Shown here in pieces: positions 1-64,000 of a stretch of 64,000 nt of DNA. This DNA comes from Deltaproteobacteria bacterium. Lineage in GTDB: Bacteria; Desulfobacterota; Desulfarculia; JACQYL01. The stretch is taken from positions 1-64,000 of the forward strand of contig JACQYL010000013.1 in the NCBI GenBank assembly GCA_016208165.1. The letters are read 5' to 3'. The position numbers were made by a program, and so were the translations under genes. The first letter of the stretch is position 1; each line of letters starts with the position of its first letter. The notes beneath the pieces were generated by a model that saw only the letters and a list, made by a program, of their open reading frames with translations, was not told where the DNA came from and searched no databases.

Positions 1-114
1 ATGATAACAAAAATAAGGCAGTTAGGTCATGTAGAGAGGGGTAACAAGGTAGGTTCTACGGGTACATATTATGTAACCGATTGAAACTATTATTAATTTC
101 CGTATCGCGAAGGC

Positions 115-291
115 TTATCTCTGAAACTCCTGTTTGATTTCAATAAACAATAATCGATCATCGAGTTCAACGATGAAGTCAACCGCTTTCATGCAATGGG
201 ACAGGCCATGAGTGGCACCTTCGTCGAACCTTCTCGCGATTGCGCTATCAGGTAATTCGAGTAGGAGATTGCCCTCTGTGAGTATGGTCAT
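115..291 (-). pseudogene. Truncated PD-(D/E)XK-like partner of the AAA ATPase
   Basis: This 58-residue reading frame starts with an ATG that overlaps the stop of the upstream ATPase gene (ATGA overlap at 288-291), so the two were translationally coupled. The peptide begins MTILTEGNL and contains KAVDFIVEL followed by LLFIEIK. The D...E-x-K arrangement is that of PD-(D/E)XK nuclease-type cores. Small proteins with this opening are commonly found beside AAA ATPases, where the strand is normally followed by many more residues. Here a TAA stops the frame eight residues after the ExK and the sequence beyond turns AT-rich. No clear continuation is visible in the other two frames. I read it as a 3'-truncated gene. 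The family assignment is from memory of similar pairs and is moderate. Confidence 0.5.
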
Positions 292-1298
292 TGTGCGGGA
301 CCTCCCAAACTGCGTTTTACCTCTCGATCATACAACCCGGCGAAAGCTTCGGCGATGGCATTCGGGTGTATGTCCAGATACCTGTTGGCACTATGACACT
401 GAATGTTCCCAGTTTCCGTGTCATGATATAACGAGTGAAACGCTACGTCGTCCGTCTCCTTTTTTCGTAAATCAAGTTCTTTAAGGATCACATAGTCGTG
501 AGTGGCCAGGAAGACTTGGATATCGAGTCTGTGAAGCTCCAACAGAATACTTATCAGTATCCCGAACAGCTTTGGATTAAGATTGGCTTCCGGTTGGTCC
601 CAGAATAAGACTGATCCATCTAGTAGCGTTCCATTCTGAATTAGTAGCCATAGAAGCCCAAGCTTCCTCATTCCTTCAGCCAAAAGTGTAAATTCAAGCT
701 CACCTTCCCTGTTTTTCAAGAAAAACTGCTCGTCCTTTTGTATAATCTTTCCTTCAATTACTTTTTGGATCATCTCTAATAGTCGTTTTCGCTTTCTTCC
801 CATCGGGCCTCTCAGTGGAGGGACGTATGCATTATATAGGATGTCAGCATATACCTCTTCGAAATGGATATCGTGCGCTTTATACAGAGATAAGAACCCA
901 GGCGCGTTAGCCAACATCTCTTTCACAGGTATATATACGGATTTTGCAATCGATTCTCCCTTCCATCCTTTGTTCCAGCGTACGGTATCCTTTGTGTGAT
1001 TAGAGAAGCTCAGACTGAGCAGCTTATCATTCCTATATATTTTGACTTTTGCAGCTGAACTGCCTCTTGTGCGTGTGACTAGGCGGCCGATTCTTTTGTC
1101 TTTGGGCAAGAAAACCGCCGCGATCTTGTCCGAAACCCGCTTGTCTTCTTTGTGAGCGGCGAGGACCGAATAGAGGATTTTCAGGAGATGTGTTTTACCC
1201 GTTCCATTTGGCCCGATGAGAACATTCACCCCCGGAGAAATCCGCATATCCAGTTTCTTGAAGGCAGTAAAATTCGTGAGCTCAACTCTCTCGATCAT
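288..1298 (-). CDS. AAA family ATPase (ABC/SMC-like, OLD/AbiEii-type)
   Basis: A 336-residue P-loop ATPase. The Walker A motif GPNGTGKTHLL lies at about residues 29-39, right after an N-terminal MIERVELTNFTAFKKL strand typical of RecF/SMC-like heads. Near residues 208-265 come the signature-like LAEGMRKLGLL, the Walker B region LFWDQPEANLNP and the switch histidine in FLATHDY. The usual catalytic Glu after the Walker B Asp is Gln here (DQPEA instead of DEPEA), which would be expected to slow hydrolysis; DNA alone cannot show whether this is natural in the family. Such ATPases often drive a nuclease or toxin partner in phage-defence modules. The coupled partner downstream is truncated, so the module may be inactive. 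Confidence 0.8.
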   Translation of the reverse strand: MIERVELTNFTAFKKLDMRISPGVNVLIGPNGTGKTHLLKILYSVLAAHKEDKRVSDKIAAVFLPKDKRIGRLVTRTRGSSAAKVKIYRNDKLLSLSFSNHTKDTVRWNKGWKGESIAKSVYIPVKEMLANAPGFLSLYKAHDIHFEEVYADILYNAYVPPLRGPMGRKRKRLLEMIQKVIEGKIIQKDEQFFLKNREGELEFTLLAEGMRKLGLLWLLIQNGTLLDGSVLFWDQPEANLNPKLFGILISILLELHRLDIQVFLATHDYVILKELDLRKKETDDVAFHSLYHDTETGNIQCHSANRYLDIHPNAIAEAFAGLYDREVKRSLGGPAQ

Positions 1299-1379
1299 TG
1301 CTCTTTCTCCCTATTGGTCTCCGCTGAGTAGTCATAGATTGGTTTGTCAATTCGACTGGGCGAGTCAACTATTCCCCTT

Positions 1380-1611
1380 TCATAACGGCGTGGCCTCTCT
1401 CGGAATTCTGCTTTACAGGAGCCGGTAAAGGCCGTCTTCCGAGACCACGTCGACGTTTCGGCCCAACAGATCACCCAAGTCCAGAAGGAGGGCGCTCAAA
1501 TCGAGCAGACCGCGGTCCTCATCCATTTTGACCGGAAAGCCCACGTCGCTGTCCGCCCGGCACGCGCAGGATGTCCGTTTGTCGCTTTTGAAGAAGCTCG
1601 TTTATATCCAT
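1380..1611 (-). pseudogene. Decayed MNT-type nucleotidyltransferase (MntA-like antitoxin)
   Basis: Starting from the ATG at 1611 the frame reads MDINELLQKRQTDILRV. After an apparent internal deletion and frameshift it continues as ADSDVGFPVKMDEDRGLLDL, then a segment ending NVDVVSEDGLYRLL, a TAA stop (1413-1415), and SRIPREATPL before a TGA. These pieces match in order the minimal nucleotidyltransferase (COG1669) antitoxins of HEPN/MNT systems. The missing part is the stretch that should carry the GSxARG catalytic motif. So there are at least two lesions: a deletion with frameshift after about residue 17, and an in-frame stop ten codons before the end. No HEPN partner is visible nearby. Confidence 0.65.
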
Positions 1612-1854
1612 GGCTTGCGATTCTTAATCTCAAAAGTACAGGTTATGTGGCTACAGAAGACGGATCGGCTTTTGTGACTGCGCGGTGAATGCCGCTTGCG
1701 GGCAACTCTATAGAAATAAGGACAAAATAGACCAGAAACGGTCCGATTGTAAACCGATTTTCCCCGTCACATCCGGTGTTCAAACGATTTCGAAGCAATG
1801 GATGTTTTGGGCGCAGAGCGACCAAAACAAGCTCAAGGAGTTTAGGAGGGGAGC

Positions 1855-1888
1855 CCGAGGGGAACCCTTTGCAAAGGGGTCCCCTCGG
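1855..1888 (-). terminator. Hairpin downstream of the CAP-domain gene
   Basis: A near-perfect palindrome with 16-bp arms (CCGAGGGGAACCCTTT and its complement with one mismatch) around a GC loop, 17 bp past the stop of the minus-strand CAP gene. It has no T-run, so it may be a dispersed palindromic repeat or an mRNA-end stabiliser rather than an intrinsic terminator. Confidence 0.4.
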
Positions 1889-1904
1889 CGCCGGAGTTTT
1901 GCAT

Positions 1905-3401
1905 CTATTCGCCCAACAGCAGTTCAGACAAAATCATCAGCAGGCGGGCGTCTAGGCTCGGGATGGATTGGGCCTGGAAGTTCTGGTTTGATCGGTTCGA
2001 GGTCAGGTTCACAAAGCTCAGGGAGTTCGGGTCGAAGGTATAGCCGTCTTTGGACGGAGTCGCGGCCCCGGACCAGTTGTAAGGCACCATTCGGCTGTAA
2101 AACCCGGAGGCGTCCGTGGTTGCCGTGCCTGCGCCATTGCTGAAGGTGACGAGTACTCCCGCAACGGGAGCTCCGGCGGCTGTGGATATGGCGCCTGAAA
2201 CCACAGGATCCGGCGGGGGAATCACTTGGGCCTGAAAATTCTGGTTGGATCGGTTCGAGGTCAGGTTCTGGTAACTCAGATTAACCGGATTGAACGTATA
2301 GCCGCTCCTGGACGGAGTCACGGCGCCGGACCAGTTGTAAGGCACGGTGCGGCTGTAAAACCCGACGACGTTGGTCGTCACTGTGCCGCCGCCATTGCTG
2401 AACGTCACGAGCACTCCCGGCACGGGGGCTCCGGCGGCCGTGGATATGGTGCCCGAAACCACGGGGTCCGACGGGGGAGGAGGCGGCGGCGGCGTATCGT
2501 CGCACGTAGAGACACCCATCTGCCGTCCGAAGTCCTGGGTCCAGTAGTGTCCATAGGTGCTCGATTCGCCGTAGGCGTATCCTACCCCCAGGTCGCAGAA
2601 ATTGGGCTCGAGAATGTTGGCCCGGTGGCCCGAGCTGTTCATCCACCCGTTCATGACGGTCTGGGGCGTGCTGTATCCGGCCGCGATGTTTTCTCCCGCG
2701 TAGTTCCAGATGTAGCCTGCCTCGGTGATGCGTACGGAAAATGCGCGACCGTCGAGGCTGGTGTGGTCGAAGTAGTCGTTTTCGGCCATGTCCTCGGAAT
2801 GATTCCGGGCGGCGGACACCAGGCGGTCGTCGCAGTTCAACCCGCTCAGGCTGTTGGCCGCCCGTTCCTGGTTGACCAGATTGAACACCTCTTCTTCATT
2901 GGAAAGCACCGTGCCCACGCATCCGGCCGGCGTTCGGGCAAGAGCCGGATCGATTTCCCGGATGACGTACAGGGATTCGTCTATCGGACGGATCTGAAAA
3001 GAAGCATTGTCAAACGTGACGCTGCCGGAGAGGCTGATTTCGCTGTATACGAGGGTTACCTCGCTTCCGGAAATCCCCTCCAGCCTCCCGATCCAGGCCA
3101 AACCCGCGAATCCGGCTTCCAACCGTTCGAGTACGGCCGTAACGATGGTGTCATCGAACAGGTTCAGGGTCAGACGCGTCGGCGGCTGAACGTCCGCGGC
3201 CCCGAGGCCCTTCGCCGGAGAAAGCAGTTGCATCCGCAGATGCACGAGCCGGCTGCGCAGTACGATGGGCGAATCCTTGGAGCCGATCTTTTTGGCGGGA
3301 GTTTGAACGGCTTTCGAAAAAAGACCGATGTCGTCCGCACGGTCAGACGCGATACAGGTACGTGATGGGCGGCCGTTATATTGGATGGTCGGTTCGGTCA
3401 T
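1905..3401 (-). CDS. CAP/SCP-domain protein with two C-terminal carboxypeptidase-regulatory-like repeats
   Basis: A 498-residue protein. Residues about 60-155 form a beta-rich prodomain-like region (LFDDTIVTAVLERLE, then FQIRPI and YVIREIDP) seen at the front of several secreted bacterial enzymes. Residues about 170-295 are a CAP domain with the conserved His in FDHTS (213), GENIA (Glu 237) and SSGHRANIL (His 259). A proline run (304-310) leads into two near-identical 86-residue modules (312-397, 398-483) of carboxypeptidase-regulatory/Ig-like type. CAP domains are normally extracytoplasmic, yet the N-terminus MTEPTIQYNG shows no signal peptide, although the start is well supported by a GGAAGGA site 9-10 bp upstream. 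The substrate is unknown. Confidence 0.8.
   Translation of the reverse strand: MTEPTIQYNGRPSRTCIASDRADDIGLFSKAVQTPAKKIGSKDSPIVLRSRLVHLRMQLLSPAKGLGAADVQPPTRLTLNLFDDTIVTAVLERLEAGFAGLAWIGRLEGISGSEVTLVYSEISLSGSVTFDNASFQIRPIDESLYVIREIDPALARTPAGCVGTVLSNEEEVFNLVNQERAANSLSGLNCDDRLVSAARNHSEDMAENDYFDHTSLDGRAFSVRITEAGYIWNYAGENIAAGYSTPQTVMNGWMNSSGHRANILEPNFCDLGVGYAYGESSTYGHYWTQDFGRQMGVSTCDDTPPPPPPPSDPVVSGTISTAAGAPVPGVLVTFSNGGGTVTTNVVGFYSRTVPYNWSGAVTPSRSGYTFNPVNLSYQNLTSNRSNQNFQAQVIPPPDPVVSGAISTAAGAPVAGVLVTFSNGAGTATTDASGFYSRMVPYNWSGAATPSKDGYTFDPNSLSFVNLTSNRSNQNFQAQSIPSLDARLLMILSELLLGE
1953..2468 (-). repeat. Tandem 258-bp duplication encoding two beta modules
   Basis: Units 1953-2210 and 2211-2468 encode 86-residue modules that both start DPVVSG and share STAAGAPV, YNWSGA, LTSNRSNQNFQAQ and more. 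The differences are mostly conservative, which suggests a fairly recent in-frame duplication. Confidence 0.85.
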
Positions 3402-3606
3402 GGTGCTCGATTCCTTCCCGGTTGGGTATATTGCAGAATATTACAAAGCATTATAACCCGATTCGCCGCATTCGTCAACCATTCTTCCATGGACCGGGGC
3501 CGGACACGCCGGGACCGCCCATTCCCGGCGGAAACGATTGGAGGCGCGCCAAATTGTTATTCAACCTCAAACCCGCCCGGAAATCAAACCCCCCGAACGA
3601 ATATTC

Positions 3607-3635
3607 TTGACAAGCCTCCGGTCAGCGGATATGGT
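3607..3635 (+). promoter_or_regulatory. Promoter of the trp operon
   Basis: A perfect -35 box TTGACA (3607-3612), a 17-bp spacer and TATGGT (3630-3635, 4/6 to consensus). It lies 28 bp upstream of the leader peptide start, which leaves room for a short leader with the RBS TAAGGA at 3649-3654. Confidence 0.75.
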
Positions 3636-3662
3636 GCGTTATTCACTGTAAGGAATTTATTT

Positions 3663-3734
3663 ATGATGACCAACATGCTGCACAATTTGAACAACTGGTG
3701 GTGGCCCTGCTACATAGGAGGGGTTTGCCGGTAA
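3663..3734 (+). CDS. trpL: trp operon leader peptide
   Basis: A 23-residue peptide, MMTNMLHNLNNWWWPCYIGG followed by VCR, with TAAGGA 8 bp before the ATG. Three consecutive Trp codons (TGG at 3696-3704) make it a sensor of charged tRNA-Trp. The region 3717-3723 (GGAGGGG), inside the last codons, is exactly complementary to 3765-3771 (CCCCTCC), which is part of the terminator stem and loop. When the ribosome stalls on the Trp codons this antiterminator can form; when it reads through it covers the 5' partner and the terminator folds. CCCT at 3705-3708 can pair with AGGG at 3719-3722 as the competing 1:2 helix. Confidence 0.9.
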   Translation: MMTNMLHNLNNWWWPCYIGGVCR

Positions 3735-3757
3735 CGTTTGAATGCTGAAAAAATATC

Positions 3758-3792
3758 GGGCGGTCCCCTCCAAGGGGCCGCCCTTTTGTTTT
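3758..3792 (+). terminator. trp attenuator terminator
   Basis: The GC-rich stem GGGCGG-T-CCCCT / AGGGG-C-CGCCC is followed by TTTTGTTTT, a standard intrinsic terminator. Its 5' arm overlaps the strand claimed by the antiterminator (3717-3723 with 3765-3771). Confidence 0.9.
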
Positions 3793-3795
3793 AAG

Positions 3796-3830
3796 AAACG
3801 CGGGTGGCCGACGAGCCGTCCGCGTTTTTT
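3796..3830 (+). terminator. Second terminator-like hairpin before trpE
   Basis: AAACGCGG (3796-3803) pairs with CCGCGTTT (3820-3827), with an inner GGC/GCC pairing, and runs into TTTTTT. It lies between the attenuator and the trpE RBS and looks like a back-up terminator, or a structure that insulates the RBS. Confidence 0.55.
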
Positions 3831-3849
3831 CATTTGAGGAGGTCGAAAG

Positions 3850-5316
3850 TTGGATAGAGATCGGTTTTTGGAATGGGCGGGAAAGGCCAATGTCATTCCC
3901 GTGTATCGGGAAATTCTGGCGGATCGGGACACGCCGGTGGGACTGCTCTACAAACTGGGAGACAAGGTCCGATTCCTTCTGGAAAGTGTGGAAGGCGGGG
4001 AACGATGGGGGCGGTACAGCATCTTAGGCCTCGAACCTGAAGGAGAGATCGTGCTCTATCCCAACGAAGCATCCATCCGCATCAAAGAGGACTCCCGGCG
4101 GGTTCCGGTTGGCGCTGATCCCCTGGCGCTTCTGCGCGAGCAGACCCGTGGTTTCCGGCCGGCGGAAGTGGAAGGCATTCCCCGATTTTCCAGCGGCCTG
4201 GTGGGGTACTTTTCGTACGAACTCATTCATTTTCTTGAACGGATGCCTTCGCTCAAAGCTGAAGCGATAAAATCGCCCTTGGCGTACCTGTTGCTCGTAA
4301 AAGACCTGATCGTGTTCGACAACGTCAAGCACACCATGAAAGTGGTGGTCAATGCGTACCTGGACGACAACAGCGATCCGATCCGGGTTTACGAAGACAG
4401 CCTGGCGCGCATCGAGGCCTTGATGAAGGAGATCGAAAATCCCGTAAGCACGACCGCCCCGGAAAAACTGGACCGGCCTTTCGTAAGAGTCGAACCGGAA
4501 GATCAGACATTCGAGGCTCAAGTTCAGGCGGTCCAGGAATACATTCGCGCGGGCGAGGCGATCCAGGTGGTCATTTCACGCGAATTTTCCCTTCCCAACG
4601 TGGCGGATACGGCGGACCTCTATCGCGCTCTCCGTTACGTGAACCCTTCCCCGTATCTCTTCCTTTTAAGAACGCCCCAGGTGAATCTCATCGGTTCTTC
4701 TCCGGAAGTCATGGTCCGCAAGGAGCGCAATACGGCTACGGTGCGTCCCATTGCGGGCACCAGGCCCCGGGGCGGCGACGAGCATGAAGATCAGCGCCTT
4801 GCCGACGAACTTCTGAACGATCCCAAGGAGAAGGCCGAACATGTGATGCTGGTGGATCTGGCCCGCAACGATCTGGGCCGGGTGGCGCAGATCGGCACGG
4901 TGCAGGTAACGGAATACATGACCATCGAGCGATACTCCCACGTGATGCATCTGGTGTCCAACGTAACGGCGGAACTGGAAAAAGGGAAAGATTGTTATGA
5001 CGTGATTGCAGCCACGTTCCCAGCAGGCACCCTGACCGGGGCTCCCAAGGTGCGGGCCATGGAGATCATCCACGAAATGGAATCCGGCCCCAGGGGGCCT
5101 TACGGGGGAGCTGTAGGATACATCGGTTTTGATGGCGAAATGGACCTTTGCATCACCATACGCACCCTGGTCCAATCCAACGGCCGGATTTCCTGGCGCG
5201 CGGGAGCAGGCATCGTATTCGATTCGGTTCCGCAAAACGAGGCTATGGAAACGGTTCACAAAGGACGCGCCATGGAGAGGGCCGTGGAAATGGCGATTAA
5301 CGGGCTCAGACTATAG
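3850..5316 (+). CDS. trpE: Anthranilate synthase component I
   Basis: This 488-residue enzyme catalyses the committed step of tryptophan synthesis, chorismate plus ammonia to anthranilate and pyruvate, in a complex with TrpG. The start is a TTG with GAGGAGGT 8 bp upstream; no ATG fits. The N-terminal region carries LLESVEGGERWGRYS, containing the LLES element linked to Trp feedback binding. The chorismate-binding domain has RPIAGTRPRGGDEHEDQRL, DLARNDLGRV, FPAGTLTGAPK and the C-terminal GAGIVFDS. Length is normal for the family. It is the first structural gene after the attenuator, 11 bp before trpG, and should be controlled by both attenuation and feedback. Confidence 0.97.
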   Translation: MDRDRFLEWAGKANVIPVYREILADRDTPVGLLYKLGDKVRFLLESVEGGERWGRYSILGLEPEGEIVLYPNEASIRIKEDSRRVPVGADPLALLREQTRGFRPAEVEGIPRFSSGLVGYFSYELIHFLERMPSLKAEAIKSPLAYLLLVKDLIVFDNVKHTMKVVVNAYLDDNSDPIRVYEDSLARIEALMKEIENPVSTTAPEKLDRPFVRVEPEDQTFEAQVQAVQEYIRAGEAIQVVISREFSLPNVADTADLYRALRYVNPSPYLFLLRTPQVNLIGSSPEVMVRKERNTATVRPIAGTRPRGGDEHEDQRLADELLNDPKEKAEHVMLVDLARNDLGRVAQIGTVQVTEYMTIERYSHVMHLVSNVTAELEKGKDCYDVIAATFPAGTLTGAPKVRAMEIIHEMESGPRGPYGGAVGYIGFDGEMDLCITIRTLVQSNGRISWRAGAGIVFDSVPQNEAMETVHKGRAMERAVEMAINGLRL

Positions 5317-5327
5317 GAGGCATACCC

Positions 5328-5930
5328 ATGATCTTCTTATTGGATAACTACGATTCGTTTACCTACAACCTGTTTCAGTACATGGGCGCCCTGGGGCGCG
5401 AGGTGAACGTTGCGCGGAACGACCGGATCCGTCCTGACGAGATCCTGAGCATGGAACCGGAGGCCATTGTGATTTCTCCCGGTCCTGGTAATCCGGATAG
5501 CGCCGGAATCACGCTGGAGCTGCTCAAGGCCGTAGGCGGTTCGATCCCCATACTGGGAGTTTGCCTTGGTCATCAAGCCATCGTGCAGAGTCTTGGGGGG
5601 CGCGTGGTGCGCAGTGAACGCATCATGCACGGCAAGACGTCGAGCATGTCTCATGACGGCAAAACCCTGTACCAGGGCATTCGGAATCCGTTTTCGGGCG
5701 GGCGCTATCATTCGTTGATCGCAGAGGAGGACTCGCTGCCCGAGTGTCTCGAGGTGAGCTGCCGGTCCGAGCACGGGGAGATCATGGGAGTACGGCATCG
5801 GGAGCTTCCCATCGAGGGGGTTCAATTTCATCCGGAATCCGTACTCACACAGAGCGGCAAGCGTTTGCTGAGAAACTTTCTCACCCTGGTGGATCGATGC
5901 GGGAATCGCCAAACTTCCCGAGCCGCTTAA
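5328..5930 (+). CDS. trpG: Anthranilate synthase component II (glutamine amidotransferase)
   Basis: A 200-residue class I glutamine amidotransferase that supplies ammonia to TrpE. It opens with ILLDNYDSFTYNL-type sequence and shows the oxyanion SPGPGNP, the nucleophile GVCLGHQ (Cys about 79) and the catalytic HPES near the C-terminus. It is preceded by an AGGAGG-type site. It sits between trpE and trpD and is not fused to either. The same subunit can be shared with aminodeoxychorismate synthase (PabA role) in some bacteria; this cannot be judged here. Confidence 0.96.
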   Translation: MIFLLDNYDSFTYNLFQYMGALGREVNVARNDRIRPDEILSMEPEAIVISPGPGNPDSAGITLELLKAVGGSIPILGVCLGHQAIVQSLGGRVVRSERIMHGKTSSMSHDGKTLYQGIRNPFSGGRYHSLIAEEDSLPECLEVSCRSEHGEIMGVRHRELPIEGVQFHPESVLTQSGKRLLRNFLTLVDRCGNRQTSRAA

Positions 5931-5940
5931 GGAGGCCTGA

Positions 5941-6957
5941 ATGGATACGATGAAGGAAGCTATTGCGCTATTGGCCGAGGGACAGAACCTGTTGCCCTCG
6001 CAAATGGAACGGTCCATGGAAAGCATCATGGAAGGGAAGGCGACATCGGCTCAGATCGGGGCGTTCCTGATGGGCCTGCGTGTCAAGGGAGAGACGTCGG
6101 CGGAAGTCGCGGCCGCGGCCCGGATCATGAGACAGAAGGCCGTTCGGCTGGACTGCCGTGCGAATACGGTGGTGGATACCTGCGGGACCGGGGGGGACGG
6201 GAAAAACACGTTCAACATATCCACAGCCGCAGCTATTGTGGCGGCGGGCGCGGGAGCCGTTGTTGCCAAGCACGGCAACCGGTCCGTTTCCAGTTTGTGC
6301 GGCAGCGCGGACGTGCTGGCGGAATTGGGGGTAAATCTCGATGCCGAGCCCGATCTAGTGGAAGAATGCGTATCCGAAATCGGCATTGGATTCCTGTTTG
6401 CACCCAAACTGCATCCGGCCATGAAACACGCCATCGGCCCCAGAAAAGAGATGGGTATCCGGACGCTCTTCAACCTCCTTGGCCCTTTGTCCAACCCTGC
6501 CGGCGCCTCGGCCCAACTGCTGGGCGTGTTTCACCCGACGCTGACCGAAACCTTTGCCCGGGTGCTGGCGGACCTCGGCAGCCGGCATGCCATGGTGGTT
6601 CACGGACTCGACGGGCTGGACGAAATTTCGGTCACAGGTCCAACGCGCGTTTGTGAACTCAAAGATGGCGTCATCCGAACCTACAATTTGGATCCGGAAC
6701 CTTACGTGGACCGATTGGCCCGGCCCGATGACCTCAAAGGGGGCGACGCGGTGGAGAATGCGCGCATCATTCGGGGGATTCTCAAAGGTGAATCGGGGCC
6801 CCGGCGGGACGTGACCGTGCTGAACGCGGCAGCGGCTCTGGTCGTGGCGGGCAAAGTCGCCGATCTGAAGGATGGTGTGGAAGCGGCCTCGCGAAGCATA
6901 GACGCGGGTTCGGCGCGAGAGAAGCTGGAAGCTCTCGTTGAAATGTCCAACAGTTGA
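5941..6957 (+). CDS. trpD: Anthranilate phosphoribosyltransferase
   Basis: This 338-residue enzyme transfers phosphoribose from PRPP to anthranilate. The PRPP-binding DTCGTGGDGKNTFNIST, the KHGNRSVSS loop and the GPLSNPA segment are all present, and the length is standard. The ATG follows AAGGAGG, 10 bp after trpG, so translation is probably coupled within the operon. Confidence 0.97.
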   Translation: MDTMKEAIALLAEGQNLLPSQMERSMESIMEGKATSAQIGAFLMGLRVKGETSAEVAAAARIMRQKAVRLDCRANTVVDTCGTGGDGKNTFNISTAAAIVAAGAGAVVAKHGNRSVSSLCGSADVLAELGVNLDAEPDLVEECVSEIGIGFLFAPKLHPAMKHAIGPRKEMGIRTLFNLLGPLSNPAGASAQLLGVFHPTLTETFARVLADLGSRHAMVVHGLDGLDEISVTGPTRVCELKDGVIRTYNLDPEPYVDRLARPDDLKGGDAVENARIIRGILKGESGPRRDVTVLNAAAALVVAGKVADLKDGVEAASRSIDAGSAREKLEALVEMSNS

Positions 6958-6969
6958 AGGAAACGTGTC

Positions 6970-7785
6970 ATGATTGTCCACGCACACCCTCAAGAAAGAA
7001 GAAAAAGCTCCATTCTGGCGGAGATTCTGGATCGGAGAGCGTCGGATCTGGAAGCGATCAAGCAGGAGATTCCGCTCGATCGGATAAAGGATGAAGCCTT
7101 CGAGGCAGGGCCTCCCCGTGATTTCATGCGGGCCATCAAAAATCGAACACCCGCCGTGATCGCGGAATTCAAGAGATCCTCGCCTTCCGCCGGTGTGCTC
7201 CGCAAGCAAGCACAGCCGGCGGCAACGGCCCGCATGTACGAAGACCACGGGGCGGCGGCTGTTTCCGTATTGACCGAACCCCATTATTTCGCCGGCAGTC
7301 TGGACGATTTGCGGGAGATCCGCAGCCATATTCAGCTTCCCGTATTGCGAAAAGATTTTATTGTGGATCCCTATCAGGTGTACGAGTCCAGGGCCGCCGG
7401 CGCGGACGCGTTCCTCCTCATAGCCGCGGCTTGCACCACGGAACAGTTGCGGACCTTGATACAACTGGGGAACGACCTTCACATGGCGGCTTTGGTGGAA
7501 ATACGCGATCAGGAGGAATCGGATCGGGCCGTCCGGGCGGGCGCCGCGCTTATCGGCATCAATAACCGGTGTCTGAACACGTTCACGGTGGATCTCGGCA
7601 CGACACTCGACCTGGCGCCCCGGATGCCGCCGGAGTGTACAGTGGTGGCTGAAAGCGGCTTCCGAACGCATGAGGATTTGGAGCGGTGCCGTTCCGCAGG
7701 GGTACAAGCCTTCCTCATCGGCACGGCGCTGATGTCGGCCCCGGATCCGGGTGAAGCCCTGATGAATCTCTTAAGAAAGAGGTAG
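6970..7785 (+). CDS. trpC: Indole-3-glycerol phosphate synthase
   Basis: A 271-residue TIM-barrel enzyme that closes CdRP to indole-3-glycerol phosphate. Motifs are VIAEFKRSSPSAG, VLRKDFIVDPYQVYE, ALVEIRDQEE, IGINNRCLNTF and VAESGF; these include the catalytic Lys residues and Glu. AAGGAAA lies 9 bp before the ATG. It is a separate gene, not fused to trpF as in enterobacteria. Confidence 0.96.
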   Translation: MIVHAHPQERRKSSILAEILDRRASDLEAIKQEIPLDRIKDEAFEAGPPRDFMRAIKNRTPAVIAEFKRSSPSAGVLRKQAQPAATARMYEDHGAAAVSVLTEPHYFAGSLDDLREIRSHIQLPVLRKDFIVDPYQVYESRAAGADAFLLIAAACTTEQLRTLIQLGNDLHMAALVEIRDQEESDRAVRAGAALIGINNRCLNTFTVDLGTTLDLAPRMPPECTVVAESGFRTHEDLERCRSAGVQAFLIGTALMSAPDPGEALMNLLRKR

Positions 7786-7791
7786 AGCAAA

Positions 7792-8442
7792 ATGGCGCGA
7801 ATCAAGATTTGCGGGATTACTTGTTTGGAAGACGCCGAAGCTGCTGTGGAGGCGGGAGCGGATGCTCTGGGCTTTGTGTTTTACCCCCGAAGCCCGAGGT
7901 ATGTTCCTCCTGCGGAAGCCATGGAAATCTGCAAACGCGTGCCCCCTTTCGTTTGGAAAGTAGGCGTGTTCGTCAACATGGATTGGAAGGTAGTGGACAT
8001 GATTCGAAAGGGATGCGGGCTGGATGTGCTTCAGCTCCATGGTGACGAATCCCCCGAATATTGTCGTTCCTTCTCGAACGTTCGGATTTTCAAAGCTTGT
8101 CGGATGCGAAACGCTTCGGATCTTGAACCACTGGATGCTTACAGCGGGATACACGCGATCCTCGTGGACGGGTATCATCCGGATCTCTGGGGTGGCAGCG
8201 GAGTTCAGGCTCCCTGGCAACAGCTTGAAGGTCTTTCCAAGCGGTTCAACCTGGTGCTGGCCGGCGGTTTGACACCGGAAAACGTGGGGAAAGCCATCCA
8301 ATGCGTTCGGCCCTACGCGGTGGATGTTTCCAGCGGAGTCGAAGAGAAGCCGGGGAAGAAGGACCACGTCCGAATGGCTCAGTTCATTCAGGCCGCGCGG
8401 GAAGCCTCGATGAAGAACGGCAATGGCAACGGTCGCATTTAA
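7792..8442 (+). CDS. trpF: Phosphoribosylanthranilate isomerase
   Basis: A 216-residue TIM barrel that isomerises PRA to CdRP. It opens MARIKICGITCLEDAEAAVE with the catalytic Cys in KICGIT, and near the C-terminus has VDVSSGVEEKPGKKD, where the catalytic Asp and phosphate loop lie. It starts 6 bp after trpC. A 97-bp gap with no recognisable element separates it from trpB. Confidence 0.96.
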   Translation: MARIKICGITCLEDAEAAVEAGADALGFVFYPRSPRYVPPAEAMEICKRVPPFVWKVGVFVNMDWKVVDMIRKGCGLDVLQLHGDESPEYCRSFSNVRIFKACRMRNASDLEPLDAYSGIHAILVDGYHPDLWGGSGVQAPWQQLEGLSKRFNLVLAGGLTPENVGKAIQCVRPYAVDVSSGVEEKPGKKDHVRMAQFIQAAREASMKNGNGNGRI

Positions 8443-8539
8443 TTCTCGCCGGCGGAAACGAAGGACGGAAGTCAAGGTTTTCAGCACGTTCCCTGTCCTT
8501 GGGGCGCAAACCAGGAACAGACAACCATAAGGAAAACCC

Positions 8540-9748
8540 ATGCATGCAACAGAACCGAATATAGGCCGATACGGCGTCTTCGGCGGCCAATACGTGCCCG
8601 AAACGCTGATGCCGGCCTTGCAGGATTTGGAGAGGGCGTTTCTGGAAGCTCAACAGGATTCTGAGTTTCAGAAAGAGTTCCAGCGACAACTCAAGACCTA
8701 TGCAGGAAGAGAAACGCCGTTAACGAAAACGCAAAATCTTTCCGGCAGGACCCCCGGAGCGGTGGTGTATCTCAAAAGGGAAGACCTGTTACACACCGGG
8801 GCGCACAAAATCAACAACACGATCGGCCAGGCCCTTTTGGCGCGATTCATGGGCCGAAAGCGTATCATCGCGGAAACGGGGGCGGGTCAGCACGGCGTTG
8901 CCACGGCCACGGTGGCCGCCCTGTTCGGCATGGAATGCCGGGTGTTCATGGGAACGGAGGACATGAAGCGTCAATCCCTGAACGTCGCCCGTATGCGGAT
9001 GCTGGGTGCGGAAGTGGCGCCTGTCGAGTCGGGAACGTGCACACTCAAGGAGGCCATGAACGAGGCCATGCGGTACTGGGCGTCTTGCGTGCGGGATACG
9101 CATTACGTGGTTGGAACCGCGGCGGGACCTCATCCCTATCCCATGATCGTGAGGCAGTTCCAGCAGGTCATCGGTGAAGAGACCCGGCGGCAGGTGTATG
9201 AAAACGAGGGACGTCTCCCGGATCTTCTGATTGCCTGCGTGGGCGGTGGAAGCAACGCCATCGGCATGTTTTACCCCTTTCTGAGAGATGAGAACGTGCG
9301 TATGGTGGGAGTGGAGGCCGGAGGTCTCGGACTGGATACCAAGCTTCACGCGGCATCCCTCAACGGCGGGAGGCTGGGGGTTTTGCACGGCTGCATGAGC
9401 TATGTGTTGCAGGACGCGGAAGGTCAGATTCGAAACGCGCACAGCATATCCGCCGGACTGGACTATCCCGGTGTCGGGCCGGAGCACGGCTATCTGTTCG
9501 AGAGCGGCCGGGTTCACTACGCCACGATTAAAGATGGGGAAGCCGTGGAGGCAGCCCGACGCCTCGCGCAGGAAGAAGGTATTATTCCCGCCCTGGAAAG
9601 CGCCCATGCATTGGCGTGGCTTTATCGTAACGAAGAGCGCCTGGAACCGGGCAGCATTGTCGTGTTATGTCTCTCCGGGCGAGGCGACAAGGACATGGCC
9701 ACGTTCATGCGCGAGCTGAAGCTCGAAGACCCGGAGGTGAAGAAATGA
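8540..9748 (+). CDS. trpB: Tryptophan synthase beta chain
   Basis: A 402-residue PLP enzyme that joins indole and serine. [15 protein letters not shown] carries the PLP lysine, AETGAGQHG binds substrate carboxylate, and [12 protein letters not shown] holds the PLP phosphate. Length and motifs fit the standard TrpB1 type that works with TrpA. The stop overlaps the trpA start (ATGA at 9745-9748), as expected for subunits made in equal amounts. Confidence 0.97.
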
Positions 9749-10590
9749 ATCGGATCGATCGCACATTCCAAAGGCTGAAAAAGGACAATCGAAAAGCCCT
9801 GATTCCTTTCGTCGTTTCCGGCGACGGAGGCGAGGAGACGACTTCACGCATGGTGCTCGAGCTGGAAGCCGCAGGTGCGGATCTGGTGGAACTGGGCATG
9901 CCGTTTTCCGACCCCATTGCCGACGGACCGGCGATACAGCGTGCGGCGGGCCGCGCTCTCGGGGCGGGGTACACAACGAAAAAACTGTTTCGCATTCTGG
10001 AAACCGTCCGAAGCCGCACGGAGATCCCTGTTGTCTTGATGGGCTACTTCAATCCGATTCTGGCCTATGGCGTCGAGCCGTTCTGTCGAGACGCCGCCCG
10101 CGCCGGGGCGGACGGGCTTCTGGTCGTGGACCTGCCGTTGGAGCAGCTGGCCGCGTTGAAAGACCCTTTTCAAACAGCGGGTTTGCATTCCATTCTGCTG
10201 GCCGCGCCTACCAGCGGTCCGGACCGTATCGAGCGCATCTGTGGAAAGGCCGGAGGTTTTGTCTATTACATTTCCCTGACCGGTGTGACCGGAACGGAAA
10301 ACGCCCTCAACTTGACGGAAATTCATGGTAACGTTCGTCATATCAAGTCAAAAACGGATCTGCCCGTGGTGGTAGGATTCGGCATCAGCCGTCCCGAACA
10401 GGTTCGCGACGCCGGTCATGCGGCCGATGGGGTGGTGGTGGGTAGCGCGTTGGTCCGCGTCATGGAGCGCCACCTCGACAGTCCCGACCTGTTCGAACAA
10501 GCCCGTCTGTTCATTGAAGGGCTGCGGGCGGGGCTGGACTCGATCGAAAGCGGCGGCGAAGGTTCTCTGCCGCGTGCGGCGGCTGTTTAA
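9745..10590 (+). CDS. trpA: Tryptophan synthase alpha chain
   Basis: A 281-residue TIM barrel that cleaves indole-3-glycerol phosphate to indole and channels it to TrpB. The chosen ATG overlaps the trpB stop and has GGAGGTGA inside the end of trpB; an earlier in-frame start would only add trpB-overlapping sequence. [15 protein letters not shown] holds catalytic Glu and Asp, followed by [23 protein letters not shown] and VVVGFGIS. It is the last gene of the operon. Confidence 0.97.
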
Positions 10591-10749
10591 TGTCAAAACC
10601 ATGCTGAAATACAGCGAGCCTTCACCGCTCTTCCTGTATGGACCGGGGTCAAGGGTTGCCGGTGTTCGGAGGCATGGGGCGGGATCGCGCTGCAGGGGCG
10701 GGCTTCAAACTCGTTTCCAAGAGATTCCGGGCAATGCGAAGTAACGCGA

Positions 10750-10769
10750 AAGGGCCTTTGCAGGCCCTT
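10750..10769 (+). terminator. Possible trp operon terminator
   Basis: AAGGGCCT and AGGCCCTT flank a TTGC loop about 160 bp after trpA and just before the end of the convergent minus-strand gene. The stem is good but the T-run is weak (TTATCC), so function in either direction is uncertain. Confidence 0.5.
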
Positions 10770-10803
10770 ATCCTGTGTCCAGCCGGACTATAAGGATGGC
10801 GAC

Positions 10804-11112
10804 TTAGGACCGACGGTGATGCCGGCGGAACACGATAACAACGGCGCAGGCCATAAGCAGGCCCAGGATAGCGGCGCCCCACTCGTTTAGGGTGGGAACG
10901 ACCTCCCTTCTTTCAGTCACCGTGCTGTTGATCTGCATGGTGGTCAGGTTGACTTCGGAAGATGCGCCATTGGAAAGCACATCCGACGCGCCCGTCGGTT
11001 GCACACTTTTGTCCGTAGAAGCGCTCAAAACCGGCAGCACGCCATATACCAGGACAAAACTCAGTGCAAAAACGACGACAATAACGAGCGATCTGTACTT
11101 TTCTTTACACAT
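10804..11112 (-). CDS. Small exosortase-type (PTLNEWG C-term) surface protein
   Basis: A 102-residue protein. Residues about 8-30 form a signal-peptide-like hydrophobic stretch ending LSAS. The middle is Ser/Thr-rich. The C-terminus has VPTLNEWG at about 71-78, a hydrophobic helix (AAILGLLMACAVVIVF) and the basic tail RRHHRRS. This triad of short motif, transmembrane helix and Arg-rich tail is the IPTL-CTERM type of sorting signal, recognised by exosortase-like enzymes. No exosortase lies in the window. The start codon sits in the first unit of a 27-bp tandem repeat. The function of the mature peptide is unknown. Confidence 0.75.
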   Translation of the reverse strand: MCKEKYRSLVIVVVFALSFVLVYGVLPVLSASTDKSVQPTGASDVLSNGASSEVNLTTMQINSTVTERREVVPTLNEWGAAILGLLMACAVVIVFRRHHRRS

Positions 11113-11184
11113 AAATTAAGTATACCTCTCTTTGCACATGAATTAAGTATACTTCACTTTACCCACCAACTAAGTGTACTTCAA
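11104..11184 (-). repeat. Three tandem 27-bp repeats copying the start region of the PTLNEWG gene
   Basis: Units 11104-11130, 11131-11157 and 11158-11184 are aligned copies. Read on the minus strand, the first contains the real start (ATG TGT AAA), the second ATG TGC AAA GAG AGG TAT ACT TAA (MCKERYT), and the third GTG GGT AAA ... TAA (VGKVKYT). Each unit also holds the palindrome AAGTATACTT or a close variant, so the array may be tandem operator sites, duplicated initiation signals, or both. Confidence 0.8.
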
Positions 11185-11639
11185 TAGTTTTGAGAATTTC
11201 AAGCTTTTTTTTCCAGCCTTTTTCCCCTGCAGTGCGAGGTAATGTGGTGAGGAGCGCCATTACAGATGAGGTAATGTCCTTCGGGCTTGTCATTTCCGTT
11301 TACGACGTCCGCGCTCTTGTTTTCGAACCGGCCCGTTTGAGATCCTGTCCGGTGCGATTGGGCGGATCTTCGTGAAAAATCCGTTTTCGAGTCCGCATGA
11401 ACTATAGGATACAATAGCAATTGGCCCGCGAGGGACTCACCCATGTGCGATCTTTTCGTCGGCTCTGCCGTTGCCATGTTTGATCCGGTTCGAATCGTCG
11501 ATTACAATACGTCCGGTGGTTTATCTTCCGAAAGGCAAGCGGCGCTCTGAATATTCGCCTGAAAAAGGAAGGATGCCCCATTCAACTTCGAAAGCGGGCG
11601 GATAGACGATAAAGCTTCGTGTGGCTCCAGAGAAGAAAC
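11185..11639. other. Gene-free interval before the glycosylation locus
   Basis: About 450 bp. I see no convincing reading frame, no RNA gene and no well-formed promoter. It presumably holds the promoters for the two flanking divergent genes. Confidence 0.5.
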
Positions 11640-13814
11640 ATGATCCCACGTGAAGAAACAATAGGGAATAGACAACCCGCTTCGGAAACGGGATGGGCAG
11701 GAGTAACACGCTGCGCTTGGATCATCTATCCCATTTTAGCGTTTCTTGTCTGCGCCGGCTTGAGGGGATTCGATATCCTTCAATGGCAAGAACCCGCATT
11801 TCAGATAGACGGAGAAATGATACAGGCCGGCAGCGACAGCTATGCATGGCTTGCAGGCGCCAAAGGCCTCAATCAATATACCGGGGATTTCCTTCCTAAC
11901 CTCGTCCGTTGGATTCATGACATAAGCGGCTGGAAGGTCGGGAACATCGGATTCTGGTTGCCGGCTCTATTGGCTCCGTTGGCGGCCGTACCGATTTGTC
12001 TTCTGGCCCTCTGGTGGGGATGGAACGAGGCCGCCATCGCTTCCGGGGTTCTCACAGGGATTTCCCTTGGTTTTCTTTTCCGAACCCGCATCGGATTTCT
12101 GGATACGGACACCCTGACCCTGTTCTTACCCCTTTGTCTCGCGCTCCTTCTTGTTGCGTGGCTCGAATCCACTCTCCGTCCACCTTGGGGCCGGGGAAGA
12201 AAGGCCGTTCACTGGAAGTTCTTCCTCAGCGCCGTTGTTATAGGTCTTATCGCAAAGGTCTATATCACCTTCTATCCGAGCGGCGAACCCATAGCGTTCA
12301 GTATAATCGCATGCGCATTTTTCCCTGCGCTACTGTTTGGAGGCAATGAGAAGCGCCTCGTCTTAGCGGCGGGTTTGTGCGCGGTGTTCCTGACAGCCCA
12401 ACCGGGAGTGAACTCCGTCCTTTTTTCCGGCCCCCTGGTAGCTCTGGCCGTATGGCGCCCCGCTTATTTTGAAAAGAAATGGGTAGGCATCGTCGTCCTC
12501 GCGTTCTTAGCCTGCTGCATTGTTCTTTATGCGGACGTACCGCAGGCGTTCTGGAACATGCGATGGCATCTGCTTAGATATGGATCTCCCGTAAATTGGG
12601 GGGAGGGGGCGCTCAAGCTCCCCAATGTCACGGCAACCGTGAACGAAGCCTTAGCGATCAATTATATACTGGTTTCTTATTATATCGACGGGAGCGTGGT
12701 TTTACTGGCCATGGGTATGGCAGGATGTCTGTATCTCCTGATTCGCAGACCCGCCGCGCTGGTCTTTGCGCCCCTTTTTGTCCTCGGATTGGCCAGCATG
12801 AAACTGGGCTCCCGGTTTTCTATGTACGGAGCCGCCCTTTCCGGCATAGGGCTGGGGTGCGGTCTTACCCTGGCGATGCGAGATTTGAAACTGCCGGCCG
12901 CTTGGAGACGCGTTTTCTTGATGCTGCTCGTGGCGGGATTGCTCGTACATGCCGGAATATCGATGTTCGAGAACAGTCCTCATCCTTTTCTCTCGAAGGA
13001 AGTTACGCGGGCTCTGTTGAACTTGAAGAACAAAACATCCCGGAACGCCCAATTGTGGACCTGGTGGGATTTGGGTCATGCAGCCCGCTACTACGCGGAA
13101 AGAAGCGCCTTTGCCGACGGAACGAGAAACAACAGTGAGTACGTCCTTCCCCTTGCCTTTGTTTTTACCACGAACTCGGTCTCGGATGCCTATGAAGTCA
13201 TGAGCTTCGCCGCAGTCCGGCAGGAGGAATCAGAGCCTATGGAAGATCAGAAGGCGCATCCGCCCCTGTACCGGAACCCTTTTGACGTGGTATTCAATAG
13301 GATGGAGACCGGAGATGAAAAGAACCTTCTTCGGGCGATCCGCACGATTTCCCTCCCGGCCGCCGGGACATTTCAGGACCAGTATCTGGCGCTTTCGTGG
13401 GAAGGCCTGGCGGTAGCGGGCGCCATAAGCCGTTTTGGAACATGGGATTTGGCAACAGGGGGATCGCATCCGGGAACCTGCTATGCCCTGATGGGTGGTG
13501 TTATCGACTACGACCTCGAAAACGGCGAACTACGCGTGAAGGACAGGATCTATAGGATTCAGGCGATCGAACTGTTAGGCGAACAGGGCCGGCGGCGCTA
13601 TGCCTGGCCCGGAAGGAAAGACCGCTTGTTCGTCCTATGTAACGAAATCTCCAAGACCGTCCTTATGATGGACAAGACCATCTATGATTCGCTGATGGTT
13701 CAGATGCTCATAGAAAAACCGGAGCGTTTTGAGCCCCATTTTACACTGATTGAAGAAGGCTTTCCCTTTGCCAGAATCTTTCGGTTGAACAGAACGTTAG
13801 GGTATGATCAATGA
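11640..13814 (+). CDS. pglB: STT3/PglB-type oligosaccharyltransferase
   Basis: About 724 residues, with roughly a dozen hydrophobic segments followed by a soluble C-terminal domain. It shows the STT3 set in order: the first acidic motif in GSDSYAWLAG, the second in FLDTDTLTLFLP, the external-loop glutamate in TATVNEAL, Arg in SRFSMYGA, and the hallmark WWDLGHAARYYAERSAFADG (WWDxG). In PglB these residues bind the metal, the lipid-linked glycan and the acceptor sequon. The family transfers glycans from a polyprenyl carrier to Asn of exported proteins. A GTG at 11619 is an alternative start; neither has a strong RBS. Glycosyltransferases and a flippase follow immediately, which supports an N-glycosylation role. 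Confidence 0.85.
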   Translation: MIPREETIGNRQPASETGWAGVTRCAWIIYPILAFLVCAGLRGFDILQWQEPAFQIDGEMIQAGSDSYAWLAGAKGLNQYTGDFLPNLVRWIHDISGWKVGNIGFWLPALLAPLAAVPICLLALWWGWNEAAIASGVLTGISLGFLFRTRIGFLDTDTLTLFLPLCLALLLVAWLESTLRPPWGRGRKAVHWKFFLSAVVIGLIAKVYITFYPSGEPIAFSIIACAFFPALLFGGNEKRLVLAAGLCAVFLTAQPGVNSVLFSGPLVALAVWRPAYFEKKWVGIVVLAFLACCIVLYADVPQAFWNMRWHLLRYGSPVNWGEGALKLPNVTATVNEALAINYILVSYYIDGSVVLLAMGMAGCLYLLIRRPAALVFAPLFVLGLASMKLGSRFSMYGAALSGIGLGCGLTLAMRDLKLPAAWRRVFLMLLVAGLLVHAGISMFENSPHPFLSKEVTRALLNLKNKTSRNAQLWTWWDLGHAARYYAERSAFADGTRNNSEYVLPLAFVFTTNSVSDAYEVMSFAAVRQEESEPMEDQKAHPPLYRNPFDVVFNRMETGDEKNLLRAIRTISLPAAGTFQDQYLALSWEGLAVAGAISRFGTWDLATGGSHPGTCYALMGGVIDYDLENGELRVKDRIYRIQAIELLGEQGRRRYAWPGRKDRLFVLCNEISKTVLMMDKTIYDSLMVQMLIEKPERFEPHFTLIEEGFPFARIFRLNRTLGYDQ

Positions 13815-13838
13815 CCCCGGGCTGCAGAGAAGCGAGCA

Positions 13839-14960
13839 ATGAGTAATAAAACACGGCCGATCAGCGTGGCCATTGGTCTTGGCGACACCGGCGGACACAT
13901 CTATATTGCGGATGCGATTGCGGATCGGATCATGGAGGACGGTCCGGAAAACAAGTTGACCTTTGTCGGCGCTGAAGGGAGGCTCGATATGGTGCCCATC
14001 ATCGGTGCTAAATATCCGATCCGCACCTATAAGATCCGTCCGTACAACAGGCGACATCGCATAAGAAACGCCTCGTTGATCTTCCAGCTCGTCCGATGCA
14101 TGGCCAAATCGTTCGGGATCCTGCGATCTTGTGACCCTGACGTGGTAGTGGGAACGGGAGGGTATTCCAGCGGACCGTTCCTGCTGACAGCGAGTCTCAT
14201 GAGGATTCCCAGTCTCATCATCGAGCCCAATTCACTGCCGGGATTGACGAACCGGCTTTTGAAACACAGCGTCGATCGGGTGTTGATCGCCTTCGCCTCC
14301 GCCGGAAACCACTTCCCTGAAAAGAAAGTGATCAACACGGGAATTCCGGTGAGAGACTCCGTTCTCCATCCTAACGGAGACAAAAGGGAAGCCTGCCGGT
14401 TATTCGGGCTGAATCCCGATCTTCGAACGATTCTCATAACCGGCGGCAGCCTCGGATCCGAGACCATAAACGGATTGATTTCCCGGAACCTTTCCCGATT
14501 ATCGGCGAATAACGTGCAAGTGCTCTGGCAGACCGGCTTCCATCACATGGAAGCTGTGAGAGAAATTCTTAGGAAGAAACCATTTCCGAACTGCAAGCTC
14601 ATACCCTATACGGATCGTATGGATAGCGCCTATTGTGTTGCCGATCTCGTGGTTTCCGCCGCGGGTGCGGTGAGCATCGCTGAATTGGCGGCATTGGGAA
14701 AACCGGCCATTGTGATCCCTTCAGTAGAGGCGACGGAAGACCATCAGACCAGCAACGCCATGGCGCTTCTGGAAAGCGGAGCTTGTCTGGTTATGTCCGA
14801 TACGGAGGCAAAGCGCCGCTTGGTTGATTGCATGATCGACACGGTCCATGACCGTCAACTGCTTTCCGAGTTGAGTGTAAGTATCCGTGCTATCGGGAGA
14901 TCGGACGCAACGGAAAGGGCTTACGGCGAAATCATCAAACTCGCGAGGGGAATCGACTGA
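13839..14960 (+). CDS. MurG-like (GT28) glycosyltransferase of the glycosylation locus
   Basis: A 373-residue GT-B fold protein. GLGDTGGHIYIADAIAD near the N-terminus corresponds to the GGTGGHIxPA lipid and diphosphate loop of MurG. VVVGTGGYSSGP, IIEPNSLPGLTNRLL and the C-terminal TEDHQTSNAMAL are also MurG-like. No other peptidoglycan genes lie around it. It is 24 bp after the oligosaccharyltransferase gene and 25 bp before another glycosyltransferase gene. I infer that it adds a sugar to the polyprenyl-diphosphate glycan rather than making lipid II. A true MurG cannot be excluded from sequence alone. Confidence 0.75.
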   Translation: MSNKTRPISVAIGLGDTGGHIYIADAIADRIMEDGPENKLTFVGAEGRLDMVPIIGAKYPIRTYKIRPYNRRHRIRNASLIFQLVRCMAKSFGILRSCDPDVVVGTGGYSSGPFLLTASLMRIPSLIIEPNSLPGLTNRLLKHSVDRVLIAFASAGNHFPEKKVINTGIPVRDSVLHPNGDKREACRLFGLNPDLRTILITGGSLGSETINGLISRNLSRLSANNVQVLWQTGFHHMEAVREILRKKPFPNCKLIPYTDRMDSAYCVADLVVSAAGAVSIAELAALGKPAIVIPSVEATEDHQTSNAMALLESGACLVMSDTEAKRRLVDCMIDTVHDRQLLSELSVSIRAIGRSDATERAYGEIIKLARGID

Positions 14961-14985
14961 TGGATCCCTCTCTTCCTGGAAGACC

Positions 14986-16194
14986 ATGACCAAGGTGGCC
15001 TTTCTACACCCGGATCTCGGCATTGGAGGCGCCGAGCGTCTGGTCGTCGACGCGGCTCTGGAACTGAGGAAAAGAGGGCATAATGTCACCATTTTCACCA
15101 CTCATTACGATCCGGACCGATGCTTCGAGGACATCAGGAAGGAACATCTGGACATAAAGGTGGTGGATTCCGTCATTCCCAACGACGTGAAGTCCCATTT
15201 CCGCGCTCCCTGCTCCATAGCGCGAACAGCCTTTGCCGCCATGGTTATGGGTATGCACGCATCCTTCGACGTGGTGTTCTGCGATCTTGTTCCCCATATT
15301 ATCCCTCTCGTACGACGAATGGCCAAGTCAAAGGTGATCTATTACTGTCACTATCCGGACAAACTCCTCACTCCGGAAAGGGCAAGATGGTACCGGTTTT
15401 ACCGGGCCCCCATAGATCGCCTGGAGGAGTTCGGTTTGCGGTCGGCCGATCTCATCCTGGTCAACAGCTCTTTCACTGAATCTGTTTTCAGAGAGACCTT
15501 TCCCCGGCTTTGCCGCTCGGCGGTTTCCGTGCTCTATCCCGGCGTCGATCCGGCCGAATTCCAATCTTCGGAGACGGACGGAAAAACCGACCTGCGGGAG
15601 GAATCCATCATTCTTTCTTTGAACAGGTACGCGAAGGATAAGAATCTCGGTTTGGCCCTCGATGCCATGGGAAGCTTGAGAGAAAAGATCCCTTATGAAA
15701 CCTTTAGAGGGCTGACACTCGTTTTTGCCGGAGGCTTTGACGGGCGTCTTTCCGAATGCAGGCAAGCCGTACGTTCTCTGGAGGAGAAAACCAGAGAGAT
15801 GCATCTGTGGGACCATGTGAGGTTTCTCTTCTCCATTTCCGATGACGAAAGGAGAAATCTGCTCAAGGAGTGCCTGTGTCTGGTCTATACGAGCTGTAAC
15901 GAGCATTTCGGAATCGGCATCATCGAAGCCATGGCCGGCGGGAAACCGGTCATTGCGGTAAACCGGGGCGGGCCCAAGGAAATCGTGCGGGATGGGGTCA
16001 CCGGTTTCCTCTGCGATCCGGAACCGGAACCTTTTGGAGACGCCCTGGCCCAGCTTGTGGAACATCCGGATAAACGCAAACGAATGGGGGTTGAAGGCGA
16101 AAAAAGGGTCGCGTCGAGTTTCTCCCGTCATAGGTTTGGAGAGCGGCTCGACTGCATCGTAAGAACACTGGTTGGCGGAAGCGAGACATGCTGA
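14986..16194 (+). CDS. ALG2-like GT4 glycosyltransferase
   Basis: A 402-residue GT-B enzyme beginning MTKVAFLHPDLGIGGAERLV, with GGAAGA a few bases before the ATG. The C-terminal half has the sequence HFGIGIIEAMAGGKPVIAVN followed by RGGPKE and VTGFLC, the donor-binding EX7E region. The order GGAERLVVDAALELRKRGHNV plus VNxGGPxE...GFLC resembles the ALG2 mannosyltransferases of lipid-linked oligosaccharide assembly. Donor and linkage are not predictable from sequence. It overlaps the ABC transporter gene that follows by 7 bp. Confidence 0.8.
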   Translation: MTKVAFLHPDLGIGGAERLVVDAALELRKRGHNVTIFTTHYDPDRCFEDIRKEHLDIKVVDSVIPNDVKSHFRAPCSIARTAFAAMVMGMHASFDVVFCDLVPHIIPLVRRMAKSKVIYYCHYPDKLLTPERARWYRFYRAPIDRLEEFGLRSADLILVNSSFTESVFRETFPRLCRSAVSVLYPGVDPAEFQSSETDGKTDLREESIILSLNRYAKDKNLGLALDAMGSLREKIPYETFRGLTLVFAGGFDGRLSECRQAVRSLEEKTREMHLWDHVRFLFSISDDERRNLLKECLCLVYTSCNEHFGIGIIEAMAGGKPVIAVNRGGPKEIVRDGVTGFLCDPEPEPFGDALAQLVEHPDKRKRMGVEGEKRVASSFSRHRFGERLDCIVRTLVGGSETC

Positions 16195-17957
16195 AGGTGG
16201 TCAAAAGGATATTTCGGATGCTCCCTCGCCGGGTCCGTTGGCATTGGGCAAGTCTCATTCCGTTTTCCTTCTTCGAAGCGCTCTTCGAGAGCATGGGCGC
16301 CGGCGCGCTGTTTTTCCTCATCAAGATATTGAATAGTCCTGATGAAGTGTTCCATATCCCCGTTGTTGGGAGAATTTACTCCGCCATGTCCATAGAGCGG
16401 AATAGGAGCATCATTCTCTCGTTTGCCGTCATGGTCGTTCTCTTTTACCTCATTAAAAACGGCTTTGTATTCCTGTCCGTTTACCTGAGATGCAGTTTAT
16501 CGAACAACACCGTGGCAAAGTTATCCAGCAGGATGTATAGCGGGTATCTCGATGCGCCTTACTCGTTTCATCTTCGACGGAATTCCGCGGATCTCATAGA
16601 CATGGCTCTCAGGAGCATCCAGGAAGCCGTTCGCCTGGTATTGGCGTCGGCTGTTGCGCTTGGTTCGGAAATTCTGGTCCTCTTGGGCATCATTGCCGTG
16701 CTTGTCGCCGCTTCTCCTCTGATAACGATCGTTTCGGTAGCCCTACTCTCCCTTCTTCTGGGAATTCTTCTGCTGGCTACACACCGCATGTTTTTCGCGC
16801 TCGGAGCCCAGGAACAAGAGTTGAGAAAGGACGCGACCCGGCTCCTGCAGCAAACGTTCGGGAGTATCAAGGAGGTGAAGGTGATGGGCCGGGCGGGTCC
16901 CTGGAAACAGATGTTCGCCACTCTTCAGAAGACCCTCGCGCGCGTGAGGAGGTGGCACGAAACGCTCAATTCCTCCCCTCGTTTTGTCATAGAAACCGTA
17001 TTCGTCGCCATTCCTCTGGTGATGGTGTTGTTCACATTTGACGAGGCGGATAGCAGCCGGGAACTGATGCCGGTGCTCGCCCTGTTTGCCTATGCCGGAT
17101 TTCGGGCTATTCCATCATTCAATCGCGTCACCATGCACTTGAACAACATCAGGTTGGGCAGCAAGGCGGTCGAATTGCTCTGGAAAGACCAGGAAGAATT
17201 CCGGAGCACGAATGAGGATCGGGCGCCGGATCGGCCCGGACATCTGAATTTCGAGGCTTCAGTCGTGATCGAAAAGGTGAGCTACGGCTATGAAGCCAGA
17301 GGGGAGAAGATCCTTCAGGATATCAGTCTGACCGTCCAACAGGGAACGTCTTTAGGCATTGCGGGTGAAACGGGAGTCGGTAAAAGCACCCTCATCGATC
17401 TGGTGCTGGGACTCCTTGCACCCACCGGAGGACGCATTCTCGTCGACGGAAACGATATCAGGGAACACCTGCAGGCTTGGCATCGAAAAATAGGGTATGT
17501 TCCCCAGCATATCTACCTCTTCGACGATACCCTCAGAAGGAACATCGCCTTTGGCGTTCCCGACCATGAAGTGGACGAGGGTAAGATGGCCTCGTCGATT
17601 CGACTCGCAAGGCTCGAAAGTCTGGTTTCAAAGCTCCCCGATGGTCTGGACACCGTGGTGGGAGAACGAGGAATACGATTCTCGGGCGGCGAAAGACAGC
17701 GTGTGGCTATTGCCCGGGCCCTCTACCGGGATCCGGAGATTCTGATATTTGATGAGCCCTCATCCGCGCTCGACAGCCGGACCGAACTCGATCTCGCGGC
17801 CTCGATCCACGCCCTGCAAGGGGAAAAGACGGTAATCGTCGCCGCGCACCGATCGAATATGCTCAAGTTTTGCGATCGAATCGTGGTGCTCAAGAACGGG
17901 CGGATCGAGGAAGTGGAGAACGCGGATGTCTTCCCCGGGGAGGCGTCCCGCCGGTGA
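16188..17957 (+). CDS. pglK: PglK-like ABC flippase for lipid-linked glycans
   Basis: A 589-residue half transporter: an N-terminal membrane domain (hydrophobic segments near 25-45, 75-100, 150-205, 270-300) and a C-terminal ATPase domain with Walker A GETGVGKST (about 393-401), signature FSGGERQRVAIARAL, Walker B ILIFDEPSSALD and switch His AAHRS. PglK and MsbA-type exporters share this plan. Here the neighbouring oligosaccharyltransferase and glycosyltransferases indicate the substrate, a polyprenyl-diphosphate glycan moved to the periplasmic side. The start overlaps the previous gene. MsbA-like lipid export is the alternative. Confidence 0.8.
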   Translation: MLKVVKRIFRMLPRRVRWHWASLIPFSFFEALFESMGAGALFFLIKILNSPDEVFHIPVVGRIYSAMSIERNRSIILSFAVMVVLFYLIKNGFVFLSVYLRCSLSNNTVAKLSSRMYSGYLDAPYSFHLRRNSADLIDMALRSIQEAVRLVLASAVALGSEILVLLGIIAVLVAASPLITIVSVALLSLLLGILLLATHRMFFALGAQEQELRKDATRLLQQTFGSIKEVKVMGRAGPWKQMFATLQKTLARVRRWHETLNSSPRFVIETVFVAIPLVMVLFTFDEADSSRELMPVLALFAYAGFRAIPSFNRVTMHLNNIRLGSKAVELLWKDQEEFRSTNEDRAPDRPGHLNFEASVVIEKVSYGYEARGEKILQDISLTVQQGTSLGIAGETGVGKSTLIDLVLGLLAPTGGRILVDGNDIREHLQAWHRKIGYVPQHIYLFDDTLRRNIAFGVPDHEVDEGKMASSIRLARLESLVSKLPDGLDTVVGERGIRFSGGERQRVAIARALYRDPEILIFDEPSSALDSRTELDLAASIHALQGEKTVIVAAHRSNMLKFCDRIVVLKNGRIEEVENADVFPGEASRR

Positions 17958-18032
17958 GAGAGAGCGAGCTCGTCGCCGGCTCAAGACGTTGCAGGCGGCG
18001 ATCAGGGATCCCGAATTACAGGCCCGCCCCCT

Positions 18033-19658
<1,626 letters not shown>

Positions 19659-20433
19659 GTTCGGGTTCCTTTCGTCCTGTCGTGCTCTTCAGTATCTATC
19701 TTTTTGGGCGGATCGCGGGGTTGTTCCATCCTGAAGTTCTTCCCTACCCCGAATGATACATGAAATCTTCCATAACCACAATTAACACTAATGATATCAA
19801 AGTAATGGCGATTTCGAACACCGAGCGCCTTCTTCGCAGCAGTCTCGCATTCCCGGGTAACCATTAGCCATGGCGAGGATTACCTCCGCATGCCCCAAGA
19901 AGAAAAGATGGATCTGATTTTACACTATTCGCCAAGGAGCTAGGGGAATCATCCGAATCCCCGCCGGGATGAACTCAATGTAATTGAGAGGAAAGAAGGG
20001 CTAAATGGGGTCAACCATGTATTTCCCGCGAGACTCCAACTCAGTATCCATCAGTTGAGAGCCCTTGCAGCGTCCCGATGCAAGGCGCATGCACGACTTT
20101 GATCTCTTGCCGAAGGATCGGCTAGGCCCCGAGTGGATTGGATCGAAAAAGCCTTGGGGTGAGATCCGGGTTCTGCTATACATCGAATCGTGAAGAAAGC
20201 ACGGGCCTGGATGCGCAGGCGTGACGGAACAGGAGACCACGCGCGCGAAATTCGATAACGGATCGTCTCCTACGAGAAGGACGGTCCTCCCGGACCTCAA
20301 GGGGTATCGGAACGGATGGGCCGCGAGGCGCCGAGTGAATAGGCTCTTCTTGCGGTCCTGCGGCCGAACCCTCTTTGTTTCAACCTATGGATGAATTCGA
20401 ATCCCGCCGGTTCGTCCATTTCGGGAAGCATTC
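19659..20433. other. Gene-free interval, about 770 bp
   Basis: Only short frames without recognisable family features lie here. The longest (minus strand near 20001-20300) has no RBS and reads Ser/Arg-rich. It could hold a decayed gene, but I cannot identify one. It contains the pgi leader at its left end. Confidence 0.4.
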
Positions 20434-21648
20434 TTGAAAAAGATCCTCTTTCTTTCCAACAGATTGCCGTATCCTCCCACGAGCGGCGGAGCCATAAAGC
20501 GGTGGAAGGTGGTGGAGTACCTTTCGGAACACCACGATCTGGGGATCGTCACCGTGCTGGCGGAAGCAGATCCGACCCACGTGGACGAGTTTACCTCGAA
20601 AATCAGATTGTCCCACTTCCACGGCGAGGTCCTCGACAGAAAAAGAAACGTGTGGAATCTGCTGTTGAGCTATCTCCACGGATTGCCTCTTTCCTATTAT
20701 CGGAATTATTCTCCGTCGCTCAAAAAACATGTGCGTCAGGTTGCCGAAAACTACGATGCGCTGCTGCTGGATTCCAGCCTCATGTTTCCCTATGCGCCTC
20801 GAGATTGCCCTCGTCCGGTACTTCTGCACGAGCACAACGCGGAGTATGTGATCTGGTCCCGCTTCTGCGAAGTCGAAAAGAACGTGCTAAAAAAGATGAT
20901 CCTTCTGATCGAGGCGAGAAGAATCAAAAACGCGGAAAGGGACTGCTGCAAAACGTCCTGCGCCATTTTTGCGGCGCCCAACGATATCCAAAGTCTTGCG
21001 GGACTCGGAATACCCCGAGATAAGTTTATCGAAACATACCACCTGGGGAACGAGGAACATCTGGATCTTCCCGATATCGACTTTCACGCCACGGAAAAGG
21101 CCCTCCTTTTCGTAGGAACGCCGGCATGGGAGCCCAACCTGGATGGTTTGACCTGGTTCATATCCCAAGTCTGGGATACGCTCAAAGCCCGGCATCCGGA
21201 TCTGACGTTTTTCGTGGTGGGACGGGAGCCGGGAGCAAGACTGCGAAATCTCGTTCGTGACAGGAAAGATATCCGTTTAACGGGATTTGTTGAAGATCTT
21301 GAACCCTACTACTCGCGATGCCGTGTGTTTGTGGCGCCTCTGAGATTCGGAGCCGGCATGAAGGTAAAGATCATAGACGCCATGTACCGAGGCGTTCCCG
21401 TGGTCACTACGGCCGTGGGCGCGGAGGGACTCGGCGTGGAAGATGGGGAGCATCTCTTCGTTTCCGATACGGCGGACAACATGGCGGCGGACACCTGCGA
21501 GTTGCTTCAAAATGAAAGAACCTGGACCTCGATAAGGGATCGTTCGAGAACACTGGCAAGGGAGAGATATCGATGGGACAGGGTGTTTTACAATCTGGAA
21601 TCCGGAATCCGGTCGTGTCTGGAAAGTGAGGACCGCAAAGCCCTCTGA
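20434..21648 (+). CDS. GT4-family glycosyltransferase
   Basis: A 404-residue GT-B protein starting at TTG with GGGAAG upstream (KKILFLSNRLPYPPTSGGAI). The second half has LLFVGTPAWEPNLDGLTWF, then VFVAPLRFGAGMKVKIIDAM with the conserved Lys and Glu/Asp region, and GVPVVTT. This PNxxGL...GxGxK(T/V)K pattern is common in sugar transferases of surface-polysaccharide loci (type seen with PEP-CTERM/exosortase and stationary-phase exopolysaccharide clusters). It stands alone, separated from the pgl-like locus by pgi, so its pathway is open. Confidence 0.8.
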   Translation: MKKILFLSNRLPYPPTSGGAIKRWKVVEYLSEHHDLGIVTVLAEADPTHVDEFTSKIRLSHFHGEVLDRKRNVWNLLLSYLHGLPLSYYRNYSPSLKKHVRQVAENYDALLLDSSLMFPYAPRDCPRPVLLHEHNAEYVIWSRFCEVEKNVLKKMILLIEARRIKNAERDCCKTSCAIFAAPNDIQSLAGLGIPRDKFIETYHLGNEEHLDLPDIDFHATEKALLFVGTPAWEPNLDGLTWFISQVWDTLKARHPDLTFFVVGREPGARLRNLVRDRKDIRLTGFVEDLEPYYSRCRVFVAPLRFGAGMKVKIIDAMYRGVPVVTTAVGAEGLGVEDGEHLFVSDTADNMAADTCELLQNERTWTSIRDRSRTLARERYRWDRVFYNLESGIRSCLESEDRKAL

Positions 21649-21981
21649 AGTCTCTTCCAATTCTCATTTCTGCGGTTTTTGGCACAAGACGTCGCTTGCC
21701 GGGGTGTTGCCAGGGTGTATGGGGTATGTTATGCTTAAATCTAAAGAAATAAGCAGCCGTACACCTGGAGGTTCAATCTAAGGTTCCCCTCGCGACAAAT
21801 CGCCCTCACCCGTTGCTCTGCGCTCCACATAGCCCACTGCCCGAACGCGGTGTCCGATGTTGCACATCTCCTGTTCCGGAAGACCTAACAGGTCTGAAAA
21901 CCCGAGGTGTGGGTTTCCGCCATTCGCGGGAATGACCGGAAATAAGAAACGGTTTCAGCAACCGCCGCCTGATCGAATACC
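21649..21981. other. Intergenic interval with degenerate palindromic repeat
   Basis: About 330 bp without a supported gene. The part 21895-21945 resembles the common genomic repeat built around a GGGAATGAC core, partly palindromic. No promoter is clear. Confidence 0.4.
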
Positions 21982-22650
21982 GTGTGCGCCTCATCATGTG
22001 AAAAGCTCCCGGCGTCATCCGCATCGGCCATTCCGATTTGGGAAGGAAAGCGGCTTAGGGTGGCGCACGTGAAAGAAGACGCGGGTCTCCGGCGTCAGGA
22101 GGATACGATTTACCTGGGACCCGGTCCGGGATTCGGCTCGGGTCGCCACCCCACAACACGAGGTTGCCTCGGTCTGATGGAATCCTTCTTTGAAGGGGGT
22201 CGCCCGGCCCGTGTTCTGGACGCGGGCTGCGGTTCCGGCATTCTGTCCATTGCCGCTTCGTTGCTCGGGGCCCGGACGGTGTTGGGCGTCGAAGTTGAAA
22301 AAACGGCAGCGGCCACCGCCCGCAGAAACGTCGGGTGGAACAACGTTCAGGACGTGGTAACCATCTTCCGCGGAGACCTGCAGGATGTCCTGGGGAGTTA
22401 CGACCTCATCCTGGCCAATCTGGATCCGGGCGCTGCGGCGATCTTCGGTGTAACGTTAGGAAAGCGGCTGGTTTCGGGAGGTCATCTCATCCTATCCGGT
22501 TTGGCCGGGTTTGAAACAGATCACGCCCTCAAGCGCCTTGTTCAGGATCGCGGCCTCAACCTGTTGGAACATCTCAGAAAAGGAGGTTGGAGCACCTTAT
22601 TGTTGAACAGACCGAAACTCAAAAACGAAACGGGATCAACCGATGCCTGA
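21982..22650 (+). CDS. PrmA-like SAM methyltransferase, N-terminally short
   Basis: A 222-residue class I methyltransferase. LGPGPGFGSGRHPTTRGCL matches the PGxAFGTGxHPTT signature of ribosomal protein L11 methyltransferase; VLDAGCGSGILSIAA is SAM motif I; LILANLDPGA corresponds to the NI(L)A substrate motif region. Typical PrmA is near 290 residues with an N-terminal L11-recognition domain. Here little of that domain precedes the catalytic core, and the first 20 or so residues read as non-homologous. Either the start region has been lost or this is a short paralogue. The start (GTG) is uncertain. Confidence 0.7.
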   Translation: MCASSCEKLPASSASAIPIWEGKRLRVAHVKEDAGLRRQEDTIYLGPGPGFGSGRHPTTRGCLGLMESFFEGGRPARVLDAGCGSGILSIAASLLGARTVLGVEVEKTAAATARRNVGWNNVQDVVTIFRGDLQDVLGSYDLILANLDPGAAAIFGVTLGKRLVSGGHLILSGLAGFETDHALKRLVQDRGLNLLEHLRKGGWSTLLLNRPKLKNETGSTDA

Positions 22651-22700
22651 GCGCATCGGTTTCAGCGTGGGCGACCGCCGAAAGCGATGCGTACATGATT

Positions 22701-23420
22701 TCAACCGGGCGTCGAGGTAGACGGCGCCGGACCGCCACCCTCGGTTCCCAACTGTCTCAATAGCGACTCAGCCAGTTCCTTTGAAGCGGATTGCGGATAG
22801 GTCTTCAGAAACGCTTCATACATTGCGCGGGCTTTTTCGACATCTCCCGCCCCCCTGTACAACCTGGCGAGAACGAGGGTATTTTCTTCTTTCAGAAAGT
22901 CTCCCTGCTCCTTCTCGTTTTTCAGAAGCAGTTCCACTCCCTGGGCGTATTGGTTTAGAGCTTCATAGCTTTGCGCCAGGGCAAGGCGTACCGCTATTCG
23001 GGATTTGGGGTACGATTCGAGCCCTTTCAAGGCCCTTTCCAGCGTTACAGCCGCCGATTCGTAGTTCCCGGCTTTGAAGTACGCGCCTCCCAATTCCGCT
23101 GCGACGAGGGCCCCCCTTTCGGAGCCGGAATGGGTATCCAGATATCCCTTAAGGATTTCGATTTTCTTGTTCGTGTCTTCTTCGGCGTTTGCCTGGCCAA
23201 GGACCTGGTTGAATTCCAGTCGATTGGATTGGGCCTGATGTTTGAAGAAAAAGAAGCCGACGACCGCCAGAACAAGCACTCCCAGGACCGCAATGGAAAG
23301 GTTCGTCACCTTCTTGGGATTGGCTGTTATGTAATTGACGGCTCTCGTGGAAAGGGAGATAAATTCGTCCGGTTCCTTCAGCAACTGCTTCCTGCTAATT
23401 TTCTTGGTCTCCATGGGCAT
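22701..23420 (-). CDS. Membrane-anchored TPR protein (YfgM-like)
   Basis: A 239-residue protein with a cytoplasmic N-terminus of about 40 residues, one transmembrane segment (about 42-62, SIAVLGVLVLAVVGFFFF) and then TPR-like helices to about residue 225 and a Pro/Ser tail. This layout is that of YfgM/TPR_21 proteins, periplasmic TPR partners of the Sec translocon and chaperones. It follows purA on the same strand, but a terminator lies between them. Confidence 0.75.
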   Translation of the reverse strand: MPMETKKISRKQLLKEPDEFISLSTRAVNYITANPKKVTNLSIAVLGVLVLAVVGFFFFKHQAQSNRLEFNQVLGQANAEEDTNKKIEILKGYLDTHSGSERGALVAAELGGAYFKAGNYESAAVTLERALKGLESYPKSRIAVRLALAQSYEALNQYAQGVELLLKNEKEQGDFLKEENTLVLARLYRGAGDVEKARAMYEAFLKTYPQSASKELAESLLRQLGTEGGGPAPSTSTPG

Positions 23421-23646
23421 CCGCCTTGTGTTATTTTCGTACCCATTTAGCAGAGCGTCCCGGTTTCGTCAATCCCATGAACGAGGTCAATACGGCTATT
23501 TCAGGGAAAGATGTTGATGGTGGTGTGGGCTCTACGATCGAGACGGGAAGGAATCCGGTCGGGCGGCCCGCCTGCGTCAACAGTGTCACCGGATAGGTAT
23601 CAACGGCAAACGATAAGTCAGATATACGGCCTTCTGAAAAATGCTC

Positions 23647-23672
23647 GGGGCATCTGCTACTTGAGATGCCCC
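23647..23672 (-). terminator. purA terminator
   Basis: GGGGCATCT and AGATGCCCC form a 9-bp perfect stem just past the purA stop. On the minus strand it is followed by GAGCATTTTT. This is a good intrinsic terminator. Confidence 0.75.
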
Positions 23673-23686
23673 CAACTCTCGGAGAT

Positions 23687-24997
23687 TTATGTCCTATGGC
23701 CGCAATCAAAGGGATTCCGTTCGGTGATGGTTTGCTCTCTGGAGGGACCGACGGAGATCAGGTCTATGGGAACGCCGGACAGCTCTTCGATCCGGCGCAG
23801 GTAATTCCGGGCATTAAGGGGTAGTTCCGCAAAAGAGCGGGTTTCGCCAATGGGCTCGCTCCAGCCGGGAAGATCCTCATAGATGGGCCTGCACTTCTCG
23901 AGCTGTTCGAGACTGGGCGGCATGGCTTTCTGGAAACCTTCATCGTTTTCATAACCCGTGCAGATGCGGATGGTGTCCAGACCGCTCAACACGTCCAGCT
24001 TGGTGATGGCCAAGCCGCTTAGGCTGTTCAGGCGCACCGCCTCGCGGAGCACTACCATGTCCTGCCAGCCGCAGCGTCGCTTTCGGCCTGTTGTGGACCC
24101 GAATTCGGCCCCTTTTTCCTGGAGGTACGCTCCGGTGTCGTCTTGCAGTTCGGTCGGGAACACGCCGGCGCCCACGCGCGTGGCGTAGGCCTTGACGACC
24201 CCCAGGACACAGTCCAGGATCCTGGGGCCTACACCGGCGCCCGAGCAGACCGAACCGGCCACCGGGTTGGAAGAGGTGACAAATGGATAGGTTCCGTGAT
24301 CGATATCGAGTTGCGTTCCCTGGGCCCCTTCGAAAAGCACGCTACAGCCGGAATCCACGGCTTTCTGAATCTCGACGGAAACATTGGACGCGTACGACGC
24401 CAACTCACGACTCAGTTCGATCAGGGTTTCCCGTTCGCCTTCGGCTTCCAGAGGCAAATCCGATCCCAGAACGTAGCGTAAGTACTTTTCCTTTTCGGAA
24501 AGGTTGGCCAGATACCGTTCCATAAATCCTTGTGGATCGATGAAATCGATAAAGCGGATGCCGCGGCGCCCCACTTTGTCCTCATAGCACGGACCGATGC
24601 CGCGGCCGGTGGTTCCGATCTTCACCGGACCCCGGGCTTCCTCCCGGGCCAGGTCCAGGGCCTTGTGGTAGGGCATGATCATATGCGCCCGTGCGCTTAC
24701 CCTGAGGCGTGACGGAGTCACCTCGATGCCCCGCTTGCGCAGTCCCGAAATCTCGTTCCTGAGCACATAGGGATCCACGACTACGCCGTTACCGATGAGG
24801 CACAGCTTTTCCGGGTACAAAATGCCGGATGGAACCAGATGAAGAATATACTTCTCGTTTTGAACCAGAAGGGTATGACCTGCATTGTTGCCTCCCTGAA
24901 AGCGAACGATCAGATCGGCATGTCCGGTCAGCAGATCTACGATTTTGCCTTTACCTTCGTCACCCCATTGGGTGCCGATGACCGCCACGTTGGGCAT
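23687..24997 (-). CDS. purA: Adenylosuccinate synthetase
   Basis: A 436-residue GTP-dependent enzyme making adenylosuccinate from IMP and aspartate, the first step to AMP. VIGTQWGDEGKGKIVDLL is the phosphate loop with catalytic Asp; NNAGHTL, TTGRGIGP, EGAQGTQLDIDHGTYPFVTSS and the C-terminal ISVGPSREQTI are all diagnostic. Length is standard. The promoter and terminator are both recognisable, so it is probably transcribed alone. Confidence 0.97.
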   Translation of the reverse strand: MPNVAVIGTQWGDEGKGKIVDLLTGHADLIVRFQGGNNAGHTLLVQNEKYILHLVPSGILYPEKLCLIGNGVVVDPYVLRNEISGLRKRGIEVTPSRLRVSARAHMIMPYHKALDLAREEARGPVKIGTTGRGIGPCYEDKVGRRGIRFIDFIDPQGFMERYLANLSEKEKYLRYVLGSDLPLEAEGERETLIELSRELASYASNVSVEIQKAVDSGCSVLFEGAQGTQLDIDHGTYPFVTSSNPVAGSVCSGAGVGPRILDCVLGVVKAYATRVGAGVFPTELQDDTGAYLQEKGAEFGSTTGRKRRCGWQDMVVLREAVRLNSLSGLAITKLDVLSGLDTIRICTGYENDEGFQKAMPPSLEQLEKCRPIYEDLPGWSEPIGETRSFAELPLNARNYLRRIEELSGVPIDLISVGPSREQTITERNPFDCGHRT

Positions 24998-25055
24998 GAC
25001 TTGATTCCCGCTTGATTATCGACTATGTCTTAGGCCTCTATTGCTAAACACTCGT

Positions 25056-25084
25056 CTGATATTTCATCAGACCTCGGTTGTCAA
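25056..25084 (-). promoter_or_regulatory. purA promoter with overlapping inverted repeat
   Basis: On the minus strand TTGACA (25079-25084), a 17-bp spacer and TATCAG (25056-25061, 4/6). A perfect inverted repeat, GTCTGAT-ATTTC-ATCAGAC (25054-25072), covers the -10 and could be an operator. The purA start is about 60 bp downstream. Confidence 0.6.
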
Positions 25085-25204
25085 CGGTTTTCGGGACGTC
25101 GCGCCTTTTTTCGGGATCGAGAGGAATAAAACCGTATTCCGATCCGGGACGTCCACGGCTCGGAGAATCCGAGCAACATCTGGAAGGAAATCCTGGTATA
25201 CATA

Positions 25205-27001
25205 ATGAAGTACATCCGAAACTTCAGTATTATTGCACACATAGATCATGGAAAATCCACCCTGGCCGATCGCATGATTCAGCTCACCGGAATTGTGGAC
25301 GATCGCTCGTTTCGAGACCAGATCCTGGACAGTATGGACATCGAACGTGAACGCGGCATTACCATTAAGAGCCAGGCGGTAACGCTGCCGTATCAATCCA
25401 AAGATGGAAAGCAATATGAATTGAACCTGATCGACACCCCCGGGCACGTGGACTTCAGTTATGAAGTGTCCCGTGCTTTAGCGTCATGTGAAGGCGTCTT
25501 GCTGTTGGTCGACGCTTCCCAGGGAGTGGAAGCGCAAACACTGGGGAATTTGTATCTTGCGCTGGAGTTGGATCTGGTCGTCATCCCGGTCATCAACAAG
25601 ATCGACCTTCCTTCAGCTCAACCGGATCGGGTCATGGAAGAGATCGAAATGGAGCTCGGTTTGGATTCCGCCGGGGTAATCCTCTGTTCGGCCAAGGAAG
25701 GCATCGGTATCGAGGCTGTTCTGGAAGCGATTGTGTCTCGAATTCCCGCTCCAAAAGGAGACCCTGACAACCCGCTGTCGGCCCTGATTTTCGATGCCCA
25801 GTACGACTCGTTTCGTGGCTCCATCATTCACGCCCGGATCATGGAAGGTGAGGTGAAGGCGGGTGATACGATCCGCCTCTTCAGCACAAAAAAGAACTAT
25901 CGCGTGGAAGAAGTCGGGTTTTTTCGACTCGACCGGGAACCTACAAAGAATCTGACCGCAGGCGAAGTCGGTTACATCATTGCCGGCATTAAGAGCGTAG
26001 GAGATACGCGGACGGGCGATACCGTCACTCTGGCCGAACGCCCATGCGACAAGCCTCTGGCGGGATTTCGGGAGGCCAAGCCCATGGTCTTCTCCTCCCT
26101 TTACCCGGTGGCTTCGGACGAATACCAAGACCTGAGCGACGCTCTCGAAAGATATCAGTTGAACGACGCCGCCTTCACGTATCAGAAAGACTCGTCGGTG
26201 GCGTTGGGACTGGGCTTCCGGTGCGGTTTTCTGGGACTGCTTCATCTGGAGGTGGTTCAGGAAAGACTGGAAAGAGAATTCAATCAGTCATTGATTATGA
26301 CATTTCCAAGCGTGCGATACCAGTTCCGAATCAAGAGCAAGGAACTGATCACCATAGACAATCCTGCGCTGTACCCGGATCCGGCGGACATCGACGAGTC
26401 GTTCGAGCCCTTTATCAAAGCCACGATCTTGATGCCGGAACGATACATGGGCGTGGTAATGACCTTGTGCCGGGAACGTCGAGGCGTCAATCTGCGCCAC
26501 CACTATCCGGTGACCGGCCGGATCGAATTGACGGCCGATCTGCCTCTCGCCGAAGTGATTTATGATTTTTACGACAAACTCAAGACCGTTACCCAGGGCT
26601 ACGGGTCTTTTGACTATGAGCTTCTGGACTACCGATCGAGCGACCTCGTTAAAGTGGACATCCTGGTGAATGGAGAGCGCGTGGACGCCCTTACCCATAT
26701 CGTCCACCGGGATCGGGCCCGGATCCGGGCCAAGCAGGCCTGCGACAAACTGAAAGAGGAAATTCCACGACATATGTTTAAGGTTGCCATCCAGGGGGCC
26801 ATAGGCGGTCAAGTCATCGCACGATCCACGATCAGCCCTTTCCGCAAAGACGTTACGGCCAAGTGCTACGGGGGCGACGTAACGAGGAAACGCAAGCTGC
26901 TCGAAAAACAGAAGGCCGGGAAAAAGCGGATGAAAATGATCGGGCAGGTGGTGGTCCCCCAGAGCGCGTTTGTCTCAGTCCTCAAGACCGATCGGGACTG
27001 A
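25205..27001 (+). CDS. lepA: Elongation factor 4 (LepA)
   Basis: A 598-residue translational GTPase that back-translocates or remodels ribosomes. G motifs are AHIDHGKST (G1), DTPGHVDFSYEV (G3) and NKIDLP (G4). The LepA-specific C-terminal domain ends in QKAGKKRMKMIGQV. The length is normal. hemW starts 2 bp after its stop, an arrangement seen in many bacteria. Confidence 0.97.
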   Translation: MKYIRNFSIIAHIDHGKSTLADRMIQLTGIVDDRSFRDQILDSMDIERERGITIKSQAVTLPYQSKDGKQYELNLIDTPGHVDFSYEVSRALASCEGVLLLVDASQGVEAQTLGNLYLALELDLVVIPVINKIDLPSAQPDRVMEEIEMELGLDSAGVILCSAKEGIGIEAVLEAIVSRIPAPKGDPDNPLSALIFDAQYDSFRGSIIHARIMEGEVKAGDTIRLFSTKKNYRVEEVGFFRLDREPTKNLTAGEVGYIIAGIKSVGDTRTGDTVTLAERPCDKPLAGFREAKPMVFSSLYPVASDEYQDLSDALERYQLNDAAFTYQKDSSVALGLGFRCGFLGLLHLEVVQERLEREFNQSLIMTFPSVRYQFRIKSKELITIDNPALYPDPADIDESFEPFIKATILMPERYMGVVMTLCRERRGVNLRHHYPVTGRIELTADLPLAEVIYDFYDKLKTVTQGYGSFDYELLDYRSSDLVKVDILVNGERVDALTHIVHRDRARIRAKQACDKLKEEIPRHMFKVAIQGAIGGQVIARSTISPFRKDVTAKCYGGDVTRKRKLLEKQKAGKKRMKMIGQVVVPQSAFVSVLKTDRD

Positions 27002-27003
27002 AA

Positions 27004-28161
27004 TTGGGCGAAGCAAACGGCATAGAGCCTTGTTCCCAACTCCCCGGATTGTACGTCCATGTGCCCTTTTGCAGGAAGAAGTGCATTTACTGTGACTTCG
27101 CATCCACCACTCAACTGGGGCGCATGACCGAATATGTCGAGGCCGTGCTTCAGGAGGCGGATTCACACTCCAATCTCCGGCCTCAGTGGGACAGTCTGTA
27201 TCTCGGCGGCGGCACGGCCAGTCTATTGCCCATTCCCCTGCTCGAACGACTGCTATCCGGTCTCCTTAGACGCTTTTCGTTTCTTTCCGACTCGGAAATC
27301 ACGATGGAAGCGAATCCGTGCGATGTATCCGTCGATTTGCTGCGGGCCTCCGGAGAACTGGGAGTGAACCGGATCATCGTGGGAGTGCAGTCCTTTCAAA
27401 ATCCGCTCCTCGAATTCCTCGGACGCCGGCATGACGGGATCACCGGTTTCAATGCACTGAAACTGGCGCGTGAGGCGGGTGTGAAGCAACTCGGTCTGGA
27501 TCTGATCTTTGGCGTTCCGGGCCAGGACCTGAACCAATGGCGAGAAGATCTGGACAGGGCCCTTGAATTTCAACCGGAGCACATATCCTGTTACCAGTTG
27601 ACCTATGAACCTGGAACCAGACTGCATGTACTGAAGGAAAAAGAGCGACTCACGCCCATCGGCGAAAGCGAGGCGTTTTCATTTTTCTGGGAGACCGGGG
27701 AACGATTGGCTAGGGCTGGGTACGAGCAGTATGAAGTGTCCAATTTCGCCCGTGAAGCCCAATTTCGCTCGAGACATAACGAGAAATACTGGTCCCATGT
27801 CCCCTATCTGGGGTTGGGTCCTTCGGCTCATTCTTTCGACGGGCGCAGCCGCCGTTGGAATTATCGGAATCTGAACCGATATCTGGATCGGTTATCGAGC
27901 GGAGAAAGCCCTGTCGAAGGTTCTGAAATCCTGGATCGGGAGGCGCTCCGGTTGGAGCGGCTCTTTTTCGGTTTTCGCACGCGTTTCGGACTTCGTCCGG
28001 AGACTCTGAAGCCAGGTCCGGAAACGCTTGTTGCCGGAAAGGACGAACAACTTCTGAACCGATTAACAAACGACGGGTTTCTGGTACGAACGGAAACAGG
28101 ATATCGGTCATCGCGGCGGGGTTTGGCCGTGGCCGACGCGTTGACCGCCATGTTCGCATAG
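27004..28161 (+). CDS. hemW: Radical SAM heme chaperone HemW
   Basis: A 385-residue protein starting at TTG two bases after lepA; further upstream in-frame starts lie inside lepA. PGLYVHVPFCRKKCIYCDF gives the CxxxCxxC 4Fe-4S site of the HemW group, followed by the SLYLGGGTASLLP glycine motif and GVQSFQNPLLEFLGRRH. HemW binds heme and is thought to deliver it to respiratory enzymes; it is not the anaerobic coproporphyrinogen oxidase HemN, which it resembles. The GEQ..NY anaerobic HemN features are not apparent. Confidence 0.9.
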   Translation: MGEANGIEPCSQLPGLYVHVPFCRKKCIYCDFASTTQLGRMTEYVEAVLQEADSHSNLRPQWDSLYLGGGTASLLPIPLLERLLSGLLRRFSFLSDSEITMEANPCDVSVDLLRASGELGVNRIIVGVQSFQNPLLEFLGRRHDGITGFNALKLAREAGVKQLGLDLIFGVPGQDLNQWREDLDRALEFQPEHISCYQLTYEPGTRLHVLKEKERLTPIGESEAFSFFWETGERLARAGYEQYEVSNFAREAQFRSRHNEKYWSHVPYLGLGPSAHSFDGRSRRWNYRNLNRYLDRLSSGESPVEGSEILDREALRLERLFFGFRTRFGLRPETLKPGPETLVAGKDEQLLNRLTNDGFLVRTETGYRSSRRGLAVADALTAMFA

Positions 28162-28304
28162 GGCGTTTCGCTGAGCCGACGATGTTCCAGGGGTGGGTTG
28201 TATCGAGCACGCGCCGTTTCCGCCGTAAACGAATTTCGCCGGAGGTGACGGCGTCCGGGAGGGGATGCGGTACCAAATAGACTCAAGACAGTAAAGGATC
28301 TCAA

Positions 28305-29396
28305 ATGAACACGTTTCCATCCCAGGCCTCCTCCAATTTGAGTCGTTATTTTCTCTACGCGGCGTTGACCCTGGCGCTGTACCTGGCCTATTTATTACTC
28401 AGCCCGTTTCTGCACACGTTGATCATTGCGATCGTGCTTACCATACTCTTCCATCCCCTCCATCTGCGTATCCTGAGTACATTCAAGAATAGATTTCCTT
28501 CCCTGGCTTCCCTGTGTACGTGCATCGTTATCGTGTTGGGAGTGCTTGTGCCGCTGGTGCTGCTGGTTGTTGCAATGGCTCAACAGGGCGTTTTGCTTTT
28601 CAACGGCATCGTCGCCTGGGTGAAAGAAGGAGGATTGGGGGATTATTCGCACTTGGCCGTGCTCGGCAAGTTGCAGCTGCTTCTCGAGAAATACCTACCG
28701 TACGTGGACGTCGACAAGCTGGATATTCAGGGAAGCATCGTCCAGTTCTCGAAAACCATGGGAGAAGTGCTCCTGAGAAACCTGACGTCCATCATCGGCA
28801 ATGTGACGTCGCTGTTGATCCAGTTTTTTCTGATGGTGTTCATCATGTTCTTCCTTTTCAAAGAGGGCCGGAGCATGCTGGACCGGGGTCTTCACAGCAT
28901 CCCCATGTCCGCGGACAATAAAGACAAAGTGCTCCAGCGCATTGCCACCGTGAGCCGCTCGACGGTGCTCGGGAACTTCATTACCGCTCTGCTGCAGGGC
29001 CTCGTGGTTGGTGTGGCATCCGCAATTGCGGGCTACCAAGGCTTTTTCTGGGGAGCGGTCAGCGGTATAAGTTCTATGATTCCCATTGTGGGCACGGCCC
29101 TGGTTTGGACTCCCATATCCGTCTATCTGGCGATTCAAGGCAGATATGGCATGCTCGTCTTCTTTCTGATATGGAACATTCTTCTTGGGTCCGTGGTGGA
29201 CAACATCGTGCGACCCAAACTTCTAGGGCGTAAAGGGGGTATCCCGACACTGCTCATTTTCCTGTCGGTAATGGGCGGACTTCAGGTTTTCGGAATTCTC
29301 GGGATCCTTTATGGTCCGATCATATTCAGCATTTGCGGAGTGTTGCTGTATATTTACGAACTCGAAAACGTCGACGTGCTCGGAGAAGCGAAATAA
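28305..29396 (+). CDS. AI-2E family transporter
   Basis: A 363-residue integral membrane protein with about seven to eight hydrophobic segments, an AAAGGA site before the ATG and the C-terminal family pattern GAVSGISSMIPIVGTALVW, then VDNIVRPKLLGRKGG and FGILGILYGPI. The family (PerM/YdiK/TqsA) exports small solutes; AI-2 export and Na+/H+ antiport have been shown for some members, so the substrate is open. Confidence 0.88.
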   Translation: MNTFPSQASSNLSRYFLYAALTLALYLAYLLLSPFLHTLIIAIVLTILFHPLHLRILSTFKNRFPSLASLCTCIVIVLGVLVPLVLLVVAMAQQGVLLFNGIVAWVKEGGLGDYSHLAVLGKLQLLLEKYLPYVDVDKLDIQGSIVQFSKTMGEVLLRNLTSIIGNVTSLLIQFFLMVFIMFFLFKEGRSMLDRGLHSIPMSADNKDKVLQRIATVSRSTVLGNFITALLQGLVVGVASAIAGYQGFFWGAVSGISSMIPIVGTALVWTPISVYLAIQGRYGMLVFFLIWNILLGSVVDNIVRPKLLGRKGGIPTLLIFLSVMGGLQVFGILGILYGPIIFSICGVLLYIYELENVDVLGEAK

Positions 29397-29446
29397 CTTC
29401 GCTTCAGGTGATAGCGTCCGCCCGTGTCGCCCGGAGGCCGAATCTC

Positions 29447-30460
29447 ATGCTCCCTTCCATACTGATGAACCTGGCGCATCCGATCCGTTTTTTCGCGCTG
29501 AACGATGATTTACAGGAAACCGTGCGCCTTGCGCTGCCCGATGAACAGATCGTTTTCAAGAGTCATGCGCAGGAGGGCTTTTCCGAGGCTCTTGCAGCGG
29601 CGGAAATATACTGCGGCTGGATTTTCCCTTCCAAATGGATTCCCAACGCTTCCAGAATGAAATGGCTTCATACCCCCGCGGCGGGCTCGGATTACATCGA
29701 TTCTCCCGCCCTGGCCGCTTCGGGGATACGAGTGACGCTATCTTCCGGATATCACGGCATTCCCATGGCCGTGCAGGCGGTGGCGCTGGTCCTGGCGTTT
29801 TCGAGAGGTCTTTTCTACAGCCGGAGCAGGCAAAAGGAGAACGGCTGGTGGAGAGACGAGATGGTGAACCAAACCGTGGACCTGGAAGGCCGCACAGCGG
29901 TCATTGTGGGATGCGGCTCTATCGGCTTGCATGTGGTGCGTAGATTTCGCGAGTTGGGTCTTCGGTGCATCGGGGTTCGAAGGCGCATCCCTTCCGAAGC
30001 AGTCGACGGTCTCACCTGGTGTCCGGTCGGTGACCTCGGAACGGTGCTTCCCGGTGCGGCGGTGGTAGTGAACCTACTTCCTTATAGCCCGGCCACGGAG
30101 GCTTTTTTCGACGACCGTCTCTTTCCCGTCATGGGACCCGGCTGCCTGTTCATCAACCTTGGCCGGGGCAAGACGGTAGACGAAGCCGCTTTGATCCGCG
30201 GCTTGGATCAGGGAACCGTGGCCTGGGCCGGTCTCGATGTGCTTCGCGAGGAACCCACGCCGGACGACAATCCGTTGAGATTTCATCCCCGAGTGGTGAT
30301 TACGCCCCATTCTAGTACATTCAGCAATCGCTTTATGCGTGACGCCATGCAGCAGTTCGTGGAACGAGTGCGGATCTTCCGCTCCGGAGGTGAACTGCCC
30401 GATGTACTCCATCCCCGAAGCGCCGGACATATGCCGAAACTCGACGAGCGGCCCTCATGA
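29447..30460 (+). CDS. D-2-hydroxyacid dehydrogenase (NAD-dependent)
   Basis: A 337-residue enzyme. ATG 29447 has GGAGG about 10 bp upstream; earlier in-frame starts overlap the previous gene. The Rossmann motif is VIVGCGSIGLHVVRRF. Catalytic Arg lies in INLGRGKTVDE, Glu in LDVLREEPTP and His in VITPHSSTF, the standard Arg-Glu-His triad. The substrate (2-oxoacid, glyoxylate, phosphoglycerate) cannot be fixed. The MFS gene follows in the same direction. Confidence 0.88.
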   Translation: MLPSILMNLAHPIRFFALNDDLQETVRLALPDEQIVFKSHAQEGFSEALAAAEIYCGWIFPSKWIPNASRMKWLHTPAAGSDYIDSPALAASGIRVTLSSGYHGIPMAVQAVALVLAFSRGLFYSRSRQKENGWWRDEMVNQTVDLEGRTAVIVGCGSIGLHVVRRFRELGLRCIGVRRRIPSEAVDGLTWCPVGDLGTVLPGAAVVVNLLPYSPATEAFFDDRLFPVMGPGCLFINLGRGKTVDEAALIRGLDQGTVAWAGLDVLREEPTPDDNPLRFHPRVVITPHSSTFSNRFMRDAMQQFVERVRIFRSGGELPDVLHPRSAGHMPKLDERPS

Positions 30461-30500
30461 TCCGTGATCGCGCATGCATCGACATGTTGGACCTGCTCCC

Positions 30501-31661
30501 ATGAGATTTGGTTCGAAAGGCGCGGCGGAATATGGGGAAATGTATCGCTTTCTGCTGGTGCTTACGATCCTTTCAGCTACAGGCTTGCAGGGGTGGCAGA
30601 CCCTGATCAACAACTTCGCCGTGGACGTGGTTCACCTGGACGGTCAGCAGATGGGCATGATCCAGTCGTTGAGGGAGGTACCGGGTTTCCTCTCCCTGCT
30701 GGTAGTTTATCTGCTGCTGCTGGTCAAGGAACACAGGCTTGCGGCGCTCTCGGTTCTCATTCTGGGCTTGGGAGTTGCGTCGACGGGATTGCTTCCAAGC
30801 TATTTCGGCCTCGTGGTCACTACGCTCATCATGTCCTTTGGATTTCATTACTACGAGACCGTGAATCAGTCTTTGACGCTCCAGTATTTCAGCGTAGCGA
30901 AATCTCCTATAATATTCGGGAAGTTACGTGGCATCGCATCCGCGGCCAACATCGGTGTCGGCCTGGTGATCCTGGTGTTGGCCAACTGGCTGGATTACGG
31001 CGAAATGTATATGGTTTTGGGTGGCGTTATCTTGCTGGGCGGGATGTTTTGCCTCTGTCAGGATCCTGCGGACCGGTCGCTCCCTCCCCAGCGCAAAAAA
31101 ATGGTTTTCCGACGCGACTACTGGCTTTTCTATTCGCTGACGTTCTTGGGGGGAGCCCGTAGACAGGTTTTTATCGCCTTTGGGGTCTTCCTGCTGGTCA
31201 AGAAATTCAACTTTACGGTGCAGGAAGTGACCGTTCTATTCATTATCAACAATGTAATCAATTACTTTGCGAGCCCGCTGATCGGGAAGGCCATCAATCG
31301 TTTCGGCGAACGAAAAGTGCTGTCCCTCGAGTACGCCGGCCTGATCGGCATTTTTCTGACTTATGCATATACCGAAAGCAGGGTTGTGGCGGCCGTTATG
31401 TACGTCCTCGATTTCGTCCTGTTCAATTTTGCCATCGCCATCCGGTCGTACTTTCAGAAGATCGGAGATCCAAGGGACGTGGCCCCAACCATGGCTGTCG
31501 GTTTCACGATCAATCACGTGGCTGCGGTGGTCATCCCCGCCGTGGGCGGGGCTCTTTGGATGGTGGATTACAGGATTCCGTTCATTGGCGGCGCAGTGCT
31601 GAGTCTGGTGTCTCTGGTGTTGACGCAATGCATTCGCACAACGGAGCCGGCGGATAGCTGA
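30501..31661 (+). CDS. MFS transporter
   Basis: About 386 residues with some eleven to twelve hydrophobic helices, beginning near LLVLTILSATGLQGWQTL. A basic loop between the halves (QDPADRSLPPQRKKMVF, then RRDYW) is typical of the major facilitator fold, as is NRFGERKVLSLEY between helices. The start is uncertain: ATGs at 30474, 30501 and 30540 are in frame and none has a strong RBS. The substrate is unknown. Confidence 0.75.
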   Translation: MRFGSKGAAEYGEMYRFLLVLTILSATGLQGWQTLINNFAVDVVHLDGQQMGMIQSLREVPGFLSLLVVYLLLLVKEHRLAALSVLILGLGVASTGLLPSYFGLVVTTLIMSFGFHYYETVNQSLTLQYFSVAKSPIIFGKLRGIASAANIGVGLVILVLANWLDYGEMYMVLGGVILLGGMFCLCQDPADRSLPPQRKKMVFRRDYWLFYSLTFLGGARRQVFIAFGVFLLVKKFNFTVQEVTVLFIINNVINYFASPLIGKAINRFGERKVLSLEYAGLIGIFLTYAYTESRVVAAVMYVLDFVLFNFAIAIRSYFQKIGDPRDVAPTMAVGFTINHVAAVVIPAVGGALWMVDYRIPFIGGAVLSLVSLVLTQCIRTTEPADS

Positions 31662-31771
31662 AGAAAGGCGTGTCTTTGTGGCCGGCCTACCCGGATCCTT
31701 TCCGGAAGAATGGGAAGCGGCACGGAATGAGCTTTTGCGGAAGGTGGTATTCGTGCTCTTGACTCTAAACG

Positions 31772-32434
31772 ATGATACCGGTGGTGGTAATGCCGAACGA
31801 GGAACGCATTCCGAATGAGAAGCACCACGATGTCGCCGGCGTGATCCTCGCCGGCGGGCGGAGCAGCCGGTTCGGCGAGAACAAGGCTCTGGCCGTGGTC
31901 AAGGGTGAAACACTGATCGAACGGGTCGTTCGGACGTTGGATACGTTGTTTGACAGCTGTCTCATCGTGACCAATGAACCACACGTCTTTTCGTTCCTGG
32001 GTCTGCCCGCGGTCGAGGATATGGTAAAAGGCCTCGGGCCCCTTGGAGGAATTCACACGGCCTTGAAGACCATTCAAGAGCCGTACGCCTTTGTGGTGGC
32101 TTGCGACATGCCGGAATTGAATCCCCGATTGGTTCGCCTCCTGGTGGGTTTACGTCACGAATATGACGTGGTGGTGCCTCGAATCGATGGCTGGCTCGAA
32201 GCGCTCCATGCCGTATATTCGAAGCGGTGCCTGAAGGCCGTCGAATCCGTGATTACGAGCGGATTTCGCCAGGTCATTCGCTTTTTTCCCGAGGTCCGGG
32301 TTCGCTATGTGGATCGCAAGGAGGTGGAGGAAGCGGATCCGGCGCTGGAATCCTTCTTCAATATCAATACGCGTGATGATCTGAGACGATTCCTGAGCGG
32401 AGGCCGGGCGCACTTGAAAGGACCCAAGTCGTGA
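31772..32434 (+). CDS. mobA: Molybdenum cofactor guanylyltransferase (MobA-like)
   Basis: A 220-residue nucleotidyltransferase with VILAGGRSSRFGENKALAVV, the GTP/Mg2+ loop of MobA, then VEDMVKGLGPLGGIHTAL and VVACDMPELNP with the metal-binding Asp. It would add GMP to molybdopterin for bis-MGD enzymes, or act as a MobA/MocA relative. ATG 31790 is an alternative start with GGTGG just before it. The stop overlaps the next gene's GTG (GTGA). Confidence 0.85.
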   Translation: MIPVVVMPNEERIPNEKHHDVAGVILAGGRSSRFGENKALAVVKGETLIERVVRTLDTLFDSCLIVTNEPHVFSFLGLPAVEDMVKGLGPLGGIHTALKTIQEPYAFVVACDMPELNPRLVRLLVGLRHEYDVVVPRIDGWLEALHAVYSKRCLKAVESVITSGFRQVIRFFPEVRVRYVDRKEVEEADPALESFFNINTRDDLRRFLSGGRAHLKGPKS

Positions 32435-33639
32435 CCTCGCGCTTTAAACTCGTGCTCGTGGGAGTATTGTATTTTGCGGAGGGATTTCCTTTCGGCACGG
32501 TCATGGATATCCTGCCCGTGTATTTCCGGTTCTCGGGCGTATCGCTCAAAGACATCGGATTGTTGAGTCTGGCCACATTGCCCTGGTCCTTGAAGTTTTT
32601 GTGGGCCCCGCTCGTGGACTATTGGGGACGCGTTCGTAACTGGATCTGGGTGGCTGAACTCGGGATCGCCGGTCTGATGGTAAGCCTCGCGTTAGTGAAA
32701 TCGTCGGAACCGTCCTTCCTGTTGTGGGCATGCATCATGATGCTGGCCGCGTTTTCGGCCACTCAGGACATCGCAGTGGACGCCTACACGATTCGGCTGC
32801 TTTCCATAAGAGAGATGGGCGCCGCCAACGGAGTCCGGGTGTCGTCCTATCGCGCGGCCCTCATTTTGTCCGGTGGAGCCATGGTTGCGTTGGGGGGATG
32901 GATCGGATGGAATTGGGTGTTTGCCGGTTCCGCGGCGATCATGGTTTTGTGCGCCGTATGCGTGCTCAGAATGCCTTACGTGGGAGACGTCCCCGCGTCA
33001 ACCATCACAGAGGCGGTCAAGAAGCCGTTCAAGGATTTCCTTACGCGGCCCAAGGCATTGGCCGTGCTCGCCTTCGTGCTCTGCTTCAAACTGGGCGATA
33101 TGGCCATGGGACCCATGGTCCGGCCTTTCTGGGTGGACAGGGGGCTGTCAAGTACGGAGATCGGCTTGATCACTGGAACGTTCGGCATTGTGGCCGCGGT
33201 TCTGGGGGCGCTGGCAGGAGGCGTGTACACGACCCGGAAGGGAATTTTCCGGGGTCTTTGGGTCCTTGGGCTCTGGCAGGCTGTGAGCAATTTGGGGTAT
33301 GCGGTTGTGGCCCAAATGCCGTTTACAGGGCATTGGGGCGTGTACGCCGCTTCTCTCATAGAATCATTTTGCGGGGGTCTCGGTACCGCCTCGTTCCTGG
33401 CGTTCCTGATGAGCATTTGCCGTAAGGAGATGGCCGCCACTCAATACGCGCTATTAAGCGCGTTATTCGGCCTGGCAAGATCTCTTTCGGGCGCATTGAG
33501 CGGCTGGGCCACCACGGAAATGGGATACGGCCTCTATTTCGCCTTTACTTTTTTGCTGGCGTTTCCGGCGTACGCTTTTCTGCCCGCGGTGAAGATGTGG
33601 ATTCCCGAGAACCATTCGACGTCCGAGGAAACCGGCTAA
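32431..33639 (+). CDS. AmpG/PAT-type MFS permease
   Basis: A 402-residue, roughly twelve-helix transporter with a GTG start overlapping the mobA stop. YFAEGFPFGTVMDILPVYFR near the N-terminus, LPWSLKFLWAPLVDYWG and SATQDIAVDAYTIRLL are the characteristic stretches of the AmpG / acetyl-CoA transporter-like group. AmpG imports anhydromuropeptides, but the group also contains siderophore and other permeases, so the substrate is not assigned. Confidence 0.82.
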   Translation: MTSRFKLVLVGVLYFAEGFPFGTVMDILPVYFRFSGVSLKDIGLLSLATLPWSLKFLWAPLVDYWGRVRNWIWVAELGIAGLMVSLALVKSSEPSFLLWACIMMLAAFSATQDIAVDAYTIRLLSIREMGAANGVRVSSYRAALILSGGAMVALGGWIGWNWVFAGSAAIMVLCAVCVLRMPYVGDVPASTITEAVKKPFKDFLTRPKALAVLAFVLCFKLGDMAMGPMVRPFWVDRGLSSTEIGLITGTFGIVAAVLGALAGGVYTTRKGIFRGLWVLGLWQAVSNLGYAVVAQMPFTGHWGVYAASLIESFCGGLGTASFLAFLMSICRKEMAATQYALLSALFGLARSLSGALSGWATTEMGYGLYFAFTFLLAFPAYAFLPAVKMWIPENHSTSEETG

Positions 33640-33865
33640 CGTTCGGATCGCCGGAGCGACGGTACGGAAATCAAGCCGGAAGACAGGTGGTTTGGAAGCG
33701 GTTTCCGGACCTCCCGCGACCGTCTGAGAGGCTACCGCCAACCGAGATTGAGGTATGGAGGCACGGCATGCCCTGCCGCTACGAATCGGGGTAGGCGTCT
33801 TCCGCCGGTCGGCGCCGGTTACAAGAGTTCTGAAAGGGAGTACGGGGCTGCGGAAGGTTTCCCCC

Positions 33866-35080
33866 GTGAACAACGAGATGACCGAATTATCCATCGAGCG
33901 GAGGGCGAAACGCCATGTTTGGAGTCGAGACCACGACTTCCTGGCCGTATGCGCGCCGGGTCTCGAGGCCGCCTGCCGCGCGGAGCTGTCCGCTCTGGAT
34001 TCCAAAGTTCTGACCGTCATACGCGGTGGAGTGGCGTTTGCCGGCCGGCTCGAAGCAGGCTATTCGGCGAATCTATGGCTTAGATCGGCCGGTCGCGTAC
34101 TTATGCGGGTGGACCGCTTTCGAGCCGGAGCGTACGAGGAGATTTTTTCGAAAAGCCGAAAGATGTACTGGGAAACACTCCTGGCGCCGGGCGCCCTGCT
34201 GTCGTTCAGAACCGTGGTTCGATATTCCCGCGCCGGCCACACGGAAAGAGTGGAGAAGGCGATCCTGGACGGGATTCAAGCCCGCTTCAACGAGCTAGGA
34301 CTGAAAAGACCGATGCTCGTGGAACCTGAAGGCCCTTCCGAACGGCTTCCCGAAGTGCAGGAAGTATACGTGAGGATGGAGGGGAACCAGTGCCTGTTGA
34401 GTCTGGACATGTCCGGACCGCCTTTGCATTTCAGGGGGTATCGTAAGGATGTCCATCATGCGCCGATTCGTGAAACCATGGCGGCCGGCTTACTGTTGCT
34501 GATGGGTTGGCGCCGTGAAGAGCCTCTGTTGGACCCCATGTGCGGTTCGGGAGCGTTCCCCATCGAGGCGGCCCTCATGGGACACAACCGGGCCCCCGGA
34601 CTCCGTCGGGATTTTGCGTTTACGCGTTGGCCCTGTTTTCGCCCGAAATCGTGGGAATACCTGCTGAGAGAGGCGGCAAAATCCGAACGGAACGCGCCTC
34701 CGCTTCGGTTACTCGGTCGGGATCGCGATCCTGACGCCATTCGAGCGGCGGAGGAAAACTTCCGGCGCACCGGAATTGAACACCGGGTTGCGTTCGAGAC
34801 GGCCGATTTTTTTCAAACCAAGGCTCCATTTGATTCCGGCGTGTTGGCGATAAATCCGCCTTATGGTAAGCGTGTGTCCACGGGGTCGGATCCGGCGAAA
34901 CTGTACAGGGAAATCGGGAGAAAGATCCGGGCCGATTATGGCGGATGGCGTGTGCTGATACTCGTCCCCGGATGGAGGGCCGCGCAGGCCCTCCATCTGA
35001 ACCCGCGCAGCACGGTTCTCCTGGATCACGGGGGATTTCCGGTGCTGGCTGTAATGACGGACGCCGTGAAAACGATATGA
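33866..35080 (+). CDS. RlmL-like 23S rRNA guanine-N2 methyltransferase
   Basis: About 404 residues from GTG 33866, which has GGAAGG 8 bp upstream; longer in-frame starts lack an RBS. The N-terminal region (about 20-170) is THUMP-like. The methyltransferase domain has GYRKDVHHAPIRETMAAGLL, LLDPMCGSGAFPIEAALM (SAM motif) and LAINPPYGKRV (NPPY catalytic motif for base amino methylation). This is the RlmL/RlmN-terminal UPF0020 layout, forming m2G in 23S rRNA. It lacks the second RlmK domain found in E. coli. Confidence 0.88.
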   Translation: MNNEMTELSIERRAKRHVWSRDHDFLAVCAPGLEAACRAELSALDSKVLTVIRGGVAFAGRLEAGYSANLWLRSAGRVLMRVDRFRAGAYEEIFSKSRKMYWETLLAPGALLSFRTVVRYSRAGHTERVEKAILDGIQARFNELGLKRPMLVEPEGPSERLPEVQEVYVRMEGNQCLLSLDMSGPPLHFRGYRKDVHHAPIRETMAAGLLLLMGWRREEPLLDPMCGSGAFPIEAALMGHNRAPGLRRDFAFTRWPCFRPKSWEYLLREAAKSERNAPPLRLLGRDRDPDAIRAAEENFRRTGIEHRVAFETADFFQTKAPFDSGVLAINPPYGKRVSTGSDPAKLYREIGRKIRADYGGWRVLILVPGWRAAQALHLNPRSTVLLDHGGFPVLAVMTDAVKTI

Positions 35081-35114
35081 AAACGGCTCCGGCACTCGAT
35101 GCTGCGCCAAAATT

Positions 35115-35225
35115 CGTCATCCCGGCCAAGCCCCGTACAACGGGGAGCTGGGCGGAATCCGGAATCGACTGGACCAATTGAATTTTTCTGGATTCCGGAT
35201 CTCACTGCGTTCGTCCGGAATGACG
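35115..35225. repeat. Composite palindromic intergenic repeat
   Basis: The ends form an inverted repeat (CGTCATCCCGG and CCGGAATGACG, 10 of 11). Inside are a perfect CCCCG-TACAA-CGGGG hairpin (35131-35145) and a 10-bp inverted repeat, ATCCGGAATC at 35157-35166 with GATTCCGGAT at 35191-35200. The 111-bp unit looks like a dispersed, non-coding repeat element of the GGAATGAC type. Confidence 0.65.
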
Positions 35226-35420
35226 TTTCCGAGATTGCGACACAACCTCATTCGCCTGCTCCGAAGTGACTCTTCGACATACGGGAGCGACCATTGCATG
35301 TTTAGAAAAGATGTTGGCCGGCGCGTAAATTGACAGTATAAACGTTGACAAGCGGTTAGGCTTACGGTAGGTTCAAAAATAGCTAATTTATGGCTATTAT
35401 ATGGCTATATTGTTCGCCGG

Positions 35421-35551
35421 CACAGGATAACCACGGGTCTTGACCTGCGCGCGGCCCGCATTTTTAGAGAACGCGCAGGTGCGCCGCAAAGCCACGCGGA
35501 CTGCTTGGGGTCACCCGGAGAGACAACACCCGCATTCCAAGGAGGTTAGAC
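35421..35551 (+). promoter_or_regulatory. Structured 5' leader candidate of paaK
   Basis: The 130 bp before paaK contain a 9-bp perfect stem (ACCTGCGCG 35443-35451 with CGCGCAGGT 35472-35480), then GCCGCAAAGCCACG (35484-35497) and a further GC-rich stretch up to AAGGAGG. GCAAAGCC after a hairpin is reminiscent of the c-di-GMP-I (GEMM) core, but the second conserved part is not convincing. Upstream (35330-35350) are two TTGACA boxes without a clear -10. The rest of the interval from 35226 is AT-rich with a TATGGCTAT duplication near 35390-35410. Confidence 0.3.
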
Positions 35552-36847
35552 ATGTCCAAGTTCTGGGATGAAAAGTTCGAAACCATGCCTTACGAGGAAA
35601 TGGCCAAGTTTCAACTGGCGAAGCTCAAAGAGACGCTGGCCTGGGTTTACGAAAAGGTGCCGTTCTACAGAAAAACCTTTGATCATGCGGGATTGAAGCC
35701 CACGTCGGTGGGAAAGCTCGAGGATCTTGCCCGATTTCCTTTTTCGATCAAGAATGACTTGAGAGATAATTATCCGTTTGGGCTATGCGCCCTACCCATG
35801 AAGGATCTCGTCCGTATCCACGCTTCTTCGGGAACGACCGGAAAACCCATTACAGGGCCGTACAGTCGGGAAGACCGTAATCAGTGGGCCAACTGCATGG
35901 CGCGCACACTGTATTCGCATGGCGTCCGAGAAGATGACCTGTGCCAGAATGCTTACGGCTATGGGCTTTTCACCGGGGGGCTCGGGTTTCATTTGGGCGC
36001 GGAATTAATCGGGTGCGCGATTGTTCCGACTTCGAGCGGTCTGACGGAACGACAGATTGTGATTATGCAGGATTTCGGGAGCAACGTGCTGTTCTCTACG
36101 CCGACATACGCGCTGACTATTGCGGAGAAAGCGGAAAAGATGGGCGTCGACATGAAATCGTTGCCGCTCCGAGTGGGTTGTTTCGGCGCGGAACCCTGGA
36201 CACCGAAAATGCGCGACGAAATCGAAAAACGCATGGGAATCATTGCGCATGAAGCGTACGGGTTGACCGAAATGATGGGCCCCGGCGTCGCCTTTTCATG
36301 CGAAGCCCGCAACCTGCATATCAACGAAGATCATTGTTATCCGGAGGTCATCGACCCCGAAACGCTCCAGCCGCTGCCGATGGGCGAAACCGGCGAGCTG
36401 GTTTTCACGGCTCTCCAGAGACGCGCCATGCCCCTGATACGGTACCGGACGAAAGACATTACCAGGCTGGTTCGTACGAAATGCGACTGCGGTCGGACCC
36501 TGATCACCATGGACAAAATAACCGGCCGGGATGACGACATGCTCATCATCAGCGGGGTCAATGTATTCCCTTCCCAGGTGGAGAGCGTGATCATGGAGTT
36601 CAAGGACATGGAGCCCCACTATCAGATTCGGGTGCGGAAAAAGGGCTACCTGGACGTCATGCTGGTTGAAGCCGAAGCCAAACGGGTCGTTTATGAAGCG
36701 GGCAAGGAATCCGTGCAAAAATTAGCGGACTTGATATCGGATCGAATACTTCAAGTCATTGGCATCACGGTGCCCATATCCATTGTTCCGATGAACAGCA
36801 TCCCCCGGAGCGAGGGGAAAGCCAAACGCGTGATCGACGAGAGGTAG
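35552..36847 (+). CDS. paaK: Phenylacetate-CoA ligase
   Basis: A 431-residue AMP-forming acyl-CoA synthetase. HASSGTTGKPITGPY is the adenylate P-loop; YGLTEMMGPGVAFSCE and the RYRTKD plus TGRDDDMLIISGVNVFPSQ hinge follow. Length and sequence match the PaaK group, which activates phenylacetate and related arylacetates. A consensus AAGGAGG precedes the ATG. Next to iorAB this fits arylpyruvate to aryl-CoA metabolism during aromatic amino acid degradation or synthesis in anaerobes. Confidence 0.93.
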   Translation: MSKFWDEKFETMPYEEMAKFQLAKLKETLAWVYEKVPFYRKTFDHAGLKPTSVGKLEDLARFPFSIKNDLRDNYPFGLCALPMKDLVRIHASSGTTGKPITGPYSREDRNQWANCMARTLYSHGVREDDLCQNAYGYGLFTGGLGFHLGAELIGCAIVPTSSGLTERQIVIMQDFGSNVLFSTPTYALTIAEKAEKMGVDMKSLPLRVGCFGAEPWTPKMRDEIEKRMGIIAHEAYGLTEMMGPGVAFSCEARNLHINEDHCYPEVIDPETLQPLPMGETGELVFTALQRRAMPLIRYRTKDITRLVRTKCDCGRTLITMDKITGRDDDMLIISGVNVFPSQVESVIMEFKDMEPHYQIRVRKKGYLDVMLVEAEAKRVVYEAGKESVQKLADLISDRILQVIGITVPISIVPMNSIPRSEGKAKRVIDER

Positions 36848-36980
36848 ATCCTGTCAAGCGATGATGCCCCGGGAGGGCGACCCATCGGATTTGATTTATG
36901 AAAGGGGCTCGAGGCGCCCTCATGGAGGGGCTTGCGGCCGAGTGTGGACCATGGAATGGTCAGCCAAAGAGAGGTAGTGT

Positions 36981-38837
36981 ATGCACAAGCTTTTGACCGA
37001 TTCTCCAGGGGAGAAGATGCTCATGTTGGGCAACGAGGCTATTGCCCGGGGAGCTATAGAAGCCGGCGTGGCCTTCGGAGCAACGTATCCGGGCACGCCT
37101 TCTTCCGAGATCAGCGAATATCTGTTTCGGATTTCCCACGAAACGGATCTGTACTTCGAGTATTCCACCAACGAAAAAGTAGCCTTGGAAATCGCCGCGG
37201 GCGCGGCGGTCTGCGGCCTTCGCTCCATGGCCGTCATGAAACATGTGGGCATGAACGTAGCGGCCGATGCGCTGATGACTCTCGCCTATGTAGGAGTTCG
37301 AGGGGGTCTCGTGATCGTCTGCGCGGATGATCCCTTCATGTTTTCCAGCCAGAACGAACAGGACAACCGCTACTACGGAAAGCTCTCCGGACTGCCCATC
37401 CTCGAGCCTTCCACGGGCGATGAAGCCAAGGAGATGGTGAAGTACGCTTTCGATCTGTCGGAAGAACTGAAGGAGCCGGTCATACTGCGCACCACGACGC
37501 GGATCAATCATTCGTCGTTTGTCGTGGAACTGGGCAATATTCGCCGACGGGAAACCCGGGGCGACTTTGAAAAGAACCCGTTTCGCTATGTTACCGTGCC
37601 CGCGGTTTCCAGAAACCTCCATAAGCTGCTTTTGCAGAACTACGACAAGGCATTGGCGACCGCCAACAGGTCACCATGGAACCGGATTTCGGGGGACGGC
37701 AAGTGGGGCATTGCGTGCAACGGTGTCAGTTATAACTATGTACAAGACGCGGTGAAGGAACTGGGTATTTCAGAAAGAACGAAAGTATTGCGCGTCGGGT
37801 TTTCCCATCCTTTTCCCAACGGCCTGGTCCAGGAGTTTCTCAAAGGGTGCGAGCGTGTTCTCGTGGTGGAAGAAGGCGAGCCGTACATGGAGGAAAGTGT
37901 CAAAGCCGCGGCTCAAGAAGCCGGCTGCACGATTTCGATCCGGGGCAAAGGCGACGAACTGTTTTCCCGCCTGTTTGAGTTCGATCCGGCTCTCGTGCGT
38001 CGGAATGTGGCTCGTTTCTTCGGTCTGAGCGAACCCATGTCCGAATCCATCAGCGCCGCCGGTTTGCCCGAAATTCCCCAGCGGCCGCCGAACCTTTGCG
38101 CGGGATGCCCCCACCGGGCCACTTTCTACTCCGTCCGAAAAGTCCTGGGAGACGACGCCATCTATCCCACGGACATCGGATGCTACACATTGGGCCTCCT
38201 TCCCCCGCTCTCCATGGCCGATTTCCTCATCTGCATGGGATCCAGCGTAGGCACGGCGGCGGGCTTTGCCCGAGCCACGGGGAGAAAGGTGGTGGCTTTC
38301 ATCGGAGACTCGACGTTTTTTCATTCGGGATTACCCGGTCTGGTGAGCGCGGTGCACCACAACCACAATTTTACCCTGGTCATACTGGATAACGGCACAA
38401 CCGCCATGACCGGTCACCAACCCCACCCCGGAGTGGATTTGAGGCCGCTCGGTTTCGAAGGGTACTCCACCGTGGATATTGAAACCGTGGTCCGAGGCCT
38501 TGGCGTAAAACACGTAACCGTAGTCGAACCGTTGAAACTCAAGAAGACTCAGGAAGCCGTCAAGGAAGCCGTCGAGTTTAAAGGGGTGTCCGTCATCATT
38601 TCTCGAGAAATCTGCCCTCTCTACGCCAAAGTGCTGCCGGACGCGAAAAAAACGCGGTCTTTTCACGTGGCGGAGGCCAAGTGCGCGAATCACAGGGTCT
38701 GCATTAACGACCTGGGGTGCCCGGCGTTCTATCTCGAAGACGACCGCGTCAAGATAAACGAGAACGTGTGCATCGGTTGTGCGGTATGCGCCCAGATATG
38801 TCCGGAAAATGCCATATTGCCGGTCAAGACGGCCTAG
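36981..38837 (+). CDS. iorA: Indolepyruvate:ferredoxin oxidoreductase alpha subunit
   Basis: A 618-residue subunit that oxidatively decarboxylates arylpyruvates with TPP, reducing ferredoxin. Pyrimidine-domain start with ATYPGTPSSEISEY. The TPP-binding part has CAGCPHRATFYSVRK, ICMGSSVGTAAGFA and FIGDSTFFHSGLPG with DNGTTAMTG. The C-terminus is a ferredoxin-like cluster domain, with cysteines in CANHRVCINDLGC and CIGCAVCAQICPENA. Standard length. It is 9 bp before iorB and 130 bp after paaK. Confidence 0.95.
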   Translation: MHKLLTDSPGEKMLMLGNEAIARGAIEAGVAFGATYPGTPSSEISEYLFRISHETDLYFEYSTNEKVALEIAAGAAVCGLRSMAVMKHVGMNVAADALMTLAYVGVRGGLVIVCADDPFMFSSQNEQDNRYYGKLSGLPILEPSTGDEAKEMVKYAFDLSEELKEPVILRTTTRINHSSFVVELGNIRRRETRGDFEKNPFRYVTVPAVSRNLHKLLLQNYDKALATANRSPWNRISGDGKWGIACNGVSYNYVQDAVKELGISERTKVLRVGFSHPFPNGLVQEFLKGCERVLVVEEGEPYMEESVKAAAQEAGCTISIRGKGDELFSRLFEFDPALVRRNVARFFGLSEPMSESISAAGLPEIPQRPPNLCAGCPHRATFYSVRKVLGDDAIYPTDIGCYTLGLLPPLSMADFLICMGSSVGTAAGFARATGRKVVAFIGDSTFFHSGLPGLVSAVHHNHNFTLVILDNGTTAMTGHQPHPGVDLRPLGFEGYSTVDIETVVRGLGVKHVTVVEPLKLKKTQEAVKEAVEFKGVSVIISREICPLYAKVLPDAKKTRSFHVAEAKCANHRVCINDLGCPAFYLEDDRVKINENVCIGCAVCAQICPENAILPVKTA

Positions 38838-38846
38838 GAGGTTAGA

Positions 38847-39467
38847 ATGGATCCAATCAGATTGATCATAGTGGCCGTGGGCGGCCAGGGTAATCTATTG
38901 GCTTCCCGCGTGCTGGGGGAAGCGGCTCTTGCCGCCAACGTTCCGGTGCGGATGAGCGAGATTCACGGTATGGCTCAGAGGGGGGGCGTTGTGGAATCGG
39001 CCGTTCTTTTCGGAGACGTCGAGAGTACGATCATTTCGGACGGCGAGGCGGACGCGCTTGTGGGTTTCGAGCCGTCGGAAACCCTCAGAGCTGCGAAAAA
39101 GTGCGGCAAGGATACCGTGGTCATTACAAACCTGGGACAGTTGCCTCCTTTCACGGTCGCCATCGGCAAAGGCGTGTACCCGGACATACCCTCCTCTCTG
39201 GATCTTCTCAGGCAGCGGGTGAAGAAAGTCATTGCCTTTGATGGCACGGGCCTGGCCATAAAGGCCGGGAACGCAGACGAAGGAAGGAGAAAACGCACCG
39301 ATCCCTTTTTCGGCCTTCGTGAGGAACGCCGAGACCGAAATCGACGACCTGATCCTTCGGAACGGGAACTGGTTCTCCGAGCTTCCCTACGGGGGCGCTT
39401 TGACCAAGGAGGCGGCGCGACAACTCGAGATCGAGAAGCGCGCCGTGTGGAGAAGGGTAATCTATGA
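38847..39467 (+). pseudogene. iorB: Indolepyruvate:ferredoxin oxidoreductase beta subunit, C-terminus replaced
   Basis: The first 142 residues are a normal IorB/gamma-type subunit (IIVAVGGQGNLLASRVLGEA, EIHGMAQRGGVVESAVLFG, VIAFDGTGLAIKAGNA), the TPP-side partner of IorA. After about position 39272 the family sequence, which should run on for roughly 50 residues, is lost. The frame continues instead with a charged, Arg-rich tail (DEGRRKRTDPFFGL and on) that is an out-of-frame reading of the phage-like fragment at 39262-39645. The missing part helps close the subunit fold, so activity is doubtful. An assembly chimera is possible and should be considered. Confidence 0.7.
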
Positions 39468-39645
39468 CGCCGGGCGCTCCAACCTGCCGGCCTTGAAGTG
39501 GGAAGCGTCTCATGATGAAAAAGTGTGTTCCGAATGTGCAAAGCACGACGGCCGGGTTTTTTACGGACACGAGTACGACCTGCTGAACCAGCTAAAAATG
39601 CATGTCGGATGCCGCTGCAACCTGATGCCCGTTCGTAACGTCTAG
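39262..39645 (+). pseudogene. C-terminal fragment of a Mu F/SPP1 gp7-like phage head protein
   Basis: An open stretch in the frame +1 to iorB. It reads ENAPIPFSAFVRNAETEIDD, then an E/R-rich helix, then LKWEASHDEKVCSECAKHDG, RVFYGHEYD and HVGCRCNLMPV. The W-x-A...D..vC..C...DG.vF...H..CRC.L.PV pattern is that of the C-terminal domain of phage minor head/morphogenesis proteins. There is no upstream start or RBS of its own, so this is a gene end joined to truncated iorB. Confidence 0.6.
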
Positions 39646-39992
39646 TGGAAATGCGGATGTCCGCGACCCCTCCTTGACCAAACTCGTACGAAGTGAAGCG
39701 CCGGCGTCCTTGCCGAAAAAGACCCGGAAGGTTTCAGTAGGGCTTACATGTGCGAAAACCTTTTTTTACTCCCTAATTCGGAGGCTTACCTTGTCGAACA
39801 AGGCGCACAACCAACGCGTCTCTTTCATTTCCATGTTGTTTACAAAATAATTCATAAACTATTTGCGATGTGTGCCGATGCAGAAATATAGTCTTAGGAT
39901 ACTATCCTTAAGACTGCCTTCGAACCAAATTCAAACGCAGACATACTCGATAAGGCGCGAAGCGATTTGCGCGTGATAGAGGTAACACCGGA
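39646..39992. other. Intergenic interval with an operator-like palindrome
   Basis: About 350 bp without a gene. AGTCTTA (39890-39896) and TAAGACT (39909-39915) flank GGATA/TATCC, giving an almost continuous palindrome 75-100 bp upstream of the HD-GYP gene. The surrounding 39830-39860 is AT-rich and may hold its promoter. Confidence 0.4.
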
Positions 39993-41492
39993 ATGACTGG
40001 CAGGGTACTGATTGTTGACGACGAGGCGGGCATCCGTAAGGTGCTGAACCTACGGCTCGGCAGTCTGGGTTATGAAACTTCGGAAGCCGAGAACGGCGCC
40101 AAGGCCCTAAACATCTTGAGGGAAAAGCCCTTTGACGCGGTCCTGTGCGACATCAAGATGCCGGAAATGGATGGACTTGAAATGATTGGAAAACTCCGTC
40201 AATCGGATCCGATCACCCCTGTGATCATGCTGACCGGTTTTATTGACTTGGAAACCGCCGTTGAGGTCATGAAAAGAGGCGCATTCGATTACCTTACTAA
40301 ACCGGTTCATAGCGACGCGCTTTTTTTGGCGGTGGAAAAGGCGATTGATTATAAACGCGTGCTCATACGCAACAGGCTCCTCGAGGAAGAGAAACAGCGG
40401 TATCACGAAGAACTCAAGCAGATGGTGGCGGAGCAGACTCGAATCATCCGGTCCATGTTCGACCTGGCCAACCGCTTGAACAGCCTGGATTCCATGAATC
40501 TGATTCTCGAGAGCATCTTGGAGTCGATCTCAGAGTTTATACCGTCGAATCGGGTCCTCGTGATGCTACTGGATAAAGATGGGACGCATTTTGAAATAGC
40601 AACAAGTCGGGGGATAGCCGTTGATGAAGTAAAAAACCTCCGGATTCCGGCGGGCAACGGAGCGTGCTCAGGGCTCTTTCATACTGGAGGGGTCCGGATT
40701 ATTAACGAGGGAAGCTCCAAGGAGGCTTCGGAAATTCTAGAAAGTTTCGAGGGCCTGGTTAACGCCCCCTTTATGCAGGCCGCGCTTATGGGCGCACGAT
40801 CCAGACTGGGTGTCATACACATTTGCGAAAAAAAAGACGGAGCGCCGTTTACGGAAAAAGAAGCGGAGATTTTATCCTACATTGCCGATTCCGCCACCGT
40901 AGCCGTCAACAATCAATTGTACGAGCGCCGTCTTGAAGAGAGTTACCTGGCAACCATACGGGCCCTGGCCATGGCGATCGAGGCCAAGGATCCGTATACG
41001 CGCGGCCATTCGGAGCGTGTGGCGGAGCTTTCCGTTCGAGTGGCGGAACATTTGGGACTACCCGAGGATGAACTGAGGATTTTACGTTTCGCAGGGGCGT
41101 TGCACGACGTGGGCAAAATCGGCGTACCCGGAAGCGTTTTGACCAAACCCGGACGGTTGACAGCCGAGGAGTTCGAGCAAATTCGTCAGCACCCCGTCAT
41201 CGGCGAGAAGATGATCCGGGAAGCCGACTTTCTTACGGAGGCGAGGGGTATCATTCGTCAGCACCACGAGCGCATCGATGGGACGGGCTATCCGGACGGA
41301 CTAAAGGGTGATGAAATCTGCCTGGGCGCCCGCATCATGGCGTTAGCCGACGCATATGACGCGATGACCACGGATCGAACCTACCGCAAGGCTATGGAGC
41401 GGGGGGAGGCCATAGCAGAGATAGAGCGAGTGTCCGGATCGCAATTCGATCCGGAGTGTTTGGAAGCGTTCCTGGCCGTGGTCGTAGACTGA
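39993..41492 (+). CDS. Response regulator with GAF and HD-GYP domains
   Basis: A 499-residue protein. Receiver domain 1-125 with phospho-acceptor Asp 53 in LCDIKMPEM and the conserved Lys in LTKPV. A coiled linker (125-165) leads to a GAF domain (about 170-305). The HD-GYP domain (about 315-495) has RGHSERVAEL, GALHDVGKIGVP, HPVIGEKM, HHERIDGTGYPDGL and ADAYDAMTTDRTYR. All metal-binding and GYP residues are intact, so c-di-GMP hydrolysis is likely. No cognate histidine kinase lies nearby. Confidence 0.93.
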   Translation: MTGRVLIVDDEAGIRKVLNLRLGSLGYETSEAENGAKALNILREKPFDAVLCDIKMPEMDGLEMIGKLRQSDPITPVIMLTGFIDLETAVEVMKRGAFDYLTKPVHSDALFLAVEKAIDYKRVLIRNRLLEEEKQRYHEELKQMVAEQTRIIRSMFDLANRLNSLDSMNLILESILESISEFIPSNRVLVMLLDKDGTHFEIATSRGIAVDEVKNLRIPAGNGACSGLFHTGGVRIINEGSSKEASEILESFEGLVNAPFMQAALMGARSRLGVIHICEKKDGAPFTEKEAEILSYIADSATVAVNNQLYERRLEESYLATIRALAMAIEAKDPYTRGHSERVAELSVRVAEHLGLPEDELRILRFAGALHDVGKIGVPGSVLTKPGRLTAEEFEQIRQHPVIGEKMIREADFLTEARGIIRQHHERIDGTGYPDGLKGDEICLGARIMALADAYDAMTTDRTYRKAMERGEAIAEIERVSGSQFDPECLEAFLAVVVD

Positions 41493-41532
41493 ACTTCCGC
41501 CTTTTGGAAAGTTCCAACCGGAGCTGAAATCG

Positions 41533-42180
41533 TCAAAAGTCGGTTTTCAACCATTGGATCTGCTTGTTCTCACGATCCAACCGATACTCCACCTTGCTCA
41601 ACAAATCCTGCCCCAAGAGACCTTCGTACGGGAGTTCCTGTCGCGGATCGGAGCCATGAATCAGCACCGGTTTGTTTTCGAGCACGAAGGGACCGACTTG
41701 CATCTTATCGAGCGTGACCCATCCGTTCGAAACAACCCTCCCATCCGCCACCACGGTGGACGTTTCACCTTCTGCGTATATGACTCCCAGCATATCGGCG
41801 GCATGTGCGGTAAGTGAACTCATGGAAGAGCCGGTGTCGAGCATAAACCGGAACGTTTCGGATCGGCTACGATATCGGGCCTCCACCTGAAGATACACGT
41901 GGCCGAATTCGTCTATATCCACGGCAGTGGAAGGTGGACCTGGCAACTCCGGCGCCGATGCAGGGGTCCGCTCGGCCGGCTCCTTCCGAGAAACCTTTAG
42001 GGTTTGAACTTCGTCCCAATACTTCTCGGGTATGGTGGTGAGGTCGTCGGTGAAATGAATCTGGCCTTCATCGTCCAGGTACTTGTAGACTTCTCCCCTG
42101 GCCTCATATACGGGTACAGATAAGAACATGAATAGGATAAGCAACGAAACCGGCAAAATAGGCAGCTCCGGCCGTTTCAT
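41533..42180 (-). CDS. Exported DUF4124 plus retropepsin-like aspartic protease
   Basis: A 215-residue protein with a signal peptide (about 1-28, LLILFMFLSVPVYEARG), a DUF4124 segment (VYKYLDDEGQIHFTDDL) and, from about residue 85, a retropepsin-like clan AA domain with FMLDTGSSMSSL and GLLGQDLLSKVEYRLD. The catalytic Asp lies in DTGSS. Such periplasmic single-domain proteases act as dimers. GAGGAGA precedes the ATG, 21 bp downstream of rmlD, so the two are probably cotranscribed. Confidence 0.82.
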   Translation of the reverse strand: MKRPELPILPVSLLILFMFLSVPVYEARGEVYKYLDDEGQIHFTDDLTTIPEKYWDEVQTLKVSRKEPAERTPASAPELPGPPSTAVDIDEFGHVYLQVEARYRSRSETFRFMLDTGSSMSSLTAHAADMLGVIYAEGETSTVVADGRVVSNGWVTLDKMQVGPFVLENKPVLIHGSDPRQELPYEGLLGQDLLSKVEYRLDRENKQIQWLKTDF

Positions 42181-42201
42181 AGCACATGTCTCCTCAGTGA
42201 T

Positions 42202-43095
42202 TCATTGCCTTTGGAGTTCGGCTTGGGCTTCGCTCAGCAGCCGGTCGGAATAACGCTCCACAAAATCCGCCAGATCCGTTTCCCACGATCTCATCATATG
42301 GATATCGAGCGCTTTCAGACGCCGGTTCTCGAGGATGGAATTGGCGGGTCGCGGAGCGGGTCGGGGAAACTCGGCCGTGGTGCACGGCGCGACTCGAGTG
42401 CGGACACCCATACGATCGAGAAACGCTCGTGTCAGTTCGTACCATGTACAGTGCCCCTCGGCCGTAGCGTGAAACACCCCCTCGGCGCCGTTTTCGATGA
42501 CGGCCCGGATTTGCCGGGCCAGGGTGCGGCTCCAGGTTGGGGACCCGTGTTGGTCATCCACGACCTTGATGGAATTCTCGGAATGCTGCAGAGCAAGCCT
42601 TAAAATGGTCTTCAGAAAGTTACGGCCGTGTATGCCGTACAACCAGGCTGTACGCAGGATCGCAAATCGGGTGCAATAGGCCTGCACCAGTTGCTCCCCC
42701 CTGAGCTTGCTCTCCCCATACACGGAGATCGGCGACGGAACGTCGTCTTCGGTGTAAGGCTCGGGAACGGCTCTCCGGCCGTCAAACACGTAATCGGTCG
42801 AGATGTGAATGAGCCTGCAGCCGAGGGATTCCGCGCTCCGAGCCAGACGGCCCGTTCCCTGCTCGTTTATGTCCCGGCAAATGGCGGGCCGATTCTGACA
42901 ATCGTCCACATTGGTGTACGCCGAGCAGTTCACGACGACGTCGGGTTTGATGGACGCCAGCACATCCCCGATCTGTTCCGGTCTTGTCAGATCGAATTCG
43001 TTGCGACCCAAGGCCCAGACCTGGTCACTTCTCCCGATGACTTCAGAGAGGTCCGTTCCCAGTTGACCGCAGGCTCCGGTAATCAAAATCCTCAT
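42202..43095 (-). CDS. rfbD: dTDP-4-dehydrorhamnose reductase
   Basis: A 297-residue extended short-chain dehydrogenase that makes dTDP-L-rhamnose. MRILITGACGQLGTDL is the NADPH loop, STDYVFDG carries the conserved Ser/Asp, and YGESKLRGEQLV is the catalytic YxxxK. Other rml genes (A, B, C) are not in the window. It could feed the glycan genes at 11-22 kb, though it is transcribed apart from them. Confidence 0.92.
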   Translation of the reverse strand: MRILITGACGQLGTDLSEVIGRSDQVWALGRNEFDLTRPEQIGDVLASIKPDVVVNCSAYTNVDDCQNRPAICRDINEQGTGRLARSAESLGCRLIHISTDYVFDGRRAVPEPYTEDDVPSPISVYGESKLRGEQLVQAYCTRFAILRTAWLYGIHGRNFLKTILRLALQHSENSIKVVDDQHGSPTWSRTLARQIRAVIENGAEGVFHATAEGHCTWYELTRAFLDRMGVRTRVAPCTTAEFPRPAPRPANSILENRRLKALDIHMMRSWETDLADFVERYSDRLLSEAQAELQRQ

Positions 43096-43207
43096 CGGAA
43101 TACCGACCGTTCGTTTAACGTGGAATTGAAACGAGCCCTTCCCACTCGAGGCCGGCGACCGAATGAAAACGCCCCGGCGTGGAATTTCATCGACAGTCTA
43201 CCAGGTC

Positions 43208-45682
43208 CTAGTTGTGCGATGCGAGTTTTCTTTTCCACACCCTTCGCAGCCTGAGCGAATTGCTCACCACGCAGACGGAACTCATGGCCATGGCCGCTGC
43301 GGCGAATACCGGATTCAACAGGATGCCGAACCTCGGGTACAGGGCTCCTGCAGCGATGGGAATGCCGAGACTGTTGTAGAAAAACGCCCAGAACAGGTTC
43401 TGTCTGATGATACGTATGGTCTGGTGCGACAGATCGATGGCCCTGGGAACAAGGCGGAGATCGTTCTGAATGAGTGTGATGTCGCTGGCCTCGATGGCCA
43501 CGTCGGTGCCTGCTCCTATGGCGATACCTATGTCCGCGGCCGACAGGGCCGGAGCGTCGTTGATACCGTCGCCGACCATGGCCACGATTTCACCTTGGGC
43601 CTGAAGTTCACGAATCTTGTCGGCTTTGTCCGCGGGCAGGACCTCGGCCAGAACGTGATCGATGCCCAATGCCCGGCCGACCGCAAGCGCGGTCTTCTGG
43701 TGGTCGCCCGTGATCATGGCCATCTTCAGACCCATGTCTTTCAACATGGAAGCCGTTTCCGCCGCGGTGTCCTTCGGAACGTCGGACAGGGCGATCAGAC
43801 CGACCACTTCGCCGTCCCGGGCCACAAAAACCGACGTTTTCCCTTGGTCCGCGTAGGAGAGGTTCCGGCTCTCCATGCCGTTCAAGGCTACACCATTGCT
43901 CTGCATCAGCTTCAAATTGCCCAACAGAACGGATCTGCCGTTCACCAGGGCCTTTGCGCCCAGACCGGAGATGGCTTCGAAATCCTCAATGGCAACCGTG
44001 GGAATTCCGCGCTTGCGGCTTTCCTCGACAATGGCCTGCCCCAGGGGATGTTCCGACACGGCTTCCACCGACCCTGCTATAGCCAGGACATTCTGCGGGT
44101 CTTCCCCTTCAACGGCGGCTATGTCCGTCACGACGGGTTCCCCCCGGGTCAATGTTCCCGTCTTGTCGAAAACCACGGTAGTCAATTTGTAGGCTTTTTC
44201 CAGGCTTTCTCCGCCCTTGATCAGGATACCGCTTTCCGCCCCCAGACCGGTTCCCACCATGACGGCCGTGGGCGTGGCCAGTCCCATGGCGCACGGACAC
44301 GCGATGATCAGAACCGAGACAAAATTGAGTAAAGCGAGGGTGAAATCGGAAGCGGACAAAAACCAGACAGCAAAGGTGATTATGGCAAGACCGAACACCA
44401 CCGGTACGAATACGGAAGCCACTTTGTCCGCCAACCGTTGAATGGGGGCTTTGGATCCCTGAGCCTCCTCGACCAGGCGGATGATCTGGGCCAGCGCGGT
44501 CTCGGCTCCGACCCGGGTCGCCTCGAAAACAAAGGTTCCACTCTTGTTCAAAGTGGCGGCAAATACGGTGTCCCCCGATCTTTTGGAAACCGGAATACTT
44601 TCACCCGTAAGCATGGATTCGTCCACGGACGAGGAACCGGACACCACGGTTCCATCCGTGGAGATTTTTTCTCCGGGACGGACCACGATCCGGTCGCCTT
44701 TGACTACGGCCTCGATGGGCAGATCCATCTCCTTCCCGTCACGAATGACCCGGGCAGTTCTTGGTTTCAGCTCCATGAGACGCTTGATGGCGCGCGAGGT
44801 TTTCCCTTTGGCCCTGGCCTCGAGCAGGCGTCCTAAGAGGATCAGGGTGACGATCATCGAGGCGCCGTCGAAGTACACATGAGGAAAGATGCCGGCTTTC
44901 GAGAAAAGAACGGGAAAGAACGTGGCCACGGTTGAATAGACATAGGCGGAAAGCGCCCCCACGGCCACCAGCGTGTTCATGTCCGTGGTTTTTTGCTTGG
45001 CGGCTTTCAGAGCGCCCCGGAAGAATCGGCTTCCAACCCAGAATACTGCGGGAGTGCTGAGCACGAAGAGGATCACCAGCATCATTTGACGGGGGATCGA
45101 GTTCAGAAACGGGAACCAGTGTTGCATGGAGCCCGCATGGATGATCACGCTCAAAATCGCGCCGGCAATGAACTTACGTTTGAGTTCACCGATCTCTTTG
45201 GCCCGGGCCTTTTCCACGGGGTCCTCGAGGGTTTCTCCCAGCACGCCCAGAAACTCGTACCCCGTGTCGGTAATCGTTTTTGCTACTGCTTCAACTCCGG
45301 ACCAGTTTGCACGGTGCATCAAAGTGGCCCGGGCCGTTGCCAGATTCACGGCCACGTCTTCCACACCCGGGATTTCCTTCAACGCCAGCTCAACCCTTCG
45401 AACACAGGCGGCGCAAGTCATACCGCCGACCGACACCGTAGTGGGCTCAACGTCACCGGATGTATCCGGCGTGTCCACCACGTCGTATCCCAGGTCGTGC
45501 ACTCTTCGGCTGATCGCTTCCGTGTCTAATACCTTTGGATCGTATTCGACCGTAGCCTGCTCCGTGGCAAAATTCACGACAGCCTCGGCAACGCCTTCCA
45601 TGTCCTGCAGTCCGCGTTCCACGCGTCGCACGCACGCGGCGCAAGTCATTCCTCTGATGTTCAACGTAAGTTTATCCGTCAT
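43208..45682 (-). CDS. copA: Copper-translocating P-type ATPase
   Basis: An 824-residue PIB-1 ATPase. Two N-terminal heavy-metal domains with [12 protein letters not shown] at Cys 14/17 and Cys 90/93. Actuator TGES (360-362), membrane CPC motif (462-464), phosphorylated DKTGTLT (Asp 506), nucleotide-binding SEHPLG and hinge [10 protein letters not shown]. These define a Cu+ exporter. The ATG overlaps the stop of the upstream selenoprotein gene (ATGA), so the two are translationally coupled. Confidence 0.96.
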
Positions 45683-46509
45683 GTTCGAACCTTTTCATCC
45701 ATAAGCCGCCCCAAGCTCTTGAGATGGCTCTTTTCCTCCTCCGCTATGGAGTACAAGATTTCTTTTGAACCGTCCTTCTCGGTTTCATAAGCAAAACGCA
45801 TATACAGGTCCAACGCTTGAGCTTCCAACATGATGGCAACCCCCAGAGCATCCGGAACCGTCTCGATCCGAGGTTTGACCTCCTCCAAAAACGCTCGTAT
45901 GTTGTAGCCGCCCTCCAATACCTCGGGTGTCTCGTTCTCGCCCGATACGTCGATGGAGGAGCCGACTTCGGAGGCCAGCTTCTTCAGTGATTCCAGATGC
46001 CTGGTCTCGATTTCGGCAAGCATCGAACAGAGTCCGATCAGTTCCCGATCCCCGGCAGCTTCCGCAAAAAGCAGGTAGAAGCTCCGTAGACCCCTCTCCA
46101 TGGTGGCCGCGATCCGAAAGATGCCCTGCGGTGAGAAATCACCTTGCAGGAGATCCATACCCAACTCCTCAGCCCCCCGCGCCTTCTCTCCGTTCCAGCC
46201 TTTGATACCCCCTTTCAGGTTGTATACTTCACGGAAGCCCTGGCCGGTGAGAGTCTGTGCAGCAACCCGGCTGCGACCTCCCACAGCTCAGTAGATGATC
46301 GTGGGCTTTTCGGGATCCAACTGATGGAGGGAATCCGACAATTGGGAAAGCGGTACAAGCTTTGCTCCCGGCAGGTGTTCCTGCTCGTATTCTCCTGTTT
46401 CGCGCACGTCCAGCAGCAGGTAGGTTCCCTCTTTGTGTTCTTGCATGTAGGCCTTTGCCTCGTGGGGTCCGATCGTACGTACGGGCTCGAGCAGGTCTCT
46501 TAATCGCAT
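45679..46509 (-). CDS. Selenocysteine-containing rhodanese fused to a rubrerythrin-like domain
   Basis: Two frames separated only by a UGA (46288-46290) read as one 276-residue protein. Residues 1-95 are a rhodanese domain ([49 protein letters not shown]). The UGA sits exactly at the catalytic Cys of the CxxGGRS loop (residue 74), so I read it as Sec. Residues about 115-276 are a ferritin-like di-iron domain with [10 protein letters not shown] and [10 protein letters not shown] (ExxH motifs). The ATG 46509 has GGAGG 11 bp upstream. The stop overlaps copA. A likely role is persulfide or selenide and peroxide chemistry linked to metal stress; this is inference. If UGA is not read through, the domains are separated and the rhodanese is inactive. 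Confidence 0.82.
46255..46290 (-). promoter_or_regulatory. Candidate bacterial SECIS element
   Basis: Immediately 3' of the UGA the mRNA can fold GCAGC-CGGGTT-GCTGC (46274-46270 with 46263-46259), extended by CTGT/ACAG below a bulge. The apical loop lies 18 nt after the UGA and holds G residues, within the range and style of bacterial SECIS elements bound by SelB. Confidence 0.6.
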
Positions 46510-46547
46510 TTGGAAATGCACCTCCAGTGAAATGTGCGTCCGGTTGG

Positions 46548-47342
46548 TTACAAAACGGACCTGGTAAACGGCATGATCAAAAGCCGCCCCAATGCAACTT
46601 CCTCGGGATTGTTGTACGCGCCGACTCCGATACGGATCTCTGCCTGATCGACGTCTTTCCGCAATGTGCCGAGCCAGCGGTCCCAGACTGACAAGATGGT
46701 GCCGTAGTTGGTGTTCCGTTCCTTTATAACGACCGAGTGATGGATCCGATGCATGGAAGGAGGCACGAACAGTATCCAGAGCAGGCTGTCGAGCCGGGGA
46801 GGGACTCTAAGGCTGCTGTGACAGAACTGCGCGCAGAACACGAGCAGAGTTTCAAAAACGATGACGGCGATCAGTTCGGCCCCCAAGAAAAGGATCAACG
46901 AAATCTTGATAACCGCGGACATGGCTAATTCCCCGATGTGGAACCTCGTGGATGTGGATACGTCCATGTTCAGGTCGGAATGATGCACTCTGTGAAATCG
47001 CCAGAAAAAGGGCGCTTCATGGTTCAACAAGTGCCAAACGTATATCACGAAATCCATGATGAGGACGGTAATCACTATCTTCGTCCATCGAGGGATATCC
47101 GCCAGGTTCAGCACGCCAAGCCGGTTGTCGGTGACGTACTGAGCGGTGTGAACGATGAGGGCGGCGAACAGGAGGTACATCACGACACTGTTGAGAAGCG
47201 TTAACGTCAGATTGTTCACCCAGCGTCCGGTTTTGGACACTGAGGGTTTTCGGTATGGAATTAGAAGTTCAAAACCAAGAAACAGACCATAACCGAACAA
47301 GGTCAACAGAGACCTCACTGAACCCATTTCCAGTCCCAACAT
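46548..47342 (-). CDS. Sterol desaturase/fatty acid hydroxylase family protein
   Basis: A 264-residue membrane protein with about four hydrophobic segments and the eight-histidine di-iron pattern: HLLNHE, FHRVHHSD and, nearer the C-terminus, RIHHSVV. The segment NTNYGTILSVWDRWLGT is a family hallmark. Members are O2-dependent hydroxylases or desaturases of lipids. It is 38 bp before the selenoprotein start and probably cotranscribed with it. The substrate is unknown. Confidence 0.88.
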   Translation of the reverse strand: MLGLEMGSVRSLLTLFGYGLFLGFELLIPYRKPSVSKTGRWVNNLTLTLLNSVVMYLLFAALIVHTAQYVTDNRLGVLNLADIPRWTKIVITVLIMDFVIYVWHLLNHEAPFFWRFHRVHHSDLNMDVSTSTRFHIGELAMSAVIKISLILFLGAELIAVIVFETLLVFCAQFCHSSLRVPPRLDSLLWILFVPPSMHRIHHSVVIKERNTNYGTILSVWDRWLGTLRKDVDQAEIRIGVGAYNNPEEVALGRLLIMPFTRSVL

Positions 47343-47571
47343 AGCCTCGATCCTGATGGTTGCAGCATGAATACCGGTCCGGAGTCGACTCGAACCTTAC
47401 CGGTCGCTTGATGCCAAAAACTCGTTGAAATCCTCCGAATCACCGGATAAAATTTAAATATAACTATGGGCCGAAGAATGTCCAGACTCGATGGGGTATT
47501 GATGCCTCCGCGGGATCCATGCGGCTCCCGCACGGATCGAGAACTCCGGTAGCGCGTTTCCGTGCAGCATA

Positions 47572-48429
47572 CTATCGATAGGAATACCGGGGATCGATAA
47601 GGAAACGTTCGCCGTCCCTCCGGCCCAGGTCGTAGGTGATTTCCAATCCTTCGGGATCGGTGTAATCCCATTTGGAAACGGGTACGGGTTCTGAGGGTTG
47701 CACGTAGGTTCGTCCGTGATATCCGTGTAACTTGGCTGGAGCATAACGTCTGGTCAGTAGAACCAATGTCGGCAATTCCCATGGGTTTATGGCCACGACC
47801 GGAACGTTGTCCACAAGCCCTCCGTCGAGAACCGGCCGACCGTTCCTTCGCATCGGCGGCAATACAGGGGGCGTACACGACGAAGCCAGGATGAGATCGG
47901 CGAGTTCTTCCGGATTGCGGCATGTGCTCACCGGAACGATTTCAGGCCGAAATCCCAGGGCGGCGGGGAGCTTCGGATGTAAAGGAGCGGTGATCCGCTT
48001 CTCGAAAGCGTAACTGAGAAAACCGAGCATGACCCCTCCAAGGCTGCCGGCCCAACGAGGCGGGCATGCCAGGAGCACCCGTATTTCGGGTCCTCTTTTC
48101 AGCCTGCTGAAAGCCTCCTCGTCGAAGATGGTCAGAATGGACCGGCGATACATATCGTAGTGAGGGAAAGGCCGTTTTCCCTTCGTCAGATTAGAAAACC
48201 GGAAGTTCGAACGATTGTCCGTCGTGATCTGATTGAGATACGCTTTGCTGAATTCGGAGCGGCCGGCGAATATCACGCAGGCTGTATGTGCTCCGGCGCT
48301 GGCCCCGGCTACGACCTTGGGTTCGAGTTGAAGGGCCGGAGCAACGACTTCCCAGAATCCCGCCTGCCAGATGCAGCGGTTGCCGCCGCCGGCGAAAACC
48401 ACGGAAGTATACGCAAGGCTCCGGGACAT
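47572..48429 (-). CDS. Patatin-like phospholipase
   Basis: A 285-residue protein. The oxyanion-hole glycine run is VVFAGGGNRCIWQAG, the nucleophile lies in VAGASAGAHTA (GxSxG), and the dyad Asp in DGGLVDNVP. These make a complete Ser-Asp lipase of the patatin family, with no signal peptide. GGAG precedes the ATG by 7 bp. It lies downstream of plsB on the same strand, which suggests a role in phospholipid turnover. Confidence 0.87.
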   Translation of the reverse strand: MSRSLAYTSVVFAGGGNRCIWQAGFWEVVAPALQLEPKVVAGASAGAHTACVIFAGRSEFSKAYLNQITTDNRSNFRFSNLTKGKRPFPHYDMYRRSILTIFDEEAFSRLKRGPEIRVLLACPPRWAGSLGGVMLGFLSYAFEKRITAPLHPKLPAALGFRPEIVPVSTCRNPEELADLILASSCTPPVLPPMRRNGRPVLDGGLVDNVPVVAINPWELPTLVLLTRRYAPAKLHGYHGRTYVQPSEPVPVSKWDYTDPEGLEITYDLGRRDGERFLIDPRYSYR

Positions 48430-48574
48430 ACATCAGCTCCTGTTGAACTCCGGCGACTTCGGGGATCCATAACACTCGTTGCGACGCGAAGGCGGCGCAA
48501 CCCCGCCAAATAGGTTTAGAAGGGGTGTGGGGGTACCTTTTTCAATAGGGTTTCCCGGGAAATCCCCTGAATGA

Positions 48575-51187
48575 TTACGCTCCGCGCATCAGGGAGCGCG
48601 CATGACAAAAATCCTTGACACGCTTCTCCGTTTCCTGCCATTCGCCTCGCTCGCCGGTCACCGTCAAGACGTCTTCCCCGAAAGACCGATCCACTTCAAG
48701 GATGCCCCAGTGTTCGAACAATTTCAGAGCATTCTCGAAAGCCAGTGCGGACAGGGCGCTGGCGTGTTGTATCCCTCCCCGTTTAAGAAAACGGGTGCCT
48801 TTGGATTTCATCCTGGCGAGGATGTCCTTTTTGGTGAACGACGATCCCTTGAATGTCCAAAGGGCGCCAAGGGCGATCCAAAGCGATTCCAAAACGTTAC
48901 ACACGAGGTCCGAAAACAGAGGCAGTTTTCTCAGTCCCTTGGGGGTAACCGAAAGCCCGCCGTCCTTAAATTCCACAAACCCGCGGCTTTCGAAGAAATG
49001 GGCAAGATCCTCCATGGCGTCGGGAGAGAGACCTTTCTTGTCCAGGATGAATTCGAATTGAAGTGTCTCTCCCAAAAACGCCACATCCGCGTCCAGTTCC
49101 GCCTTCGACGCGGTCAGAGATTCCTTGGACAGCAACGAGAGAGAAAGAAAGGCAGCGGGAACGAAGTGATGTATCGCGTTGTTCTTGTAGTATTCCAACG
49201 AAATGCGTTTATCGTCATCGATCAGGTAGAACTCCTCGTCCCCCGGATCTTCTCCCTCGAGGTAATTTATCTTGCCTCGTTCCTCGAGCATCGAAAGAAC
49301 CGTTCGAACACATTTGGCCGGATCGAGGACGCTTTCCTGAAGCGGGGCGCCGATATGCGACAGATAATCCACGTACATACGCGCGATCTCGGAAATCTCG
49401 ACACAGGAGAACCCGCGGTACGGGATAGCCAATATGACAGTGACCACCAACGAGAGGGGCGTCACGGTGGTTACGTTGTTGATCGAGTGGATCAGGTGAA
49501 AGGAGAATCGGCGGTAAGCTTCCCGCTTCAAGTCAGGATCTTCAAAGACTTCCGGAGATTGTTGCGAGAAATAATTTCTTGCCGAAATGGGTTCGGCGAA
49601 TCGGATGTACACGGTCCCGTATCTTTTCCGCAGAAATTTGCGGGCCTTGATAACCTGGAGCAGACTCTCCTTCTTCTTTTCCGTGCCTCCCAACTCTTTG
49701 ACATAGTACTGTTCTTCCATAATCTGGTCATACCCGATGTGAGCCGGCACGAACATCAGATCTTCGCACCGCTCTTTCGCAAGGCTGTCCAGTGCTATGG
49801 AAAGGAGTCCGAATTTCGGCATGATCATCTTCCCGCTGCGGCTCCGGCCACCTTCTATGAAGAATTCGAGGGGGTATTGGTATTCGATCAGCGTCTGCAC
49901 ATACTTGGTGAACACCTTTTCGTACAAAGGCATGTTGCGAAAGGTCCGTCTCAGAAAGAACGCGCCTGAATTGCGAAAGATGTAGCCCATGGGCCAGAAG
50001 GAAAGATTCTTTCCCGCTGCGATTCGAGGAGTGTGCAATTGATGTTTGAACAAGATGTAGTTGAGCACCAGGTAATCGATGTGGCTGCGGTGGCACGGTA
50101 CATAGATCATGGTGCCGCGGCGGGCCGCTTCACGCACCTTGGAAAGGCCTTCCGTGTCCACCTCGACGCCGTCGAAGATACGTTCGAAAATGAACGTCAG
50201 CACGTAATCCCACAGGTGTACATATACGGCGTTGTAGTTGGCTGCGATTTCGTCAAAATAGGCTGCAGCCTGTTTGTGGATGTTCTTGACGGATTTGCTT
50301 TGTTCGGCCGCCGCAATTTCCAAGTCCTGTCTCATTTCCGAATCGTCCAGCACCAGTTCGCGAAACTGCTGGCGGGTCTTGAGCTGAGGTCCCAGTACCA
50401 CTCTCCTCTGCCGATCGATGTGATCGAGCAGTTTGTCGCACAGGTCGCGGCCGGCCTCGCGAACCGTCTCCGGGCTCCAGTCCCGAGGCAGATGCTCCCG
50501 GAGGTTTACAAACGGCCCCACGTCAATAAAGGCTCGACGGAAGTATCGGAAAAACAGGACGACCTTGCGAAGGGTTCCGGGATTGTCCTTGCTGCCGAAA
50601 AAAAGGTCCAGGAGAGAGAGCTTCTGCTTTTCCGGTTTGAGTTCATATACGTAAGTGAGCGGAACGAGGAAAATCGGGCGGTCCAGCTCTTTCTGGATTT
50701 CCATGAGCATCACGATAGGATGTTCCATGGAGTGCATGAATCGCCTGGAAAACCCTTTTTCATCCACCAAGAACAATAAAGAGGTAGTCCCCCGCTTGAC
50801 CTCTTCCCGAAAAAATCCCGACGTATAGGGATCATCCGGTTTCCGACCTCTCAGGAAACTCCCGATGTAATACCTGGCGATGCCGAAAGCGCGCCGTAAA
50901 GGCAACCACAGGAACATGTTCAGGTCAAAAGCAATCCTTGGGGTGGGTATCCGATCCCCCAGAAAGCGATAGTGGTAAAGCAAATAGTCGAGGGCGCCCC
51001 TATACTTGATGGTATATACAATAACGCCCTCTCTGCCGATCTTCCGGAGTTTTTCGCGCATTTCCGGACGATACTTGACCCGACTGAAGAGTTTGTAGAG
51101 CAGCCATCCCAGAAAGAAACCGGGTTTCGAATCCAGGATGTAGGGATAGGGCTCATCGGTAAGGCGTTTTCGGATCTTACGGATCAT
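48575..51187 (-). CDS. plsB: Glycerol-3-phosphate 1-O-acyltransferase (PlsB type)
   Basis: An 870-residue membrane-associated acyltransferase for the first step of phospholipid synthesis. The acyltransferase core has VPCHRSHIDYLVLNYI (HX4D), FFIEGGRSRSGKMI (phosphate-binding block), PAHIGYDQIME and the substrate-binding block with VYIRFAEPIS. The length and domain order fit PlsB (about 800 residues) rather than PlsC. A DUF2461 gene ends 58 bp upstream on the same strand. Confidence 0.93.
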   Translation of the reverse strand: MIRKIRKRLTDEPYPYILDSKPGFFLGWLLYKLFSRVKYRPEMREKLRKIGREGVIVYTIKYRGALDYLLYHYRFLGDRIPTPRIAFDLNMFLWLPLRRAFGIARYYIGSFLRGRKPDDPYTSGFFREEVKRGTTSLLFLVDEKGFSRRFMHSMEHPIVMLMEIQKELDRPIFLVPLTYVYELKPEKQKLSLLDLFFGSKDNPGTLRKVVLFFRYFRRAFIDVGPFVNLREHLPRDWSPETVREAGRDLCDKLLDHIDRQRRVVLGPQLKTRQQFRELVLDDSEMRQDLEIAAAEQSKSVKNIHKQAAAYFDEIAANYNAVYVHLWDYVLTFIFERIFDGVEVDTEGLSKVREAARRGTMIYVPCHRSHIDYLVLNYILFKHQLHTPRIAAGKNLSFWPMGYIFRNSGAFFLRRTFRNMPLYEKVFTKYVQTLIEYQYPLEFFIEGGRSRSGKMIMPKFGLLSIALDSLAKERCEDLMFVPAHIGYDQIMEEQYYVKELGGTEKKKESLLQVIKARKFLRKRYGTVYIRFAEPISARNYFSQQSPEVFEDPDLKREAYRRFSFHLIHSINNVTTVTPLSLVVTVILAIPYRGFSCVEISEIARMYVDYLSHIGAPLQESVLDPAKCVRTVLSMLEERGKINYLEGEDPGDEEFYLIDDDKRISLEYYKNNAIHHFVPAAFLSLSLLSKESLTASKAELDADVAFLGETLQFEFILDKKGLSPDAMEDLAHFFESRGFVEFKDGGLSVTPKGLRKLPLFSDLVCNVLESLWIALGALWTFKGSSFTKKDILARMKSKGTRFLKRGGIQHASALSALAFENALKLFEHWGILEVDRSFGEDVLTVTGERGEWQETEKRVKDFCHARSLMRGA

Positions 51188-51245
51188 GGCATTCCCATCG
51201 GCAAACAGGTTTCTCGTCTACGGTCAATGCCGCTTGCTGCGTGCG

Positions 51246-51953
51246 TTATGCGTCCATGCGTTCGAGGAGCCGGAAAAGCCATTCGTGTACGGGCTTCATT
51301 TCGACAAATCGGACAAAGCAATAGTCCAGAAGCTCTTCCGAATAGAACTCCGGTGGAATGGGGGATTCGGTGCGCACCGTAAGGCCGTTGTGCAGGAGCA
51401 ATTCCGCATTGGCATGATGGGGATCGAATCCTCTGGGAACTTTCTTGTAATGCCTTTCGCCGACTATATACGAGCCCTTCGAAGTAACCGACTCGATGGC
51501 GTCTTTCAGGGCCGCGCCCCATTCACGGTCCACTGCGGCGGAACGATAGGCTTCCAGAACCGGCTTCGAAAATTCACGCATGCCGGCCGCAAGCATGAGG
51601 AACGGCGGCTCGAGATGAAAATAGAAGCCGGGACGCTCCATCCGGGGTCCTTCGCCTTCCCACATCCAGATGCCCAGATGGGTCTTGTAGGGCGATTTGT
51701 CCGGGCTGAATCGGATGTCGCGCTGGATCCGGAACAACGAGCGGTTAACTCTCGGATCGGCGTGGATTCCCGGGGCGATGTTCCTCAGACGTTCGCCCAT
51801 TCCCACGACGAACGCCCGGGCCGGCGCCAAAACATGCGTCTCGAACGTGTCCTTGTGACTCTCAAACCAACCCTTGTTGTTGTTACGGGTCAGTTCGACA
51901 TAGAAATCAACGGCTTGAGGTGAAAACCCCTGGAATTCCCGGTCCAACGGCAT
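51246..51953 (-). CDS. DUF2461 family protein
   Basis: A 235-residue protein of the DUF2461/TIGR02453 type: FYVELTRNNNKGWFESHKD near the N-terminus, FRIQRDIRFSPDKSPYKTHL in the middle, and GFYFHLEPPFLMLAAGMRE. The family is widespread and of unknown biochemical function. It sits at the head of the minus-strand plsB-patatin series. Confidence 0.85.
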   Translation of the reverse strand: MPLDREFQGFSPQAVDFYVELTRNNNKGWFESHKDTFETHVLAPARAFVVGMGERLRNIAPGIHADPRVNRSLFRIQRDIRFSPDKSPYKTHLGIWMWEGEGPRMERPGFYFHLEPPFLMLAAGMREFSKPVLEAYRSAAVDREWGAALKDAIESVTSKGSYIVGERHYKKVPRGFDPHHANAELLLHNGLTVRTESPIPPEFYSEELLDYCFVRFVEMKPVHEWLFRLLERMDA

Positions 51954-52554
51954 CTCCGACTCCTCCGATCAGACAATGAACTCGGTTCCGAACATAGTCG
52001 GAGGCTGAGACCGGGTCAAGAGATTGTAATCATTTACGGGGGGAAAACTTTTGGTACCTGTTCAGGGGGTGCTTGGGGAACCCTTCTCAAGAATCCCGCC
52101 GCGGCGGGACCAAACCCCTCCCAAGACTCTTGAACAAGGGTCATTCCGGCTCACGCCGGAAAGACCCGGGAGGGCGGATGCAGTCTCCACGGACGAAAAA
52201 GGCGACCCAAAGCGCCGTGTCAGAGACTTCCCCCACAGAGCAATTACCACCTGGGCGCCTCCCGCAGGGCGGCGCCTGCCTTAAACGTTTTGAAAGGAGG
52301 GTACTGGGGGAAAACTTTTTCAAAAGTTTTCCCCCAGTCAATACTTACAACTTTTGAAATCGCCGGCGGGGCGCACTCACCCTCCCTTCTGCAAGGCGGT
52401 CCTGGAAACCGTTATTCCCACTTCGTCTCGTCGAATGAGACTGCGTCGCGATTTCAGCCGCGTCATTCCGCACCAACGCACAGGGATCCGGTAAAATTCA
52501 ATGGTCCGAGCTCGGACATTGGAGGGCCTGGGGACTTTCCGTCCTCATCGCCTG
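51954..52554. repeat. Palindrome-rich intergenic region
   Basis: About 600 bp without a gene. A nested palindrome spans 52080-52141: ACCCTT/AAGGGT and TCAAGA/TCTTGA arms around the perfect TCCCGCCGCGGCGGGA (52094-52109). A separate perfect 16-bp-arm hairpin lies at 52304-52337 (CTGGGGGAAAACTTTT, TC loop). Similar GGGGAAAACTTTT half-sites occur near 52040. The second hairpin may act as an mRNA end for the lipoprotein gene that finishes at 52555. Confidence 0.7.
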
Positions 52555-55044
52555 TTACATTTCCTCCGCCGAATCTTTTTGGGATTCTGCATCCTTTGTA
52601 TGGAAGCCCCAATATCCTTCGCAGTCCGACGCCTCGATGTCATTACAACTATAGCTTCTGGCCTTCTTTATGAAGTCCATGGCTTCCGTTCTGCGGGAAG
52701 GGTCGCATTTCGGACAACAGTAGAGAAAGTTCACGTATTGCTCGACGGCGTCTAGGGTATGGCCGTTTCCGGCAGCCTCGTTGCCCAATCTGAAATACGT
52801 ATCTCCGTAGGTTTCAAGCGAAACAGCGATGTGATCCGCAATCTCCCCAACCACGCCATCGACGACCTGGTTGGTTAATTCCGTATCGGACTTCAGGTTC
52901 AGCGGGTTGCCATGCACTCCCGCCGAAGGATTAGGGTTATCCACGTAATCATCTCCATCTTCCGCGGTCCTGCCTGCCGTATTTGAAAACAGAATGCTTC
53001 CGGTCGGGACGTCAACGGCTTGGCAGGTTACGGAAAGGGAACAAAGCTTCGTAACCTGGTGAATGCGGTAGTGCCATAGGCTATATACCGGCACGTCTAT
53101 GTATGCGTCCGTGTACAGAAATCTGTTTTGAGCGGATCGCAACTTGCGTTCCAAAACCTCCAACTGTCTTTCTCGCATGCTCAATCGGCTCTTTATATCG
53201 TCAATGCCTCTCCTGCTGCCGTCCATGTCCGATTTAAGCGTTCCCAATGTAGCGAGTACGTCACCACAGTTTCTATATTTTGAAGACTCTTTGCTATGTG
53301 CGTAACTCCTGCACCACTCCACGTCAAATGAGCGGCTAAAATCATTGTATGTCTTTTGGGCGCTGTAGGCTTTGCTTTGGGCGTCATTGTATTCAGCCCT
53401 GTAGCGCGAGACGTAGTCCCTTTCGCGACTCACCTTGTCCTGCAGGTCCCAGACGTCCTGTTGTGCATCGTAGTAGGTGTAGTTTTTGACTTGCCTGGCG
53501 CCGGATTGATATTTTTGCGACGTTGAGGTGATCGATTCCTGGAAATATATCCGGAAGGAAGAGACCTGCCCCCTGATGATCGCACCCACGGCTTGAATTC
53601 CGCCGGCGGGTAGCGCCCCATCCGGATCCGCCAAATTATTCATACTCAGACGCTGTTTTTCTAGGATGTTATTCAACGTTCGTCTTTCCAAAATTTCTAT
53701 ATGCTCCATGCCGCGCCTTACGAGCGAGTCCAGAAGTCTATCGCTCAAATTCTCGGCGACGGCGCAATCTTTCGAGCGGTTCGAGAAGGGAAGCAGCGCC
53801 ACCTTGTAAGCGGTGCGCTTGGCTATCAGTTGCTCGATGGCGGCTGCTTTTTGTCGAGCATTGGCGTAGTCCGGGTCCATGAGCAATGCTTTCCTGAATT
53901 CGATCAGCGCATTGCCCGGTTTGCCGGCGGTTTCGAAATCCGAGCCCTGCCGGTAGAAAATGCCGGCTAATCCTTCTCTGGCAACAGAAAAATCGGGCGC
54001 GCACTCGAGGGCCGAAGTGAATTCCGCCACGGCTCTTCCCGCATCGCCCTCGTTCAAAGAGGCCAGGCCGTCGGAACTGTGTTTCGCGGCCGCCTCGACC
54101 AGTGCTTTTGCCAGCCTGTTCTTTGAAAGAGCGTGGTTGGGATCAACGTCCAGGGCCTTTCTGTAGACTCCAATGGCTTCATCCCAGCGTTTCTCTTCGA
54201 AATAGGCGTCTCCGTTCAGGGAAAACAACTCCGCTTGTTTTTTGCTTTCGGCGGCCTCCTCGATTCGCTTTCGGGGCTCCTGAAAAAATGGACTGACTCT
54301 GATCGCCGCTTCGAATTGATCCGTTGCCGGATCCCAATCTTTCCGCCCGAAGAATTCCATCCCCCTGTCGTACAACACCTTGGCGGAATCGATCCGGTCC
54401 TGGGCCTCTCTGGCCTTGGATCTGGCAAGCACATGGCCCGGGTTGGTTTCTACGCACGCTCGAAATTCCTCTAAGGATTTGTTCCAGTCCTTTTGCTGAA
54501 AGTGGGACATACCCGTCCTGTATTGCTCTTCGGCTTTTCGCTCGTTTTCCTCCTTTGCCTTCAGAGCGATGTCCAACGCGTCCTGGGCGGCTCTATTGTC
54601 AGGATCCAGCTCGACCGACAGGGTCAATTCATCGACGGCCTCATAGAGCTTCCCGTTGCTCGCCAGGCTCAGCCCAGCCTGCAGGTGTACTTTCGAAGAT
54701 TCTTTACGCGCCTCGGCGAGTGCTTCCTTTGCCTGCGCATGACTCCGGTCCAGTTCGAGACACCGGGTGTACCGCCTGATGGCTTCATCCCATTGTAGCC
54801 GCTTTCCTAGATCCTTTCCCTCCTTATAGAGAACTTCGACGCGGGCCTTCCTGAGCCGCTCCTGGAACACGTCGTCATTCGCAAGCTCGGACTCTATCGC
54901 CAGGGCCTGTTCATACTCCTTTACCGCCGCCTCATAATCTTTCGCCGCAAACTGCTCGTTTCCATGTCTGATGTGGCGGCCGGCCGCGCAGGCGATCACC
55001 GATGCAATAGCGAGAACCAGGATGATTTGCAGCAGACGTTTCAT
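52555..55044 (-). CDS. TPR and CsgG-like lipoprotein
   Basis: 829 residues from ATG 55044, which has AAGGAG 8 bp upstream. The signal sequence ends in a lipobox (VIAC, Cys 19). Roughly ten TPR-type repeats fill residues 20-410. A CsgG/TolB-N-like domain follows (KVALLPFSNRSKDCAVAENL, ILERRTLNNILEKQRL, GAIIRGQVSSF). Next come a coiled-coil stretch (about 535-650) and a beta-rich part with VTCQAVDVPTGSILFSN. A further TPR-like region and a Cys-rich end (CCPKC, CNDIEASDCEG) close it. This suggests an outer-membrane or periplasmic assembly factor. The gene is 97 bp after the TPR gene and may share its operon. Confidence 0.75.
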   Translation of the reverse strand: MKRLLQIILVLAIASVIACAAGRHIRHGNEQFAAKDYEAAVKEYEQALAIESELANDDVFQERLRKARVEVLYKEGKDLGKRLQWDEAIRRYTRCLELDRSHAQAKEALAEARKESSKVHLQAGLSLASNGKLYEAVDELTLSVELDPDNRAAQDALDIALKAKEENERKAEEQYRTGMSHFQQKDWNKSLEEFRACVETNPGHVLARSKAREAQDRIDSAKVLYDRGMEFFGRKDWDPATDQFEAAIRVSPFFQEPRKRIEEAAESKKQAELFSLNGDAYFEEKRWDEAIGVYRKALDVDPNHALSKNRLAKALVEAAAKHSSDGLASLNEGDAGRAVAEFTSALECAPDFSVAREGLAGIFYRQGSDFETAGKPGNALIEFRKALLMDPDYANARQKAAAIEQLIAKRTAYKVALLPFSNRSKDCAVAENLSDRLLDSLVRRGMEHIEILERRTLNNILEKQRLSMNNLADPDGALPAGGIQAVGAIIRGQVSSFRIYFQESITSTSQKYQSGARQVKNYTYYDAQQDVWDLQDKVSRERDYVSRYRAEYNDAQSKAYSAQKTYNDFSRSFDVEWCRSYAHSKESSKYRNCGDVLATLGTLKSDMDGSRRGIDDIKSRLSMRERQLEVLERKLRSAQNRFLYTDAYIDVPVYSLWHYRIHQVTKLCSLSVTCQAVDVPTGSILFSNTAGRTAEDGDDYVDNPNPSAGVHGNPLNLKSDTELTNQVVDGVVGEIADHIAVSLETYGDTYFRLGNEAAGNGHTLDAVEQYVNFLYCCPKCDPSRRTEAMDFIKKARSYSCNDIEASDCEGYWGFHTKDAESQKDSAEEM

Positions 55045-55100
55045 GGTGCGGGACTCCTTCTGTTGGTGAGAGCGCATTCGCCGGGGGGAAACTCTTGAAA

Positions 55101-55121
55101 CCCGGCTTTGATGGGGCCGGG
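55101..55121 (-). repeat. Short hairpin between the TPR and lipoprotein genes
   Basis: CCCGGC and GCCGGG flank a loop of 9 bp. There is no T-run, so it is more likely an mRNA processing or stabilising stem than a terminator. Confidence 0.4.
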
Positions 55122-55140
55122 CAAACCCTCTTTCAAAGTA

Positions 55141-56490
55141 CTACGGCTGACGCGGTTCCGTGGCGGAGCGGTCGCCGATCTCCCTTCTAATGGCCAGAGA
55201 TTGTCGGAGGTAATCCTGGGCCGTGTCGTATTCGCCTCTCGCCAAGAGGGTGGTAGCCATATTGTTCAGGGTGACGCCCTCGCCTTGTCGGTCGCCGATC
55301 TCCCTACTGATGGTCAGAGATTGTCGGAGGTAATCCAGGGCCGTGTCGTATTCGCCTCTCGACAAGAAGGTGGTAGCCATATTGTTCAGGGTGGTCCCTT
55401 CGCCCTTGCGGTCGCCGATGGCCCGTTGTATGGCTAAAGCTTGTTCGAGATACTCCACGGCCGTGTCGTATTCGCCTCTCGCATCATAGACTTGGGAAAT
55501 ATTGTTCAGGGTGGCGCCCTCGCCTTGTCGGTCGCCGATCTCCCTACTAATGGCCAGAGATTGTCGGAGGTAATCCAGGGCCGTGTCGTATTCGCCGTGG
55601 ACTTTGTAGATTTGAGAAATATTGTTCAGGATGGTCCCTTCGCCTTCGCGGTCACCAATCTTCTTTCGGATGGACAAAGACTCCTCAAGGTAACTCAGGG
55701 CCGAGTCGTATTCGCCCCTAACTTTACAAACTTGTGAAATATCGTTTAGTACGTCCGCTTCGCCCTTGCGGTCGCCGATCTCCCTACTGACCCGGAGGGC
55801 GTCATTGTAGGTGCCGAGGGCCTGATCGAGGTCACCGATCAAAACGAGTTTGTCACCAAGAGCCGACATCAACTCCGACGCTAATTCCTTCGATCCGTGT
55901 CGCTTGGCGCTCTCCACCTCCTGCTGCAGACGCGACACCTCTTTCTTCAAGCGCTCCACGGCGGAAGGACGAGATCGGTCTATGGCTTCCGGATTTATCT
56001 CCATGCGCAGGAGTGCGCTTCGCATCGAGTGGAAGTCCTTGGCCCGAACACCAAGGTCTCTCTCCAGCTCGGGGTCGAGAAAGAGGATCAGACAGATTCG
56101 TTTCTCAAACACAGCCTCCCGCCTCACGTTCAGTCCCGTCAGCAGCGACTGCCGGAGGTCCTCTTCGCGGGGCGGTGGCGGGAGGATTCCTACGAGGCGC
56201 GGTCCTTCGATCTTTTCGGACTCCGGCCACGGCAATCCGCTCAACACATCGGGACCGGCGGCTAGGTCAGTCAACAATGAGCGCCAGGCCGGGCTCAGTC
56301 TATTGGTGATTTCGCGCCAGAAATCCTCGGCATAGGTCAAGGATGGAAGGGAAACGAGGAAAATGCCGCCTCGGTTGCCGCTGAGCTCCAGCCGTTTCGC
56401 CAGTTCATCGAGCCGACGGATCGTCCGAAGTGAAAGCTCTATTTCCTTCTCGTGATCCGCTCGATCAGCACGCTGTGAGGTCTCAGCCAC
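55141..56490 (-). CDS. Tetratricopeptide-repeat protein of an ATPase/TPR pair
   Basis: A 449-residue protein. GTG start with GGAGG 4 bp upstream; its first 52 bp overlap the ATPase gene. Residues about 1-160 form an alpha/beta domain ending in the segment VRREAVFEKRICLILFLDPE, ERDLGVRAKDFHSMR, which resembles the N-terminal region of TPR proteins that partner STAND/AAA ATPases (the stretch usually reading aPDlWs.R). Residues about 205-440 are six 40-residue TPR_12 repeats, each with EYD.AL.YL..SL.I...IGDR.GE. The overlapping gene order indicates a complex with the ATPase. The biochemical function is unknown; a sensing or scaffold role is inferred. Confidence 0.8.
   Translation of the reverse strand: MAETSQRADRADHEKEIELSLRTIRRLDELAKRLELSGNRGGIFLVSLPSLTYAEDFWREITNRLSPAWRSLLTDLAAGPDVLSGLPWPESEKIEGPRLVGILPPPPREEDLRQSLLTGLNVRREAVFEKRICLILFLDPELERDLGVRAKDFHSMRSALLRMEINPEAIDRSRPSAVERLKKEVSRLQQEVESAKRHGSKELASELMSALGDKLVLIGDLDQALGTYNDALRVSREIGDRKGEADVLNDISQVCKVRGEYDSALSYLEESLSIRKKIGDREGEGTILNNISQIYKVHGEYDTALDYLRQSLAISREIGDRQGEGATLNNISQVYDARGEYDTAVEYLEQALAIQRAIGDRKGEGTTLNNMATTFLSRGEYDTALDYLRQSLTISREIGDRQGEGVTLNNMATTLLARGEYDTAQDYLRQSLAIRREIGDRSATEPRQP
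55160..55800 (-). repeat. 120-bp tandem TPR-coding repeats
   Basis: At least five units of 120 bp (40 codons) run through this stretch with very high nucleotide similarity, for example the repeated GTGTCGTATTCGCC segment. Such DNA is prone to unequal exchange, so repeat number could vary between strains. Confidence 0.8.
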
Positions 56491-57761
56491 TTGTCCTCCG
56501 CGTTGGTATATTCCATCAGGGCAACACCGTTGAGGAGTTGCAGCACCGGGGAGTCGGGGCTGTCGTAGGTGTCTTTTGCCTCGGCCGGACGCCAGTAAGG
56601 ATTCTGAAGCACTTCCTTAAGGACGTCCCACTGCTGCTGTGTGGGATTGAATTCGTTGGCCCGTTCGATGGCGGCATAGTCCACATCGGAGACTTCCACC
56701 CTGGTGGAGCTTTCCCGCAGCAGTGCTTTGAACACGGATTCGCGGGCGATGCGCAGGGTTTCCCGGAAATGCCCGCTGCCCAGTTCCACGACCCGGCCCA
56801 GTGCTTCCTTCGTAATGCATGGCTCCGGCAACCTGCGCCTGATCAACGCCGTCAGCAGCTCGCGGTTTCTCTTCGTTGCCTCCGAGAAATTGCCATTCGG
56901 TTCAACGAGCTTGAACGCAGGAAAGGGCCTGGCTGCGCCCAATCGCGTGGTAATGGCGGAAAAGCGGCCCGAACAGGCGACGGCCTTATCCACTACGAAA
57001 AGGGCCATGGCATTGAGCCGGCTCAGGTGGTATCCCTGGTCTTCAAAGAGGTGAAGGGCTTTATCGATTCGGGGTTTATCCGTGTCATGGACCAGGAACA
57101 GTAAGCGTACGTCATGACCGATCCGGGTTTCAATGGCCGTCATGGTTTCATTGATTCGTTCGATGAGTTGGCCCATCTTTGGTTCAAAGGTCTCGCGAAC
57201 CTTTTTTCTGTTCTCGAAGCTGACACGATAGTTGGCTTGAAACCCGGCCTTGAGCCATTGGAGCATGGACGGGAGGGATATCCCGGCGTCCGCCTTTATG
57301 TCGCCTCCGCGACCCTCCTCTCGGGTGATTTCTGTCTTTAGAAGCCCCCTCAGCTCCTTGTAGAGTCCAATCGCTCCTTCAAGGGCGGATTCGTCCAAAT
57401 GAATCCCTCGGGCGAAAGCCTTGTCCATAGCGGCTGTCATGGCCCCGATCATGATGTCGATCGCCTCGATGTCATCGGGGTTGGATACCTCCTTGATAAA
57501 GAGAGGCACGATAAGAAAATGCTCTTTCAGGTCCGGCCGCACCTCCAGGCAGTTGAGGAGCGTCGATTTTCCGCAACCCACATGGCCGTGGATCAGCATC
57601 TTTCGGCCCTCTCCTTTGAGGAGGATCAGTTCCGTTGCCAACTGGGTCAGGAAGCCGTCGATCAGTTCACGGGCCAGCCGATGATCGTCCGGAGCGAGCG
57701 GTTGAAGGTAGTCAAGGTCCTTGTAGGCTTGTTCAAGATGCTGGTGCGAACACGGCCGCAT
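56439..57761 (-). CDS. P-loop ATPase of an ATPase/TPR pair
   Basis: About 440 residues from ATG 57761 (GGAGAAGGG just upstream; a longer start at 57794 lacks an RBS). The Walker A motif MLIHGHVGCGKSTLLNCLE sits at about residues 54-72. The Walker B-like strand RLLFLVHDTDKPR (about 216) is followed by a sensor-like VDKAVACSGRFSAITTR, and a helical C-terminal part contains GSGHFRETLRIARES. The overall layout is that of AAA/STAND-type ATPases. It is the first gene of a minus-strand set: ATPase, TPR protein, TPR lipoprotein. Its precise family is not recognised. Confidence 0.75.
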   Translation of the reverse strand: MRPCSHQHLEQAYKDLDYLQPLAPDDHRLARELIDGFLTQLATELILLKGEGRKMLIHGHVGCGKSTLLNCLEVRPDLKEHFLIVPLFIKEVSNPDDIEAIDIMIGAMTAAMDKAFARGIHLDESALEGAIGLYKELRGLLKTEITREEGRGGDIKADAGISLPSMLQWLKAGFQANYRVSFENRKKVRETFEPKMGQLIERINETMTAIETRIGHDVRLLFLVHDTDKPRIDKALHLFEDQGYHLSRLNAMALFVVDKAVACSGRFSAITTRLGAARPFPAFKLVEPNGNFSEATKRNRELLTALIRRRLPEPCITKEALGRVVELGSGHFRETLRIARESVFKALLRESSTRVEVSDVDYAAIERANEFNPTQQQWDVLKEVLQNPYWRPAEAKDTYDSPDSPVLQLLNGVALMEYTNAEDKWLRPHSVLIERITRRK

Positions 57762-58056
57762 ATCCCTTCTCCTCAAGTTTATCCGAAAAAACATCCGTCC
57801 CGGTTATTCAGGCATGTATTCGAAATACTACAGGATTTGGTGAGAAAGGCAAGAGGTTTCATGCATCGAGGGATGGCGCCAAATACTATGGCAAAGGTGG
57901 GCCGCCCATCAGGAGGCGCTCGGCCATGGGGGAAAAACAGCCTTAGTATCGTGGTTATTTATGCGTCGGCTTTCGTGACGTTCTGACTTGGATGTCATCA
58001 TCCGGGCACAAAGGAAAGGCGCGTTGAAAGTCAGGAAGGCGTCGGGTCAAGCGGCC

Positions 58057-58407
58057 TCAGATCGAGCGAAGATCCACCACCGATCTTTTGCCGTCGTCGA
58101 AGAGACGATTGAAGGTTTCCTTATTGACTTTGAAGCTGACGACACGGGACCGGTCTCCGGGGTGCGACCGATTCTGGTCCGCGGCCTGCGCCGTGGCGAA
58201 CAGCTTATTGGCGTTGTGCTTCAGCGAGGCCTTGGACGCTCGCCTGCCCCTGAGGGACAACCGAAAGACGGTTTCAGGCTGCGTCTCGGGGGAGGTGGGC
58301 TGGGAATCTCCTCCTCCGCCACCGCAGGAAGCGCCGACTAGCCCTGTTGCTACAACCGCGGCGCTTACCGCAAGGAATTCTCGTCGTGTATAATCGCTCT
58401 TCGCCAT
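58057..58407 (-). CDS. Small Tat-exported lipoprotein
   Basis: A 116-residue protein with a twin-arginine motif (TRREFLAV), a hydrophobic stretch and a lipobox-like GASC with a glycine run (signal about 1-27). The mature part has a motif-rich stretch, FRLSLRGRRASKASLKHNAN, then LFATAQAADQNRSHPGDRS, that I recognise as a recurrent conserved stretch but cannot assign to a function. Tat export usually means a folded or cofactor-bearing partner. A near-consensus promoter lies about 210 bp upstream. Confidence 0.7.
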   Translation of the reverse strand: MAKSDYTRREFLAVSAAVVATGLVGASCGGGGGDSQPTSPETQPETVFRLSLRGRRASKASLKHNANKLFATAQAADQNRSHPGDRSRVVSFKVNKETFNRLFDDGKRSVVDLRSI

Positions 58408-58997
58408 ACTGTCGGATTCTTTTGAGGATGGAAAGAGGGCGGAAGGAGGATCCGCATCTCCTCGTCGATTCGGTCTTTTAAGGGACCGGCCCAGACTTTG
58501 TGATACGACTTTCGTGGCGGTGCCAACAGCACGTCCTGTTCTCTACAGTCCGTCTTTCCAGTTACCTGGTGTTTCCTGTCAGCCGAACTCGTACCCTTTC
58601 CGCAATGATTTTAGTATAGAATGGTGTTCATCCATTGTCAACAATTAATTATCCATTCATCATTAAATTGTCACGACTATGCCCACACTGATCCCAGAGT
58701 GATTCGAACCAGTGTTGACAACGCCCTATGATCGTTGGTTCCATAGGAAATGAACGAAGCCGTCCACCTTGTGTTTTTTACACAAACAGCCCGTTTGAAT
58801 TGTACATCGGGCATCTTGTCAGAGCGGGCCGCCTCCACCGCCTGTGAGTCCGGCCTGCCCAAGCGAAAACCGTGCAGAAATACCCTCATAATCGTCCTTG
58901 ACCATGGATGGAAGATCATATCGTTTGCATATACCCATACAAAGTATACAACTGGTCCTCCTTTATCCCATGCACAATTGTATTCTCTATTCTCATA
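58408..58997. other. Gene-free interval containing a strong promoter
   Basis: About 590 bp with no supported gene. The left part is a long 5' leader (about 200 nt) for the Tat lipoprotein; the middle (58600-58680) is AT-rich with the promoter; the right part shows nothing I can assign. Confidence 0.5.
58613..58641 (-). promoter_or_regulatory. Near-consensus sigma70 promoter of the Tat lipoprotein gene
   Basis: On the minus strand: TTGACA (58636-58641), a 17-bp spacer, TATACT (58613-58618). The spacer region contains the inverted repeat AATGG-N7-CCATT, a possible operator. Confidence 0.75.
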
Positions 58998-59303
58998 TCA
59001 ATGCACCTTGCTACCAAACACTCGAAAAACCCGGTCGAACTTTCCCAACGTCCGGCGCAACCGGGTTGCATCGTCTCGGGCGAACGCTCCGTCGGATGTA
59101 TGAATCGTCACACGTCCGAGAGGATGTCGTATTCCATCAAAAGCGCCTTTCACATCCGAATCGTCGTTCAGCCTTTGCCGGAAGGTTTCTTCCATGCGCG
59201 CCAAAATCGCTTGAGCCTCCGGCGACGACCGGCTCGCACCCTTTGGATCAACCTCCCGGAGATTCCGAATTCTTGAAATTCCTTGCCGGGAGATAGAGAA
59301 CAT
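58998..59303 (-). CDS. Hypothetical protein, low support
   Basis: 101 residues, MFSISRQGISRI..., with an amphipathic middle (EAQAILARMEETFRQRL) and HPLGRVTIHTSDGAFARDDA. The frame is open and codon use looks coding, but no RBS precedes the ATG and I do not recognise the family. It could be a real small gene divergent from ssb or a gene remnant. Confidence 0.3.
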   Translation of the reverse strand: MFSISRQGISRIRNLREVDPKGASRSSPEAQAILARMEETFRQRLNDDSDVKGAFDGIRHPLGRVTIHTSDGAFARDDATRLRRTLGKFDRVFRVFGSKVH

Positions 59304-59411
59304 GATAATCAACGTTCGATAGGAAAAGAGTCGAGACCCAGCATAATGACGGCTGTTTCCGAGTGGAAGTAGAAGCGAACCACGGGACCGGGAACGGAAG
59401 GAGATCAAGGC

Positions 59412-59828
59412 ATGAGTGTCAACAAGGCGATTCTTATCGGCCGACTGGGAAGAGATCCGGAAGTTCGCTACACCAACCAGGGAAGCCAGGTGACCACCTT
59501 CAGCCTCGCCACGGACGAGGCGTGGACGGATCGGAACGGCGAACGACAGAAGCGAACGGAATGGCACCGCGTCGTGACTTGGGGGAAGCTGGCCGAGATT
59601 TGCGGCCAGTATTTGAAAAAAGGATCGCAGGTGTTCGTCGAGGGAAAACTCCAGACCCGTGAATGGGAAGACCGGGACGGAAACAAGCGGTATACGACGG
59701 AAGTGGTTGCCCGGGAGATGAAAATGCTCGATTCTAAAGGCGCGGGCGACAGTCGCATGGAAGAGCCTCCTCCGCCGGACGAGCCTTTTGCGGCCGGCGG
59801 TGGGGAAGAAGACGATATTCCTTTCTGA
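59412..59828 (+). CDS. ssb: Single-stranded DNA-binding protein
   Basis: A 138-residue OB-fold protein: [20 protein letters not shown], then [32 protein letters not shown] and [14 protein letters not shown]. The acidic C-terminal tip DDIPF recruits replication and repair partners. The length is somewhat short (E. coli 178) because the linker is short. It lies close to dnaX and recR, also replication and repair genes. Confidence 0.96.
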
Positions 59829-59908
59829 TGAATGCCAATGAAGTGTCGGTTATGCGCGTGTTAATGCCTTGACACCAAACGCGGCAGCGTGTAGTAGCTG
59901 GAAAAACA

Positions 59909-60002
59909 GGAGAGATGTCCGAGTTGGCTGAAGGAGCACGATTGGAAATCGTGTGTACGCCCAAAAGGTGTACCGAGGGTTCGAATCCCTCTCTCTCCGC
60001 CA
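59909..60002 (+). tRNA. tRNA-Ser (anticodon GGA)
   Basis: A complete class II tRNA. Acceptor GGAGAGA pairs with TCTCTCC, G73 and an encoded CCA (60000-60002) follow. Anticodon stem CACGA/TCGTG with loop TTGGAAA gives GGA (reads UCC and UCU). The long variable arm GTACGCC/GGTGTAC and the T-loop GTTCGAATCC are typical of tRNA-Ser. Confidence 0.97.
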
Positions 60003-60124
60003 TTCTCCTCGAGAGAGAGATCCAAGCCGCATTGCACCTCTGAACCAAGTCCCTTGAACGTTTCAGAACTTTCATTTCCGGTTGCACGACCGTACTGCCC
60101 GATTTCAGACTGACAGGTTGGTTT

Positions 60125-61882
60125 ATGTCATATCTTGTTTTGGCCCGTGCATGGCGCCCGCAAACGTTTGAAGACGTGGTGGGACAAAAGCACGTTACCC
60201 AGACTCTGAAGAACGCGATAGCCCAGCGCCGGGTGGCCCACGCTTACCTGTTCAGCGGGCCGAGAGGGGTCGGAAAAACATCCCTGGCGAGGATATTGGC
60301 GAAAGCGCTGAACTGCGAGGAAGGCCCTACTGACCGCCCCTGCGGAGTCTGCACGCACTGCGTGGAGATTCGGGACGGCACGTCCATAGACGTGCAGGAG
60401 ATCGACGGCGCCTCCAATCGGGGAATCGAGGAGATTCGGGAACTCAGGGAAAACGCACGTTATCTGCCCTCAGGAAGCCGTTACAAGATCTATATCATCG
60501 ATGAAGTTCACATGCTGACCAAGGAAGCCTTCAACTCCCTGTTGAAGACCCTCGAGGAACCACCGCGGCACGTGTTGTTCATGTTCGCCACCACGGAAGC
60601 GCACCGGGTTCCCCCAACCATCCTATCCAGGTGTCAAACGTTTCTCTTCAGGAGGATTCCGGCCTCCGACATCGAGGATCATCTCCGAAAGATCGTGGAC
60701 AAAGAGGGTATCGAGATGGAGCCCGGGGGACTTGCGGTTCTGGCGCGCCAGGCGGACGGCAGTGTGCGGGATTCGCTGAGTCTTCTGGACCAGGTGATCT
60801 CCTATGGCGATCGGAAGGTGACGGCGGCCATGGTTCGAAACGTACTCGGGCTCGTGGATCGATCCTTCGTCCTGGCGCTGTTGGAGAACCTCGTCAGAAA
60901 ACGCATAGCGGACGTTTTAAATACACTGGAAGAAGTCTATGCGGCCGGATACGACCTGAAGCAGTTTTATTATCTTCTTGTTCTGGAGGCACGAAATTTG
61001 CTCCTGAGGAAGACCGGAGCCAGGTTTTCAGACGTGCTGGAGGGCGAGGACGAGGTCATTCTTCAGCGAGTGCTCGATCGGGTGTCCGCGGCGTGGCTTC
61101 AGGCGGCTCAACACCAGTTGTTGAGCATGGACGCCGAGCTTCGTTTCGCTTCCTTCCCCCGGCTGGTGTTGGAAATGGGATTGCTGCGGCTGGCCCATTT
61201 AGGGGAGTTTTATGGCCTGGAAACCCTTCCCCCTGTGGCGTCGGAAAAGGACACAGGCCCGGATTCCCAAGTCTTCGAGTGCTCGAAAAAAACCGGGCGC
61301 GACTCGGACTCCGCCGTCAGGGAATCCCCGGCTATATTCGGGACCGGAGCCGAAAGTGGAGCCGGGGAAGACGGGACCAATGATGTCTCGGAGGATGAGC
61401 AGGCCGGACAGGAACCTGAAGAGCATTCGATCGAGCTCTGTGCAACCTCCGGTCCTGAGGAAACCGGCATTAAATCGATCTCAGGCTCATTTGATCAAGG
61501 GTGTTTTATAGACAGCCTGGCGCTTCAAAAGCCGGCCCTTGGAGTCATTCTCAAGCATGCGCATGTCTTTCGTGACGGAAATGGTGTGCTGGTGATTCAG
61601 CTTCCTTCGACTTCGAGTTTCAATGCTTCGATGGTTCGGGATTCGAGGGATGAATTGTCAAGGGTGGCCTCGGAGGTTGCGGGAACGACGATGAACGTTC
61701 GTATCGAGGAAACGGGCCCGTCTCGGGAAGCTCGACCTGTCACGCAAGAAAGGCTTGACGAAGGGCTTGGGCAAATGCAAAAAAAAGCGTTAGCGCATCC
61801 TATGATAAAGGAAATCAAGGCCGTTTTCAAAGGGGAGATGGTCGAGTTCATACCGCCCGCTCCCCTAAAGAATAAGGAGTAG
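60125..61882 (+). CDS. dnaX: DNA polymerase III subunits gamma/tau
   Basis: A 585-residue clamp-loader ATPase. [20 protein letters not shown] is the usual start. Walker [15 protein letters not shown], the zinc-binding CGVCTHC with an upstream Cys, Walker [10 protein letters not shown], and sensor motifs [10 protein letters not shown] and TILSRCQTF are all there. The C-terminal half (from about residue 375) is low-complexity, acidic and variable before a folded tail, as in tau. Stop and ybaB start are 4 bp apart. Confidence 0.96.
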
Positions 61883-61886
61883 CTCC

Positions 61887-62201
61887 ATGGCTAAGGGCTT
61901 TGGGAACTTGATGAAACAGGCTCAGAAAATGCAACAGCAGATGGTGAAAATGCAGGAGGAACTGGCGGGAAAGACGGTCGAGGCGACGGTTGGCGGGGGT
62001 ATGGTCCGAGTGACGGCCAACGGGAAACAGGAAATCGTGTCGATTCTCATCGAACCCGAGGTTGTGGACCCCGAGGATGTGGAGATGCTTCAAGATCTCA
62101 TAAGGGCTGCTGTGAACGAAGCTCTCAAGAAATCGCAGGAGATGGTCAGCTCGGAGATGAGCAAGATTACCGGGGGCATGAGCATCCCGGGATTGATGTA
62201 G
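61887..62201 (+). CDS. YbaB/EbfC family nucleoid-associated protein
   Basis: A 104-residue protein with [20 protein letters not shown] and the central [19 protein letters not shown] characteristic of the family. It binds DNA as a dimer and sits between dnaX and recR, as in most bacteria. AAGGAG precedes the ATG; recR starts 3 bp after the stop. Confidence 0.95.
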
Positions 62202-62204
62202 CGA

Positions 62205-62837
62205 ATGAATCCATATCCGCCTCATATTCTGAACCTGGTGAAAAGCCTCAGCCGCCTACCTGGTATCGGGGAAAAGTCGGCTATGCGAATGGCCATGCAT
62301 ATGCTGGATATGCCGGAGGAGCATTTAAAGAATCTGGCGCGCGACATTGGAGAGCTTCGAGAACGGATTAAACTGTGCTCCGTGTGCTGCAATCTTACGG
62401 AATCCCAACCGTGCGCCATCTGCCGGAACCCGGGCCGGGATGAATCCATAATCTGCGTGGTGGAGACTCCGGGGGACTTGATGGCGATAGAAAAGTCCGG
62501 CTGTTTTCGCGGTCGATATCACGTGCTGCATGGATCACTCTCGCCTTTGGATGATGTGGGTCCGGATAAATTGAAGATCAAGGAACTGCTTGAACGCTTG
62601 AACAACAACGTCATAAACGAGGTGATTTTGGCCACCAATCCTACCCCGGAAGGTGATGCAACGGCGTCGTACTTACTGGATCGGATTCGCGGGCTTGATG
62701 TCACCGTCAGCCGCATCGGTTTTGGAATTCCCGTTGGGGGAGATTTGAAGTTTTCCGATGCGGTTACATTAAAAAGTTCTTTGGAGTGCAGAAGACACAT
62801 GTACATGCTCAAGGATTGTACGCCTGCTAATGATTGA
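62205..62837 (+). CDS. recR: Recombination protein RecR
   Basis: A 210-residue RecFOR-pathway protein. Helix-hairpin-helix SRLPGIGEKSAMRMA, a C4 zinc finger (Cys in LCSVCCNLTESQPCAICRNP) and the Toprim domain with VVETPGDLMAIEKSG. It helps load RecA at gaps. Length is normal. It ends the dnaX-ybaB-recR set, 18 bp before ilvE. Confidence 0.96.
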   Translation: MNPYPPHILNLVKSLSRLPGIGEKSAMRMAMHMLDMPEEHLKNLARDIGELRERIKLCSVCCNLTESQPCAICRNPGRDESIICVVETPGDLMAIEKSGCFRGRYHVLHGSLSPLDDVGPDKLKIKELLERLNNNVINEVILATNPTPEGDATASYLLDRIRGLDVTVSRIGFGIPVGGDLKFSDAVTLKSSLECRRHMYMLKDCTPAND

Positions 62838-62855
62838 GGGGAGGGACAAAGAGAG

Positions 62856-63926
62856 ATGGAGATTAAGTTAACGAAAGCTCCTGAAGGGCATATGCCGCGT
62901 CCTGAAAGCGACGATAAGCTGGGTTTTGGGAAGTATTTTACGGACCACATGTTCATGATGGACTACCACGTCGACAAGGGTTGGTATGACCCCCGGATCG
63001 TGCCCTACGGGTCCATCGAGTTGGATCCGGCCGCCGTGGTGCTGCATTATGGACAGCAGGTATTCGAGGGAGCCAAGGCCTATCGCGGCAAGAACGGCGG
63101 TATTTACCTGTTTCGAACCGAAAAGAACCTCGATAGGATGAATCGTTCCACGGTTCGCCTTTGCATGCCGCAAGTGCCGGTTGATTTCTTGATGGAGGCG
63201 CATAAGGAGCTTATCCTCTTGGACAAGGAGTGGATCCCGCACAAAGCTGGGTGTTCGTTGTATATCAGACCGACAATGATCGCCACGGACGCCTTCCTGG
63301 GGGTGAAGCCCGCCAAAAAGTACCTGTTCTATACTATCATCGGTCCGGTGGGCGCGTACTATCCGGAAGGATTTAAACCTACCAAGATGTATGTCAGCAC
63401 GGATCACGTGCGAGCGGTGCGCGGTGGTGTTGGAGAGACCAAGACGGGTGGAAATTACGCTGCGAGTCTTTTCGCGGCCGAAGCGGCCATGAAGAAAGGC
63501 TTTACTCAGGTTTTATGGCTGGACGCCATTGAAAAGAAATACGTGGAAGAGGTCGGCACCAGCAATATCTTCTTCCTGTTTGAAGACGAGTTGGCTACGC
63601 CCCCTCTCGGGGGGACCATTCTACCGGGAATCACCAGAGACTCGGTACTCCAATTGACGCGAAGCTGGGGCTTGAAGGTGTCTGAAAGGCCGATCAGCAT
63701 GGATGAAGTCGTCAATGCATTGAACTCCGGAAAGCTCAAAGAGGTGTTTGGAACCGGAACAGCCGCCGTCATTTCTCCCGTAGGTTCCTTCTGTTATCTT
63801 GAGAAAGAATACAGTGTGGCCGGCGGCACAACGGGTGAGCTTTCGAAAAAACTCTACGACACCTTGACGGGTATACAGTATGGCGAGCTGGAAGACCCGT
63901 TTGGGTGGGTACATCGCATCGGTTGA
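62856..63926 (+). CDS. ilvE: Branched-chain amino acid aminotransferase
   Basis: A 356-residue fold type IV PLP enzyme that transaminates leucine, isoleucine and valine. LHYGQQVFEGAKAYR is near the N-terminus; the PLP lysine lies in GETKTGGNYAASL; TQVLWLDAIEKKYVEEVGTS and GTAAVISPVG are group-specific for the longer (type II, BCAT2-like) enzymes. ATG start close to the recR stop. Confidence 0.93.
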   Translation: MEIKLTKAPEGHMPRPESDDKLGFGKYFTDHMFMMDYHVDKGWYDPRIVPYGSIELDPAAVVLHYGQQVFEGAKAYRGKNGGIYLFRTEKNLDRMNRSTVRLCMPQVPVDFLMEAHKELILLDKEWIPHKAGCSLYIRPTMIATDAFLGVKPAKKYLFYTIIGPVGAYYPEGFKPTKMYVSTDHVRAVRGGVGETKTGGNYAASLFAAEAAMKKGFTQVLWLDAIEKKYVEEVGTSNIFFLFEDELATPPLGGTILPGITRDSVLQLTRSWGLKVSERPISMDEVVNALNSGKLKEVFGTGTAAVISPVGSFCYLEKEYSVAGGTTGELSKKLYDTLTGIQYGELEDPFGWVHRIG

Positions 63927-63928
63927 TG

Positions 63929-63953
63929 CCGCCGTACCAGGGCGGATCTTTTT
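63929..63953 (+). terminator. ilvE terminator
   Basis: CCGCC (63929-63933) pairs with GGCGG (63941-63945), followed by ATCTTTTT. A short stem but well placed directly after the ilvE stop. Confidence 0.55.
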
Positions 63954-63988
63954 CGCCGGATCAGGATAGGGCTACAGTGGAGAATAAA

Positions 63989-64000
63989 ATGCGTATCGAG
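63989..64000 (+). CDS. Start of an unidentified gene, cut by the window edge
   Basis: ATGCGTATCGAG at the end of the window with GTGGAG about 6 bp upstream. Only four codons (MRIE) are visible, so it cannot be identified. Confidence 0.35.

Follow-up and report, generated by a model that had tools for sequence, protein, structure and literature searches.

The closest described systems are the STAND/NLR proteins (Apaf-1, CED-4, bacterial NACHT and nSTAND proteins and the archaeal STAND-TPR protein 6mfv), in which a P-loop switch of the ORC/Cdc6-STAND fold class is combined with superstructure-forming repeats; nSTAND2, a predicted two-gene system of one active and one eroded STAND NTPase (PMC8195603); and the VMAP/iSTAND ternary systems (2020, PMC7159879), in which a constant core is combined with variable modules, mainly in multicellular bacteria. 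A pair of overlapping genes from a 64,000-nucleotide stretch of DNA (the window) was compared with these systems. The pair, a P-loop ATPase and a TPR protein (the partner), probably forms a split, NLR-like signal-transduction module, a description that is supported as anatomy.

Layout of the locus

Overlapping ATPase and TPR genes had been reported in a preliminary description of the window, and both reading frames were found on the minus strand, sharing 52 bp. Their features are as follows.

56439..57794, minus strand: ATPase gene, 451 aa from the ATG at 57794 (440 aa from an alternative ATG at 57761)
56439..57794, minus strand: predicted STAND/ORC-Cdc6-like switch, consisting of P-loop domain, long helical insert, helical region and C-terminal winged-helix-like end, without repeats
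57561..57587, minus strand: Walker A (GHVGCGKST; residues 59-67, numbered on the 440-aa form), with Gly59 and Lys65 invariant across the alignment
57078..57104, minus strand: Walker B strand, LLFLVHDTD, residues 220-228; His225 in place of the family Asp
56832..56834, minus strand: Arg310, invariant among aligned ATPases
56763..56777, minus strand: sensor-2-like motif SGHFR, residues 329-333 (family consensus GGHVR); Gly330 and Arg333 invariant
56495..56499, minus strand: Shine-Dalgarno-like site GGAGG, 4 nt upstream of the partner GTG and within the ATPase gene
56439..56490, minus strand: overlap of the two genes, 52 nt
55141..56490, minus strand: partner (TPR protein) gene, 449 aa, GTG start; N-terminal alpha/beta domain and TPR array
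55951..56451, minus strand: conserved partner domain, about 165 aa, alpha/beta, no P-loop
56119-56121 and 56035-56037, minus strand: partner Arg124 and Asp152, both invariant in alignment A3
55141..55860, minus strand: six 40-aa TPR units with a 120-bp period and 240-bp higher order; last unit truncated

The overlap is consistent with translational coupling of ATPase and partner. The GTG start of the partner is supported because GGAGG sits four bases upstream, and no other standard start codon was found upstream of the partner domain.

The pair is flanked on one side by the gene for a TPR-CsgG lipoprotein and on the other by ssb, tRNA-Ser, dnaX and recR; neighbouring window ORFs encode SSB, DnaX, the TPR-CsgG lipoprotein and a DUF2461 protein. 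The lipoprotein (52555-55077, minus strand; 840 aa, with TPRs and a CsgG-like stretch) follows the pair on the same strand after a gap of 63 bp, and no convincing terminator was found between its gene and the TPR gene, so that co-transcription is possible. A CsgG-like lipoprotein gene was not seen adjoining the other pairs examined. A small ORF (58057-58407, minus strand) encodes 116 aa, in which a Tat-type signal sequence was the only feature recognised. Elsewhere in the window, TRF identified a 258-bp unit in two tandem copies, 81% matching (1968-2478), and an AT-rich 27-bp tandem repeat of 3.3 copies lies at 11096-11183.

Motifs and fold of the ATPase

Both Walker motifs had been attributed to the ATPase. 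Walker A (GHVGCGKST) is intact; Walker B, which reads LLFLVHDTDK, is kept only in part, His225 occupying the first acidic position. Among 95 family members this position is Asp in 92 and Glu in two, and His occurs only in the window copy. The His225 codon (CAT, 57087-57089, minus strand) could mean that the Mg-coordinating acid has truly been lost, or could stem from an error in one base. Taken at face value, the altered motif suggests slow or absent hydrolysis, as in a nucleotide-binding switch rather than a motor, and would weaken a claim of active ATPase. Lys65, Arg310, Gly330 and Arg333 are among the residues invariant in the ATPase alignment, and Arg310 is possibly a trans-acting arginine.

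The AF2 model of the window ATPase had a pLDDT of 87 and a pTM of 0.86; alignments for structure modelling were built without rows from plasmid records. The best PDB matches of this model in Foldseek were Orc/Cdc6, Apaf-1, CED-4, TnsC and the NRC4 resistosome, and ORC/RuvB/RFC-like AAA+ matches were also returned. E-values for Orc/Cdc6, Apaf-1, CED-4 and NRC4 ranged from 6e-8 to 4e-4 with whole-chain TM of only about 0.3-0.4, and the matches therefore give the fold class and not a close family. Model and matches agree on an NBD-helical-winged-helix switch architecture. The ATPase is accordingly modelled as a stand-alone, repeat-free, nucleotide-driven switch of STAND/ORC-Cdc6 type.

The window ATPase scored below the cut-off of every Pfam and NCBIfam model and had no convincing PADLOC or PHROGs match. 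Many family members showed weak, partial profile similarity to KAP NTPases, Pfam ATPase_2 / nSTAND_NTPase5, PADLOC mad8 and PDC-S20, and one of them passed the KAP cut-off. The mad8 profile matched 21 of 31 family members (best 1.4e-9) and did not match the window ATPase.

The partner protein

The N-terminal alpha/beta domain proposed for the TPR protein (residues about 14-180) was modelled mostly at good confidence, within a partner model that is confident overall. It lacks a P-loop, although its strands and helices alternate in an arrangement that a P-loop-like fold would allow. The domain is conserved in other ATPase-paired proteins, confirming the similarity to ATPase-associated TPR proteins that had been suggested for this segment. 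Arg124 and Asp152 are invariant in a 16-sequence alignment of the domain, and Arg124 remains invariant in a larger set. No convincing match to the domain was found in Pfam, NCBIfam, PADLOC, PHROGs or PDB sequences. Derivation as an eroded copy of the ATPase received no support from hhalign (probability 0.3-1%, two alignment sets). In Foldseek the whole partner was dominated by its TPRs, which masked the N-terminal fold; the TPRs of LGN and kinesin light chain were closest, and the STAND-TPR protein 6mfv appeared at rank 36.

TPRs were identified in the C-terminal half by Pfam TPR_12 (E = 1.2e-54), and TRF gave periods of 120 and 240 bp with scores of 580-659. At least six near-identical units had been noted: six are present, but they are not near-identical. 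Identity among units 2-5 and the complete portion of unit 6 is mostly 55-75% at the protein and 65-84% at the DNA level. Unit 1 has diverged further, to 28-40%, and the last unit stops abruptly after GDR. The draft assembly has 142 contigs, and it may contain a collapsed repeat array or a base error. A pN/pS of 0.64 across the repeats (few sites) is consistent with some protein-level constraint; the ratio was 0.87 in helix A versus 0.52 elsewhere, on too few sites for a claim of selection.

Recurrence and co-evolution of the pair

Absence of the two genes together in other genomes had been named in advance as evidence against a module; they were found together. In 395 genomes of the window's phylum, a profile built from the window ATPase and its relatives on cyanobacterial plasmids gave clear matches that were each followed by a gene with the N-terminal domain of the window TPR protein. 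Independent searches of the same 395 genomes with the ATPase and partner-domain profiles returned the same seven genomes, locus by locus, and an eighth (G116) carries the pair in diverged form. One genome per species was scanned with cyanobacterial ATPase queries alone, yielding at least 541 confirmed relatives, and 79 cyanobacterial loci were kept. The partner gene lies directly downstream of the ATPase in 76 of these; two of the three exceptions stop at a contig end and one is a true orphan (L104). The order ATPase then partner, on the same strand, holds in nearly all loci, with an overlap of 4 nt in many non-Nostoc cyanobacterial pairs and of 11-83 nt in most pairs of the window's phylum.

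Tree distances of ATPase and partner domain were correlated overall (r = 0.955, 0/5000 permutations), within the phylum (r = 0.80, 1/5000) and within Cyanobacteria (r = 0.74, 0/5000). The two genes travel and evolve together, and do so in bacteria that are only distant relatives. Chance pairing was ruled out by the reciprocal searches and the tree correlation.

In the window's class the pair was found in one genome of 63, that of the window itself, and it was therefore probably acquired there. A single-sequence search of genome contigs with the window ATPase gave no match. Phage records and one scan of viral contigs yielded no pair, a result of little weight for a system of the host. At other loci (G417, L080, L113) the ATPase is present as fragments carrying stops or frameshifts.

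Variable C-termini of the partner

The partner ends in TPRs in the window and in G064, G093, G100, G116 and G417, and in NACHT at other loci of the window's phylum, in one case also with pentapeptide repeats. Cyanobacterial partners end in TPR and nSTAND1, often with WD40. The window partner and nine others, scanned individually, gave TPR, NACHT, pentapeptide and nSTAND1 only, and one was without a match. Judged from these domain assignments, the C-terminal module is interchangeable (TPR, NACHT, TPR-nSTAND1-WD40). Across 18 Nostocales loci, mean identity was 85% for the ATPase, 76% for nSTAND1, 73% for the partner domain and 56% for the TPR part, and the C-terminal part ranged three-fold in length, from 375 to 1101 aa. 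This pattern suggests a conserved core with a variable sensor.

Two arrangements depart from one ATPase with one partner. A Calothrix plasmid (L004 5824-13107) encodes an ATPase, an ATPase-TIR fusion and then a partner with two tandem partner domains; the TIR, at the C-terminus, is the only such fusion among the ATPases examined. The matching copy numbers hint at one docking (partner) domain per ATPase. In Moorena (L110 and L111), one ATPase is followed by two different partner genes, one of the WD40 and one of the TPR-nSTAND1 type, as though a single switch served two receptors.

Genomic context

A neighbourhood survey had been proposed on the expectation that the pair would recur inside defence islands. 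The pair recurred, but candidate defence or conflict settings were seen at some loci only: many Nostocales copies have leuCD or chlI as neighbours, and that of the window is surrounded by housekeeping genes. In G417 (L122 2016-10715, L128 407-5538) genes for a helicase, an AlbA-like protein, an HmaB-type methylase and an HmaC/DUF499 ATPase form a run on one strand, and the pair closes this run at its 3' end. The helicase and AlbA-like assignments were made by reading of the sequence; the ATPase of the pair is interrupted by a stop codon. The helicase-AlbA-methylase-DUF499 set has been described as the candidate system Hma (PMC8565338), and the same set among BREX-related DUF499 systems (PMC12839542). 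Models for PDC-S02 and RmrA matched near the G064 pair, and on Acaryochloris plasmids the neighbours are NB-ARC, TIR, NACHT and HicAB genes. On a Nostoc plasmid (C057; L024 1997-7170) the ATPase homologue forms the C-terminal part of a SAV_2336 N-terminal protein; VMAP (VMAP-M1, VMAP-C) and MoxR genes adjoin this fusion, with FGE and HEAT genes nearby.

In about 25 Nostocales loci the upstream neighbour, identified by eye, is leuCD (14 loci) or chlI (11 loci). Such adjacency suggests copies that have been retained vertically and not a mobile defence element. The window pair itself shows no effector domain. The NLR-like arrangement split over two coupled proteins, as first proposed, thus holds for the anatomy (switch fold, repeats, recurrence, NACHT and nSTAND1 fusions); with this mixed context a defence role is plausible and not established.

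Proposed mechanism and alternatives

In the split NLR-like module, the partner domain would dock on the ATPase and the TPR array would bind a ligand that is probably a protein or peptide. On binding, the ATPase would change in nucleotide state or assembly, and the signal would pass to an effector encoded outside the pair. Numbers of ATPases and docking domains may match, as in Calothrix (two each). The most likely setting is a response to biological conflict, for example phage or mobile-element sensing, a view held at slightly less than even confidence. We tentatively suggest, with a little less confidence again, that the pairs represent a distinct, unnamed split-NLR class present in several phyla, with a conserved switch ATPase and a new docking domain carrying interchangeable sensors (TPR, NACHT, nSTAND1-WD40), so that one sensor could be exchanged for another while the switch stayed as it is. 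No named family for the pair was found in the main text of the papers covered.

The main rival is a host regulatory or developmental module (signalling stress, differentiation or cell-cell state) that uses NLR-like parts and takes no part in conflicts with phages or plasmids. The wide distribution in filamentous cyanobacteria, stable chromosomal positions beside leuCD and chlI, strong conservation of the Nostocales ATPase and the housekeeping surroundings of the window copy all favour it. It is nevertheless unlikely, if still to be reckoned with, given the helicase-AlbA-methylase-DUF499 operon of G417, the homologue fused into a VMAP ternary system, the TIR fusion, the conflict-type neighbours on Acaryochloris plasmids, the sporadic occurrence in the window's phylum and class and the variable sensor part. 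A separate question is whether the window copy itself is degenerate, a horizontally acquired module losing function. Its Walker B His, found in no other of the 95 members, the last TPR unit broken off after GDR, the lack of relatives in the 62 other genomes of the class and the interrupted ATPases elsewhere would fit such decay. We regard it as improbable: both frames are open over 449-451 codons, overlap and Shine-Dalgarno site are undamaged, the protein retains Walker A, Arg310 and Arg333, the repeat pN/pS is consistent with some constraint (few sites), and a single-base error in the draft assembly could mimic the Asp-to-His change.

Two further readings concern the identity of the pair. It could be an nSTAND2 system (Kaur et al., 2021) in which repeats replace the GT4/HEPN effector, as would suit a two-gene operon of a P-loop protein and an alpha/beta partner without a P-loop, an invariant Arg in each protein and a variable C-terminal module on the partner; the missing profile similarity between partner domain and ATPase, and the lack of GT4 or HEPN among partners scanned one by one, make this distinctly improbable. 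The ATPase could also be a remodelling or assembly chaperone with the TPR protein as cargo adaptor and no threshold-type signalling. The resemblance of the array to the cargo-binding arrays of LGN and kinesin light chain and the ORC/RuvB/RFC-like matches speak for a chaperone, but NACHT, nSTAND1 and TIR fusions in the family point to signalling and Walker B is degenerate in the window copy, so that this reading is very unlikely.

If the split NLR-like reading is right, NLR-type receptors are commonly assembled in bacteria from two proteins, one a switch that can be reused and the other a sensor that can be swapped, with the link between them made by a domain without a name in any library searched. 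Across cyanobacteria and further phyla, hundreds of genes now annotated as 'AAA family ATPase' and 'WD40/TPR protein' would then belong to one system. As each half can be produced, mutated and replaced independently of the other, the pair would offer a clean test of how a repeat array controls a STAND switch.

Comparison with known systems

The pair differs from KAP, ATPase_2, nSTAND_NTPase5, mad8 and PDC-S20 in that none of these models passes its cut-off for the window ATPase. No other genes of the Mad system (MADS) were noticed among those examined. The two-gene operon, the presence of a P-loop in one protein and its absence from the other, the variable C-terminal modules and the conserved Arg in both are shared with nSTAND2 (PMC8195603). 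Set against the description of that system, the pair is unlike it in having a partner domain without ATPase profile similarity, and TPR, NACHT or WD40 rather than GT4/HEPN.

No MoxR, vWA or VMAP gene adjoins the window pair, and MoxR and VMAP were seen only at the Nostoc plasmid locus. At that locus the ATPase homologue is fused behind the SAV_2336 N-terminal region as in VMAP/iSTAND ternary systems, whose constant core and variable modules the family also resembles. Unlike STAND/NLR proteins, the window pair has no fused N-terminal effector domain and divides switch and repeats between two proteins, which a dedicated partner domain would join. A definition by one polypeptide fails for it, and no ORF in the loci examined matched both the ATPase and partner profiles. 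Like STAND/NLR proteins, the pair combines a P-loop switch of the ORC/Cdc6-STAND fold class with superstructure-forming repeats, and partners elsewhere in the family carry NACHT or nSTAND1.
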